A stretch of DNA of 64,000 nucleotides from Ianthella basta (taxonomy: Eukaryota > Porifera > Demospongiae > Verongiida > Ianthellidae), in assembly GCA_964019415.1 (NCBI GenBank), contig OZ025871.1:4370129-4434128 (forward strand). The letters are read 5' to 3'. Numbering within the stretch: position 1 is the stretch's first letter; each line of letters starts with the position of its first letter. Position numbers and translations under genes: made by a program. Of this stretch, positions 1 to 64,000 are shown piece by piece. The notes beneath the pieces are model-generated. The model searched no databases and was not told where the DNA came from. It worked only from the letters and a program-made list of their open reading frames with translations.

Positions 1-2700
1 CCGCTGTGCATGATCTTTCAATTGCCCAGAAGGAGGGTGTCATTAACGTTAAGCTTGTCTTTAATTGCCACCATTTTTAGAGACTACTTAGAATAATTGT
101 ACGCAAATGAGATCATGAATATAATACATATAGCAAACATTTTATCATCGCATGTAAAAGTTGAAACTGAATAAGACTATGCCATTAAAATTTGGCCCAC
201 TGATATACATCAATACTGAGAGAATATAAGAACAGAAAACTCTGTTTACAGGCACTCATGGTGTGTGTAGCATATCTCTATTTGCAATGGAAAAGGCCAT
301 ATTGTGTGCACACATACACTGAGCACTGTTCATGCATGTGCTCCACTTTACATAATTCCTAATCTTCCCCTTGCACAGTACTGCTAGCACCTCAGAGCAA
401 CATGCACCATGGGACCACACCACATTATATAAACCCCTTCCACTGCATCAGCTAGCTCCTCCCACCACAACGGACATGGCCCCCACCAACCTCTAGTGTG
501 GCTCCTTGTTTTACTGCAACAAAGTAGTGTGTAGCCATATGCAACTGGTAGTCCATGTAGCTCATAGCAACAACTATGTATGTATAGTTGTCTCAACCTA
601 CGTACCTCACGCCCGTGCATGCAAGTCATGTTCTGTCGAATCTGATGTGTTTCCAAGTGGATTACCAAGAGGGTTCTCAAATCCATCCAGATTCAGTCCC
701 ACTTTGATGCATGTACCTGATCATCGATGTGGATGGGGAGTGGGGACTGGTATGCTGTGATCTTATTAGGAAAGACCTCATTTTGCTCTGCCAAGATGCA
801 AGTTCAGATAATAATAGCAGTAAACCCAGTAGTAGACCCAATACAGTTATTGTGTCAGCAGCACTACAAAGTGGATGGAACCCATCTCTTTAATTTTTAT
901 TGATACACGTGCACATTAATTATTTACTAATATGCCACATTATAGTTTCTCATGCAACCATGCAATCTCATGTTCGTTCAGTCACGCTCATTTGTGGAAT
1001 TTCCATAAGACATAGTTATGAAAATATGAGTGCCCTCCCCTTTTTCCCAGTAAGAAATGACCAGCAATTCTGAGGATGTAACACACATGCAGTGTACAGG
1101 AGTTTGTTTTGGCTATGATGTCAAGTCTTTCACTGCGTTCTTACTAATCAGCAGGCAATGGCGAAAGGAAATGCAGATCAAGGGACAGTGCTCCTCCTAC
1201 AGCCAGGAAGGGGAGGGGCAACTGCTAACAAGTGATAATTGTGTGGTGTTCTTTGAGTGTGCCTTTAGTTGTTTGAATATAATTATGCACAAGATACGTG
1301 CCTCCTAGAAGATGCGTTCCGCCTTAGGAATCGAGTTCCCCCCAGGCCTGTTGGGTTTGATGCTTAGGACCATTGTTCCGCCCACTAGGATACCAGCTTC
1401 CCCCCATATTGGGCGCTGCTAGGGGAGTCATTGTGTTCTTCCGTTGAAGACTTTGGAATTCAAGTGCCTTGCGTAGTAATAGTAGGATCTCAATGATGTC
1501 TACCATTTCATATCCTACAGGAATTTGCTTCGACCCTACCTTCTAATACAAGCACTCCACATGCAAACAGGCTTCCCAGATATTCATGACATCGCAATTC
1601 TGCATGCTCATCACAAGACAATACAGTAAGTAATAGACGGTAATACATGCTGTATGTAAGTTTGCTATAAAGTTTGTTTGTTAAAGTTAGTAAGTTGGTT
1701 ACAATGTTGCTAATAGCTAGCTAGCTGACTGCTGTAAAGTACCAGTTGCATTAATGGAAATTTAATTACTGCTCAAACTAAAGCCTACAGGATAGCTGTG
1801 CGATGTGAAATGACTTAGTCTTTGCTGTTTTTGCATGTTCTGCATTTCAGTCATTGCTTCGTTGTTACTGAAAGACTTCAGGAAATCCTCACACTGCTCA
1901 TGGTACAACTCTTGACAGGCAGAGCATTGTAACATGGGACACTCAGGCTGAGTGTGACAATGGCACACAACTTCTACGATCTGGCAAGATTGAACAGTGT
2001 CTAAAGGCATGTGTGCCTGGTGTGAGTTCTCCCGATAGTAAGCAGCATCTCAGATCGATGGTCTCTCATCTTCCTTCCTGTGTATTGTGTTGTCACTGAG
2101 TTGATCCCATATGGCAGAGGGTAGTGGCATATATATAAAATAGCTATAGCTTCTCTTCCAAACATAAGGTAGAATTGGGTACACCATGTGGAAGCATGTA
2201 CAGAGGTCCGATAGGATAATAGAAATTCCTCCAGATGTTCATCACAGTCAGTCTCCTGTTCATTTATCTACTTCACCAGTTGCTTTGTTATGGTTTGGTT
2301 CACTCTTTCATCAAGGCCATTTGTCTGTGGATGATAGGCACTGCTTATTCTGTGTTGAGTACCTGACAGCATGAACAGCCTTCTGTTTGAGGCATTCACA
2401 AATTCCTTGCCCTAACCAGTTATGCAGGTGACAAAGCAGTCCTGACGCAAGTGAACTTCTTTAGAGATTGAAGTGATCACACACTAGATGTACTTCATAG
2501 TAAATGCAATCAACCCATTATATCCAACAAGTAATTGGTGTTGTCCTCCAATGATTGGCCATGCATGCTGTGTATGTGGAGCCATTTCCACATTATGCAC
2601 AATGTGGTGTTCAGTACTTTGTGCAAGTGTGATTATATAGACTGTGTTAATGGGGTGAATTAGCATTGTATGTACAGTATAACAATAGTAATACCTCATA
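1..2700 (+). repeat. Diverged repeat unit, copy A
   Basis: This stretch matches, in order but diverged, 61380-62130 (first part) and 56140-57360 plus 59517-60260 (second part). A shorter partial copy lies at 11420-12240. Shared blocks include the words CACCATGGGACCACACCAC near 406, GGGGAGTGGGGACTGGTATG near 735, and a block at 1057-1270 readable as a short protein in the same frame in copies A and B. The last part holds an integrase remnant on the minus strand. The left edge runs off the window. It is either a tandemly duplicated genomic unit or a mobile element; no terminal repeats were found. Confidence 0.75.
1770..2460 (-). pseudogene. Gypsy-type integrase C-terminal half with zinc-finger-like tail, decayed
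   Basis: Read on the minus strand, this gives the integrase signature ISSAYHPQTNGLDERVNQT, then QLVK, an in-frame stop, INEQET and FYLMFGREA. These are the catalytic-core end and the following helix of Ty3/Gypsy integrases. After a frame change comes a Cys/His cluster (CHCHTQPECPMLQCSACQ then YHEQC) like a PHD or other treble-clef zinc finger. Stops and frame changes show it is dead. The protease, RT and RNase H parts are not seen. A sister copy on the right side of the window is better preserved. Confidence 0.7.
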
Positions 2701-2832
2701 TATACAAAGCTGTGTCAGCTTTGGCTACTGCTTATCCTGCTCTATGTAGGCGTGCTTGGTATTCTGAAAGTATATACCCCGACAGCCTCATAAAATAGCT
2801 GCACTCCTGTCTGATTATGTATGTAATTTGGT

Positions 2833-2925
2833 GCTCTCATATGACTCATATGTGAGCACCATACATGCACCTTCACAAGTAAGATTACTCATATTATATG
2901 AGTAATCTTACTTGTGAAGGTGCAT
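2833..2925. repeat. Two adjacent near-perfect palindromes
   Basis: Positions 2833-2860 form an inverted repeat (GTGCTC...GAGCAC). Positions 2862-2925 form another with arms of about 29 bases, CATGCACCTTCACAAGTAAG against its complement around an ATTATAT centre. The transcript of either strand would fold into a strong hairpin. It may be the core of a small foldback element. Confidence 0.8.
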
Positions 2926-3488
2926 GACTTGTGTTGATGCGTAGCATGAATGTTTGTCATCCCTGTACGTGCCAGTGAGGGCCACTTAGCCTGGAACAAG
3001 TGTTCTGCCCAGTGGTACGTACCAGCCAGGAATTTCTGTCTTGGTAACATAAACAATTGACTGCATTGATCCCTTGTAATTCATGTAACTTGTATAAGTC
3101 ATGAAGTCTAGATCTGCTTCTTCAAATTCATTATATAATGCAATACAATATATACAGTTATATGCATGGTGAACACGCAGACAACACGGAATGTCAGAGA
3201 CAATCACACTCTTGACACAAACCATTATATTGTTTGTGTACAAATGTATAGCTATACACAGGCAAATAGAACATGACACCCAGTAGCATGCCATATGCAT
3301 GCCATGCAGTTGGCTCACTCCAGCAGAACACGTACAGGCACAGTCATATTTATGCACACAATATTACACAAGACACTATCTTATGCAACACTTACAATGC
3401 AAGCACTTGGCATGGTTAAATATACATGCACACACACACAAGTGCACATGTGCACTGGCTGTATACATGCCTATCTCCTCTATCCCAG

Positions 3489-3599
3489 TCTGATGAAATT
3501 CGAAGGAGCCATCAAGCCATGGTATGGCCTCCAGATGAGAGACTTATAAATATAATTGTGGATTTAGTTGGCCAAGGCTGTAATACAAATACAGCACAG
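3489..3599 (+). CDS. Internal coding exon, unknown protein
   Basis: A 37-codon open stretch has a good acceptor (TATCCCAG) and donor (CAG|GTATGC). It starts SDEIRRSHQAMVWPPDERL and ends in NTAQ, with both ends in phase 0. Composition is that of a soluble helical domain. I do not recognise the family. The next candidate exon at 4133 also starts in phase 0, so the two may belong to one gene. No convincing upstream exon was found. Confidence 0.5.
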
Positions 3600-4132
3600 G
3601 TATGCAGTAACTAACATGAGACATTTACTATACTGTATATTGTCTTGTACACTTGAATAGGACTCTAAGCCACGGATGTGTGAGTGACAATAAATCTTAT
3701 TGCTGTTGAGAACTATGAAATGGTAACTGGTGTGTATACATATGTACATGTTGGATGACAGCATACTGGTCAGGAGTGGCAATGGATAAGTGTGTCACGT
3801 TTTGCAGGTACTAAGCACAGTTCATAACAGAATGACAAGAATTAACAGTATTATAAATAAACTTACTGTATGATTGCCTGTGTGATTGCAAACATGATTG
3901 TCATAACAGGTTATAGTTCTATTGTTATCAGGTTTGCTATTTGGAAGGTACATGAATATTCTATACCCTCCAGCTATTATTTATGAGCACAATGTATATA
4001 GATTATGACTGTAATATAGATAATATATATAAGTCTGAATGGGACATTGGGTCTCAGTTTCTTTCCAGGTATTCCAGCTGTCACCTCTCTTATGTATACA
4101 TAATATAAATTATAATACTTATTTATATGTAG

Positions 4133-4249
4133 TCGAAGCTGCAAAACCAGTTTGTGGATCCCAGAGCTGGTGTCATGTCAATACAGCCTCAGTGTCACAG
4201 GAAATCTGACACCCACTCATGGAGTATATCCCCTTGTCTATCTAATTAG
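4133..4249 (+). CDS. Possible terminal exon following the 3489 exon
   Basis: After the acceptor ATATGTAG, a phase-0 frame runs 38 codons (SKLQNQFVDPRAG...) to a TAG at 4247-4249. The phase fits the exon ending at 3599. A second frame over the same bases is open for 67 codons to about 4355, so the reading frame is not certain. No poly(A) signal was identified. Confidence 0.3.
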   Translation, partial: SKLQNQFVDPRAGVMSIQPQCHRKSDTHSWSISPCLSN

Positions 4250-4445
4250 ACTATCAGGTCTGTTGCCATTGGCAACCGACTTGTTCACAAGCAGCCGAGA
4301 ACAGTGTAGTGACCTCCAGTACATGCAGCCACAGGGAGAGGAAAGAAGGGGGTAACTATATCCACACAGCTGGGAATTAATTCCTGGATTTCCACTCTGC
4401 TACTGATAGAGAAGAAGGGCTAATGATTGCTGCCTATGGATTGAT

Positions 4446-4515
4446 GAATAGCTTGGTGGTTGAAACTCTGTGAAAGAGTGTAGGCCCCGGGTTTGATTCC
4501 TGGCTGTGTGGCTAA
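4446..4515 (+). ncRNA. tRNA-like Pol III promoter, probable SINE head
   Basis: TAGCTTGGTGG at 4449-4459 fits the A box, and GGTTTGATTCC at 4490-4500 fits the B box exactly. They sit at tRNA-like spacing, and the T arm pairs as CCGGG/CCTGG. ACTCT/AGAGT can form an anticodon-like stem, but its loop is wrong for a working tRNA. It is followed by TTTCTCTTTCC and no clear acceptor stem, so a tRNA-derived SINE is more likely than a functional tRNA gene. Confidence 0.55.
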
Positions 4516-5170
4516 TTTCTCTTTCCTTTCTCGCCCTGAGGTGTATTTGTGAGTATGCAATTGCAAATGCAACATGCATTATACACTAGCAGACTGATGG
4601 TCATGAGCTGCTGGAAGACTTGCTGTATACACAGTATAATTACAGCCCATATTAATGTGCAGGTTGTACAGACAATACATAATATGTGGTGCAATATATG
4701 ACTGAAGTTTTGCTTGCATAAATGCAAATGTCTGCTTCTAGAAGCTATTCAGTGAAATGTGCCCACCACATTTTCTGTTATTCATGGGGCAGTTGTGCAT
4801 GTGGTGTGGGCCAGGCCGGGGCTGGTGAATCACTAACAAGATCACAGTGTGTACACAGTGTGTACACAGTCATCATATGACTCACCTCCCTGTATGCATG
4901 CTTGCATGTCATGCACCAATTAACTCACTCACTTCAGTTTCCCTAACCACATTTGGCATTGTGTAATATGTTTTTTTAAATATTGTCAGTCCTTTATTGA
5001 TCTTACCACATGTAAAGGGGAATGCATTCTATACGAAATGACACACCCCTGTAGGCTGAACAATGTGTGTCCATCTCATGCTGTGCTGTTCAAGGGTCAG
5101 GTACGTACATGTGGCATTGTATCTGGGGAGCTATATAGGAGATGCAAGGGGGTGGCCCATTACTAAACGA
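4516..5170. other. No gene recognised
   Basis: This is AT-rich sequence with short direct repeats (GTGTACACA twice near 4855) and GCATGC runs. No exon with paired splice sites and no element end was found. Confidence 0.5.
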
Positions 5171-5174
5171 ACAC

Positions 5175-5184
5175 TATATATAAG
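5175..5184 (+). promoter_or_regulatory. TATA box candidate upstream of signal-peptide exon
   Basis: TATATATAAG lies 181 bases before the ATG at 5365. That distance leaves room for a 5' leader. It is the only strong TATA motif just upstream of that ATG, though such strings are common in AT-rich DNA. Confidence 0.3.
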
Positions 5185-5364
5185 GGAATGTACAAGGCAC
5201 GTGATTTGACACATTACCTAATGGATTGCCTGGGTGTAGTATTATAGGGTACCTGTGTAGAATGTGTGGCACTTGTGAAATAAAGAGTTGATCAGATATC
5301 TTTCCACTCCTGTGCTTGCTCCACTTCACTGCAGCTGAAACCAGTTCCCTGTTCACCTGTTGAG

Positions 5365-5410
5365 ATGAAACTGTTTACTCTCATTGAGATCTTTGCCACT
5401 ACTGTTGCTG
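5365..5410 (+). CDS. First exon encoding a signal peptide
   Basis: The ATG starts MKLFTLIEIFATTVA, a short charged start plus a hydrophobic core typical of a signal peptide. The exon ends in phase 1 at a strong donor (GCTG|GTAAGC). It would send the product to the secretory pathway, which suits the Cys-rich exons downstream at 7347-7764 and 9136-9556. The link to those exons is inferred, not shown. Confidence 0.45.
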
Positions 5411-5504
5411 GTAAGCATGCACGCAATTAATGACACTAACTTAACATCCGTAGTTGCTTAATTATGCAATATACTGTATATATAGCACTGATTGTCTCTA
5501 AAAG

Positions 5505-5540
5505 GTTTAGACACAACCACTATAGGAACTGTATACTCTG
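5505..5540 (+). CDS. Possible second exon of the secreted-protein gene
   Basis: A 36-base piece between AAAAG and CTG|GTGAGG is open in phase 1-1 (GLDTTTIGTVYS), matching the phase of the signal-peptide exon. It is short, so chance is possible. Confidence 0.3.
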
Positions 5541-6305
5541 GTGAGGCTGACCCAATATGTAGGCACCTCCAGCCCATTAATTAGGAAGGCAATCCTGGCT
5601 AGTGCTTGTATTATGTGAATTATGTGAGAGTAAAGTTAGGAGTACATTTCTGGCATTATATGCATGTCTATATATATCCCTCTACACATACACACGCTGC
5701 TCACAAAAACACGATCACTGATGAATGAATTGAAGGCGTCTCTTGGTCTGCCACACAGCAGCCTATTTACAGCTGGACTCCATCTTGTATGCCAATTACT
5801 TTCACATTTGGGACTGTCCTATCACCACCTACATCACCTCTATTATAGTGCATCACTCTCTCTCCCTATCAATAGATACACGGTGTCCATGCTGCACTCT
5901 ATCAGCATGGACATGAGAGAAGACTAATCGACATCACAGCAGTGGAAGCAACTTTCAATTGATCAGAATTTATATCATTACTATGATTAATGTTTATGTT
6001 ATTATAGCAATTATTTTACTAAACCGCTGACATGACTACCAAAATTACATTTTAAAGTATTCTAAAGCTATGTAATGCTTTATTCATTGTAGCTTATAGT
6101 GTCAATTGCATGCTGACATAACTTGGGCCTTAAGTTATTGCTGAGCAGAGAGCATAAGTGAGCGAAGTGAGGTCATTGATTGCTGTCTATTTCATGAGCT
6201 TCGCCGATATATGTAGCCAATAAATGCGTCACCGGTATACGTGGCAGTGCTATATACAAGGACAACACGCAGCAGTGCAGCCACCACCACCACCTCCTCC
6301 ACCAG

Positions 6306-7140
6306 CTAGCACCACTGCCACCACCATGCATGCACCACCATACAGTCCAGCTGGTTACAATCGCTGTAGCCAGTATATGCAGCCGAACATACTAGAAAAC
6401 AAGTATTTCGAGTTAAAAAAATCCTGGGGTACCTGGGGATTTCAGCAGAAAGGTGTTTATGCTGTAATGTCTTGGAGAGGTTGTCCACATGCTTTAGGAT
6501 TCTCTCCCCAAGCACAACTCCAAACACATAATCAAATTTCTGCATTTGGGTCTTCACACCAATTATTCTAGCTCTGACTTCAGGCAGCAAACGAGATTCA
6601 ATCCAGGCATTCTTCCCATTCCACTTGTAGAACGCTGCAGTTATTTAAAATGCTTAATAGGCTTTCAGCTCTCACTGTCCACCATGTTGAACAAAGTACT
6701 CGGACCCCAGGAGAGTCTGGAGCAAGCTCTTTTTTAATATCTTGAAACAACCCTTCTCTCTTCGGAGAAAATTTGATCAATTTACATATCTCATAAGTGG
6801 TGTCAAGGGTAACAGACATTACCTTGCATCCTTTAATAGCATCAGAGGCTGCAAGATTCAAACTGTGATCATAGTAGTGGGAAAATATTGCTCAGTTTTC
6901 TTCATTTTGTATTGCTTTGGCTACACCACTTTTTGCTCCAGCCATGTTACTGGCACCATCATAGCACTGCCCCTACATCTAGCCAGGCTTAAGTTCATCC
7001 TCAAAAATGTGTCTTTAATGGCAGCCTGCAGAGCATCAGATGTTCTATTTGGCACTTGGTAGAGGCAAAAAGTCCTCGTGGACATCTAGACTTGTATCTA
7101 CCCATCGAAAACATAAAACAAGCTGCTCCCTGTTTGATGC
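6306..7140 (-). pseudogene. hAT-family transposase remnant (ZMYM1/DUF4371-like)
   Basis: On the minus strand, fragments appear in the order of hAT-type ZMYM1-like proteins: RWVDTSLDVHEDF near 7100; QCYDGASNMAGAKSG near 6960; SLNLAASDAIKGCKVMSV and LIKFSPKREGLF near 6800; then RVLCSTWWTVRAESLLSIL; then VRARIIGVKTQMQKFD near 6570 and LKHVDNLSKTLQ near 6490. Several stops and at least two frame changes separate them, so it is dead. Terminal repeats were not located. It lies between possible exons of the secreted-protein gene. Confidence 0.75.
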
Positions 7141-7346
7141 ATCTACAGTAGAACCTCCCTTATCTGGTCTCTTAGTTACAGGTACCTCCCTCTACCAGGC
7201 AAGCAAAAGAAGAGAAAGAAATAGGAATGAAGCATTCCAAAGCTAGAACATCTGTGCCAGTCCACGCAAGCGCCCTATGGGTGTAGTTAGCACTAATTAT
7301 GCGCATGCTCTACAGGTCTCTTCCAACGTACCCTTCCCTCACCCAG

Positions 7347-7764
7347 CTGTGCCATCTATGATGGGATCCAGTGCACCTCTGTATTTGGCCAGGCTAACAT
7401 CACAGATCCCTTCAGCTCATATCAGCTGATTCTACCATTGCCACTCAAGACTGCGATATCAGTAACAACATTTACTCTTTCTCGACTGCAGTTGGACAAA
7501 ACTTCCTGAACCATATCTTACTGCTCTGGTGTATTGCAGTATTCCGTCCTTGCTTGGGCTGTGTATGGTGTGGCCCCTCGAAGGAGGAACTCCAGAGCAC
7601 TGTTGTCAATGCTTGCAACTGCAGCAGTGCAGATTCTTGCATCATTAATGGGTTCAACGTTCCAGTTATCACTGCCCAAAACACAATTGACTACTATGAA
7701 AGAAACACTACCACCACTGGAGATGTTTGTGACAGTGGTGTCACTTGCCAGGAGGTGACTATTG
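7347..7764 (+). CDS. Cys-rich secreted-type module, copy 1 (frame-disrupted)
   Basis: The acceptor CACCCAG opens a phase-2 frame, SCAIYDGIQCTSVFGQ and on. After a frame change near 7415 the reading continues as DCDISNNIYSFSTAVGQNF, then CLGCVWCGPSKEELQS, NACNCSSADSCIING, and ends at ...QEVTIG with donor ATTG|GTAAAG. There may be an internal intron ending at GTATTGCAG (7535). The many cysteines and potential N-glycosylation sites suggest an extracellular protein. A sister copy lies 1.8 kb downstream. The frame change could be an intron boundary or real decay. Family not recognised. Confidence 0.45.
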
Positions 7765-8633
7765 GTAAAGATGCATCATGCAGATATGCACACAGTTGTT
7801 GCACTGTGCATATGACCTTATATACCTTAGCTCTCCCATGAACTGTGTACATGTTTCTTGTCTGAATGGTCAATACTTTAGTTTCACTAAGTTATACACT
7901 AGTACTAATAAATTCAAATTCAGACTAGACAGCTGATTAAAACTGGTAGATATGCATTGCCTTAATTGCAAGGAGAGAATCTACCATACACATGTATTTA
8001 TTGCTTACCTAGGGCACTATATACAACCCTTGACATAGTCTAGTCATTCATGAATTTTGGGGTATATTACTGCACTGCTCTAAGGGGAGGTTTCTTGTAG
8101 TATAATGCAAGAACTCGAGGCCAGGTTGAAAGACATGCAATGAATCACTGCATGGGTATACATACTATGTCTACTGCTTGCTACACGTACTAGTATTGGT
8201 GACAAAGGAAGGTTCGATGAACAATTAAAGCCCAATATCTACAGATGACAATCATGCAGTGATTGCCTCCCACATTATATACTTATCTGCCAAAGATGGA
8301 GCCACTGATAGGTGTCATTGTATATATATATTATAATTATTATAATTGGGGCTCACCAGTGTGGACTACTAGTGGGAATTGCAAGGTTGCAGGATAAAAC
8401 ACTTGTATACCCCTCACCCATGAAACACATATGGTTCAATGAAAGCAGATGAAGGGACAATGCAGACAAACAGAAAATGGAGATTCAGCACCCCGGCTTT
8501 GCTGAGACATGCACTGATACTATGTAACAGGCTGGTAGGCATATAAAGCAGCCAGTGATTTGGTATGTACTTCCTTTCAGTTTGTATGTATTGCTTATAA
8601 GCACTGTATATTATACAAATCAGTGTGCTTCAG

Positions 8634-8761
8634 ATTTCAAGACTTGGGCCAACACCCATTCCTCATGATCATGTCAAACAGAACTATTCATGGTAACCTT
8701 GGTTTGCAAATAGCTGCCTTGAACAACAGTTGCCCTCTGTACCTTGACCTCACCTGGCGTT
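8634..8761 (+). CDS. Possible exon of the secreted Cys-rich gene
   Basis: Between GCTTCAG and CGTT|GTAAGC, a phase-2-to-1 frame reads FQDLGQHPFLMIMSN and ends in YLDLTWRC. It lies between the two Cys-rich module copies and has N-glycosylation-type sites (NRT, NNS). This is inferred from splice sites and openness only. Confidence 0.35.
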
Positions 8762-9135
8762 GTAAGCTGGTGAATTATAATTCAGGCAATATTACATGGC
8801 TGTATAAAGCTTGTATTCATATATGCTTTGCATTGTCACAAGCAATGAAGTGCAACAAGAGCTAGAGAGCAAAAGTAGCTGAGTCAATGCTACGTCTTTT
8901 GAACTCACTCCCTGCATATATCATTGATCATTTTCCCTCTATATTATCTACAGTGCTCTCAACACTGAATGAATTCTAAAGGAGTTGTTTCTCCAAGGTT
9001 AGTATACTAACCCTACTGCAGTCCAATTTTAGACAGCAGTAATGGATCATGAGCTATATGTGTTGTGCTGGTATTCTGTACATACATACAGTACGTATAT
9101 TATGTCTCCTCTGATGTACGCTTCCTTCCACCCAG

Positions 9136-9556
9136 CTGCACAATCTACAGTGGTAGCCAATGCACCTCTGTGTTTGGTCAGGCAAACATCATTGATCTCT
9201 CCAGCTTATCAGCTGATTCCAGTGTTGCTTTTTAAGATGTCAGTGTCAGTGACACCATTAACTTGTTCCCTGCCATGTTGAGCCTTGCCAGACCTGCATG
9301 AACCACCTTCTCACAACCTTGTGTACTTCAGTATTCTTTCCTGCTTTGGCTTGGCATGGTGTAGCCCATCAAAAGATGCTCTGAAGAGTGTTCTTGCCAG
9401 TGCTTGCATGTGCGACAATGCTGATTCATGCATCATTGGTGGGCACAACATTTCTGATTTCATTGACTCCCAACCTAAGTACTATGAAGGAAACTCCACC
9501 ACTGGAGCTGTTGGTAACATTCTCATGTGGCATCACTTGCCAGGAGGTGACTGTTG
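9136..9556 (+). pseudogene. Cys-rich module, copy 2 (degenerate)
   Basis: It is clearly homologous to 7347-7764: SCTIYSGSQCTSVFGQANI, then WCSPSKDALKSVLASAC, DNADSCIIGGHNI and YYEGNSTTG. It keeps the acceptor (CACCCAG) and the donor (GTTG|GTAAGA). There is an in-frame stop near 9234, and about 7 extra bases near 9520 break the end of the frame. It is a decayed tandem copy, or a gene with different exon edges. Confidence 0.5.
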
Positions 9557-9560
9557 GTAA

Positions 9561-10680
9561 GAGATACGTACACTATATCAGCTGTGTAAAGTACTTGTGT
9601 ATGATGATTATGTATGATACATTGCAACATGCACAGCACCAATATATAACAAATATACATAATGTAACAGGAAACAGACACACATGCACATTTCCACAAG
9701 TTGATCAAGGAACAGAATGAGCACAGCTGCTACAAATGACTTGTATGAATTCAAACATGATTGAATAGTAATTATTATAATATTTAGACTACTCTCTATA
9801 GTTTGTAGCAAGCTAGCTCATGACATCATATATTAATTTTGTTACTCAAACCATGCACTATGTAATAATAATGGTAGTATATAGTTTCAATCCACTAGTG
9901 ATGCATCGATTGTATAGGGTAAACAGCAGTTGAGTACAGGCAAACAGAGGTTGAACCTACCATTAAATTTTAACTTGAATAAACCACCACAGGTGGATAC
10001 AGCTCAACCACTACCATATTTACAGTGTAGATAGATATGTGCACGTGTTGTACTGTACATTAATTCATGACATTGTGTAGAAATCAACAATTACAGTTTT
10101 TGCCATGTTTCACATGCAGGCATTACTGTGAGAGTTCTGCTGGCAACATGAAGAAATCCTTGTTGGGTGGTAACATTGCACTGGTCGTTTTTATCTCCAT
10201 TTCTCTGCTGCCATGGACAACCATCCTGTACATGAGTGGCTGAGAACAATACTAGAGCAGTATACATCAAAAATACATAATTATGTGTATAGAATATGTA
10301 GTGTAGTGTGTATTCTGGTAGACCTATATAGCTCTCTAAAGCTGCATTCTGCACTGCGCATGTACACATGTTTCTAATTATAAGCTTGTTGGTGATTCAA
10401 TTTTCAGAACTGGTAGACCTAGCTTGGGGTAACACAGGTGCAGGTTAGAGTGCATGAATGGTCACTTGGACACACCCACTAAACACTATACATTTGTGTG
10501 TGTAGTTTGGTTTAATTATAATATTATAGTCACTTGGACTGCAGGTTCACTGTGTGCCTCACACAGCTTACCTGTACTTCTTGCACTGGACATTATGTAG
10601 GGACAACAGAGAGATACAGTATTATATGCTAAACAAGCACAACACCTGAGCCCTGTAGAAGTTCATTACTGTGTGATTAC
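9561..10680. other. No gene recognised
   Basis: This is AT-rich sequence without paired splice sites around open frames. A pyrimidine/ATG-rich patch at 10140-10260 on the minus strand is open for 92 codons but shows no family features. Confidence 0.4.
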
Positions 10681-10682
10681 AG

Positions 10683-11144
10683 TGCCAGGGAAGTTTAGTG
10701 AGCTTCAAGCTTAAGCACAGTATTCACTTCAAACGGGTACAAGACGTTTCGATCCGTGGATCTTCATCAGCTGTAATACAAAATTTAGGGAGTGTGACAT
10801 TAAAGAACAACACCAACCAACACGGAAAGCAAGACACCTCCCAAACTCTTCACATTCCATACGTCAGTGAATGGGTTGAGAAGAAGTGCCAGCCACTGCA
10901 TGGGAGTGAAAACAGTAACATAATCCAGAAGTACCCTCAGAATCTCCCTAGTGAAGGTGAAGCAGCCAAGACCAGACTGGAAGAAGAGGGGAGTAGTCTA
11001 CGAGGTGCCTTGCAAGGATTGCCCATTGAAGAGATCGGAAGAGTCTTGGACAAACAGATCTGTGAGAACAAAACAGTAGTGAAAAAGAATGCATGGCCCC
11101 AAGAATTATATTGTAGTGGATTTAATTATAGGCTCAGTATGTGA
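10683..11144 (+). CDS. ORF of unknown function, possible exon
   Basis: An acceptor-like GATTACAG precedes a 153-codon open frame ending in TGA at 11142-11144. It is hydrophilic with a charged middle part (EGEAAKTRLEEEGSS) and a helix-like end (IEEIGRVLDKQI). Its first bases (GACGTTTCGATCCGTGG then ATCTTCATCAG) resemble the ends of Penelope elements, so it may be a retroelement relic. I do not recognise the family. Confidence 0.35.
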   Translation, partial: CQGSLVSFKLKHSIHFKRVQDVSIRGSSSAVIQNLGSVTLKNNTNQHGKQDTSQTLHIPYVSEWVEKKCQPLHGSENSNIIQKYPQNLPSEGEAAKTRLEEEGSSLRGALQGLPIEEIGRVLDKQICENKTVVKKNAWPQELYCSGFNYRLSM

Positions 11145-11419
11145 TTGACCTCACATGTGTCCATAGCCACCAAGTTGAAAGTCATTTTTGTGAGTGGTAT
11201 ATTATGGCATTTTAGTCACACTGCAATGTTTAGCATGTCACAATCACTGCTAATAACAGAAAGGCCACACAGTAATTATTGCACACATGCAGGCACACAT
11301 ATCCTAGCATTGTCCATGCACACATAAGTTGCACAAGCACAACCATATAAATATATAATTATGTATGCTCCACTTTATTCTCATGTATAATTGCTAACAT
11401 TGTTCCTTTCATATAGTAG

Positions 11420-12240
11420 TTTTGCCAGTGCTAGCTCCTCAGAGATACAAGCACTATGGGACCACACCACAATACACACCCTCCAAAGCATCAGCTAGTT
11501 CCTCCACAACTGACCCACCCTACTCCAGTGTGAACCCATCTTCAGTGGCACCTTCTGCAACAGCAGTTGAAAGTGTGTTGCCATGTCAGCTTGATGTATT
11601 ACCATGTCAGCATTTCCTCTTACCAGTCCGCATAGTACTTTTACACCAAACAGTTGGTGTCAACCCATTGCATGCAAGATATGCTTACTTATGAATGATC
11701 CAGCGGGTCCCAAACCCAGCCAGTCCCACTTTGACACAAACCTGCATGGAGGTAGATGTGAATGGGAGTGGGGACGTGTGTGCTGTGATCCTTTTACCAG
11801 GAAAGATCTCATTGCACTCTGCCAAAACCTATATTCTGTTTAGCAGTAGATCCAACACAGCTAGCTGCATAATTTCTAAGTATTCAGTGAGTGGAACACA
11901 TCTCGTTATTGATATATTCAATTTTTGCTAATCTGGCACTCTACAAAACACCACCAAACTCAATCAGGATTACTTGAGCAATTTCTGTCATTATGCCTGT
12001 CAATCATGAATTGACCAGCAATTCTGAGGATGTAACACATAGTGTACAGGAGTTGTGTTGATTTGTGTGGACAAATCATTTACCTGGTGTGCCTTCTGAT
12101 TAACAGGCAATGGTAAAAGCAAATGTAGAGTACTAGTGCTTCTTAGAATTCACCAGCAATGAAGGGGAGAAGCAACTGGTAACAGGGGATGATAGTGTGG
12201 TGTTCTATGAGTGAGTCTTAGTGGTTAAAAGTACAAGTTA
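11420..12240 (+). repeat. Partial copy D of the A/B/C repeat unit, with proline/serine-rich exon
   Basis: It matches the repeat unit at 390-1270 and 56140-56700 in order. It begins with an exon-like frame at 11429 (acceptor TTTGCCAG, phase 1) reading VLAPQRYKHYGTTPQYTPS and continuing Ser/Pro-rich to about 11640. The phase-1 entry and the APQRY/PQY style resemble the proline-rich tail exons of the NLR gene at 49.6-51.7 kb, so this may be a relic of another NLR tail. Later blocks carry frame-breaking deletions. Confidence 0.5.
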
Positions 12241-12590
12241 GTAGACATGTCCTTGCAATGTATCAGATATCTAAAACTGCTCCACACTTCTTCCTTAACT
12301 GTTGATCAATCAGTCTCTGTTGTTTATGCAATGTTAAATGTTGACTGCCACACGGCAGTGACATGTGATTAAGACTTTAGTGAGGCCTCCGCACTAGAGT
12401 GTGCCAACTTGCTTTGCCTGATGTTAGCTAGCTAGCAAGCTAGTTAGTTAGGCCATCACCTGTGGGCAGCTCCTTGATGCTGCATGAGCTTGCTACCTCA
12501 ACTGAAAGCAGTTTCGAATGTCCATGTAGCTATATACAGTACTCTAAAAAGTTGACAAATCCATTCATACTTTCAGCTTAGTCTCGCTCG

Positions 12591-12735
12591 CCAGACCCCC
12601 ATGCGGATCGCGGAAGTGGGGTCTGGCGCGCGAGTCCAGCAAAATCATGAAAGCCATAGTCTGGCTCGCTAGACGGTCCCATCTAAACGCCGGGCACTTA
12701 GGGCGCGTACAGGACGGTCTAGCACGCCAGACTAT
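12591..12735. repeat. Two consecutive GC-rich hairpins
   Basis: CTCGCCAGACCCC at about 12595 pairs with GGGGTCTGGCGCGCGAG near 12620-12636. AGTCTGGCTCGCTAGAC near 12658 pairs with GTCTAGCACGCCAGACT near 12716-12732. Both share the CTGGCG/CGCCAG ends typical of a small foldback or MITE. GC content is far above the surroundings. Confidence 0.7.
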
Positions 12736-12740
12736 GAAAA

Positions 12741-12965
12741 CTATGGAGCAATAATTGTGGCGTCATATCCGTCATTTTGCGGAATCCCCCTCCACTTCTT
12801 TGGGTCGTAGGTAACTGTGAACGCGATCGGTGTCTTTGGATCCTTCCCCAGGATCTCTGTTGTCACTGAGGACCACAAGAAGGTGCGATAACGTGTACTA
12901 TATTGCTCCTTCATGGAATTTCCAACTTTCGCTGATAGACTACTGGTAAGGTGAGTTTTTATCAA
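12741..12965 (-). CDS. Short ORF of unknown function
   Basis: On the minus strand, 74 codons run to a TAG, with unusually even, protein-like composition (FLWSSVTTEIL, TVTYDPKKWRGIPQ) and CpG-rich codons unlike the surroundings. It adjoins the hairpins at 12591-12735, so it may be carried by the same element. No family recognised. Confidence 0.3.
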   Translation of the reverse strand: MIKTHLTSSLSAKVGNSMKEQYSTRYRTFLWSSVTTEILGKDPKTPIAFTVTYDPKKWRGIPQNDGYDATIIAP

Positions 12966-13212
12966 CTCTACCTCCTGAGAATCGTAGTTTCATCCATCAA
13001 ACGTCGCCCTTTACTGAAGTGTGGCGGATCTAATCTCGCTTGCTTTCTTTGTTAATCATTGATTTGTCACGTCCCTTCTCTCTGTATACGCTATGTTAGC
13101 TGTTTGTTTCGTGCCGCCTTCTTTACACGTGTAGACAGATGTATTGCTGACATGCGTTAGATCGAGAGATAATGTCTCTATCTTGTTCCCTCATTCTGTC
13201 CTGCTGTAGACC

Positions 13213-13492
13213 ATGAGACCTGATCGGTGTAGAGTGTACACTGCACCTGTCCGCCGCCTCCCTCATACACCGTACATCCTGGTCTACTTCAATGATGCCA
13301 CACTCGGACGTATTGGAAAACAGATGAAGCTCCTTCTGCTAACACAGATTATTGTTGTCTTCATTCTGTATCTACTCCTTTTACTAACACTGACAGTTGT
13401 TCTCAGTCTGTATTTTCTATATCTGTTGGCTGTGGAAGAGCTCAGCACATCTCCAATACCATTGATATCAAATAGTGGAATGCTAGTATCAG
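13213..13492 (+). CDS. Putative membrane protein, first exon
   Basis: The ATG at 13213 opens 93 codons to a good donor (TCAG|GTAGGT). Residues about 38-75 are one long hydrophobic stretch rich in Leu/Val/Ile, long enough for one or two membrane passes. A further piece (VAAIGVLY, 13622-13645) continues in phase 1, and a downstream frame at 13700-13930 (LPNKCLRVMIWICDKVKKSG) could follow. The family is unknown and the gene is unproven. Confidence 0.4.
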
Positions 13493-13699
13493 GTAGGTGC
13501 AATGAGTGTTGTATGTACAAGAGTTTGTGAAGGGAGGAATGGGGTAGACCTGAGGATTGTATAATTATGTTACTATCCTGCTGTTGAGAGACCTCACTGA
13601 CTTCATACACTTTGTTATCCAGTTGCTGCTATTGGCGTATTATATGGTAATGACCTCATCTGGAGTAATGAACGTTGATTTCTTCACTTCCGTGGGTGG

Positions 13700-13930
13700 A
13701 TGAAATGTGAGCAGTTAATGATATCCACTCTTTCTGATATGCCACTCTCAGTTGTGCAGATATTTTATGGAGTTCGTATTGGAACTGGTGACTTTGAACC
13801 TCTGCCAAACAAGTGCCTACGTGTGATGATATGGATATGTGATAAGGTGAAGAAGAGTGGCCGATGTGCTGTTGTGTGGACATGTCAATATGATGTACAC
13901 TGTAGTCAGTGCATGACTCCATTCTTGTGA
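13700..13930 (+). CDS. Possible downstream exon of the membrane-protein ORF
   Basis: This is an open frame of 76 codons ending in TGA, with scattered Cys (CLRVMIWIC, CAVVWTC, CSQC). The upstream joint to 13492 is not resolved because a TGA at 13675 stops the direct read-through. Confidence 0.25.
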   Translation: MKCEQLMISTLSDMPLSVVQIFYGVRIGTGDFEPLPNKCLRVMIWICDKVKKSGRCAVVWTCQYDVHCSQCMTPFL

Positions 13931-14129
13931 TGTATGGTCATGAGTAAACTGACTAAGCATAGGCAATCACAGAATGCCGGACATTTTCCTAATGATCTTA
14001 GTCAGCTGCATACGTGCAACAAGCTGATTTGCTCATGATCATTGTGTCAAGAAAGCCGTTAGTTTCCACTAACATTATGTACCGTAATGTGTGTGTAATG
14101 TTATGTAACGTAATGTATGTACAAATTAT

Positions 14130-14830
14130 GTAGACTTGGAACCCACCTGAAGGGCTGGCATTCAGCTAGTTAGTAATTAATGGAATAGATTATAGCATCA
14201 TCAGCACAAACCCAATACAGGTAGTTTGCACATGCATGTGTACACAATCTGACCATCCTAGTAGCACCTGCAATCGCGTGTAGCAGGCTGCTACAAAGGA
14301 TTCATGAAGCAAAATCGCTTGATGTGTGAAGGCTAAAATCTCAGCGCCGAACGAATCATGGCCTTCTTTGCCACAGCTTGCGCAATACTGGTAGTTGTCT
14401 GGTAATGTGTGGGCATGGATTGCAGTTATCACCCCCTATATGGAGTTTTGTGGAACAAGTCTACGGAATGCTCCCAATTAAATGGACAGTTTTGATTGGT
14501 TAAATGCTTAAATTATGGACAAGCTCACATTACGTAGTCTTGGAACCCACCCGAAAGGCAGGCATTCAGCTAGTTAGTAACTGATGGAACTGATTATAGC
14601 ATCAATTGATTAACCCAGCACTGGTAGTTTGCACATGCATGTGTACACAGTCTGACTGATCTGGTAGCGCCTGCAATTGTGTATAGCAGGCTGCTACAAT
14701 AAGGTTTCATGAAGGCTAAAAACTCAGTGTCGAACGAATCATGGCCTTCTTTGCCGCAGCTTGTGCAACACCAGTAGTTGTGGACGGGCGGTTGCCTGGT
14801 AACGTGTGAGTGTGGAACGCAATTATCCCC
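14130..14830. repeat. Tandem duplication, about 405-bp period
   Basis: 14130-14440 and 14540-14830 match over nearly their full length, starting at TTGGAACCCACC and ending at CAGTTATCACCCCC or CAATTATCCCCCCC. On the minus strand both copies keep the words SCGKEGHDSF in frame, with different flanks. It may be part of an older coding or mobile sequence; no terminal repeats were seen. Confidence 0.8.
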
Positions 14831-15895
14831 CCCTAGTTCTGGGGGGTCTCTGCACAAACGGTGCATAGGCATTGTACCAGACCCCTTCCCCTGGAAAGTG
14901 GTCTGGTTACGCGAAAATACTTTCATCTCTGTTGCTTGCATGTATATACCCTGGAGTGTCTCTCTTATTCAGGACTCAAGATTGAATACACATGATACAA
15001 TTTAATTGTTATACCATGTGTACAATTTTGTTAACATTGTATACATACTGTGGTCACAATTTCTGCAACCACCAACTAGCATAAAATGCTATTCACCATA
15101 TGGTGGAACTGATGGTAACTGTAGTGGTGATGTTCATAATGACTTTACAGAATGTGAGCATTTGGTCACATGACTGAAAATGGCTGATGTCATGTTTCCT
15201 GTAGTTTAGATTACTTTATTTCCAACAGGTTCACGGATCCTATTGGTCCTCCAGCATATGTGTTGTTTCTTGCCAAGAGCATCTGCGTAGGAGTGCAAGA
15301 TTGCAATCCAGGGTGTTTTCTGTGGCTACAAACCTAATCAGAAATTGGCTCAAATGCCTGACAGTTTCCTTCAGCATCACTGGTACCCCTGTGGAGCAAT
15401 TGAAACTGCACTAGCCAGGAACAGGAAATTATTGCCGAATGTTTTGCGTCACCCCTGCACTCTGTGCTGTGTTGTCACCCCCATGGCACCATTGTTTGCA
15501 CTCATGCATTTCATTCTCTTCTAGTTTCTACCTGTTATCACCATAACTGTGGCTGTCCATATCACCTTGATAGTAGATAGCATGTAGTGTGGTCGACAAA
15601 ATGTGACTGTACTGTCACCGTCATTTCTACTGTAGTGTTGCCGCTGCCTAAAAGGCCCATGACATGTCAAAACAAGTTTCACTTAAAAGTTACTATACAT
15701 CAAATGACCACTCTGTGTGACATTATTGTTTTTTTTTTTAAATCTGGCTGTAAACGGATGTAAATCGTGGATTTCCTGTGCGAAATCGGCCTTTTTCCGA
15801 TTAAATGCGTGGGTTAACGAGCTTTCTTCTCTTTTCACTTGTGACGTCACAAAGGGAGTGGAAGTAGATAGTAATCATACTCTTGTATTGCTATA

Positions 15896-16145
15896 ATGAG
15901 CGTTTCTTCAGACAATTCCACTGACTACGAGGACTCCTTGAACAGCAAAGAAGGAAGCAACGACGAGAGAAGGCAAAGCGAGGATGAAGAAGATATGGAA
16001 GGCTAATCAGCAACGCTTGGGATAGCCCCCTAGTTACCAGTTCGAGCCTTGTAGCACCTGCCTTGGCGCCTGCGAACGAATGTCCTAGCAATGGCTCTGA
16101 TGAGAACGACGAGGGACCAGTTTGGAGGCTAAATAACACCAATTG
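15896..16145 (+). pseudogene. Acidic N-terminal exon of element-borne gene (P2X7-type zinc-binding protein?)
   Basis: The ATG opens MSVSSDNSTDYEDS and an acidic stretch to a TAA at 16004. A second frame then resumes with LVAPALAPANECPSNGSDEND and ends NNTNW at a donor (TTG|GTATGT). Acidic starts followed by an N-T-D/N-W word are familiar from invertebrate proteins that continue into a CxCxxC zinc-binding segment like the P2X7 receptor tail. That continuation was not found here. The TAA and frame change suggest decay. Confidence 0.35.
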
Positions 16146-16729
16146 GTATGTATTTGCATCAAGCACAAAGAATGTTCTTCTTATGTATCGTTTCTCTCAC
16201 ACTGTAAATAACTAAGACCCTTTGTAAGCACACCCGCAGGATATGAACTTGTTGCAGCAGCTGCAATACCTTAGAAACAAACTCAGTGTGCGCGCATATA
16301 ATATATAGGCCCAACTATACAGGATCATAATGGCATTTAAAATGCTCGATCTGTTCATTGACTTTGTAAAAGTGTCCATCATGAGTACAGTAGACTTTGC
16401 GGGTACAGTGCAGAGACCTTATGTCTGCTGCTGGTGTACACATGAGACCACTGAATACTGTGATGGTGTGTGATAACTCCTCTGTGTGTGGTTGCACGAC
16501 TGCAGATACTATGCCAACAGACCTTAATTGAATGAAAATGAAGCCATGCACAAGTTCCGTTATATAATTATTAGCTCAAACATTTCATTGCTCATCTAGT
16601 ACTGACCTGGGCCCTTTTTCTTTTAATTACAGCAAATCTGGAGCTTATTCCAGGGTCACTGGCCTGTAAAGCTTCACAATGAACTGCTGAGTGTGCCCAG
16701 GCCATTGACCCTGTCTTCAGATCAGCTGC

Positions 16730-16997
16730 CTTGGGGAAGAGGGTTGGGATTGCAGTACTCTTAAGGATGCACTTCTTAGGTGGCATTCCCATCTCCTCAG
16801 GGAGAACAACAGATGACTCAAAGCAGTCTCTGGTTAAGTGTAGACTGCAGACCACTGAATGGTCAGTGGATCCATTCCAGTCAGATCGTCATCTTCCTAC
16901 ATTGCTAGACCATTTCGCCTTTCTAGCAGGGTCCTAGGGGAAGGTGTGAAGGCTGAAACCTCCCTCAGTGCTTCTATTACACCCACCAGCAACACAG
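16730..16997 (-). pseudogene. THAP DNA-binding domain, two in-frame stops
   Basis: On the minus strand the C2CH zinc-binding pattern is complete: CVAGGC, then FSLHTFP, stop, DPARKAKW, SSNVGR, stop, RSDWNG, then VCSLHLTRDCFES and the closing STAIPTLFP (AVPT-like box). One continuous frame carries the whole domain apart from the two stop codons. The domain normally binds transposon or promoter DNA. It sits inside the Kolobok-like element. Confidence 0.75.
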
Positions 16998-17524
16998 CGT
17001 TTTTGGCATAATTCCTATCTAGAAGTGTTTGCAAATAAGGACCATAATCGTGGCATTTTCTGTATCTTCGCAGCTGGAATCATTCCCGTTGTGACGTCAT
17101 AACACGTCGCCCAACAAAATGTCTGCCTTCCCGAAGCACAATGCCGGAAGTGAGCTGTTTTTGACCGTTTGCATACATTGTGAACAGTTTTCATCGGTGC
17201 GACTGGCGTTTTTATTAAATATAGATAACTTGTTTTGGCATGTCATGAGCCCTCTAAGGTAGCCTACCTCCCTTAACCTCCTAATAGTACCAACACAGTA
17301 CAGGGTACCTTCTTAGATTTGAAATATTGAATGGCAGTAATGGTGTTAGTAACATACCGTATCCGCTTTAAAAGTTTGTCATTCTAATTTTCATCAGGGA
17401 AAAAAATATGCTCAAGTGTACTCTAATCGTGACAAATTTTCTGTCTCTCTAATTTCCGCCATTGGCATCTAATTTTCGTCATGAACAGGAAGCATTCTAA
17501 ATATTTGTCGGAAATGCCTGCAAT

Positions 17525-17584
17525 ATGGCTGCGACGGCCGAGGAACAAAGCCTAGGAACAAAGCCAACAACGCTCGATACTGAA
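17525..17584 (+). CDS. NLR gene model exon 1 (upstream of 2A)
   Basis: The ATG has a strong context (A at -3, G at +4) and starts MAATAEEQSLGTKP. It ends in phase 0 at GAA|GTAGGG, and the next exon begins in phase 0. Exon 1 lies in a small GC-rich patch 271 bases after the Kolobok-like element, where a promoter would be expected; no TATA box was seen. Chosen as start because it is the only ATG in phase with the downstream chain. Confidence 0.5.
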
Positions 17585-17668
17585 GTAGGGCATTATTTTT
17601 ACTGTGTTAATGTTTGTGGAACAGTCGTGAACAGATTATTGCTAACCGTAATGTACTGTTTCTTGTAG

Positions 17669-17900
17669 GTGTACGTAATTCCTGAAAAGGTGGACAGTCT
17701 ACCCCATCACTTGCTCAGGAAATGTTGCAAGAGATTTAAATTGGCTCTGAAACAGATTGCTGCACCAGTCGGCAAGTCCCTTCAGCAAGCTGTGGCAGCT
17801 GGTCTGTTCATCTGCCAAGTCCTTTCATCACTTCTATCAATAGCTGCTCACTCTTGTTCAGCTGAGAGCAAGAGAAGTCACAGTGCAGCTTCATCAGCAG
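17669..17900 (+). CDS. NLR gene model exon 2, hydrophobic segment
   Basis: This is a phase 0-to-1 exon of 77 codons between TTCTTGTAG and CAG|GTACAG. It begins VYVIPEKVDSLPHHLLRKCC, with a basic segment, then a hydrophobic run (AGLFICQVLSSLLSIAA) that may span or insert in a membrane. The family is not recognised. It belongs to the part that a working 2A would release as a separate protein. Confidence 0.55.
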
Positions 17901-17998
17901 GTACAGTGAATGTTATGCCAGCGACTGGTCTCCCTATATGCATTGCATAATTATGTGACACATATTACACTAGTGATGTCTGTTACTGTCAATTGTAG

Positions 17999-18095
17999 AG
18001 TCAAGCTGCCGGCACCGGAAGAACTGCATTTCCAAGTACATCTTTGCTCTCACTCCTTTGAGTATAGTCATTGCCTGCTTTTCAGTTAGGAAGAG
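17999..18095 (+). CDS. NLR gene model exon 3, hydrophobic segment
   Basis: It enters in phase 1 after AATTGTAG and leaves in phase 2 at AAGAG|GTCAGT, which fits exon 4. It reads SSCRHRKNCISKYIFALTP and a hydrophobic run to FSVRK. A later donor (ATG|GTAAAT, 18109) exists but would break the phase with exon 4. Confidence 0.5.
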
Positions 18096-18677
18096 GTCAG
18101 TTCTAATGGTAAATGCACATCATGCTAGCTGTTGTCATTGTACGTTGTTGCCATGCATTATGTGATGCACAAGGGCCCCGTCACAGGAATGGAGCGGCTG
18201 GAGCAATTTTTCATTTGAAGGCTGACCAGCCTATGGGTACCTCCTACTGCCTGTACTGGGTTGGGAGACCACAGATGTGTTGAATAACATGTTAGCCGTT
18301 GGCATAAAAGATTTGGTTAGGATATAGAGATGTTTCAGGAATCCACAATGTATGTGTATAGAGGTGTCACTGTGTCTGAATAATGTACTTCTTGGCAACC
18401 TAATGTGTGTAGGAAGCCCATTTAGTGATGAAATGCACGTACGATGCTCCCTTAATACACATTGTTCTCATTTCATTTCATTTTTCCATGTTCCAATATG
18501 ATCTTGCCATAATTTAGAGGTTGGTGTGGGTGATAAGATGATGTTAATGGATTAATTGCCTTGTACCGTGCTTGCTGCTCCATTGCTTGTTGAATGAGAA
18601 TGATCTGGTCTGATGAAGACTTTTGATTTAATTGCGCTTTGATATATGCCCATGGCCAAGTTTGCATCATAATGATA

Positions 18678-19336
18678 CAGTAGGACCCCTATTATGTGGA
18701 CACTCTTCGGTACAAGAAAAGTGTTCTGATGGGAAGCTTACATTAGTAAAATAGGATGAATTAATCATTGGGACAATTAACCCATTAGCGCCGAATGACG
18801 CCTGTAGGCGTCATTTATTAGTTTGCGCGTAAGTCCGGATGACGCCTGTAGGCGTCATAACCGAAAGCGCGCATTAAGCTTCGTATATTTTTCGCTACGA
18901 GCCTTGCAAGGACACACCACTTTCGAAGGATAGATAGCAGTAACGGAGCTTTGAACAGCTGCCTTGTCCCATACCTTACTTGCGTCCAAAGCCTGCACTC
19001 GAGCGCCAAAGTTCGCACTCAGTACGCAACGGGTGAAGGTGAGTTTATTACACGACGCAGCGACTAAACCAGGGCGAGCAGGAGTATTGAAGTCTTATGA
19101 GACGACCCTTCCATCTTTCTGCCTGACATTGGCAACACGGCGCTCTTCTTCCTATCGTCTCGGGCCCGAATAAAGTTAAAAACCGTGACACACCGAATAG
19201 CTCGCGTGCGTCGCCATTTTAATTTCGGCACCTGGTGCACGGCGCGAATTTTAAACTTCAGCGCTAATGGGTTAACAGTGTCCACATTGGGGCAGTTTCC
19301 ACCTTTCAGGGGTGTCCACAAGGCTGGGTTCCACTG
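18678..19336. mobile_element. mariner-like MITE carrying a nested element
   Basis: TA dinucleotides flank inverted ends: CAGTAGGACCCC on the left, and on the right CAGTGGAACCC read in reverse, each followed by TGTGGACAC within 30 bases. No transposase is present. A piggyBac-type MITE at 18781-19271 interrupts it. It lies in intron 3 of the NLR model. Confidence 0.7.
18781..19271. mobile_element. piggyBac-like MITE, family member 1
   Basis: Its ends read CCCATTAGCGC and GCGCTAATGGG, flanked exactly by TTAA on both sides (18777-18780 and 19272-19275). Just inside the left end are two copies of the palindrome GACGCCTGTAGGCGTC. A relative with the same plan is at 52950-53603, and both carry GGCGCGAATTTTAAACTT near the right end. 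Non-autonomous: no transposase frame. Confidence 0.85.
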
Positions 19337-19548
19337 TAACTATTTTACTTGCCATTATCCTGGTAAACTGAACATTGGAATGTACTTGCTGATGCATACA
19401 TTATTATGTAGCTTCAATTTCATTGAATAGAGTTTTGCTATACCATTCTAATACATTTTGCAACCATTTTAGGGGAATTCTATTTATTAATTGTGCCACG
19501 AATATGTAACTTCACTGCTAACAGATTTTGTTATTTCTACTTTCGTAG

Positions 19549-19687
19549 CTGCCGAATAGACCAGATCATTATTAATGTGTTACCTGGTGGGCTACCTCAA
19601 CAAGTGCAAACAGCCAAGAGGGGTGCCAGAAGGAAGTGCGGTTGTTCATCAAAGTCATTCTCCATTCAGTGGACCTATGAGATACCA
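19549..19687 (+). CDS. NLR gene model exon 4
   Basis: The acceptor TTTCGTAG opens in phase 2 and the exon ends in phase 0 at ACCA|GTGAGT. It reads CRIDQIIINVLPGGLPQQ and a basic, Cys-containing stretch (RGARRKCGCSSK) to WTYEIP. Family not recognised. Both phases fit the neighbours exactly. Confidence 0.5.
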
Positions 19688-19746
19688 GTGAGTACCATGA
19701 CACTGCATACTACTGCAGCTAGCACAGTGTCATGTTTTGTTCGTAG

Positions 19747-19903
19747 TCTTGTCCATCACTCCTTGTTACGATGCTCTCCTCACAGGTCCTACCCTTGTTG
19801 GCCCAAGCTGTATCTGTTACATTTCTCAGCCTCCTGTTGATCTTGGCTGGAGATGTAGAGGTCAATCCTGGCCCTGGAAAGGGGAAAGAGAGGGCAGCAT
19901 CAG
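19747..19903 (+). CDS. NLR gene model exon 5: hydrophobic leader plus 2A-like motif
   Basis: A phase 0-to-1 exon runs between TTCGTAG and TCAG|GTTTGT. It has a Met at 19771 (A at -3), a Leu-rich hydrophobic run (VSVTFLSLLLILA), then GDVEVNPGP at about 19846-19872, which is the complete D-V-E-x-N-P-G-P consensus of 2A ribosome-skipping peptides. Known 2A peptides halt peptide-bond formation between G and P, so the upstream chain is released and synthesis continues from P. N-terminal 2A-like segments that can also act as signal sequences are known from some invertebrate NLR proteins. Exon 6 (CARD) joins in phase. Function here is inferred. Confidence 0.7.
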
Positions 19904-20069
19904 GTTTGTTTTGGAAGCATTGTGGTAGTGTGTGTTGTGGGAAACTTCTTCAGACTGACACACAATTCAAGTAATATGTGAACTTAGCATTGGTACGTGT
20001 ATTTCTTCACCATCTATTAATATGATTATTTGTGCGAACATATAACGGATTGGAAACTTGGCATGTCAG

Positions 20070-20138
20070 TTACACTTGTGGGAAGATTTGAGGAAAGGGA
20101 CACTTATACAGGATATTGGGCTACAGGATATTCGACAA
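20070..20138 (+). CDS. Possible optional exon between 2A and CARD exons
   Basis: A 69-base piece between ATGTCAG and CAA|GTACGT would fit in phase 1-1 without changing the frame. In another frame it reads LWEDLRKGTLIQDIGLQD, which loosely echoes the RKGVITQDIQKL of the CARD exon. It may be a decayed partial exon copy. Confidence 0.25.
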
Positions 20139-21015
20139 GTACGTATGATGTTATAAATTAATCAGAATCATATGAATTGGTTACAAGTTTCTGCACTTGG
20201 TAAAATTCTACACATAGCATGAAGTGACCCCTTTCTCAAATCTGCTCACATTTGTTAAAGTTGTTACAATAGCCACAGTGCAGGTTACATCACAGTGTGC
20301 ACTGCTCTGTGCTGTATAGATACTTTCTGTGTTTATCATTTCCCCACCTGCCTGAGTGATGTTGAAAACACTTCTCAACATGAGAAATGTTTAACTGCTG
20401 TACTCTAATCTAGATGTGTTTTGTAGCATTAAATCTAACCAGAATACTGGCAAGTGTTTGGAGGAGGAATGTAGACACTAAGTAGAAACCATACTCATCA
20501 CTTTCAACACAGAACTGCATCATGTCTTGAAGTCGTCTGAAAGACAACCAATTGTAATTGTGTGGTACTGGACACTGTTAAGTTTCATAATCATGTCTGT
20601 GCATGGGTGTGACGCAAGTCTTTAGTATGGAGATTATATAAAATACCATGTAAATTACTGTTGTGCATTCTGGTGGAAAGGCTGAATGACAATTGTGCTG
20701 TGAAGTACAAGTCATCATTCACAGCATAATTGCCCTGTCTAACTTCTTCATGGATGTAAGGCGTTCAACTTTCCTGCGCTAAAATACAAATGATGATGCA
20801 GCCACTCACCAAAAGGATTTGGTTTATTGGTGTATCTTTAGAATGGAATAGTTTAGAGACTAATCCCACTCTGAAAAGTTAGAGAATGTAATTGTACTGT
20901 TAATGATGTCTTGCTTTTGTCAGCCAGCCTTTCTCTGAAAGCCAGCATGCTGAAACCATATTGTTTATAGAACATTACCTTTTTTTATGTAAGATGAACG
21001 AGTCAGTTGTAACCA

Positions 21016-21240
21016 TGTTAAGTCTAATGAAAGTCACGACTCGGAAGAAATGTTGGAAATATAGGGAAATTGGCACTGTTCCAGCTGGTTCCACTGGAAT
21101 TGTTCCGGCCTGGTTGGTTGGCTTGGGCTGCTAAAACCCCGCGTTAGGGCGTAAGTTGTCCTGGGTTCGGCTGCCAGCTGGTGCCAATTTTCCCTTTCCT
21201 TCCAACATTTCTTCCGAGTCGTGACTTTCATTAGACTTAA
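21016..21240. repeat. Inverted-repeat element with about 60-bp arms
   Basis: 21016-21075 and 21180-21240 are near-perfect inverted copies (TTAAGTCTAATGAAAGTCAC outermost). The centre has GGCTTGGGCTGC and GGGTTCGGCTGCC, faintly like tRNA A and B boxes. It ends 110 bases before the CARD exon. Probably a MITE or a SINE-derived foldback. Confidence 0.75.
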
Positions 21241-21350
21241 CACAGGACATAACCTGCATGCAAATTTCATGCTATGTTCTTTGTGCTGTTATAACACATA
21301 TGCTCATATGGACTCTTCCTTTACCATATTTGCATTCCTACCATCTTTAG

Positions 21351-21623
21351 TTCTCCAGAAATATGAAGATAAATTTTTTGAAGTCATTGATGCCAAATGC
21401 AATCTGCTCCAATTGGTGCGCAAAGGTGTCATCACGCAAGACATTCAAAAGCTTATCACAACCAGCAATGATGCCGATGGCAGAGAGATTTTGTTTAATC
21501 ATCTCAAGCATCACAGCAATTTAGATACTCTTAGGGAGTACTGTAAGGTCGCCTTTGAAACAACTGGCTATCCTAACATGCAGAAACTGGCAGAAAAGAT
21601 CATGTCTGAGCTGCCACAAGGAG
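21351..21623 (+). CDS. NLR gene model exon 6: CARD-like death-fold domain
   Basis: It enters in phase 1 after ATCTTTAG and leaves in phase 1 at GGAG|GTTGGT. About 90 residues run LQKYEDKFFEVIDAKCNLLQ, then LVRKGVITQDIQKL, then LFNHLKHH, then YCKVAFETTGYPNMQKLAEK. The spacing of helix hydrophobics and the KGVIT..DI and L..HL blocks match caspase recruitment domains. CARDs bind partner CARDs in immune and cell-death signalling. It lies directly after the 2A exon and before NACHT, the expected order for an NLR. Confidence 0.7.
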
Positions 21624-21762
21624 GTTGGTTTCAGTTATCTGTGTATCAGTACCCTGTGCATGTGTTCAATATATATTGTATATTATAGATTTGTGCATTT
21701 ATCTGTCAGAGAGTGCAGTAACACTCAAAGTTCAAGACACTTCTGCTTCACTGCTTGGACAC

Positions 21763-22560
21763 TTAGTACAAGGCCCTAGATAGGAGACAGTTTGTTAGTG
21801 TAGTCTTTCTGGATGTATCTAAAGCTTTTGATACAGTTAGTCACAATCTTCTCTTGGACAAGCTCTCCAAACTTGGTCTCTCTCCATCTGCCATCTCTTG
21901 GGTCAAGTCCTACCTTTCTGATCATTGTCAGGTCACCTGTGTTAGTGACTCCTTCTCTTCTCCCGGTTTTCCTTCGTCTGGTGTTCCACAAGGCTCTGTG
22001 CTTGGTCCTTCTCTTTTCTCTGCTTTCATCAATGATCTTCCTTCGGTCTTACCAGCTGATTCTGTTGTCCTCTTTGCTGACGACACTGCTATCTATATCA
22101 TTAGTAGCAATCTTGCTCCCCCGAACACTTCTCTCCAACAACATGTGGATGCAGCCAACTTGTGGATGACCAGCATTGGGTTCTGTCTGAATGCTAGCAA
22201 AACGAAATCAATGCTGATTCACTCCAGGAGACGAAAGCTGGAAACTGGTCTGAACATTCATGTAGATGGTGTGGCTGTTGAGCAGGTGCAGGTGCACAAG
22301 TACCTTGGTGTTGTCCTCAACGATTCTCTAACTTGGAGTGATCATGTACACATGGTCTGTAGAAAGGCAAATTGAAGCCTTAATCATCATTAATCTTCTT
22401 TGTACACTCTCTTGGTTTCTCCCTCCCTCTCTTCTTCTCATCTATCTCAAATCTTATGTCCTTCCCCACTTCGATTACTGTGATGTTGTGTGGTCAAGCT
22501 GCACTCAAGAAGAATCACGTCGGCTGGAATCTCTTCTCAACTTTGGGTGTAAGTGTGCAT
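21763..22560 (+). mobile_element. LINE reverse transcriptase fragment (CR1/Jockey-like), 5'-truncated
   Basis: The frame carries RT motifs in order: VVFLDVSKAFDTVSH, GLSPSAISWVKSYLS, SSGVPQGSVLGPSLFSAF, and the catalytic FADDTAIY. After them come CLNASKTK and YLGVVLNDSLTW, then a frame change near 22370 and SYVLPHFDYCDVVWSSC. Endonuclease and ORF1 parts are absent. It lies in the long intron between the CARD and NACHT exons, in the same direction as the gene. Confidence 0.85.
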
Positions 22561-22629
22561 AGTTTGTTAGCCATCTATAGCTAGCAAGCTATTTCAATAA
22601 CTGTTTTAATTTCTTAATGTCATTGGACT

Positions 22630-22900
22630 TATCTGAAAACTTCACTGAATACGGAATCTCGAGCCCTCCTTGAGGTAGATCGAAAGTATATCGTTGTCTA
22701 TCAGTGACAGTACACTGAATGGAGCCTCCTCGCCTCAGAAAGAGCGAGCAGACGCGGGAAGTCTTCTTAGGTAGGTGTCCTTTGCCTCCTTCACCGCCAC
22801 AGCATGCCTGTCCTTAGTGTTTCCTGGCCCTCTTTTGCAATCAAGCACTTCCCCATCAGCAGCCTTCCAGGTGTTACGATTCACATGAAAGCCACGTACA
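22630..22900 (-). pseudogene. HIRAN-like domain fragment
   Basis: On the minus strand: LYVRGFHVNRNTWKAADGEV, DRHAVAVK, then after a one-base frame change KGHLPKKTSRVCSLF, LRRGGSIQCTVTD and FDLPQGGLEIP. The pattern DxxAVAV...GHLP...S....L..GG is that of HIRAN-type domains found in many copies in invertebrate genomes. The frame change shows it is broken. It is antisense in an NLR intron. Confidence 0.55.
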
Positions 22901-24448
22901 TAGAGATCCCTTTCCTATTCCTCCATTCTCTCTGCGTACGTGACTAAATTTTGTGTTGAAATGTTTTGTGGTTGCCACAGACCACGAAAATATTTCATGC
23001 AATAATTTATGACCCAGAAATTTTCACAAACACAAAAATTTCCTGAATACAGTATGTTGTGCATTGAACAATGCCATCCTTGTCTGTCTGTGTCTGTCTG
23101 TGCCTTTCCAAGAATTACCACTTGGGCATTTAATGTCGTATTACCAACTTCATTTGCAGTGGTAATTTGATGCAATATCCTTATTAGTACAGATCATGAT
23201 AGAGTTGTACAGCTGTTCCTAATTTTCTCTTTGCGGTACCTGTCTGGCTCTGATCAAGCTGAGCCTTCTGAAGAATCATGTGAACTTACAAAGATCAAAA
23301 TTGGGCACACAGAAGTTGCATTATTTACATAGGGCATTACCACATGCTTATACCTCATATGCAGAGGTTAAAGGGCTGTCAATGCATGATGTTGATGACA
23401 ATACACTAACTCTCTGTAAGCCCTACACTGGTTAAGCAAAATATCCACTGGGCAAGGCTGCTCTATAGGTAAATTGGACATTGGAATATAGGATTGGATT
23501 GGATAAAGTCATTACTAATATGTTCCTGAAGGGAGAGGGGATTGTGAGTACAGCATGGGCACCTGAGTTGTTCAAAGATAGCCATACCGATTGATTGTTT
23601 GCACTAGCACATGGGTCTCTATAATCCACTTTTCAAATTGTCCTGCTTGTTTTCTGTCCCCACGTGATGATGCACATTCTCAGTCGTCTATTGACAAAAT
23701 TACTGGTTTGTCTGTCTTACTGTACTCTGCAGATGACAGAGGAGGAGAAATAGGGCAGCCAGGTGGAGTGTCTACCTTGCCATCTTGTAGAGAAATGGAG
23801 GTTAGCCCAGCTGAAGTGTAAGGGTTTCTGATATGTCTGTGTTTATTAGGTGTGTGGGTGTATGTGCCTTCCACCATCATCAATAGAAGGATATTACTAA
23901 ATGTTTTGTTGCTGTATTCAACTTACTTCATAATTTTGTGATTGACCTGTTCATGTGCTGAATTTTGAGTGCAAGTTAATTATTGGGTGATTAGCCGTAA
24001 TGGAATTGGTTCTCTGTTTATTCTGTGCATCCTGTTGCCATTACAACTTTTATATGATTTCTAAATCTTGTAGACTTGTCTTAAGCTTTAGCGCTGGAGT
24101 CTAGATCCGATAGTCATCCTCCGTAAGCAGAGTATGCGGAGGTCTAAAACCAATAGATCCCTCAGACACAATGTGACATCATTATAGAATGACTTGAGGC
24201 ATTAATTGCTACGAGCAAGACACCATTTTGCAATATGTACGTAACACACGATTTGACCTTCATTCTCCACCTCACCCTAACCCTAAGACCACACCACAAA
24301 ACAGCAAAGCCATCTGGGATGGGAGACTAGCCCTCCACCATATTTAGAGCACTTACCACTTCTAGGAATTGCAAGCCTTACAAAGATTACCCTGACCCAT
24401 ATGCATGCAGTTAGCACTCGGACTCCGTATGTAAAAACTACAGATACA
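22901..24448. other. Intron sequence, no exon recognised
   Basis: It contains short frames only. A patch at 23640-23820 is open but has no matching splice sites. Confidence 0.4.
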
Positions 24449-25420
24449 AGGGTGTGTAAAAATTTTTCTACAAGGACAAGGACAGATATGTAGGGATGGT
24501 GGCATGTGCATGGTAAAACCACCTGGCAGAAAACCCCTCATGAACAAGGAGGGACTTGTTCCATGCTACAACACAGATCAGCATCCGCTGACTTCTATTC
24601 ACTTTGGATACGCTTTCACCATCCCTATATACACCTGGCAATATTTTGCCACCCCCCCTTGAGCATCATCCCCCTTAGGCCACTGGGTAGATCTGGCCAT
24701 GCATATCAACGATTTCTCTACCTTGCTGTGCTCTGCAATGCTACCTGCTTTCCCTTACCACCAGGTTGGTTCCTGCAAATGACTTATGTTTCTACCTTGC
24801 TGTGCACTACAGCTATCTATTGCATGACCCATGCATTTTTGTAGGGTTAGCATTAACATGCAGCTATCCGTCTCTTGCTCTGTCATGATAGCTGACATTA
24901 TGACAAATGAGCAAGCCATACTGAATGCTCCTGCTGTTCACTACTCTGCTGGCTGCAAATCCTCACACCAACGTTTAGTGCTTACCTCTATAACATCATT
25001 CACCTTGTTCACCTCCTGGTCAACACTTGTGAGGTTCACACTCCTTAGCTATGGATATAGCCTTTGGCCTGTCCACATGCACCTGCAGCTACATATGTAA
25101 CTAGGTGACTTGCAATTCATTGCTTTTCCTCCATTTTCTTTCTCTTATGTGTACATATGAATTGGTGGTATACAGATGAAAATGAATAGCTGGGATGGAC
25201 GTGCAGTAGTAAGAGGCACAACAAAATGTTGCTAGATATAGGATGGTGAAAATGTATCCAAAGTGTCTTGAAGTCAGCAAACGTTGACCTGCGTTGTAGC
25301 ACGAAAAGGGGCCCCTCCTTGTTCCTAAGGGTTTTCCGCCAGACAGTTTCCATGAACACGCGCCACAATTCCTACATTTGTCCTTGTTTTTGTAGGAAAC
25401 TTGTTTTGTAATACACACCT
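24449..25420. repeat. Large inverted repeat, arms about 205 bp
   Basis: 24449-24655 is matched in reverse by 25213-25420. Shared words are AAGGACA, GGAAAACCC, GAACAAGGAGGG, GCTGACTTC and CACTTTGGATAC. The arms are diverged and the 560-base centre has no recognised coding. It may be two head-to-head copies of one element or a foldback element in the intron. Confidence 0.65.
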
Positions 25421-26069
25421 GCCACTTAAATGCTGCCCAATCGGCATCTGAAGGGATTTAGAGTGCTCTGTACTTGGGCACTTTGTGCCATTAAACTGTT
25501 ATAGTTTGAAGTGTGAAGGAATGCAATAAGGAATGCAATTGCATGCAGTGATTGCTGAATCAAAGATTATTTTGTTGAATTTGCTGCCTACAGTATACAT
25601 ACAATTTGGCACAGTGAGCATTTTTAACTGATGACTACACTTCTGCTATAGTTAGGGTTGATAGTTTAGAATACTGATGGTTGTTTGCCAGTGCTTATGG
25701 ATGAGACCTAGTAAACCATATTTTCTGCAAAGCTGATATGCAGATGCTATGCAGGTATGCTTATATTGCAGATCAAATGCGTACGCATCCATTTACTCCT
25801 AAAGCTTTTCTATACAAAATCCATACCATGCAATCCTCCAAGGCCCTTTAAATATATAGCATAAGAGCATATATATATATAGTTACTACTTCTGCCTATT
25901 AGATTAAGTCATTGCTGTGAATTAGTTAGACAGTCATCTATTATCAATGAAAACTCTAAGTAGATATTTGATAAAGCCAGATAGTCAGTACCTTAGACTG
26001 TCAATAGGCATAGGAAGTGGGGTTGTGGGGGTGGTGAGGGGAATAGGTCTACCAGTGGCACATGTCCCA
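25421..26069. other. Intron sequence, no feature recognised
   Basis: AT-rich, with a short TATATA run at 25871-25880. No splice-site-bounded open frame was seen. Confidence 0.4.
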
Positions 26070-26073
26070 TTAA

Positions 26074-27501
26074 AGGTCACTGTTTGTCATGATAGATTAT
26101 TGTCTAAAACCACCGAAAATCGCTGTTAGAGCGCTTCGAAATTCCCTGGTAGAGCGATAATGGCTCACTTCCGGAAAATCGGCCGAAGAAATCCACCATA
26201 TTGCTGTGATGTCACAGTAGGCTTGCCGTACACTTGTGTCTATGTTTGAACGTGTCACACGCTGTGTGGGAAGACTGGCTATTCACGTCCCTCTTGCTGA
26301 TGAACTCGCACTGATGCATCACAAATGCGTTGCTGGAGGATGTAGTAGGGCCAGTGGAGGCATAGATCTATGGGTGGAGGCAACGGTCGCTGCTTCATTT
26401 CCCAAAGAGCGATAGTCTGAAGAAGCGGTGGCCAGCAGCTGTTGGCAGGGTCTTTCTATGCTTGGTAAGACTCTCCCGTGTGTTAGAGTGCCTTTCGGAT
26501 TGCGACTGATGCCCTACCTGCCATTTCGCTGTTTCTTGGTGTAAATATTCTAGCAACAACCACTTTGCTCACTCTAGTACATCCGTCAGAATCCGAATGG
26601 CGCTTTAACTTACAGGAGAGTCTTTCCTAGCACAGAGAAAGCCAATCGAGAAGACGCCAAATCGCTACAAAGGTCCTGTGGTGAAGTACTAATTCAGTAT
26701 ACAGATTGCTACAAAAGACGAAAAAGGCGCCCCAGGGCCATTTCGATGCCCCCACCTCCTGGTGTTCTGCGCAGCCGTTCTCGGTAGAGAGCAGGGGACG
26801 GTTTTTCCTCTGAAGTCAGAACCTTTTGCTGTGACCAGAGCTTGTGTGTGCCCTACTACCTAGCAAGTAGGAGTAGAGAGATACTTACGTCTCGCGATGT
26901 GCGAGCCAGTGACCTGAAATACGTGCCGAGTGCTCCGAAATATGTTTTCGGCACACTTCGTATTTCAGCTGTTACGCCTTGTAGGAGGTGACAAATCAGC
27001 TCTAGGCTAGTGTACCATCTCTGATTCGTATGCTCTTGTAACAGTCCAAGAATGGTGCAAATCGACATTTGTAGGGCTGAGAACGGGCGTCACCCTATTG
27101 GTCGTGTCGCAAAATTAATGTCGTGCCATACGGCTGCGCAACCCGCATGCCCAGATCTATTTCAGAATCAGCAGGGGTATCTCCTTCATTGTCTCAAGAA
27201 GTTTCGCCCTCATCTTAAGATAAAGACTCGCAGGAGATAACGATTTCTTGTTCAGTCCGTTGCCTGGCCTACTCTCCTCCATACTTGTGCAAACATTCCA
27301 GAGCCTACTATGACATCACGACGTTTTAGCATTGCTGCCACCGGAATACCGGAAACGCCCACGCATAATTGGTCTTTTTTGCAACTTTGCACCCTCGTAA
27401 CTTCCCCATCGTGAGGCAGGGCACACTGAAATGGGTATCATTGAAGATGTTTCACAAAGCACTATCAATATAAAAATTTAAAAAAATGCGACAGTGGACC
27501 T
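26074..27501. mobile_element. Kolobok-like element flanked by TTAA, second copy type
   Basis: The ends are AGGTCACTGT and ACAGTGGACCT, flanked exactly by TTAA (26070-26073 and 27502-27505). The interior is CpG-rich. Near 26318 it reads CVAGGCSRASGG and, in another frame, FPKSDSLKKRWPAAVGRV, both in the order of a THAP domain. A 62-codon frame at 27052-27240 (SRAENG-like: CRAENGRHPIGRVAKLMSC) is uninterrupted but unidentified. AGG ends, TTAA duplication and a THAP start together point to Kolobok. Confidence 0.7.
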
Positions 27502-27999
27502 TTAAATCTTTACCTCAAGAATGTGCCCCACTTAGGCAGATTGTTTGTTATAAGCAATACACTTACAATATAACAGTGATTTAGCCTATAATTGATTGGT
27601 ATTAGCTTGCCTGTTCAGTAATTAAATTTCTTACGTAGAATACCTTGTAAATCGTCTCATGACTCCTATATTTGTACAATTTGAAAGTTAAAATTGGTTT
27701 CTCTATTCCAACCTAGCTGTAGTTGGCCATTTTTGAGTGAATTTGAAAAGGGCTCACTTGGCGCTATTTGTTGATTTTGAGTTAGCGGTACTGGGTAGAA
27801 GCACAGTAGATGAGCTCTTCATTGAACTTTGTTGCGCTTCAATAGCTGTTCCCATTCCCGAGATATGCTCGCTTAAAGTGCGAAAATGCGCCCGATGCAA
27901 GTATGAGAAAATGGCCCGTAACCCTACCGTTATTATATCCATAAATATGGCGACGGCGTAACTATTCTTTCTGGTTTGAACCACAGGAAAGGACTACAG

Positions 28000-28079
28000 T
28001 TTTGGTCAGACTTGGCCAAGACTTACAGACAGACCTGCCTACCTACAGAATTGGCCAGGGTGTTGAGACAATACCACAG
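28000..28079 (+). CDS. NLR gene model exon 7, linker
   Basis: With the acceptor GACTACAG, the frame enters in phase 1 (fitting exon 6) and leaves in phase 0 at CACAG|GTATGA (fitting exon 8). It reads VRLGQDLQTDLPTYRIGQG. An alternative acceptor 13 bases upstream (27985-27986) would need a different donor for exon 6 (for example 21641). It is a short linker between the CARD and NACHT. Confidence 0.4.
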
Positions 28080-29341
28080 GTATGAAAGACACAAAATTCG
28101 AATTTACTGAAAACATCACTCGGTTGTATGTTTTCGTCTGTAGTGACACTTTATACATTGCGACAAGTGGCCCCTTTTGTCAAATCCGCTCACATTTTGT
28201 GCATGTGACTAACACCTGGTAACCATGATTGTGTAAAAATCAGACCATGTGCATGCATTTCCTATGGTACCCCCCATTGATTTTGACCTTCCTACACTCC
28301 TGCCATCATATGACTAGACTGCGTGTAAAGTGACTGTGTATAGTACCCAAATTGCCAAGCCACACTTGTTACATCATAATGCATAACTTACAGTACAATA
28401 CATTGTACAATTTCTTGTCCAATTGCACAATGCACGTCATGCGATGTATAATACACATTGTTACATGATGAAGCCATACAACAAAGGAAACAACTGTGCG
28501 TTATTTTGGCAAATGCACTGGATAACGCACAGTTGCCTTATTTGGAAGTGTATAACGCATTGTTTGTTTTATGATGCACTGCTTTGAAAGGGGCTCTTAT
28601 TGACATATCCAATCATTTTCTAGCCTTATGTAAACGTTATGTCTGCTGTTTTAGCAAAATCCCTTTGATATTCAGCACCTTGTGAACTTTCACATGAACT
28701 TTGGCTCCTCAATGATGAGTGCATGACACCTTTAGAGTATGGTCTTCCCCAAGAATTTATGCCTATAGCACAGCACTGCACATGCATGTTTGATGGCAGA
28801 GACTTGGAATTGTGCATGCAATATCTGTAGTGTTTTCTGAATGGGATTTTAGCGTGTAAGAAGGTCCCTCCACTCTGCAAGCTCTACAGACCTTCCAATC
28901 CCATGCAGTCTGCATCCTGCAGGGAAGCTCTGAATTCATACGCCGTTAGGTCTTCAAATCATCTGCCATAGCACTGACTCAAACACCGCGTCGCCCTATT
29001 CAGAAGGAGAGGCCGCTGACAGCCTTTACCTCACTAGGCTTAGCCCTTCACCTTTCTTCGTCAAGAAGAGCATGTTCTCCGGTGTCTATAGTAATTACAG
29101 TCTAGTTCGTTCGGTAAAATGATTCGACGGCAATGGAATTCAAGCGCAAATTGTTTCTGTTCGAACTGTAACAAGCCAGTTATCACATGGCCCCTCGGGC
29201 ATTTCGCTAATTTATCGCACTCAGGCGCTTCACGCCCTAGTCTGATAAATTAGCCAACGCCCTCGCGGCCATGTTATAACTAATACTTAACCTCTGCTCT
29301 TAATGCTGTTCTTATGTGCTTGATCTTGCTTCTCCATTCAG
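28080..29341. other. Intron 7 with two hairpin elements
   Basis: 28490-28534 pairs AACTGTGCGTTAT with ATAACGCACAGTT. 29172-29285 pairs AGTTATCACATGGCC and CTAATTTATC with GATAAATTAG and GGCCATGTTATAACT, a MITE-like hairpin with CpG-rich arms ending about 55 bases before the NACHT exon. No further exon was recognised. Confidence 0.6.
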
Positions 29342-30992
29342 CAATTTTCCAAGACATTACAGGATCATTATGCAAAGATAAAGGTAGTGGATGACAAATG
29401 GCGTAAACATCAGTCAATGGAGTTTGTCAAATTGTCTCTCTCTCGCTTTAAACTGGACTTTGAAGATGAACAGAAGAAGTTTGTTGAAGCTATTTCTGAA
29501 CCAGAAGGAGTGGACAAAGTATATACTGTGGTGAAGAATGCTAAGATTGTGTATGAGGACATCCCAGCCATGGTAAAGAAGTTGAAGCTTGTTGTGATCA
29601 GTGGTGCTCCCGGTGTGGGTAAGAGCACACTGGCCAAGAAACTTTGCCAAGATATATCGAACAAGATTAGTGAACATGGATATAATCTGGTGCTGTTGGT
29701 GGAGCTGCGAGACATGATCGCTTTCAAAGACCTCGATGTGCCTTTTGAACTACACCATCTTCTACAGTTATTCTGCAATACAAAGGCCAAAGCAACTAAT
29801 ATTGCAAAAGAGATGCTGGCTACTGGTGGTAGAGGCATCCTTCTCATTTTTGATGGATATGATGAACTTCTACAGGAACTTCGTGAATCTCCTTTTTTCC
29901 TCAATCTACTCATACACTCCCCAAGATCCCCTCTGCCTGAATGTGATGTAGTGCTGACATCACGCTCCATCGTTACAAGTCAAATCTACCACCAATTTCA
30001 AAGTTCTAGCATTGCATGTGATTTTGTGAATATTGAAGTGCTTGGGTTTACCAAAGGACAGATAAATCGCTATGCCCAACTGTACTTTAAAGAAGAAGGG
30101 AAGCCAGAATTGAAAGATTCATTTGCAGAGAGAATCAGTATGCTACCTCAGATTAGGAGTCTGTGTTCCATCCCTATTGTTTTATCTATCATTTGTCGAG
30201 TGTACCTGAAATACAATGACCTACCATCTACATTATCAGCTGTCTATGAAAGGTTTGTAATTGACAAGCTGCTAGTCAACTCTGTTATTGCGGGTAGGCC
30301 TGGATGTGTTCAGTCTCTGCTGGACCTACCTGACGATCATACATTTTACAGCCTTTGTGAAGTTGCATTTTTGCGAGTCAAGGAGCAGAAGGTAGTCTTT
30401 TTGATGGATGATGACCAGAAGGTGGGAATTTCTTCAGCATACTCTGACAGAGCTAATGGATGTGGGCTGCTAACAGCAAGACCAGTTAATGAGTTTGGTT
30501 TTGCAGTAGTTGCAGTTGACAGTTTCTACTTTATCCATTTGACAGTGCAGGAGTTCCTCAGTGCCATCCACATCTCTAGACTGGACATTGCAGCTCAGAA
30601 AGAGATCTGGAGTGAGTACCTTGGACAGCCCCACATGGCCCAAGTATGGAAGTTCTATTGTGGAATCACCAGACTGGAGAATTTTGAAGCTTTGCAGCTG
30701 AACTCAGAAGTTTGTAATAAAGAGGTCTTAGTGCAGTCTCTCTTTGAGTCACAGAATAGTGCTGTGACTAAAGAGGCAATGCAAGCAGCTTTCGGTGACA
30801 GCCCAGAAGTGAAGCCAAGGAGTCCATACAGTGCAATTGCCTATGGTTACTGTTTGCAGCAACACAAGAGCATGAAGGAGCTCAACGTCTTGTGTGCAAA
30901 AAGTGTGCGTATTCATCTTGGCAACCTTCTCTCTCCTGTGCTTCAGACAGCTTCTGGTTTGCACTTGATACTTCGTAACTGTCACCCTAAAG
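29342..30992 (+). CDS. NLR gene model exon 8: NACHT ATPase domain
   Basis: A single 550-codon exon, entry phase 0 after CTCCATTCAG, exit phase 1 at AAAG|GTGAGC. The P-loop GAPGVGKST is at 29603-29629, the Walker B ILLIFDGYDEL at about 29837-29869 and the sensor TSRS at about 29957. A winged-helix-like part follows, with the conserved FIHLTVQEFLSA word near 30530, and the end (LHLILRNCHPK) begins the LRR part. NACHT proteins bind ATP and oligomerise on sensing microbes or stress. All catalytic residues visible are intact, so it looks functional. The frame stays open past the donor to 31072, which could serve a short isoform. Confidence 0.95.
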
Positions 30993-32738
30993 GTGAGCAT
31001 AGGATGCATGCAATTGACTGTCTCCACTGTGTGTTGCAATTATTCAGTACATGTATAATACTATTCACCTAGACTTGTGACAGTGTGTACTAATGAATCG
31101 TTCATTAATTCCACTGTGAGTGCTAGTTATTGATGCTGTATCATTCACCAGGATTGCTGGCTCCTTTTATATATCAAATCTGTGTAGGTAGCATATTTGG
31201 TTTGCCTTACCTTAGTTAATTGATGTATTTATTGTGTGACTGTGAATTATGGATGATATTCACTTTCACTGATGGCTGAGATAATAGCGCTTAGCGCTGA
31301 CTGATCACAGTGGAGTTGCCTTTGAGGAATGTATATATAGCTGATTTTGAACCACTTAGCTACAGTGTGCCTTTAAACTCAATGTAATATTTTGGCAACA
31401 GATAATTATTGTTAATGAATGTGTATGTATTCAGCTACTTCTACATATGATAGCATCAACTGTGCTGTTTGTCTTTACTATTCTAACAGCTGTTCCATCT
31501 CAAATGAACCTGATAGTAAAATGTATAGCTTAATGTCTTTTGCTTTAGTGATACATCTGAAACTGGATGCAGTTTATTCCCGTATCTCTCTCTACTAGAG
31601 AACTTTAGATTCTTTTACTAGTAACACGTAACCTGTAACCGCAGTCACAGGTCACACATTTCTGTGAATATGAGGATAAGTTCGCTTTAGATTTCCCGCA
31701 CGCACAACCTGTAATGTGTAAGAAGCCTTTGTTTACTTAGCTCACACAGCTAATCTAGAAGTATCTCTTGCAGATGAGATGTAGAAGACAAGTTGCATAC
31801 TCCTATACGATGAAAGGAGACAGCAGCAACGAGGAGGGCGTTTTTGGAATGCCTTGTATGCGCCCAAAGTCCGGTCAAACGAAACTCTTTTTTGCTCCAA
31901 AATCTTGGTGCCGCTATATCTGCCCAGTCTTGAAGCTTGCTGCGACGGCAGGAGATCACTTCACGGGCGAGAGCCAGGTCGTGCTTCAGTTCTGGCCACC
32001 AAAATAGAGGCATCTTCCAAGTTTTCTATAAAAAAGAGCAGTTGCAGAAGGGATCTGAAAGCGCTTTCTCCAATCAAGGTGTCAGAGCAGAGGTTGGGTT
32101 GTACTGTAAGAAAGATGGTACATGAGAAAGCTGTGTTATCCGCCGTGTACATGCACAGGTAAATGGTATAGGCGTAGAAGCTGGTCTACAGGTTGATAAC
32201 GTGTAGCACGTAGTGGTGACTTGCGGTTTGCGGTTGCGCACGTGACTTTCCCACACTTTACAGGTTAGGCGTAGGTCAAATTACACAAATCTAAATGTCT
32301 CTAATGTCTGTTGTAAGATTTATGTACAGACTGCAATTATACGTGCTCTGTGTGCAGCTCTCATACACTTGTTAGTGTTGTCAGTGTCTGCTCTGCAATC
32401 GGGCCACTAATAAAATGTTTGGCTCTAGATGCTTAGTAGTGGTTTGCAATGCTGATGGGACCCTGCTGCATGATAGACTGTGTTTGCACATTTTGCTGCC
32501 TGTCTGTCTATAGACTGGAAAGAAGCTAGCGATTGCCTTACATCTTCAGCAGAAGAATTGAGTGCTTCACTTGACTCAAGCATGACAGGTAAACCAGTGT
32601 CCTCAACCTCTTTGTATGAGTGTGTTCAGAGCCATGACGTACAGTCTGGTGGAATGTCTGTTTATTGACTTAGCTGGTCTGCTAACAAGTATAAGGTAGT
32701 GAAACAGCAGAGAGCTGCACTACTCCTGTGACTGAAGT
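30993..32738. other. Intron 8, with SANT-like element fragment
   Basis: No LRR exon was found here. 31740-32160 is CpG-rich and holds the minus-strand fragment listed separately. The remainder is AT-rich and without recognised features. Confidence 0.4.
31750..32152 (-). pseudogene. Possible Myb/SANT-like fragment of a transposon gene
   Basis: On the minus strand one frame reads LFWWPELKHDLALAREVIS, then LQDWADIAA and FRLTG. This resembles the first helix of Myb/SANT-like proteins common in invertebrate genomes (WPEVKHD...LAxEV). The expected later helices are missing or out of frame. Local CpG content is above the surroundings. Confidence 0.3.
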
Positions 32739-33451
32739 GCTGAAGACTTATACCCGCTGTGCACATGTCACTTCTTCAATTTTCAATGTGCAATTTTGAT
32801 CTCCATATATTTGCTTCTCTCTTCTACAATTAAGCTATAATAATCTTGATTAGATTGAAACAAAGATCAGAAGGAAGACTAAGAGTTTTTCTGTAATCCC
32901 ATTTATGACTTTTGTATAAAGTATATTGCTCAATGTGTTTGAGATATTTCACTGTCAAAGGTGACAGGTATGCAGCAAATGCCCTAGCAGTCTGAGAGGA
33001 AGGCTGCAGAAAGTAGAGAATGGTATGATCATTCGAAGTAAAATCTTATTATCTAACTTTTACATGTGGGCTGGAGCTGTAAGCCATTCCATTCCACAGC
33101 TATGGCTTGAAAACTGTTGCAGCTACTACTAGACATCAAAGATGTCGGGTCCTGTGACTTGCTGAAGAAACCATGCATAGCTAATGCCCACATAGAATGT
33201 TTCAATATTTCATTTACTAACCATTTTAATCTCCAGAGAGTGAAAAGCTCCCTCAGTGAAGACTGCTGAGCCAAATTGTCAAGGAAGTGCCATTTAACGT
33301 TCTTGACTAACTGTGTCACATGACCAAATGAAGTAAAGATTGCCTGTGTTGTTGATACATGACCATTAACTTGTAGGACTCTATGGTGCAATAGAGATTG
33401 AGGAATTTAGTCTTCTCTAGTAACTTGTGCATTGTCACCTAAATCCCACAG

Positions 33452-33581
33452 ATGATCACGTACACAGAAAAGTGGCATGTGTCAATTTAGACGAAACCCA
33501 ACTTGATGTAGTGTGTGAAAGCATATTCATGTTTAGTCATGTGGAGGATCTGAAGTTTACAGGCATCAAGGACCCCCTGAA
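33452..33581 (+). pseudogene. Duplicate LRR exon with damaged donor
   Basis: It has the same acceptor (AATCCCACAG) and protein style as 34547-34677: HRKVACVNLDETQLDVV and FSHVEDLKF. At the 3' end the sister has GACAG|GTATGG, but here it reads CTGAAGTGCC, so the normal donor is lost. The exon is probably skipped, or uses a weak GT that shifts the frame. Confidence 0.65.
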
Positions 33582-34546
33582 GTGCCTAAGACTTATACTT
33601 GCTCTGCACATGTCCGACATTTCTTCAATTTTCAATGTGCGATGAATTTTGATCTCCGTATATTTGCTTCTCTCTCCTACAATCTGACTACGTATAATAA
33701 TCTTGATTAGATTGAAGCAAAGATCAGAAGAAAGACTAAGAGCTTCTCTGTAATCCCATTTATGATTTTTGTAAGAAATATTGCTCAATGTGTTTGAGAT
33801 ATTTCACTGTCAAAGAAGGTGATGGTGAAGGTATGCAGCAAATGCCCTAGCAGTCTGAGAGGAAGGCTGCAGAAAGTAGAGAATGGTATGATCAGTTGAT
33901 GTACAATCTTATTATCTAACTTGAACATGTGAGCTGGAGCAGTAAACCATTCCATTCCACAACTATGGCTTGAAAACAGCTGCCACTGCTGGATGTCAAA
34001 GATGTCGGGTTCTGTGACTTGCTGAAGAAACCATGCATAGCTAATGCCCACATAAAAAGTTTCAATATTTCATTTACTAACCATTCTAATCTCTGGTGAG
34101 TGAAAAAAACTCAATGAAGACTGCTGAGCCAAATTGTCAAGGAAGTGTCATTTAACATTCTTGACTAGATGTGTCACATGACCATCTTGTGACAAGTTGT
34201 GCAATGAGAACAACATAATTATACTGGCGAATTTTGCTCCTATACTCTAAACTGGCTGTGAATCATTCAAGGCCAGTTCAGAGTAGGGTAATAGAGTAGA
34301 GTAGTAGAGTAGTGAACATGTTCAGTTGGCTTCAAATTGCCTATTCCCAAGAAGCACAGGACAAGGGAAGCATGTTTGTGGACCATTTCGTGTGCCATTG
34401 TCCATATATTATGTGCAAATGAAGTAAAGATTGCCAGCTAGTGCTGTTGATACATGACCATTAAGTTTTAGGACTATATGGTGCAATAGAGAACGAGTAA
34501 TTTAGTCTTCTCTAGTAACTTGTGCATTGTCACCTAAATCCCACAG

Positions 34547-34677
34547 ATGATCGTGTGCAAAGAAAAGTGGCATGTGTCACTTTAAAAGCTATCCAACTTG
34601 ATGTGGTGTGTGAATGCATATTCATGTTTAGTCATGTGGAGGATCTGAAGTTTATGCACATCGAGGACCCCCGACAG
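34547..34677 (+). CDS. NLR gene model exon 9, LRR type 1
   Basis: Phase 1-to-0, acceptor CCCACAG, donor GACAG|GTATGG. It reads RVQRKVACVTLKAIQLDVV and FSHVEDLKF, ending DPRQ. The LxxL.F pattern is a leucine-rich repeat strand. The exon at 40491 is a paralogue with the same phases and length, showing that LRR exons were made by duplication. Confidence 0.65.
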
Positions 34678-36188
34678 GTATGGCTGTGGTGCAGTGTGTA
34701 TATGGGGTAGGAACAATGGCACTTGATAATTTGAAAGCTTGCTACAATTTAACTAATCATTATAATAGTTCTTATATCACCGATTGCACTGATTGTGTTA
34801 ACCTGGCTAGTATTGACCCATTTGGAGTCCTTTCCATTATTTTATAGTTACCTTGACAATGTGTAACAATGCATGAATGTAGTCTCATGATATCCTTATA
34901 CTGTATCTCTTCTGAAGATTTGCTGTTACATGCATCATTCCGCTGTAGTAGTAAATCAAACGTTACAGCACTAGAATTGATCCCTGTGTGTTTATGCACA
35001 GCTGTTTTGTATGTACCTAATTCAGACAAATTGTACTGTAAAGTGGGAATAATTATTATAGCAAATTGCTATTTTGTATATGTCTTAGTCATACGTATTC
35101 ACAAGACATGACACATGAAGGCAACGAAGAAAGCATAACTTGTGCATGGCCACTTTGCTGGCTTCTGATCGAGTGGATCCATGTGTGCACCTTTTCCTAA
35201 ACATTCACAGTACACATTTGACCACTTGTGCGCAGACTACCTTGCTGTGTTCAGTCCAGCACTCTATTTAGAATGTGAACAGCATACTTCACTCAAACCA
35301 ACACACAACGGAAATACTGAAGCTGTGTGTGCACTTGTGGCCTACAGACTGATTTACCCATGGTGGCAGCTGGTGTGTAATTATATAATGGGCCTGCACT
35401 AATCTTCACAGCAAGCAATATTTGCAGTGTCTAGTACAACTCTCAATACTCTCATTTGGAATTGCTCCCTGGGAACAGCATGGACCTCTACCGCCAGTCA
35501 TTGCAATTTTGCCTGCCTTGTTGCAGAATTAAGATGGTTTCTGTTGTGAGTGCACATTCACGTGACTTTCTGAGTTCATTGAAAGTTAGGAGCAGCAATG
35601 TATTAGTCTAGTGGTAGTACAGTCAAATGTTGGCATAGACATCGGAACACTATTAAAATGGATGGATAAGACTAATAGTGTTTGCTTGCGTATACTTAGA
35701 TATGTAACTTTGTGGGATTACTTAAGTCAGCTGCTAAGTCGGGATGATAAAGAACAGTCTCTGTGAGGTGTATACTTAACAATTGCAAAATCTGTAATAC
35801 AGTAGTTCAAAAGTGGCCAAATTAGCTAAACCTGTGCCAACTTTAGGCTATAAGCTAACTGCTTCCCTCTAAACCTGCTTAGCCTGCTGCTGCATCTCCA
35901 TTCTGCACTTAAATCATCCACTGACACTTGGCTTGTGACGATGTAAGGCTGTAGTATGTAACAGTGGACACAACAGAGAAGCAGTGCATGGAATGGCTTC
36001 CTATGTCACCAGTCAAGTTCATCACCATGATGTGGCCTAGGTCTTTCGTAATTGAAAGAACAGGAGTAAAAGCAGCACTTGATGGAAGACCTGTACTGAC
36101 TCGGGCTCCTCAAATCAGTATAGTCCTTGGACACCAGGACTATGACGTGTGAGAAGACTGAAGGGGGCTGTCCGCTTCTAAGGAAACT

Positions 36189-36222
36189 GGGGGGAGAGGG
36201 GGTGGGGGGGGGGGGGGGGGGG
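36189..36222. repeat. Long G-rich run
   Basis: Nearly uninterrupted G from GGGGAGAGGGGGTGGGGGG onward. It could form a G-quadruplex and is likely length-variable. Confidence 0.8.
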
Positions 36223-38348
36223 CACGGAATTGGACACTTGGACTTGGACACTAACGCTGCGACCCTAGCACTTCACTGAGTAAGGGTCTATTTACTTTGG
36301 CAGAAAGTAATCATGCAATTCTGTTATGTCCTTTCTCTCCACCCTCTAATGAGTGCATTTTTATATGTCAGATTATCTGTAGTTGTCTCCTCTATGTATA
36401 GTGCTGCTGAAGGTAAAAGTAAATTTATCTGCATTTAGAAGTTGTTGAAATTGAGACTTCAGTGGTGCCTCTAAAATCAGAAGTGTTGGGACATGATAGC
36501 TCCAGAGTTTATCACTCAGTCACCTTGTCCACATTCTCCAATCTACTCATGTCTAGCACATGCATCTTGTAACTTTCCTTAGATCTGTGCAGCATGCTAT
36601 GGTGTTTTGTGTCTGCTTAATAAGTGAATGTAGTGTGTTTTTGACATGCCATTTTATGGCCTTGTGTGACCCTGTGTGACGTTAGCCGCTGTTTGTGACG
36701 TCATTAAAATGGCGGGAGGCCACGCGCGGTCGCAAGGACAAGAGAAATAGTGCCACACAGAGCTCTCACATTGTCTATGATTGAAACATACCACAATCCA
36801 CCCGGTGTAGAGGTATCGACAGCGCTTCAGTTTCTTATCAGTCAGCGCTACTTCTCGTGGTGACTTACGGAAGTTCGCAGCAAATAGAGTTGGATCGCCC
36901 TCTGTTGCAGCGTGTCGTTTCCTCCTGCTGCCAGCAACCATCCTACACCATATTTCCTAGTTCTGTGGGAATTGTAAACAGGACTTACCACACCTCTGGC
37001 CCAGGGAAGGCCTCCTTGAGGCTAACCACCTCAATCTTTTGTTGGACTGCGTCGCACTGGCACCTTTCAATTGGTTGAATTAGTGTCCTGCCCTACGCCT
37101 AATTGTACAAGGACTACTGAAGAGCAACACAACAGCTAACCTCACTGCATGCATCATCAGCATTCAGAGAACCAGAGATACAGGGCATTAGAGGCAGTGA
37201 GTGGTAAGTTTTCATTCCCACTCCATTGCTATGTATCTTGTCCTCCCTCTGGACCTCTTTCCTTTCGTTTGCCCTTTCATCACTCCATAGCATTTCTCAC
37301 ACGCCTCACAGTTGTTCGTTCTCTCAAGCCACTTCCTCATCACTCCTACTGCCAGTGCCTACTTCCATCTCTTGCCTGTTTTCATTCCTCACACAGTCCA
37401 AGCTAGTCACTTTCAAGCACTAACAGCTTTCAACTCTGTAGGCCTTCAATTATGAATAAGTGCTTTCTAGTTTTGAAATTGTTTCTCACCACACCTACTG
37501 CTGTCAGTGCCTGGTTGATTCCCATCTCAGTATGACCCAAATACTCAATCCATTCCAATTGAGATTCTGGCCCCACCACTCTACGGACATTTCACTGCTT
37601 CACAATGCCAGCAAATGGTACCTAACTTTCGACTGAGGTTTACTTGTTGGTGTACTATATTATTTAGATGTGGCTAAAACTTCTGACACTGCTGACCACT
37701 GTCTAATCATTAAAAGGCTAAGCACCATGCATGTCAATCCACAAGCCGTGAATTGGATCCAATCTTGCATACCTGCACCAAAACTGTCTCTGTGGGTGAT
37801 ACTGTATCTGCCCATTAGAATTGTATTGTGGGCCGGGTGTTCTGCAGGGATCTCCATCTATCATGTCGGTAATGTGTTAACAGTATCTTTGGGACACTAG
37901 CTGGGGCACTCCTACCAACCTTGGCAGCTGATGACTGTTGACTTGATGCAATGCTAATAGTGTCAATAGTTCACTGTATACAGTTGTGGTGTATGTTGAG
38001 TCATGCCTTGCCTTCAGGTACATAGACTGGTTTTGAATGTACAATACCAGAAATCATTCTTCCCTGTCATTATTGAAGTGTAGTTTGATATTTCTGCCAA
38101 AGTTCTTGTTAATATTTGCTATCACTGATTTGGTTGAAACGGCATCTTAAGTTCCTTCAATTGACCAGTTCTCAAAGGGTATGATCTTCAAATAAGAAGA
38201 GATGTACTATAGGTTTTAAGTCACATGTAAGAATGACACAATTTCATGGTAATGTATTGGAATTGTACTGTAATGTTGCCATTGCAGCTACATAATTCCA
38301 TGTACTGCTAAGTGGTACTGCACCACCATCTCCACACTCTTTTATCAG

Positions 38349-38354
<6 letters not shown>

Positions 38355-38416
<62 letters not shown>
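38355..38416. repeat. (TG)n microsatellite, left
   Basis: About 31 TG units, ending directly at the start of the GC-rich retroposon. Confidence 0.95.
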
Positions 38417-39014
<598 letters not shown>

Positions 39015-39593
39015 CATGTTCAGATCACAAAAGCGTAGGTGGGGACAGCCAGGAGATACTCTGAGGCTGTCACTCAAGGCTGTAGCCCCCCTCCCTCATC
39101 TCATGGGTTTTGCAAGCCCATAGATGAGTATCCCTACTGCACCAAAGGGGCCATGCGACTGGGGTGATAAGGCTGTCTGTAGTTGTGTGTATGCCTTTTA
39201 ACTAGAACAAGCTGAAAGAGGACATAGCTTTAGGTCTTCTGATGTACTCATATTCTTTGCAAAACTGTCCATATTTTCCTCTTTGTGTGACAGCTGATGT
39301 GTTGCTCAAGCTGTACCTTCCAGACCTGTACTGTTCTAATTGCATTTGCACACTCTTCTACCTACACTCAGTCTACGTATTTCTTCTGCTTATATATACC
39401 CCATTTGTTCCCCAATCTCAAGTCTTCTCCAGTCCACATCCCTACAATGGGGTGACCTATTAGCATAGTTGCTTAGCTCCTTCCTCTGTCTCATTGTAAG
39501 CCATCTCTCCTTTCACCACCTCCTGCTCTCACAGACTACATATTCTAGATAATTCATATGCTCATGTGTACTTCACCTCCTTGCTCACTGCAG

Positions 39594-39804
39594 AGCCTGA
39601 GCCGTGACCTTCTGGACAAGATGGCTACATCACTAGCTCAGAACAAGACAATGACAAAGCTGGAATTGAAGGCTTATCGCTCAACACCTAATGAAGATGT
39701 CAAGCTATTCGCCCACCACCTCCTGTTGGGCCTCAGCAACAACACTACATTGACAGATTTGTCACTGGAGCTATCACCACAGTGCTGGGACTGGCCTTGT
39801 GATG
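39594..39804 (+). CDS. NLR gene model exon 10, LRR type 2
   Basis: Phase 0-to-1, acceptor CACTGCAG, donor GATG|GTGAGT. It reads SLSRDLLDKMATSLAQNKTM, then TKLELKAY and LSNNTTLTDLSLEL. The L..L....L.NNTTLTDLxL pattern is that of ribonuclease-inhibitor-type LRRs seen in NLR proteins, which form the ligand-sensing horseshoe. Confidence 0.75.
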
Positions 39805-40490
39805 GTGAGTTGAATGACAGTGTTTGATGTGTCACACTGACCTTGTAAGCTGTGATCATTGTCTGTATACTGTAATGACATAACATTGTCACCTTTACAA
39901 GGTTGTTGTCACAAAGATTAAGTGTCCAGTTCAGTCCCTACCCACCTTCAACCTCTAGAGTTGTGTTGTTGCTTACTTTGTGTGGTATTACCTTTAACTG
40001 GCCCACCTTTATTACAACTATTATTGCTGTAACAATTTCTATTTGTGCCTTTAGTGGTCCAGGCTCTCTGCAACTAGTGCTGGTAATGATAATGACCAGT
40101 GCAGATACTGACTTGAAGGGTCTCAAAGCTGCTCTCCTTACAACCTGCACTGTGTACTACCTGGGTCCTAGTGTTGCATATTGTTGTAGCTTTCTAGTTG
40201 TTAGTGACAGCTTGATATTGAGCACTTGTGGTTTGATGTACTAATCACTCACACACCTGTCATTTCACTAGGATACTTGCATACATGGGATTAATGCAAG
40301 TAGAGATTCACTCCCTTGTTGTTGATGTAATAGTAATGGTATTAGGTAATTGTACTTGACTGCCAACCATGGCACAACCCATGCAGTTCTAACTGTGTTG
40401 TGGAAGGCTTAATTGTCAATGGTGTGTAAACCTTATAATGGACCACACTCACACTTGTAGCAGCTCATTTACAAACGTATCTCTCTGTAG

Positions 40491-40621
40491 GCAATGTGGT
40501 GCAGAGGAGTATGGAAAGGGCCACCTTATTGTATGTCCCACTTGATTTCGTGTTTGGTGTTGTGGATTACTTTAAACACGTGGAAGAGCTCAAGTGTCAG
40601 TGCATCATGCCCCCACAGCAG
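40491..40621 (+). CDS. NLR gene model exon 11, LRR type 1
   Basis: Phase 1-to-0, acceptor CTCTGTAG, donor CAGCAG|GTACAT. It reads NVVQRSMERATLLYVPLDF and FKHVEELKC. Same length (131 bases) and phases as exon 9, with matching positions of VQR and HVE.LK. Confidence 0.65.
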
Positions 40622-41270
40622 GTACATCTATTAGTTGTATTACATCATTGTAGGTAAAGTGCATTTGCAGAATAAACAGCTTACAGTAGCTACTGATACA
40701 GGTAACAAACAACTGCTGCTGTGGATCATTCAGCTGAGCTGCAATGGCGCATACATCATTTGACCTTGATTCCTCACTAATAGACTGTACCAACTGGGGA
40801 ATGTATGCATTCCCCTGAGTTGTGTCTGTGTGCACCAGGCAGAAGTAATTGTAGAATGGCTTGAATCAAAGGGCAGGGGAATTTAGCTGAGAAAATGCAA
40901 AGCACATCTTGGGAGAAATGAGTACTGTTGTGATAGGCACAGAATTAGTAATTTGATTAAATTTTCATTGCCCTCAGGTGGTCATCCCTTAGTCCACTCC
41001 TTCCTATATCATTACATTCCCATCCCACTCACTGTGTTTTGCTGTTCAGTGTGGTCATGGTTCATACAATGTTCATCATTCCTCAGTCATTTTGGTATTT
41101 GCCAGAATGATCCTTTCATTTGTAGCATATTGTGTCTTTCATTGGCTTGCTGACTGTGTTTCAGTTTGGATAGTGGATAGGTTTCTACCTGTCCTGTTTC
41201 CTTACATACACTGTGTAGACTGCAGAGAGTGTGTGGGATGCTTACTAAATCTAATCATGTCATTCTTTAG

Positions 41271-41363
41271 AGTGGAGTAGCAGAGGATGACCTTGAGCTG
41301 GAGGAGCTTGAAGGAAAGCTGGCTGGGTATGGGAGACTGAAGAAGTTGAGATTTGACTTTTCG
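41271..41363 (+). CDS. NLR gene model exon 12, short LRR
   Basis: Phase 0-0, acceptor TTCTTTAG, donor TCG|GTAAGT (near-ideal). It reads SGVAEDDLELEELEGKLAGY and ends LKKLRFDFS, an LRR-like strand. Rich in Glu. Confidence 0.65.
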
Positions 41364-43188
41364 GTAAGTTCCATCTCTTCAGCAATTGTACACTGCATAT
41401 TGACTCCAAATCACTCTGGTCCCACAAGGGTACCGTAGCCAACATTGTACCAGTATTGGATTAATTAGTGGGCCTCAGTTGCTTGTCAAGAGGTGCACTT
41501 TGTTGTAGCTGCTTCCCTGAAATGTCTGTCTTGTATGCACTGTCTGGTGCACTGGTAGTGTTATGTGTTCTATTGAGCAGAGCATAAGACATAACACTGG
41601 CAGTGTTATGTCTGTGCACTGCTCTTCCCCTCTTGCCCATGTAGTTGTATGGCTTGTTACTTATGCCACCAGTTATTGGTTAGCTGGTTGTATGAGGCAC
41701 ACAGATACTAGTCTTGAGCCCATCCCATGCACTTCCAGTTGCCGTTTTTGAAATAATCCAACAGTGGGTCTAGTCCCTAACTTTTGATATTGTGTGGTGA
41801 ATGCCATGTGATAGGTACATGACAGCTGACACCTCAGTGGCTGATCATTTATCTGATCTAGATCTGATCTGATTTAGCTGATAATACGTTTGTAATCGGA
41901 GATGACTGTATTGTTTTGTCTCCACCCCTGTGTTAGCCATTGTAGAGGAAGAGGAGCTAGGAATGAGGCTACACAGACACATGCACATGCAGTTCTTATA
42001 CTTCAGGTATACTTGCTCCAACAGACTATTGTCAGGTTGTGACTGTGTACATCATGCACCAGTTAACCATCACATTCTACATTCAACCTACACTGCATTG
42101 ATGGAGGTGGTCAAATGTATTATTTGAGATGCCCTGAAGCACTCTGTGTACACTATAGTGATGTGACTCTGACAGGACGTGATGAGCTGTGTATCAGTGT
42201 AGTCCTCTGTCTGTGTCTGACCACATTACATTTCATTCCAACATGTTCAGATCTAGACATGGTGTGGACTTGGCATGTGTGCTCATCTGCTTGCATGGTA
42301 TTGTCTCACAGGTGGCTCTCACTTTGGTTGCCTTTAATGTGCAGTAGTTGACATAGCTCCAAATTGAAGCCATCATTTGTTATTCATTTTGTAGTGATTT
42401 CACCCTGAGTTTACCATGCACACAGTAATATGTGCACACTCATTGCTGTCAGACAGAAGATGGAACATGCAGTCTTGTTTCACGCTCCATTCATGCAATG
42501 TGACTTCATTGCAGTATGAGATTGTGTTGTTGTTACTACTAATGGGCCATGTGTGGTGGGAAGCAATCAGACGTCACGTTCGTGATGTCTATTTAGGACT
42601 GTGCCTGGTTCAAAATGGCGTCTCCTATCTTAATGTATAGGCGCTCTTCAGCGAAACTAGCCAAACGGCGGTGGCAAAGAACAATTTAAGGCCATGGATA
42701 GGCTTTATTGGATGTATTGAAGTCGGCAGCGCACCCAAAGGTAACCTGGAGTAAACGTAAGAGAAAAGCGTCATAGGCTGCTCGTACCCTATTTATTCTT
42801 TTCATATTATTCTTATTCTTAATATTATTCTCCTTCCCACAGAATTTTTGCGCGCTCCTAGCGCACAACACAGGGCACCTATTGACCCCATTTTCTAAGA
42901 TGACTTACATGCATACGCGGAGGACTAGGATCTGAGCGCCGGTGGCAATCCGATAAGTACAGCACTAGAGCGGGTAGGAAACTTGTCTTCACCGTGTATT
43001 AAGATACCCCAATGCTGCCATTTTGTTGCGACCGTAACCATAGATTTTCTAAACTACGCACGGCAGCCGGTACATCTAAAGTGGCATAACTGTGCTCGAT
43101 CTGCACAATCTTCGTCTACTTTAAGGAAGGGGTATTAAGTACTAATCTGATGTAGCCATAATCCATTGGATATGCAAAAACTGTACAA
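41364..43188. other. Intron 12, left part
   Basis: No exon recognised. A CpG-rich patch at 42560-42990 (with GCGTCTCCTATC and CTAGCGCAC) looks like a foreign insertion, but no ends were found. Confidence 0.4.
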
Positions 43189-43514
43189 ACTAGTGTACAA
43201 AAATTCCTTTAGAATTAAAAGGGATTTAGGAATGGCCAGTAGAAAAAGCATAGAAACAATCAACAGTGCCTCAACACCATGATGAACCACATTTCCGCGA
43301 ACTTCACTCTGCATTCCTAATTTCCTTGCAGCTACATGGGACTAATTAGCTAGCCATTTGGGTCCATGCGTCCACAAGGAAATTAGGAGTGCAGAGTGAA
43401 CTTCACAGAAATGTGGTTCATCATGGTGTTGAGGCACTGTTGCTTGTTTCTATGCTTTTTCTACTGGCCATTCCTTAATCCCTTTTAATTCTAAAGGAAA
43501 TTTTGTACACTAGT
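43189..43514. mobile_element. Foldback element, 326 bp
   Basis: ACTAGTGTACAAAAATTCC at the left is mirrored by TTTTGTACACTAGT at the right. The arms of about 140 bases are near-perfect inverted copies round a short centre near 43340-43370. No coding capacity. It lies 141 bases from the left end of the pogo-like transposon in the same intron. Confidence 0.85.
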
Positions 43515-43704
43515 ATACTTGAGATTCTGTCACTCTGTGGCTGTCCCACTGAGTTGTTGCTACAACATGGCTCATTTGTCTGTGCAGTGACAGTGACATC
43601 TGACACATGCTCCTGCTGTCACTTTTCACTTTGTACCACAAAAGGTTGTTGTGTATGGGGAGCCGTCTGGGTGAAAACACATCTTGAAAATGGGATCTAT
43701 AAAA

Positions 43705-44135
43705 ATCTGGATATATAATATATATCCAGATTTTTATAGATCCCATATAATATACATCCGGATGTATAATTATAGATCCAGATCTATAGTATACATCCGG
43801 ATGTATATTATATATCCGGATATATAAATTATATATCCGAATGTATGCTATAGATCCAGATGTATAATATACATCCGGATGTATATTATAGATCTGGAAC
43901 TATAATCTACATCTATATATAGATCCGGATGTATAATATACATCCAGATGTATATTATATATTCGGATGTATAATATACATCTGGATCTATAGTATACAT
44001 TTGGATATATAATTTATATATCCGGATCTATAATATACATCCGGATCTATATTATACATCCGGATGTATACTATAGATCTGGATCTATAATTATACATCC
44101 GGATGTATATTGTATACATCTGGATATATCATATA
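43705..44135. repeat. Palindromic AT-rich satellite inside the pogo element
   Basis: About 20 repeats of words such as GGATGTATAATATACATCC with TCCGGA/TCCAGA joints. Nearly every unit is its own reverse complement. The array starts inside the left terminal repeat, reusing its ATCTGGATA end, so it seems to have expanded from the transposon tip. Confidence 0.85.
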
Positions 44136-44414
44136 TAGAGTAGGCGCCACAATTATGAGACGCCTAGCTGTTAGCAACCACAACTTCCGGTGGTAATTGT
44201 CTGGTGTGATCAAATTTGGTACTCGATACCTTCAAGATTCAAACTATTTGCATGTGTAGTTTCATCCACTGTTTCCATATTACTTGCTGCAAAGCAGTAG
44301 TTTTTAAGCAAGCCATGTTAGTAAACATTATGGGGCAATGTATGAATTATGAGACACCATCAATAAATCTTTTAAACAGCTGCCATAACATTATCAAGAA
44401 GAGACAATACACAC

Positions 44415-45310
44415 TTACACACAAGAGTCACAAAAAAACATAGCTGGGATATCAAATTCATTTACACTTGTGCACTGAATATGGTACCAAGTGTCACATT
44501 TATCACAGCATATCCAACGAGCAGTTTCCAAATCACGCCTGCATACAGGACATTCAACATCTTCATCATTGTCGGAGATATGGAAGGCTTCAAATAGAGT
44601 GTCAAGATCTACAGTATGACTGTCTTTTCTTGAGGTTTCTTTCGTTCCAGCTTTCTTGCTCATTTGTTTTTTATCTGTTCTCTTCTTCAGTTTCTCTACA
44701 TCTCTCATCTTCTTCACTTTCTCTTCTTTTTTTCTTTCTTTCTTTGCCTCTGCTTCAGCTTTCTCTTTCTCTTTGCCTTTCAGTTCCTCAAGAATTTTCT
44801 CATCAGTTATACATACGGCTTTGCTGTTCACACTGGCCTTTTTCTTTTTGGAAGATCGTTGAGGTAGAGGGAGTGACAGAAGGTCACTGAGCACATCAGT
44901 TGACGTAGTAGTGCTACTTGGTAGCGATGTGGGATTAGCAACAGGGCTAACATCAGATCTAGATGTACACGATGCAGGATGGTTCAGTGACACCCACACT
45001 TCGTACTTTGGATCAGGGACATCGTACCCTTCTTCGAACCGTTTCTGATAAAGCGTCTCCTCTTTCTCTGTAAATTGGATAGTAGTGCTCTTAGCACTTG
45101 GCTTCTCCAATTCTTCAGCAGATTTACTGAACACTTTGGAAGGTGCCAGTTGTCTGTCATCAATCTGACCAGGGTTCAGTGGGTATATTCCACACTTTCG
45201 GAAACCACTCATTATGTTAATTGGTGTTAAGGACTGTGACCATGCCTTCCCTACGAGGGATGCCAGGACATCTACAGTGACAACTCGTCCTGGTATTTCC
45301 CCTGTATACT
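44415..45310 (-). pseudogene. pogo-like transposase, C-terminal part with PHD finger
   Basis: On the minus strand, this frame picks up after a frameshift near 45290. It begins around GRVVTVDVLASLVGKAW and NIMSGFRKCGIYPLNP, the conserved tail of pogo/Tigger DDE domains, then a Lys/Glu-rich coiled segment, then a zinc finger with CPVC...WICCDKCDTWYHIQC and closing CDSC. The Cys4-His-Cys3 order is a PHD finger, a reader of histone tails. No stop occurs before the natural end. Together with the upstream ORF it would make one protein of about 640 residues. Confidence 0.85.
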
Positions 45311-46327
45311 GCTGCAGGCCTTGTGGAAATGTGATTTAAATGATTTGAATACACCAACATCCAGTGGCTGCAAAATGTGAGTAGTGTGTGCCGGCAAGCA
45401 TAGAAGGTATATGCCATTTCCACGGGCAAGCTCAATAAGATTGATTGACACATGTGAAGTATGACCGTCTTGGATTATCAGAACTGGTCGAGCAGGTGGA
45501 ATTTGGTCAATAAAAAATTGCAGCCATTCCAGATACAGCTCACTATTTATCCACCCATTTTCGGAGGTCTTAAAAATTGAGCCAGCAGGGGCTCCTTCTT
45601 GGTATGGCTCAGGAACAGGCTTCTTGCGAGGGTAGATTAGCATAGGGGGCAGGGCAGACCCAGCCGCATTGACACAAGTAACAACCGTATGGTTTCTTCC
45701 CTTTTCAGCTGATGTCAAAGAATACACATGTTTCCGTGATATTTCTGTGAGAACCTTTCCTGGGACGTGAACAATGTTAACACCTGTCTCATCTACGTTG
45801 TATATTTGCATCGGCTTTGTGAACAGATTCAATCGCCCACACAGAGCTCCCAACTTGGCAAAGAAATCTGCAATGACATCTTCATTTGAACTTATTGCTC
45901 TGCAGCGAGACAGTGGCTGAGAAGAACGAAGAGTGAGATGAGGATGACGGCTTAAAAACCCTTCGTACCAGCCACGTCCAGCCATGCTATCATGGAATGG
46001 GTGAGGTTTCTTCATTTTCTCTGCAATTTGAAATGCAAACCACATCACGTCTTCTCTACTAAGACCAAATCCTCGATCAGCCATCTCGATGCAATACTCT
46101 TCCAAACGACTTTCTTCATCCTTGCTTAACACTGTCTGTGGTCCTGGTCTACAGTCGATATCAACCTGACCACCCACTCTCCTTCTCAAAGTCTCAATTG
46201 GCACATTGTATCGCCTATGTGCTTCCCGCAAAGAACAGGATTTATTGACAACCGCATCTACAGCTGCTATCATACTTTCTGGACTCCACAGTTTTCGCTT
46301 TTTTCCTTTGGTGGCCATTGGGAACAC
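45272..46327 (-). pseudogene. pogo-like transposase, N-terminal and DDE part
   Basis: 351 codons begin MATKGKKRKLWSPE with a Psq-type helix-turn-helix (MIAAVDAVVN, SLREAHRRYNVPIETLRRR), then a CENP-B-type DNA-binding part (EEYCIEMADRGFGLSRE, GRGWYEGFLSRHP). The catalytic acids are visible in YNVDETG, IIQDGHTSH and LQPLDVGVF. A one-base shift near 45290 ends this frame and continues it in the next. Everything else is intact, so inactivation looks recent. It cuts and pastes the element at TA sites when functional. Confidence 0.9.
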
Positions 46328-46821
46328 CTAGAAACTAGAGGAAAGCAGTAGTCACTTTCATAGTCTACCTACGCACCCCTTTTGTACAAAAGGGTTTGGT
46401 AGGCTATGGAGTATCAAAAGCATACAGCAACAACGATCGACCTACCTTCATAGAAGATATTTTAGCAATTCCAGGCAGTTTGACACGGTTCGCACGTGAA
46501 ACGTCTTCCAAATGGCGTTCTTCTTAGTGCGGATAATTAGTCACGCATACGTCGAAAATTTGGACCCAGTTTCTACTAGTTTTATTCTCCTCGAATATAA
46601 CTTTGCCGAATTCTGTAGCGTGCCGCGTGATCCCTAGGTATCAGTCAATGTTTTACAAGGGTGAGTTTCAAAATTGGTGTAAGTGTCCCTTAATTCATAC
46701 CGTCCCATAATACCAGCACGCACTCTATCCAGATTTTTATAGATCACATTTTCAAGATGTGTTTTTACCCAGACGGCGCCCCATAGTTGTGTTCTGTACT
46801 GTTTATTGTTCTCTCTTGCAG

Positions 46822-47041
46822 TACTCGTCAGTGCCACAAATGCTTGTACACAAGTTTGGAGTGGCAGCTGTGAGAGGAGTTGTCAGGAACAAGAACATTA
46901 CAGAGTTCCAACTGGAGCCTCGTATAGATGGCCAACAGGTAGTGGTTGGTATACTAGCACAACTCACAGCAGACGAGAGGAGTAAGTTCAAAGTTGGACA
47001 AGATGTACATGAACGCCCCTCCATTGAGCTGTGTCCAGTTG
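46822..47041 (+). CDS. NLR gene model exon 13, LRR type 2
   Basis: Phase 0-to-1, acceptor CTCTTGCAG, donor GTTG|GTGAGT. It reads VPQMLVHKFGVAAVRGVVRN, then KNITEFQLEP, the same helix-strand plan as exon 10, then a hydrophilic tail ending SIELCPVG. The pogo-like element ends only 38 bases upstream, so branch point and pyrimidine tract lie in that short piece or within the transposon. Confidence 0.7.
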
Positions 47042-47679
47042 GTGAGTGGTGCATAGTCAGTCTCCTCATGCAGTGTCTGTGCTGTGTCTGTCAGTCCTCA
47101 GTCAGTTGTATCAGAGAAGCAGCACCTCATTCCCCAGCTGGCTGTGCTGGGTTGGGTGGGGCTAGCTCTCTCTTGTGTGTGAACCGTGTATCACCTGTAC
47201 GTGGTGAAGTGAGCTCCTTGCTTGACTGCCTTGAACTGCAGTGCTGTCATTTACTACATGAGTGGGCATGTGTAGCACCCAATGTACATGTATCAGGACC
47301 TACATTGCTGCCTGAATGCTGTAGTGCAGTCAGTTGAGGTGTAGTGGAGTGCAGATATGCTACTAGATATCTACTAGATATGGTGGTATTGTCCTAACAC
47401 TTGAGCACTAGTTTATGGATCCAAATAAGACATTTATCCCTCGTGTGTGTAAGGTATGTAAGTACATTACTGTGTGTGGTTAGACTTTGGAATACATTCC
47501 CATTGTGTGCAAGGAGACCTCCTTATTCATCCCAGTCACTCAAGCACACCACCTTCCCCTCTTGCCCTGTGTGTGTCTGTCTGTTCACATGCTGTGGTGT
47601 TTGGTCACCTCCTGTAGAGTGAGCCTCATGTAGTGAGATGTCCACTTTCTCTGTCCTTGTCTGTTTCACTCACACACAG

Positions 47680-47765
47680 GTGACACCTCATCAGGTGATG
47701 CTCCTCACTCAACAGGTTCCCAGCCAACTAATGAGGACACAGTGATGGACCTGGACAGGACTGAG
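47680..47765 (+). CDS. NLR gene model exon 14, hydrophilic linker
   Basis: Phase 1-to-0, acceptor CACACACAG, donor GAG|GTGAGT. It reads GDTSSGDAPHSTGSQPTNED and ends MDLDRTE. Low-complexity Ser/Thr/Asp. It starts the disordered tail after the LRRs. Confidence 0.6.
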
Positions 47766-48519
47766 GTGAGTGACATTTCAGAGAGCAGTCTACATTGTAC
47801 CATTTCCAACACAACGCCACAGTAGAGCCTGCCCTGTCCTTTGCCCTCCTTGTCCTGTCCTGCATGGTGTCTGCAATGTGACTGTTTACCTGTACATTGT
47901 CTAACATGTCCTGTGAGTCCCTATACTGGACAGACTGGGACATACTCAGGACATCACTCATACATACATGCACTTTAATCAGTTGCTAACTAGTTAAGCT
48001 ACAATTCTCAGTTCTCAGTTATTATTCATCAGCTACTGTACCTTTGTTTATGGTTCATACTTTATCACCAGTTGTCACTGGTTATGTAACGCCAGCCCTC
48101 ACATGATCCTTCACATGGCAAGTAGGCTAACAAGATGGACAAAGAGATTGGTACTCTCTCAAACTGTTTTGTTAGTGATTTTACGTGTGTACTATGTTTT
48201 GTTTCATGAGATACTGCACATGTATAGTGATTACTGATCTTCCCAATGATTGGACCCATTTCCATTCCAACTGTTCATTGACCAGTTGTCAGGTTTACTG
48301 CCAGTTATTACAGTACCAGTTACCAGTTATGGTCCACTGAGTTCACAGCTCTACATACTGTTTGTCTCCATTGGATGTGGACATCCTCTGTGTGTCCCCT
48401 CACAAACACGTCCACCCGTAGTCCTGTCTCTGTCTGTCTAGACATTACTGAAACATGTGGTACTCTATGCATGGACTCTACTGGATCCTTCTCCTAGGTC
48501 AGGTGCTCTTTGACAGGTG

Positions 48520-49020
48520 TTGGCAATCATTTTAGTACTCTTTCTGGCCACGCACATCACATTCGACTTCTTCCAATTCATTGTTAGGTCCAATCTGATC
48601 AGTGCCTCCTGCATTGCCTTCACACAGTGCTTCTTTCATCTCTGCCGTACTATATACAGTGTGCATTGCATCCACATTGTGCAGTAGTGCCTCTTTTATC
48701 TCTGCCATGCTACAGTTTATGATTAATTAGCATAATCCCTTTCACTGCTAAACCACCTGCCGCTGGTGTAGTCACTAGTCAAGGCAAATAGGAGTGTTGT
48801 GTGGTTCTTGTCTTTGTGTGCCACTCCATTGTCCGATTAGCAGTGGTGGCGACAGTCATTTTAGTACTCTTTCACTTTAGTACTCACACATTACATTCGA
48901 TTTCTTCCAATTAATTCACCGTTAGTTCCCACCTGATCACTGCCTCCTGCACTGCACTGCACTGCATTCAGTGCATCCACACTGTGCAGTAGTGCCTCTT
49001 TCATCTCTGCCGTGCTACAA
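48520..49020. repeat. Intronic tandem repeat, two copies
   Basis: 48520-48720 and 48845-49020 share ATTTTAGTACTCTTTC, TTCTTCCAATT, CTGATCA.TGCCTCCTGCA and GTGCAGTAGTGCCTCTTT. The period is about 320 bases. Noncoding. Confidence 0.8.
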
Positions 49021-49236
49021 CTTAACAACAAATTTACCAAAATATATTGTACGTAATAACTAATGTAATCAATGTGTGCCACTCCATTGTGTTAGCAGTG
49101 GTGTTGAGTGATAAGGTGCTGCAGTGACATCTGCAGACAACATGTTTGTGTTGATGTTGTGTGCTGAAGGGTGGATACACCTATAGCCTCAGTGAGCATG
49201 CAGTGCTGCCTCCATCCCCACCTCACATCACTACAG

Positions 49237-49348
49237 GTCTCCTCTGTGAGACAGACCCCCTGCCAGTCAGTGAGGAGCCAAGTGGGAGCCTTCCCCACTG
49301 GAGCTGCAGTGGGAGGTGATGGGGGAGCAGTGGACCCACCCACACAAG
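49237..49348 (+). CDS. NLR gene model exon 15, tail
   Basis: Phase 0-to-1, acceptor ACTACAG, donor CAAG|GTACTG. It reads VSSVRQTPCQSVRSQVGAF and ends DPPTQ. Gly/Ala/Pro-rich. An extended version starting at about 49170 is possible but does not keep the phase. Confidence 0.5.
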
Positions 49349-49638
49349 GTACTGAACAATGTTAAGAATTGAATTCTAATTACAGCTGCAAACTGTAAGT
49401 ACAACTGCGGAAGCTGTAACCATTCCTGTGCAGTGCCAGACCTCATGCACACTACATGTTCACACTACAACAGACACCTCCCTTTGAGTGTGACACTTAC
49501 CTACACTGTGTTCTTGCTACTATTAGTTACTTGATATGGTGTACACCATATTTTGTGGGTTAGCTACTAAAGTCAGTCCCACTGCTAGGGTGTAGTCTGC
49601 TAGGTTACTGACTGTCCTCTCCTTCACTACTCACTCAG

Positions 49639-49755
49639 GTCCTCCTCCACAAAGAAGGGGTCCATTCCCTCACCCCCAGGCCTTTGCTCAAAGACCGATG
49701 TTCACTGACCCTTCTGTTATAGGGTATCCACCACACATTGCCGGACAGTATCAAG
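49639..49755 (+). CDS. NLR gene model exon 16, proline-rich tail repeat
   Basis: Phase 1-1, 117 bases, acceptor TCACTCAG, donor CAAG|GTGTGT. It reads PPPQRRGPFPHPQAFAQRP, then MFTDPSVIGYPPHIAGQYQ. The exons at 50578 and 51585 have the same length, phase and ending (MxTDPxxxGYxxHxxGQ), so these are tandem exon duplicates. Confidence 0.65.
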
Positions 49756-50037
49756 GTGTGTGTATGCGTGCACATGCAGGTGGTTTGGTGTGTGGTTTGA
49801 GGAAGTATTTTATGTGTGTCTTTGTGTTCACTCACTGTCCGTAGCAGTAGTGATTGAGTTGTTATTGGCATGTGTATACTGTATAAATGTGAGAGTGCAC
49901 TGCATTCTACACCTGGTACAGACACTGTAGTGTTTGTTGTGTGCTGTGCATTGTGAGTTGGCATGGTGAGTGCTAACTGCAAGTTCTTTCCAACTAGTGT
50001 GTTCACTGAATTGCATGTCACTGTCTTCCCATCTCAG

Positions 50038-50134
50038 CCCCCCCCTCCAATGAGCTGTAGACAGACTCCCTTCCCTCGACCACATGATTCAATACAGACG
50101 TTCCCTAACCCGTCTGGTGTGGGACAACTCCAAG
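50038..50134 (+). pseudogene. Proline-rich exon with C8 frameshift
   Basis: Acceptor ATCTCAG, donor CAAG|GTACTG. It reads PPPMSCRQTPFPRPHDSIQ and ends GVGQLQ, a relative of the other tail exons. It is 97 bases long, one more than the phase 1-1 rule allows, and begins with eight C. With seven C it would fit. As given, in-phase entry meets a TAG within ten codons. Skipping it keeps the frame. Confidence 0.55.
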
Positions 50135-50317
50135 GTACTGTAGTGGTGGGTGTGTAGTATAATCGTGGTTGGTGTGGTGGGTGTGGAGGGTGTGGTGGGT
50201 GTGGTTGTGTATGGGTGCAGGTGTGAAAGTGTGCAATTGCTTGGTTGTTTCAATATGATGTGCAACTATCATTTCAATTCCACATCTTATCATTCCCATT
50301 CCCATTGTACTTCACAG

Positions 50318-50389
50318 TTGGACCTGTTCATACTCCTTATGGTAGTAATTACATTCACAGTCCTCAAGGCTGGCCACCGTCAAACCAAG
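50318..50389 (+). CDS. NLR gene model exon 18, tail
   Basis: Phase 1-1, 72 bases, acceptor CTTCACAG, donor CAAG|GTGAGG. It reads VGPVHTPYGSNYIHSPQGW and ends PPSNQ. Confidence 0.55.
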
Positions 50390-50577
50390 GTGAGGTGTGC
50401 TGTCAGTGGGAACCGTGAAGTGAAATTTGTGCTAATTCTGTTATCACGTACACTGTATGAACTGATTGTAGTTCAGTAGTTGTTGGTTGTTGTCTGAGTA
50501 GATTCTTGATGGTGTGCATGTCTTCCTGACTGCATGGAGTGCTCACTGATGCCCTTCTCTCTTTCTTCCTCACTCAG

Positions 50578-50694
50578 TTCCCCCTCTTCCGAGATGGCCT
50601 CTGCGCCCCCACCAACAGCCATTTGCTCCAAGACAGATGTTCACTGACCCGTTTGCTACAGGGTACCATCAACACATTGTGGGCCAGCGACAAG
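50578..50694 (+). CDS. NLR gene model exon 19, proline-rich tail repeat
   Basis: Phase 1-1, 117 bases. It reads VPPLPRWPLRPHQQPFAPRQ, then MFTDPFATGYHQHIVGQRQ. The intron before it (50440-50577) is also repeated before the 51585 exon, so exon and intron were duplicated together. Confidence 0.65.
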
Positions 50695-50719
50695 GTGAGC
50701 ATATAATGTGCAGTGTGAG

Positions 50720-50750
<31 letters not shown>

Positions 50751-50815
50751 CGTGTGTGTGTGTGTGGTGTGTGTGTGTGTGTGTGTGAGGTATGTGTGCG
50801 CGCGCGCGTGCGTGT
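50720..50815. repeat. TG/GC dinucleotide microsatellite
   Basis: Alternating purine-pyrimidine TG with CGCG steps (TGCGCGCGCGCGTGCG near 50795), a sequence prone to Z-DNA. It begins about 25 bases after the donor of the tail exon ending at 50694. Confidence 0.9.
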
Positions 50816-51254
50816 GCATGTTTCCACTGAAGCATGTTATGCTACAGCATGTGGCCTGTCCACTACAACTCTACTATACTGTCACTTGGCATGCACTAAC
50901 CAGTACTTACATACAATATCTGTTTATGAGTGTACTCTTCTAAGCTATGTATGCTACTGTTGCTAAAGTACATCAAAATGAGGAGAGTGTTTCTGGTTGT
51001 TCAAAAACCAAATACGTGGTTCATTGACATCTGACATAAAGTACAAGGCAGCATTCTGGGTACTCTAGCTCCTTTAAGAGACTCCACTGGTCCCCAGTGG
51101 CCATGCCTAATAGTGGGGACACACTGTAAAATGGGACTGAGAATCTGTGTAAATAGTTTCTCAGCAATGTAGTTCACATAATTCACTGCAGGTTGCCTCC
51201 TCCTTTCCAATTGCTGTTTAGGAGTTGGGAATTGCACCTCTTATGGCTTCCCAG

Positions 51255-51386
51255 AACTCTCAGGGAGTGCCGTTGCCCCTCCCCCTCCTGCCCCACCCAT
51301 CTCTGCTCAGGCAGCCCCCGCTCCTCCCCATCATCCTTATAGACCAGACCAAATATCATGGAGGAGACCTACTGTACCACTGACCA
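51255..51386 (+). CDS. NLR gene model exon 20, proline-rich tail
   Basis: Phase 1-1, 132 bases, acceptor CTTCCCAG, donor ACCA|GTGAGC. It reads ELSGSAVAPPPPAPPISAQ, then APPHHPYRPDQISW and ends VPLT. The PPPP and PPxP words could bind SH3, WW or EVH1 domains. The frame remains open beyond the donor. Confidence 0.55.
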
Positions 51387-51584
51387 GTGAGCACTGCAGT
51401 TCTAAGAGGGTTAAAAATGATAAATTGTGTCTGATTCTGTTCCACGTACACTGTATGAACTGATAGTGTTAATTGTTGTATTTGGTATTTGGTGTGTGTT
51501 GTCTGAGCAGAGTTTTGATTTGTGCATTTCTTCCCGACTGCATGGATTGCTTACTGATGTTCATTTCCTTCCTTCCTCACTCAG

Positions 51585-51701
51585 TTCCCCCTCCGCTGAG
51601 ATGTGCTCCCCTCCCTCAACCACAGCCCTGTGCTCCAAGGCAGATGTACACTGACCCGTCTGCTACAGGGTACCACCCACACAATGTGGGACAACACCAA
51701 G
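51585..51701 (+). CDS. NLR gene model exon 21, proline-rich tail repeat
   Basis: Phase 1-1, 117 bases. It reads VPPPLRCAPLPQPQPCAPRQ, then MYTDPSATGYHPHNVGQHQ. Closest sister is the 50578 exon. Confidence 0.65.
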
Positions 51702-51805
51702 GTGAGTTTGTGAAGTGTGATGTGCAGTGTGGGTACATGTGTGTGTGTTTGAACAGGTCATGTAAGTTGCATATGTTGTATGGGATGTGGTGAAGTACTA
51801 TCATA

Positions 51806-51985
51806 CAGTGAAACTTGGCTAAGGCAGCCACCTGTGGGCCAGTTTGAACTGACCTTTATAGAGAGGTGGCTGGCTGCTCTACAGAGGTAGATTGACAATG
51901 TTTTAGTGCTATTTGTGGCAGGGAGGCTGGCCGCTTTAGAGAGGTGACTGCCTAACTCAGTCACCATCTTAGACAGGTTCCACTG
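51806..51985. mobile_element. mariner-like MITE
   Basis: The TA-flanked ends CAGTGAAACTTGGCTAAG and CTTAGACAGGTTCCACTG are diverged inverted repeats with the CAGTG tips seen also at 18678-19336. Inside are further GGCTGGC/GCCAGCC pairings. 180 bases, no coding. Confidence 0.65.
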
Positions 51986-52305
51986 TATTACTGCTCTGAT
52001 AAAGCTTGAATTTGTGCATCATGCATTATACATCAATGCAGTTTTCATTCTGAATTGCACACCACGTGCAGTATTGGTGGCTGTCCGTAGCATGTAGATT
52101 GATATGTACGTACGTATAAAGTCTGTAGCTCTCTGAAATATGCTTTATTGTATAAATGACGGCTGAAGAAATTGACTCTCATCTGAATACTGCACTGCAT
52201 GGCTTCTGTTCCTGTACTTGTCATGAACAAGTGACAAGATTGCCTTGTTAGCATTGTCTGTCAATCTCCCTATGCATATTCCATCTCATGTTACTAACTC
52301 TGCAG

Positions 52306-52487
52306 TGACTGTCCCTCCAACTGCTGATGTACCAGGACCCTCAGGCTTGACATATGCTTCCAACATGGTCTCTGGTGACTACAGAACACTTGGGAAGAGA
52401 CAAGACAACTCAAATGTTGCAGAAAGCACTGCAGCAAAGCGACATGAAGGTGTCAGTCCTGACAGAGGGCATCCACACCGACATTGA
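52306..52487 (+). CDS. NLR gene model last exon
   Basis: The acceptor CTCTGCAG opens in phase 1 and the frame reads VTVPPTADVPGPSGLTYAS, then SGDYRTLGKRQD, to a TGA at 52485-52487 (ending GHPHRH). A donor-like AAA|GTGAGC starts two bases after the stop, and another frame in the second half (VSVLTEGIHTDIE) is also open, so an alternative continuation exists. The chain length with this stop is a multiple of three. Confidence 0.5.
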
Positions 52488-52799
52488 AAGTGAGCTCATT
52501 CACTCTCTGTCATCTGTCTGCGGGTAGCAGCTACTCTTGTGTCTAGTAAAGATGTTTGTGACACACTGTTGTAGTATGATGGTACTGTACATGTGTATAC
52601 ACCATGCTCACAATGCAGCCAACTACAACAATGTTGGGTAACAGATTCATGTACATTATATTTCACAGTTCACATTACCCTTCACATTCGAAAACACACA
52701 TCCCCATAGATACGTATACCCACCCACACACTCACCTATACAAACACACACTATTATAGATTTACACCCACACTTAAATACACGGTCATATATAAACAG

Positions 52800-52880
52800 T
52801 CATACATGCACACACACACATACACACACACACATGCGCGTGTGCACACACACACACACACACACATGCGTGCATGCACA
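52800..52880. repeat. (CA)n-rich microsatellite
   Basis: Interrupted CACACA runs with GCGCGTG and GCATGCA breaks. Confidence 0.9.
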
Positions 52881-52949
52881 CACTTAAAACACATACCCAT
52901 AGATACCCACCCACACACTCACCTATACAAACACGCACTCTATTATTAA

Positions 52950-53603
52950 CCCTTTAGCGCCCAATGACACCTTTAGGTGTCATAAAACGCAATGTCGTTA
53001 AGGCCCATTGACACCTAAAGGTGTCATAACTAAAGAGGCCTAAAAAACGTCGCTGCTTCAGTGGTTACAAGTCTTCTACGCAAGCAACGGTTTCCAAGGA
53101 CATGTACCAGTAGAAAAAGCTTCTTTCAGCGAGCGTACCTTGTCTTCTGGTCGCACAAGCTGCGTGCAAGCAACTGCTTTAGTTCGAGCGACATAACGCC
53201 GTGTCCTTTCTCGTTTGTAGTTAAAGCCAAAGAACGCGCGCTGTGTAAGGAAATGGTGAAGTACGGGCTCTACATCTTCCTGTGATACTGCGCCAACAAT
53301 TCGCTTACGTTGGTACTTACATCGTCACGTTTCATGGCCGAGAAAAAGCTTGAAGAGTAGGCGTGCGACGTCTTCCTCAATGGCACCACGCACTCGCGCG
53401 AAGTGTCTGGATTTGGTTCAACTACACTGTCAAACGTCATGCAGTATATCACTCTACACTACCTTTCTCCTTATGTCGCTGTTTGGGCGAAGGAATGACC
53501 AGAAAGCGTGAAAATTTAGTGCACAATATCTTCGTGTGCGCAGCCATTTTTAAACTCGGGCATTTAGAGTATGGCGCGAATTTTAAACTTGAGCACTATA
53601 GGG
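52950..53603. mobile_element. piggyBac-like MITE, family member 2
   Basis: Its ends CCCTTTAGCGC and GCACTATAGGG are flanked exactly by TTAA (52946-52949 and 53604-53607). The left end carries GACACCTTTAGGTGTC, the same design as GACGCCTGTAGGCGTC in the 18781 element. Interior CpG-rich, no transposase. Inserted in a CA-rich repeat region. Confidence 0.85.
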
Positions 53604-54021
53604 TTAATTTACACCCACACTTGCATATAAACACACATGCACACGCATGTGCACACACACACACACGCACAATCACAAGCATTGCTCTAGATCTGTGTGT
53701 TACAGCGAGCCTTTCGCAGGATGCCACTGCAAAGTTTAGCTCTGAATGAATGTTGTTGCCAATGCCAGCCCCCCCACACTCACCTATACAAACACGCACT
53801 GTACACGTACAGTTATGTGTATCACTGATGAGCAGTGTCACCTAACCTGTTTATATGCATAAGAAGAACTGGCTAGCCACCTGCAGGGAAGAACAGTTGG
53901 TCAAGGTCAAAGTTCATTCCTGTGTATGTGGGTGTGGCCCTTTCTCAGTTTTACTAGTCTGTTGTGCTTGCTTGAATGCATTAGAGCATATGCATGTCTG
54001 TGGGTGGCTGTGTGTCTGCAG

Positions 54022-54131
54022 CCTGGGAACAAGGGACTTCCTTCAATTAACTAACGCAGACATTCCCATAACTGTCAGATGTGCTAAGGCTTGGCTACAG
54101 AAAGTAGTACTTACTATCACTCAAAGCTCAG
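54022..54131 (+). CDS. Isolated exon candidate
   Basis: Between GTCTGCAG and CTCAG|GTACAC one frame (phase 2-to-1) is open: LGTRDFLQLTNADIPITV, then KAWLQKVVLTITQ. Splice phases do not join it to 52306-52487 or 55270-55339. Unknown product. Confidence 0.25.
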
Positions 54132-54657
54132 GTACACCCATAGTACATGTGCAGTGTACAGATTACATGCAACCAGCAGTAGTGTAGCACCAACATAACA
54201 CCACAACAGCAGCTCATGTCACAGTGTATAGTGTGTAAAATATCATTAACAACACACACCCACACAAGGTGCACTCCAGAGTCATTCCCTCTAATTTGCA
54301 TACGTAGGTGCTGTGCACAAAATGCCGTTGATGGTGTCAAGATATACTGTACCACAAATAATTTGGTGCCTTCTAATTCACTTTGTAACTCATTCATTCA
54401 AACCTGTGTGGATCTGAGCACTACTCGTGTTTCCTACCAGTATACTGATACCATGTGCAACTTCACTATAAATCTGCACATGTACAGAGTGTTAGTGTAT
54501 TTTGAACACTATACCATTTTGTGTATGCTATGTATAAATATTTCTGTGTATTGCACCTCCAACCACCTTGTGCATTGCAGACTCAGTGGAGTGACCTCTT
54601 TGAGTAAATTCTACTTATATAAGCCTTGTCTGAGCTATGTCTATACTTTGTGTGTGT

Positions 54658-54950
54658 GGGGCTGTGTGGTGGTGTTAGTATTGATGCTATGTGGTGGTGT
54701 TAGTATTGATGCTGTGTGGTGGTGTTAGTATTGATACTGTGTGGTGGTGTTAGTATTGATGCTGTGTGGTGGTGTTAGTATTGATGCTGTGTGGTGGTGT
54801 TAGTACTGATGCTGTGTGGTGGTGTTAGTATTGATACTGTGTGGTGGTGTTAGTATTGATGCTGTGTGGTGGTGTTAGTATTGATGCTGTGTGGTGGTGT
54901 TAGTATTGATGCTATGTGGTGGTGTTAGTATTGATGCTATGTGGTGGTAG
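54658..54950. repeat. 25-bp minisatellite
   Basis: About 12 near-identical units of TGTGTGGTGGTGTTAGTATTGATGC with few changes (A/G at the GATACT/GATGCT site). Likely length-variable. Confidence 0.95.
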
Positions 54951-55086
54951 TAGTACAATCTTAACAGTTTTTTGTTTGTAGTACAGTTTGGCCATGCATA
55001 TTTTGAAGTGATATTAAATTGTGTGCGTACACATGTAATCATGGCATTAGTACATGAGCAATTGTATATTATGTGTGTCTGGTAGC

Positions 55087-55088
<2 letters not shown>

Positions 55089-55160
<72 letters not shown>
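55089..55160. repeat. (TG)n microsatellite
   Basis: About 36 TG units, then GCGTGCGCACGCATGCATG. Confidence 0.95.
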
Positions 55161-55164
<4 letters not shown>

Positions 55165-55269
55165 CGCACGCATGCATGTAATATGTCTGTGTGTATGTGA
55201 TGAGTGTACACATTTTGTTTGGGTTTGTACCTTTCATTCACCTGCTGACCTCTCACGTTCTCTGTACAG

Positions 55270-55339
55270 TTCACTCAGTGCAGGAGAACTAATGACAAGA
55301 TTGACCTGTGAAGGAGAAGATCTTGCAATTGACTTTTAG
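55270..55339 (+). CDS. Possible terminal exon
   Basis: After CTGTACAG a phase-2 frame reads SLSAGELMTRLTCEGEDLAI and ends DF-stop at 55337-55339. No compatible upstream exon was found, so it is weakly supported. Confidence 0.25.
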
Positions 55340-55514
55340 TGTACACCTAGCTTAGCTGGACCTAAGTTTGCAGTACTCCATAATTATTATAATTTTATTT
55401 TACTATTTAGCAGTTGTTTGCATGACTTGTAGTGAAGTGTGTGATTTCTGTGTAAAAAGTGACACCAGTAATGTTTCCTTGTATCAGCTACAATGACTTT
55501 GTGGTAATTGTACA

Positions 55515-55830
55515 CTACATCTTGCAGTGTGTAGAGTGGCTAGTGTGTAGGTGTATGTGAGCGGGCATTGCATTGCATGTGCCACTTTCCTCCATGCCAA
55601 TATATAATATGACGTAGCCCAGACCCACTTCCAGCCATTATACGTATATTGTGCAAAGGGCCCTTTGCACAATATAAATAGCTGGAAGTGCATGGCGAGG
55701 TCTGGGCTATATTAGCAAGCCAATATCTGTAGGGACATCATACACCACATCTGTGCTGTGTGGCATTTGTAGGTGTGTGTGGTGGACATATTGCATGGCT
55801 CCTGGTTATCTGCTTGCATGTGTTGGCATA
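55515..55830. repeat. Hairpin repeat family, copy 1
   Basis: It contains an imperfect hairpin: CCCAGACCCACTTCCAGCC against GCTGGAAGTGC...GGTCTGGGC, around GGGCCC (about 55616-55710). Copies 2 and 3 lie at 60225-60600 and 60725-61060, with flanks TGTGTAGGTGTATGTGAG and GTGTGGCATTTGTAGGTGTG in common. MITE-like. Confidence 0.8.
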
Positions 55831-57348
55831 AAATTACATAGACAATTGTAAACAGCTACATCGATCCCCTGTCATGATCATCGTGCAGTCCATGTTAATG
55901 CATGCAGTCTAGCTTCTTCATTAATGCATAATGCGTTATTGATTTGAATGCACATAGACTTCAGACCACATGTAAACCTTAGTGTCTTTCCTTGTGCATG
56001 AACATGGCACAGGTGCAAGTATGCTTGCCAAGTGTGTTCTTTGTTTTGTATAGTGCCAATTGCCAGTCTATAACCCATTTAAGGTTTATATACTCACCAT
56101 GTCCTATAGCTCAGCTGGTTTCCAAACATGAGCAGCTGTCCAGTCCCGGTCCCAATTTGATGCATACCTGAAGATTGATGTGGATGGGGAGTGGGGACTG
56201 GTATGCTGTGACCTTATTAGGAAAGACTTCTGCCAAGATAAAGTTCAGATACTAATAGTAGTAGACACAATACAGGTATTATGTCAGCAGCACTACAAAG
56301 TGGATGGAACCCATCTCTTGATTGATACAAATGCATGTTAATTATTTCACTAATATGCCACATAATGATTATAGTTTCTCATGCAAACAATCTCATGGTT
56401 GTTCAGTCAGGCTCATTTGAGTTATTTCCATAATTATGACATATTTATGAAACATGAGTGCCCTCCCCTTCCCTCCAGTGAGAAACGAGCAGCAGTTCTG
56501 AGGATGTATCACATAGTGTAAAGGAGATTGTTTTGGCTATATTGTCAAGTCTTTTGCTGTGTTCTTACTAATCAGCAGGCAATGGCAAAGGGAAATGCAG
56601 ATCAAGGGACAGTGCTCCTTTTACAGCAAGGAAGGGGAGGGGCAACTGCTAACAAGTGATGATGGTGTGGTGTTCTTTGAGTGTGTCTTTAGTTGTTAGA
56701 ATGTAATTATGCACAAGATATGTGTCTCCTAGGAGATGGGTTCCGCCTTAGGAATTGAGTTCCCCCTTGTTGGGTTTGACGCTTAGGACCGTGGTTCCAC
56801 CTGCTAGGATACCAGTTCCCCCATATCGGGCACTGTTAAGGGAGGGGGCTAGGGGGGTCATTGTGTTCTTCTGTTGAAGACTTTGGAATTCAAGTGCCTT
56901 GCGTAGTACTAGTATATATATAGGCTCTCAAGGATGACTACGGTTTCATATCCTACAGGAATTTGCTTCTAATATGAGTGCTCCACATGCAAACAGGCTT
57001 CCCAGATATTCATGATATCACAATTCTACATACTCATTACAAGACAATACGTACAGGTAAGTAATAGATGGTAATACATGCTGTATGTAAGTTTGCTACA
57101 AAGTTTAATTGTTAAAGTTAGTAAGTTGGTTAAAATGTTGCTAATAGCTACGTAACTAGCTAACTGCTGTGAAGTAGCATTGGTGGAGATTTAATTACTA
57201 TTCAAACTAGAGCCTATGGGGTAGCTGTGCTATGTGAAATTACTCTTTGCTGTTTTTGCATGTTCTGCATTTCCATGTCTTTGCTTTGTTGTTACTGAAA
57301 GACTTCAGGAAACCTCACACTGCTCATGGCACAACTCTTGACAGGCAG

Positions 57349-57359
57349 AGCATTGTAAC
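57349..57359 (+). repeat. Target-site duplication of Penelope insertion, left
   Basis: AGCATTGTAAC here and again at 59517-59527. In copy A the uninterrupted site AGCATTGTAAC is at 1923-1933. Confidence 0.85.
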
Positions 57360-57599
57360 CTCATCCAAGTTCGTTCGCACTAGCCAAAATTTCACAAGTT
57401 ATCCAGACGTTTCGGCAGCTTGCAGCCACCTTCATCAGTGAATGACAAAATACAGCACTCCTATAGTTTATATACAAATGTTAGTGACAGGTGATGAAAT
57501 GTGGTGACAGTTGATGATGCGACCATGAATAACGTTAAAGTAACAATTTAACAGTCAATGAATTTTGTTAGGCAGTAACAGTAGAGATCCAATAGTAAT

Positions 57600-58860
57600 C
57601 TACTCTAGGAGGGCAGTGTACACCTCAGGCAAGGTTCCCTTCTCCCTATTCAGTGCATCCGGGTTCCGTTGTATATGCCAACTCTCCAATAGGCAGCGTG
57701 TGGTGGCATATGGGTGACAGTCAATTACTTCTGACTTGGTGAGATCCACCAGATGACCTGTTGTGAGGGTGTGTTCTGCGAGGGCCGATGCTGCCACATC
57801 TCCATTCTTCAGGGCACGTCTGTGTTCTGCCAGCCGGTGTTTGAGGCTCCGGCCAGTTTGCCCAATGTACACCTTGGAGCATCCATCACAAGGCACGCTG
57901 TACACAACCCCCTTCCGTTGGTCCATTGGTACTGGATCCTTGGGGTGCACAAGTAAGCTGCGAAGAGTGCTTTGTGGGCGGAAAACCACCTTGATTTCTA
58001 GCGGTGCAAGAATCCGTCTTACTGCCTCCGAAAGACCAGCAATGTAAGGGAGGGTCAGGGTTGTTCTGGGCCTCTGGTCATCCATTTCCCGTCTTGGTCT
58101 CTCCACGTCTGAGGATGAAAGAGTGTTGGCTCTGGTCATGAGGGTCCTTACCACAGCTACCTTGTGTGCCGTTGGGTGGTGGGATGTGACGGAGAGGTAT
58201 TGGTTGGTGTGTGTGGCCTTCCGATACACCGATGTAGTGACAGTGCCATCACAATCCCTGCAAAGCTGTACATCCAGAAAAGGTAGCTTCCTATCACCAG
58301 ACTCCTCCTCCACTGTGAATTGTATGCATGGCTCGATGCAGTTCAGGTGCTTATGGAAGGGCTCGACCATGTCCCTGGGGAGAGCTGTGCACGTATCGTC
58401 TACGTAACGCTTCCAGAAGCGGGGAGGGGAGGGAAATGTGGACAGGGCTCTCTCTTCAACATCCTCCATTACCAGGTTGGCCACAACCACAGACACAGGC
58501 GACCCCATCGCGGTACCATGTACTTGCCGGTACACCTTCCCTCTGAAGGACAGGTAGGTTGCGTCAAGGCACATGGTCAGGAGATCCACGATGTCATCAA
58601 TGTTGAGGTCAGTCCTGTCCTGGAGGGAGGGATCATTCTCCAGTCGGCGGCGGGCTACCTGGACAGCCAGCCCCGTTGGGACACAGGTAAAGAGGGATAC
58701 CACATCAAAGGATAGTAGGATCTCATCCTCTGCCAGGGTCTGTGTCGTGATGAAATCAACAAAGGACTTTGAGTTCCTCGCATAGGAGCTAGTCCGTCCG
58801 ACAAGTGGAGCTAATATGCTGGCCAGGAACTTGGACAGCTGGTATGTCGGAGGTGGTTTT
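57600..58860 (-). CDS. Penelope-like reverse transcriptase with GIY-YIG endonuclease, N-terminally truncated
   Basis: An uninterrupted frame of over 400 residues. RT motifs: LLSFDVVSLFTCVPTGLAV, the GTAMGSPVSVVVANLVME block, catalytic RYVDDT, and RKLPFLDVQLCRD. Then a linker and the GIY-YIG nuclease: GVVYSVPCDGCSKVYIGQTG, RSLKHRLAEHRRAL, ALAEHTLTTGH. Penelope enzymes reverse-transcribe RNA at a nick made by this nuclease. The N-terminal third found in full elements is missing, because the copy joins the inverted one near 58850; the first ~20 codons of the open frame come from that joint. No stop inside, so insertion is recent. Confidence 0.9.
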
Positions 58861-59242
58861 CCGCCCACAAAGCACTCTTCGCAGCATACTTGTGCACCCC
58901 AAGGATCCAGTACCAATGGACCAACGGAAGGGGGTTGTGTACAGCGTGCCTTGTGATGGATGCTCCAAGGTGTACATTGGGCAAACTGGCCGGAGCCTCA
59001 AACACCGGCTGGCAGAACACAGACGTGCCCTGAAGAATGGAGATGTGGCAGCATCGGCCCTCGCAGAACACACCCTCACAACAGGTCATCTGGTGGATCT
59101 CACCAAGTCAGAAGTAATTGACTGTCACCCATATGCCACCACACGCTGCCTATTGGAGAGTTGGCATATACAACGGAACCCGGATGCACTGAATAGGGAG
59201 AAGGGAACCTTGCCTGAGGTGTACACTGCCCTCCTAGAGTAG
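58850..59242 (+). pseudogene. Inverted partial copy of Penelope ORF (GIY-YIG part)
   Basis: It reads VVFRPQSTLRSILVHPKD then the same GIY-YIG domain to the same stop as the minus-strand ORF, with only a few changes (for example I for L in RSILV). The RT part is absent. It would make no working enzyme alone. Confidence 0.85.
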
Positions 59243-60224
59243 ATTACTATTGGATCTCTACTGTTACTGCCTAACAAAATTCATTGACTGTTAAATTGTT
59301 ACTTTAACGTTATTCATGGTCGCATCATCAACTGTCACCACATTTCATCACCTGTCACTAACATTTGTATATAAACTATAGGAGTGCTGTATTTTGTCAT
59401 TCACTGATGAAGGTGGCTGCAAGCTGCCGAAACGTCTGGATAACTTGTGAAATTTTGGCTAGTGCGAACGAACTTGGATGATGTCAGACTTACCTAGCCA
59501 CTCAGGACTTTTCAAAAGCATTGTAACATGGGACACTCAGGCTGAGTGTGACAATGGAGCACAACTTCTACGATCTGGCAAGGCCAAACAGTGTCTAAAG
59601 GGGATGTGTGCCTGGTGTGAGTTCTCCCGATAGTAAGCAGCATCTCAGATGGTCTCTCATCTTCCTTCCTGTGTACTGTTTTGTCATTGGGTTGACCCCA
59701 TATGGCAGAGGGTAGTGGCATATATATAAAATAGCTTCTCTTCCGAACATAAGGTAGAATGGGGTACACCACATGGAAGCATGTACAGAGGTCTGATAGG
59801 AGAATAGAAATTCCTCCAGATGTTCATCCCAGTCAGTCTCCTGTTCATTTATGTACTTCACCAGTTGCTTTGTTACAGTTTGGTTCATTCTTTCATCAGG
59901 GCCATTTGTCTGTGGATGATAGACACTTGCTTATTCTGTGTTGAGTGCCTGACAGCACGAACAGCCTTCTGTTTAAGGCATTCACAAATTCTTTGCCCTG
60001 ATTGGCTATGTAGGTGACAAATGATGCAAGTGAACGTCTTTAGTGATTGAACTGATCACACACTAGATGTACTTCATTGTAAATGCAATTAAGCCATTAT
60101 ATCCAGCATGTAATTGGTGTTGTACATGTCCTCCAATGAGTGGCCATGCATGCTGTGTATGTGGAGCCATTTCCACATCATGCATGATGTGGCGTTCATT
60201 ACTTTGTGCAAGTGTGATTATATA

Positions 60225-60600
60225 CATCTTGCAGTGTGTAGAATGGCTAGTGTGTAGGTGTATGTGAGTGCAGAGCATTGCATTGCATGTGCCACTTTAA
60301 TTCCTGCAAGAATATATAATCTGACATAACCCAGAGCCACTTCCAGCCATTATATGTATATTGCGCAAAGGGTTGTTTGCACAATATGAAATGGCTGGTG
60401 GGCTATAATATATGTCAGACTATCAAGCCAATATATAGCTGTACATGTACGTGTATAGCTGTAGGCACATCATATATACACCGGCCACATCTGTGCTGTG
60501 TGGCATTTGTAGGTGTGTGTGGTGAGCATATTGTAATATTAATTGCATGGCTGTTAATTATCTGCTTGAGTTGGCATAGACAATTGCAACTGGCTACACC
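60225..60600. repeat. Hairpin repeat family, copy 2
   Basis: It matches 55515-55830, with a diverged hairpin centre (GCAAAGGGTTGTTTGC). Confidence 0.75.
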
Positions 60601-60724
60601 GATCCTCGTGATCATCAGTCATCAGTCAGTATTAGTGCATGCAGTCTGCATGACTTCTTCATTTTGTATTAAGCACTAGCTATATATCAATTTGGATACA
60701 CACAGGAACTGCATGGCTTGTGTG

Positions 60725-61060
60725 CATGTAGAATGGCTAGTGTGTAGGTGTATGTGAGTGAGCATTGCATTGCGTGTGCCACATACTTTCCTGCAAGCCA
60801 ATATATAATCTGATGTAGCTCAGACCCACTTCCAGCCATTATACGTATATTGCGAAAAGGGCCCTTTGCACAATATAAATAGCTGGAAGTGCATGGCCAG
60901 GTCTGGGCTACGTCAGACTAGCAAGCCAATATATATATATAGCTATATATAGCTGTAGGGACATCATACACCACATCATTCTGTGCTGTGTGGCATTTGT
61001 AGGTGTGTGCGGTGAGCATATTGCATGGCTGCTGGTTATCTGCTTGAGTGGTATATATAG
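60725..61060. repeat. Hairpin repeat family, copy 3
   Basis: Closest to copy 1; the hairpin centre GGGCCC and the arm GGTCTGGGCTACGTCAGA are kept. Confidence 0.8.
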
Positions 61061-61289
61061 ACAATTATTGCAAACGGCTACACCGATCCCCTCCCGTCTA
61101 TACTAATGCATGCAGTCTGCATGGCTTCTTCATTATGCATTATGCATTATCGATTTGGATACACACAAGAACTTGAGACCACATGCAAACATAAGCTTCT
61201 TCCCTCATAGCTGAACATGACAAGTGTGCATGTGCTTGCCAATTGCAAAATGACATTGTGTTCTTTTGCATAATTATAACATTATTATA

Positions 61290-62190
61290 ATTCATGCCAT
61301 TTAAAGTCTATAACCCATTCAAACTTAAGGTTAATATTACATCCTTGCCATGTCCTAAGGCTCAGCTGGTTTCCAAACAAGTACAGCTGTGCATGATCTT
61401 TAATTGCCCAAAAGGCCAGTGGATGCCATTGACCTTCTATTTAATTGCCACCATAATAGACTACTATAATTGTATGCTTTTGAGATCATGAATAATATAA
61501 AACAAACTTATATTATAGCATCTACAAGTTGAAAATGAATCAGATCATGCCACTTGGCCCACTGATATGATTCATCTTACATCAATACAGAAAGAATATA
61601 GTTAAGAATGGCAATCTTCGATATCACAGGCACTCATGTGATCATCGTAGAAGTTAGCTATAGTTCAGTGCACACTTTGATGTTTACATAGCATACGTAT
61701 CACGTGCTATATACTTGCACTGGAAAAGGCCATATTGCATGCACACACTGTCCATTCATGTGCTCCACTTTGATTGCTATATTCTTCCCCATGTACTGCT
61801 GCCAACACCTCATGCAGAGTGACATGCACCATGGGACCACACCACAGTACACACGTGCACCCTTCACAGCATCAGCTTTGTATCTCCTCAATCTCACCAC
61901 AATGGACATGGCCAGCCCCACCAACCTCTAGTGTGGATCAATATTATTCTGCAGCACAGTAATGTGATGCCATGGCACTGGTAGTCCATACAGCTTGATC
62001 TTTGCAACAAATATATAATTGCCTCAACCTACTCCATGCCGGTGCACACAAGTCATGTTCTGTCAAATCTGCATGATGTGCTTCCATGTGGATGACCCAG
62101 AGGGTCCTTAACTCCTTCCAGTCATTGGGCTCATTTGGAGATATCCCGTTTTGAGTACTTGTACTAGTCTGTAAATTTAATGTCATCTTC
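61290..62190 (+). repeat. Repeat unit copy C, first part
   Basis: It matches 1-690 of copy A and is preceded (61070-61370) by sequence also found before copy B (55860-56130), for example CTCAGCTGGTTTCCAAACA. So B and C are successive tandem units. Confidence 0.75.
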
Positions 62191-62247
62191 GCTCTCTATT
62201 CAGAAGGATGTACCTCCTTTTCTCTGCTACTGTTCCATGTCCTTCAG

Positions 62248-62348
62248 GATCACTACTCCTCCCCCGCCCCTACTACACCCCCCTTCCACCCCCTGTCCCA
62301 CCTTCTGCTTCACCGCCTGCCCAGCCACTGCCCCGCCCACATAGCCAG
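62248..62348 (+). CDS. Possible proline-rich exon
   Basis: Acceptor TCCTTCAG, donor CCAG|GTGAGA; phase 1 entry, phase 0 exit. It reads GSLLLPRPYYTPLPPPVPP and SASPPAQPLPRPHSQ. The style recalls the proline-rich NLR tail exons, so another NLR tail may lie here. Confidence 0.4.
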
Positions 62349-62468
62349 GTGAGAGGCCTAACCTGTAACACCAGTGACGGCATAGTACCATCCCTGCGTG
62401 TATCCAAGTAGGTGTACACGGCTTCCAGGAGCTGAGGTTTGATCACACTCTTCTCTCTAGCATTACAG

Positions 62469-62542
62469 GAGGAGCACCTCATCCTTTGCCTCCTCCTCAT
62501 GTGAACTGCTCCCTCCAAACATTTGCATGCCATGTGTTCCAA
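62469..62542 (+). CDS. Possible proline-rich exon
   Basis: Acceptor CATTACAG, donor CCAA|GTGAGT; the open frame reads GAPHPLPPPHVNCSLQTF. Its entry phase (1) does not match the exit of the exon at 62248-62348 (0). A CCT run at 62610-62630 (YTPPPPPPPPD, then FF and a stop) may belong to the same region. Confidence 0.3.
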
Positions 62543-62699
62543 GTGAGTCCCTATAGCTGTGAGGCCTGGAGCTCTGGACCTCAGTCAGTAGACCAGTCAG
62601 TATACACCTCCTCCTCCTCCTCCTCCTCCAGATTTCTTTTGAGCAGTGTGACCTGCTCCTCCACAGACTGAAGAGGGCAGTGTCCTGGTTGGGACTGAA

Positions 62700-64000
62700 C
62701 AGAAGACACATAGTCTGTGTGTAGGGAAGTGCTTTATGACTCATGTCATTTTTTGTCCTAATCAATTCTTACTTTATATCAGCCGATGCTCGAAACACTG
62801 TGTCCCACCAGTACACACTTGGTTCTAATGCAGTAATTTGGGACATTAAATTTCCTTTGCCACAAATCTTATTGTATTCTTGTGGATATGTCTGTGTAAG
62901 CAATGCAGCACCTTATTGAGAGTGGAACTGCTGGTTTGAGGTGTCAGAGCTGTCGCGTAATGTCGTATCCAATTATATAGCACAATGTCATATACAGCAC
63001 AATTATAATAACCAGTACTGTATCACATGCAGTGTCTCTATAATAGCTAGCCAAGACACTTTCCTCCATATCTGATGTTGTGTGTGCAGCTGCATATGCA
63101 GTATATGGAAGTACAGAGAGCTGGGAAAAGCTAGCTACTTCAGACTATAATACTAGTACCATGCAGAGTATTTTGATGTTGTTATAACTCAATTCACATC
63201 AAACAGCTGGATACACTTATGGCATAGTTTAATTGCATGAAGGATCCTGGAGTACTATACAGCCAGTGATACCTAATTATAATATGCATGCATTCAGTTG
63301 TAATGGCTAATTAATAAATGTACATGTAATTTGTAGTTTTGTGTAGTGTATTAGTGTAATTTGTAGTTTGCTAGTACTATTCTTGCTTCCTTAATTGCAC
63401 CCTCCAAACAGTTAATAGCTACAGTTATTATTATTTATAATAATTTTAATATTAATATTATGCATGTCAACCATGTCGCTTCACCTGTTGGAGGGACATG
63501 TGCAAATCAGTACACATTCCTGTGCAAACATACGTGTGCTAGCTTGGCCATGCATTCATCACCTGCAGGGGCCATGTAGCTGGTTGTAATTGAGGGTGAC
63601 ATATTGTGTACAAAAACCTGGCATGGAAAGAGAGATGAAATAACTATAGCTAGCTAGCTGTTATGTAGCGACATTAATAGTAGTCACGGATTGCTAACTA
63701 TCTAGGAATTAGTCAGCTTTAACACCTCCTGGAGGTGTACGTTAGAACTGATTTATGTTACCAGTTGCTAGATTGAGTTTTGACTTTTTAAACTGATTAT
63801 TAACTACCAACACCAATGCTTAGCTAGTATGTCTAGATCCTCACACCTCTAGCTAGCTAGAGGTGGTTTAGAACATTTCTGAGTGCACAATAAACATAGC
63901 AGCCATCTAGCAACTGGAAATAAGACTGCCTCAAGTCGGCGAATACCCATGCTGGCATCAGCTGTGTGGCCTGTATGTAGTATTGTATGTACACGTGCCT
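62700..64000. other. No gene recognised
   Basis: AT-rich, with AGCTAGCTAGCT runs near 63645 and 63850 and an ATTATT cluster near 63425. No open frame with splice support. Confidence 0.5.

Follow-up and report, generated by a model that had tools for sequence, protein, structure and literature searches.

To our knowledge, StopGo (2A) sequences in cellular genes are thought to be very rare, the NLRs of sea urchins being the standing example. In 2013, Odon et al. reportedly described 2A sequences of APE-type non-LTR retrotransposons. According to the accessible part of Roulston et al. (2016, PMC4981915), an N-terminal 2A sequence of a sea urchin NLR skips (~80%) and can also act as a signal sequence. 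The elements of this kind in Strongylocentrotus purpuratus, SpNLR2A, are described there as 26-residue N-terminal elements, some of them "within the N-terminal region", in which D(V/I)ExNPGP follows a hydrophobic run. The StopGo sequences of RNA viruses include an L-rich class, in which the core octapeptide comes after an L-rich hexapeptide ending in (A/S/C)G before D, and motif 6 of this class was assayed and found active, as stated in the accessible part of Li et al. (2026, PMC12846837). Within our literature coverage, outside which most subscription journals fall, 2A sequences in NLRs appeared only in Roulston 2016 and in the accessible text of PMC12846837 and PMC11512398, both of which cite Roulston.

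Here we analyze 64,000 nucleotides of the genome of Ianthella basta (contig OZ025871.1, positions 4,370,129 to 4,434,128), referred to as the window. It is likely, in our assessment, that the 2A motif found there is the internal StopGo site of a fused gene, placed between a membrane-anchored polypeptide and a CARD-NACHT receptor. As in SpNLR2A (PMC4981915, accessible part), a hydrophobic run comes before the motif, which in turn precedes the effector and NACHT domains of an NLR family, and a dual destination is possible. Unlike SpNLR2A, the motif appears to be internal, behind a polypeptide with hydrophobic stretches, and the effector domain has a predicted CARD-type fold. The core octapeptide and L-rich hexapeptide are shared with the L-rich class of RNA-virus StopGo sequences (PMC12846837, accessible part), but the motif belongs to a cellular gene with introns and not to a viral polyprotein. 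A hydrophobic context is also present before the 2A of APE-type non-LTR retrotransposons, which seem common in this genome; there, 2A precedes an endonuclease and a reverse transcriptase, whereas here it precedes CARD and NACHT. The features of the window gene are as follows.

13213..13492, + strand: exon U, probable start exon, ending in phase 1 (suggested by ORF, donor, paralog alignment and hydropathy)
17669..17900, + strand: exon W, open, phase 0 to 1; 232 nt, as in L019 and L022
17999..18095, + strand: exon Y, phase 1 to 2, with a hydrophobic stretch; 97 nt, as in L017, L019 and L022
19549..19687, + strand: exon X, phase 2 to 0, basic; 139 nt
19747..19903, + strand: 2A exon, phase 0 to 1; encodes a hydrophobic run followed by GDVEVNPGP
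19849..19875, + strand: StopGo core GDVEVNPGP, predicted skip between NPG and P
21351..21623, + strand: CARD exon, phase 1 to 1, predicted CARD fold
23733..23800, + strand: short linker exon, phase 1 to 0; the prediction uses only its splice sites and phase
29342..30992, + strand: NACHT exon, phase 0 to 1, with an open frame spanning 550 codons

The 2A motif and the receptor exons

The GDVEVNPGP of the 2A exon agrees with the core consensus (D/G/C/N)(V/I)ExNPGP and comes after a Leu-rich run, as judged from the sequence and its hydropathy; an in-frame ATG at 19771 lies before the motif. By eye, the LLILAG ahead of DVEVNPGP fits L-rich hexapeptide motifs 2/6 in the accessible part of PMC12846837, and thus a described upstream context that is permissive for StopGo. 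A preliminary description of this DNA had noted the full D-V-E-x-N-P-G-P consensus after a Leu-rich run, in an exon ending in phase 1 whose next compatible exon is a CARD. We find the same at 19849-19875 and from 19903 to the predicted CARD fold of 21351-21623. Its reading of a 2A-like segment in frame with the CARD of a NACHT receptor agrees with the L-rich context, as in active StopGo elements, and the precedent in invertebrate NLRs on which it drew is found in sea urchin NLRs (Roulston 2016, PMC4981915, accessible part).

According to prediction, the exon at 21351-21623 is a CARD-type fold and provides the N-terminal death-fold domain that characterizes an NLR. Pfam gave no match on this exon and, on seven paralogous death-fold exons, one weak CARD match (L037, below the curated cut-off), with none or spurious families for the others. 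The NACHT exon matches Pfam NACHT at 3.2e-18, and its nearest solved relatives are NLRP3 (E 1.2e-8). Alignments with paralogs end before the linker exon. A scan for LRRs downstream of NACHT in the window gave nothing convincing; LRRs occur in the relatives P0094 and P0113. Two similar tandem stretches of ~1.1 kb at 32690-34680, after the NACHT exon, contain by eye possible LRR-like short exons. Just 5' of the CARD exon, at 21020-21240, there is an inverted repeat by eye, possibly a MITE.

Exons upstream of the 2A exon

Exon U has its ATG at 13213, with an in-frame TAG two codons upstream, and encodes a hydrophobic stretch of more than 30 residues. Compared with one paralog, A5156, divergence is 0.02-0.08 without gaps at 13189-13518 and 0.09-0.19 with gaps at 12829-13218. 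Its homologues in six C2-type loci have a conserved ATG, an in-frame stop just 5' and a hydrophobic stretch.

On the 5' side of the 2A exon, a set of exons with constant phases recurs in eleven C2-type loci; all of these exons are open in the predicted frame. With lengths taken at explicit splice sites, exon X is 154 nt in all 11, exon W measures 235 nt in 8 loci and 232 nt in 2 (10 measured, L017 left out), and exon Y has 100 nt in 8 loci and 97 nt in 3, that of L021 having a GC instead of a GT donor. An in-frame, pyrimidine-rich acceptor lies 114, 123 or 126 nt before DVE in the 2A exon of 8 C2-type loci; other in-frame acceptor candidates rank first in L014 and L022, and the 2A exon of L027 is one base out of frame with its exon X. 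Length differences of exon Y and of the 2A exon are multiples of three except in L027. Exon X aligns without a single gap across the 11 sequences, and the stretches around it are gap-rich. In the window, the phases of W, Y and X match those of the C2-type exons, X being paired with its C2-type counterpart by position and phase; sequence similarity between the two is absent at E 0.1.

Between U and W lies a further exon, V, which has an open frame in the four C2-type loci displayed. In the C4 family it is broken, by a stop in the window and in A6766 and by a 1-nt deletion in A5156, and a search for an intact V exon of this family found none. The use of exon W in the window gene is therefore uncertain, and the window may splice U to Y. 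Codon-position bias in the C2-type upstream exons is weak in X (0.13/0.145/0.197) and absent in W and Y; among C4 paralogs, with bounds of Y and X slightly different from those listed above, substitutions in exon Y favour the first codon position and not the third. The coding of the upstream exons therefore rests on frame, length and phase. At the start of L015 (C2:3607000-3616000), an unrelated ORF beginning MEKYKRFCRVCCGLL is located ~3 kb upstream of the 2A exon.

An internal 2A is also present in uninterrupted ORFs of a second source. Searched against proteins, the spliced model retrieved 111 of them, mostly single NACHT exons, and a second search contributed the best 120 of 613 relatives. 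Among the 229 proteins compared in total, 8 carry the motif internally before NACHT, and all 8 proteins with the upstream segment retain it. NPG ends at residue 46 to 100 in these ORFs; in P0094, an uninterrupted 1240-residue ORF, two hydrophobic stretches precede an NPG ending at residue 100, followed by NACHT and LRR. At E 0.001, a typed version of their upstream segment matched nothing in this genome, an empty answer that shows little; the 8 ORFs therefore seem to derive from a different animal or assembly. A short unspliced intron may be part of the stretch after 2A in these ORFs.

These observations bear on the N-terminal, signal-like leader that the preliminary description had proposed. 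Such a leader, of the sea urchin type, would start at ATG 19771, with skipping giving a cytosolic receptor and failure to skip a secreted or ER-targeted one. The ATG is present in the window and in most of the 27 copies of the 2A exon on chromosome C4 (the window and 26 of 29 other listed copies), a hydrophobic run precedes 2A, SpNLR2A6 offers a precedent with ~80% recoding (PMC4981915, accessible part), and the coding signal of the upstream exons is weak. However, 5 of the 27 C4 copies lack a Met before the motif, another carries a stop in that stretch, and the 2A exons of L016 and L019 also lack Met (seven paralogous exons in all, including the five on C4), so that the 2A exon cannot serve as the translation start throughout the gene family. 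Further arguments against a leader, which we regard as unlikely, are the conserved exons that lie upstream in matching phase and the internal position in the second-source ORFs. Because phase-matched exons extend upstream to ATG 13213 and seven paralogous exons are Met-less, the N-terminus is probably not encoded by the 2A exon. The part of the preliminary reading that places 2A in frame with the CARD of a NACHT receptor is supported, and the leader is the less likely reading.

Conservation of the motif

The 2A motif is under selection. DVEVNPGP is intact in 27 of 27 C4 copies, its eight codons varying at 0 nonsynonymous and 3 synonymous positions. Over the 35 codons before the motif there are 18 nonsynonymous and 9 synonymous variable codons, and over the nearest 18 there are 6 of each; all of these are small numbers. 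A 2A exon that does not skip, joined to the receptor and encoding only a hydrophobic, membrane-inserted segment, is improbable: L-rich runs could by themselves be transmembrane, but conservation falls on G-D-V-E-x-N-P-G-P with x free and DVEVNPGP in every C4 copy, and LLILAG has the form of the L-rich class, which the accessible part of PMC12846837 reports as active.

The donor CAG|GTTTGT is also kept in the 27 C4 copies. The sequence 3' of it falls into three intron types (14, 8 and 5 copies), the exon being conserved in all 27, and one copy of the second intron type precedes a different death-fold exon (L037; Pfam CARD E 0.023, below the curated cut-off). Because of the three intron types and the different L037 exon, the 2A exon resembles a module that has been combined with different gene bodies. 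The CARD-like domain of L037, at 5101-5400 (+), follows an identical copy of the window 2A peptide and has a phase-1 acceptor by eye.

A second type of 2A exon, with motif and ending in NPGPMERG, is found at L010:5491-5922 (-), MPISNEQWR...GDVEANPGPMERG, and has 78 protein relatives. These were found by similarity over 144 residues, the motif included; 69 of the 78 carry the strict motif and 9 do not. In their alignment, G, D, E, N, P, G and P are 95-100% conserved, V 92% and the free x 57%, with blocks outside the motif at 69-86% on average. The MERG-type exon has 109 matches in the genome, many of them interleaved with window-type 2A exons on C2 and C4, and one match lies ~1.1 kb past the window end. 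In L010, too, it precedes a death-fold exon and NACHT.

Genomic frequency and pairing with CARD exons

Searching the 209-Mb genome with the back-translated motif gives 302 occurrences, against 0 for the motif read backwards. From these we read 28 loci, 8 from the top of the listing and 20 picked by hand, and sorted them by eye: 15 are retrotransposon-like, 11 have the window-type 2A exon and 2 the second type. Since 15 of 28 are retrotransposon-like, the motif alone is no proof of NLR membership.

The association of 2A with CARD exons was counted from the best 90 of 150 scored CARD-exon matches (659 candidates) and the best 90 of 133 2A-exon matches at E up to 10, on the same strand and within 12 kb. 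Among these 90 CARD exons, a 2A exon is located upstream of 17 of 18 at ≥75% identity, that is, at least 75%, 29 of 36 at 60-75% and 1 of 36 at 45-60%, or 46 of the 54 closest versus 1 of the 36 more distant; the middle class rises to 34 of 36 once hand-listed MERG-type motifs of one chromosome count. The downstream control for the same rows gave 0, 2 and 0 in the three classes. The 2A-CARD pairing is not due to chance. Moreover, 2A, death-fold and NACHT exons follow in this order on one strand in 6 of 13 fetched 2A loci (L010, L011, L015, L016, L021 and L027), and in the remaining 7 not all three exon kinds were seen in the stretches fetched. Acceptors of the death-fold exons in the paralogs displayed are phase 1 by eye. 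The 2A-CARD-NACHT order thus recurs across diverged paralogs on several chromosomes.

That the window motif is left over from an APE-type non-LTR retrotransposon and is unrelated to the receptor, as the 15 of 28 loci resembling such elements and the reverse-transcriptase fragment at 21767-22375 might suggest, is highly improbable, since the next phase-matched exon encodes a CARD and no endonuclease or reverse transcriptase follows 2A in frame, the fragment sits beyond the CARD exon, and the order of exons recurs in the paralogs. An ancient retrotransposon origin of the 2A exon is possible.

A model for a probable fused gene

If the motif is an internal StopGo site, translation would begin at exon U, and U, Y, X and the 2A exon would encode a membrane-anchored polypeptide of ~214 residues, or a longer one where V/W-type exons are included. 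Most ribosomes would skip the bond at NPG^P and release the membrane part, then continue into an untethered, cytosolic CARD-NACHT receptor whose first residue is proline. Non-skipping ribosomes would produce a membrane-tethered receptor (leaky skipping). Two destinations may in this way be reached by membrane tethering and not by a cleavable leader.

Tentatively, an entire clade of animal innate immune receptors may be organized as StopGo polyproteins, with dozens of genes whose single ORF yields both a CARD-NACHT receptor and its membrane-anchored partner at a fixed ratio, plus a leaky tethered form, and with the partner exchanged while the 2A junction and phase-1 intron are retained. Unlike in SpNLR2A, three upstream segments that seem unrelated by eye (U-type, MERG-type and P0094-type) occur here. 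Were the internal arrangement true, an animal lineage would be using ribosome skipping at large scale, each immune-receptor gene giving two products, and what the separated membrane part does would become a direct question. Caution would also be advisable for 2A "N-terminal leaders" annotated in other NLRs, which may be internal with their upstream exons missed.

Mobile elements in the window

The reverse-transcriptase fragment at 21767-22375 (+), in the intron after the CARD exon, matches Pfam RVT_1 at 4.4e-24. A DDE_1 transposase with HTH_psq and a Tc5-type HTH is located at 44415-46327 (-), next to an ORF with a PHD finger at its end. An ORF at 57600-58997 (-) has weak RVT_1 and GIY-YIG matches and resembles a Penelope-type element.
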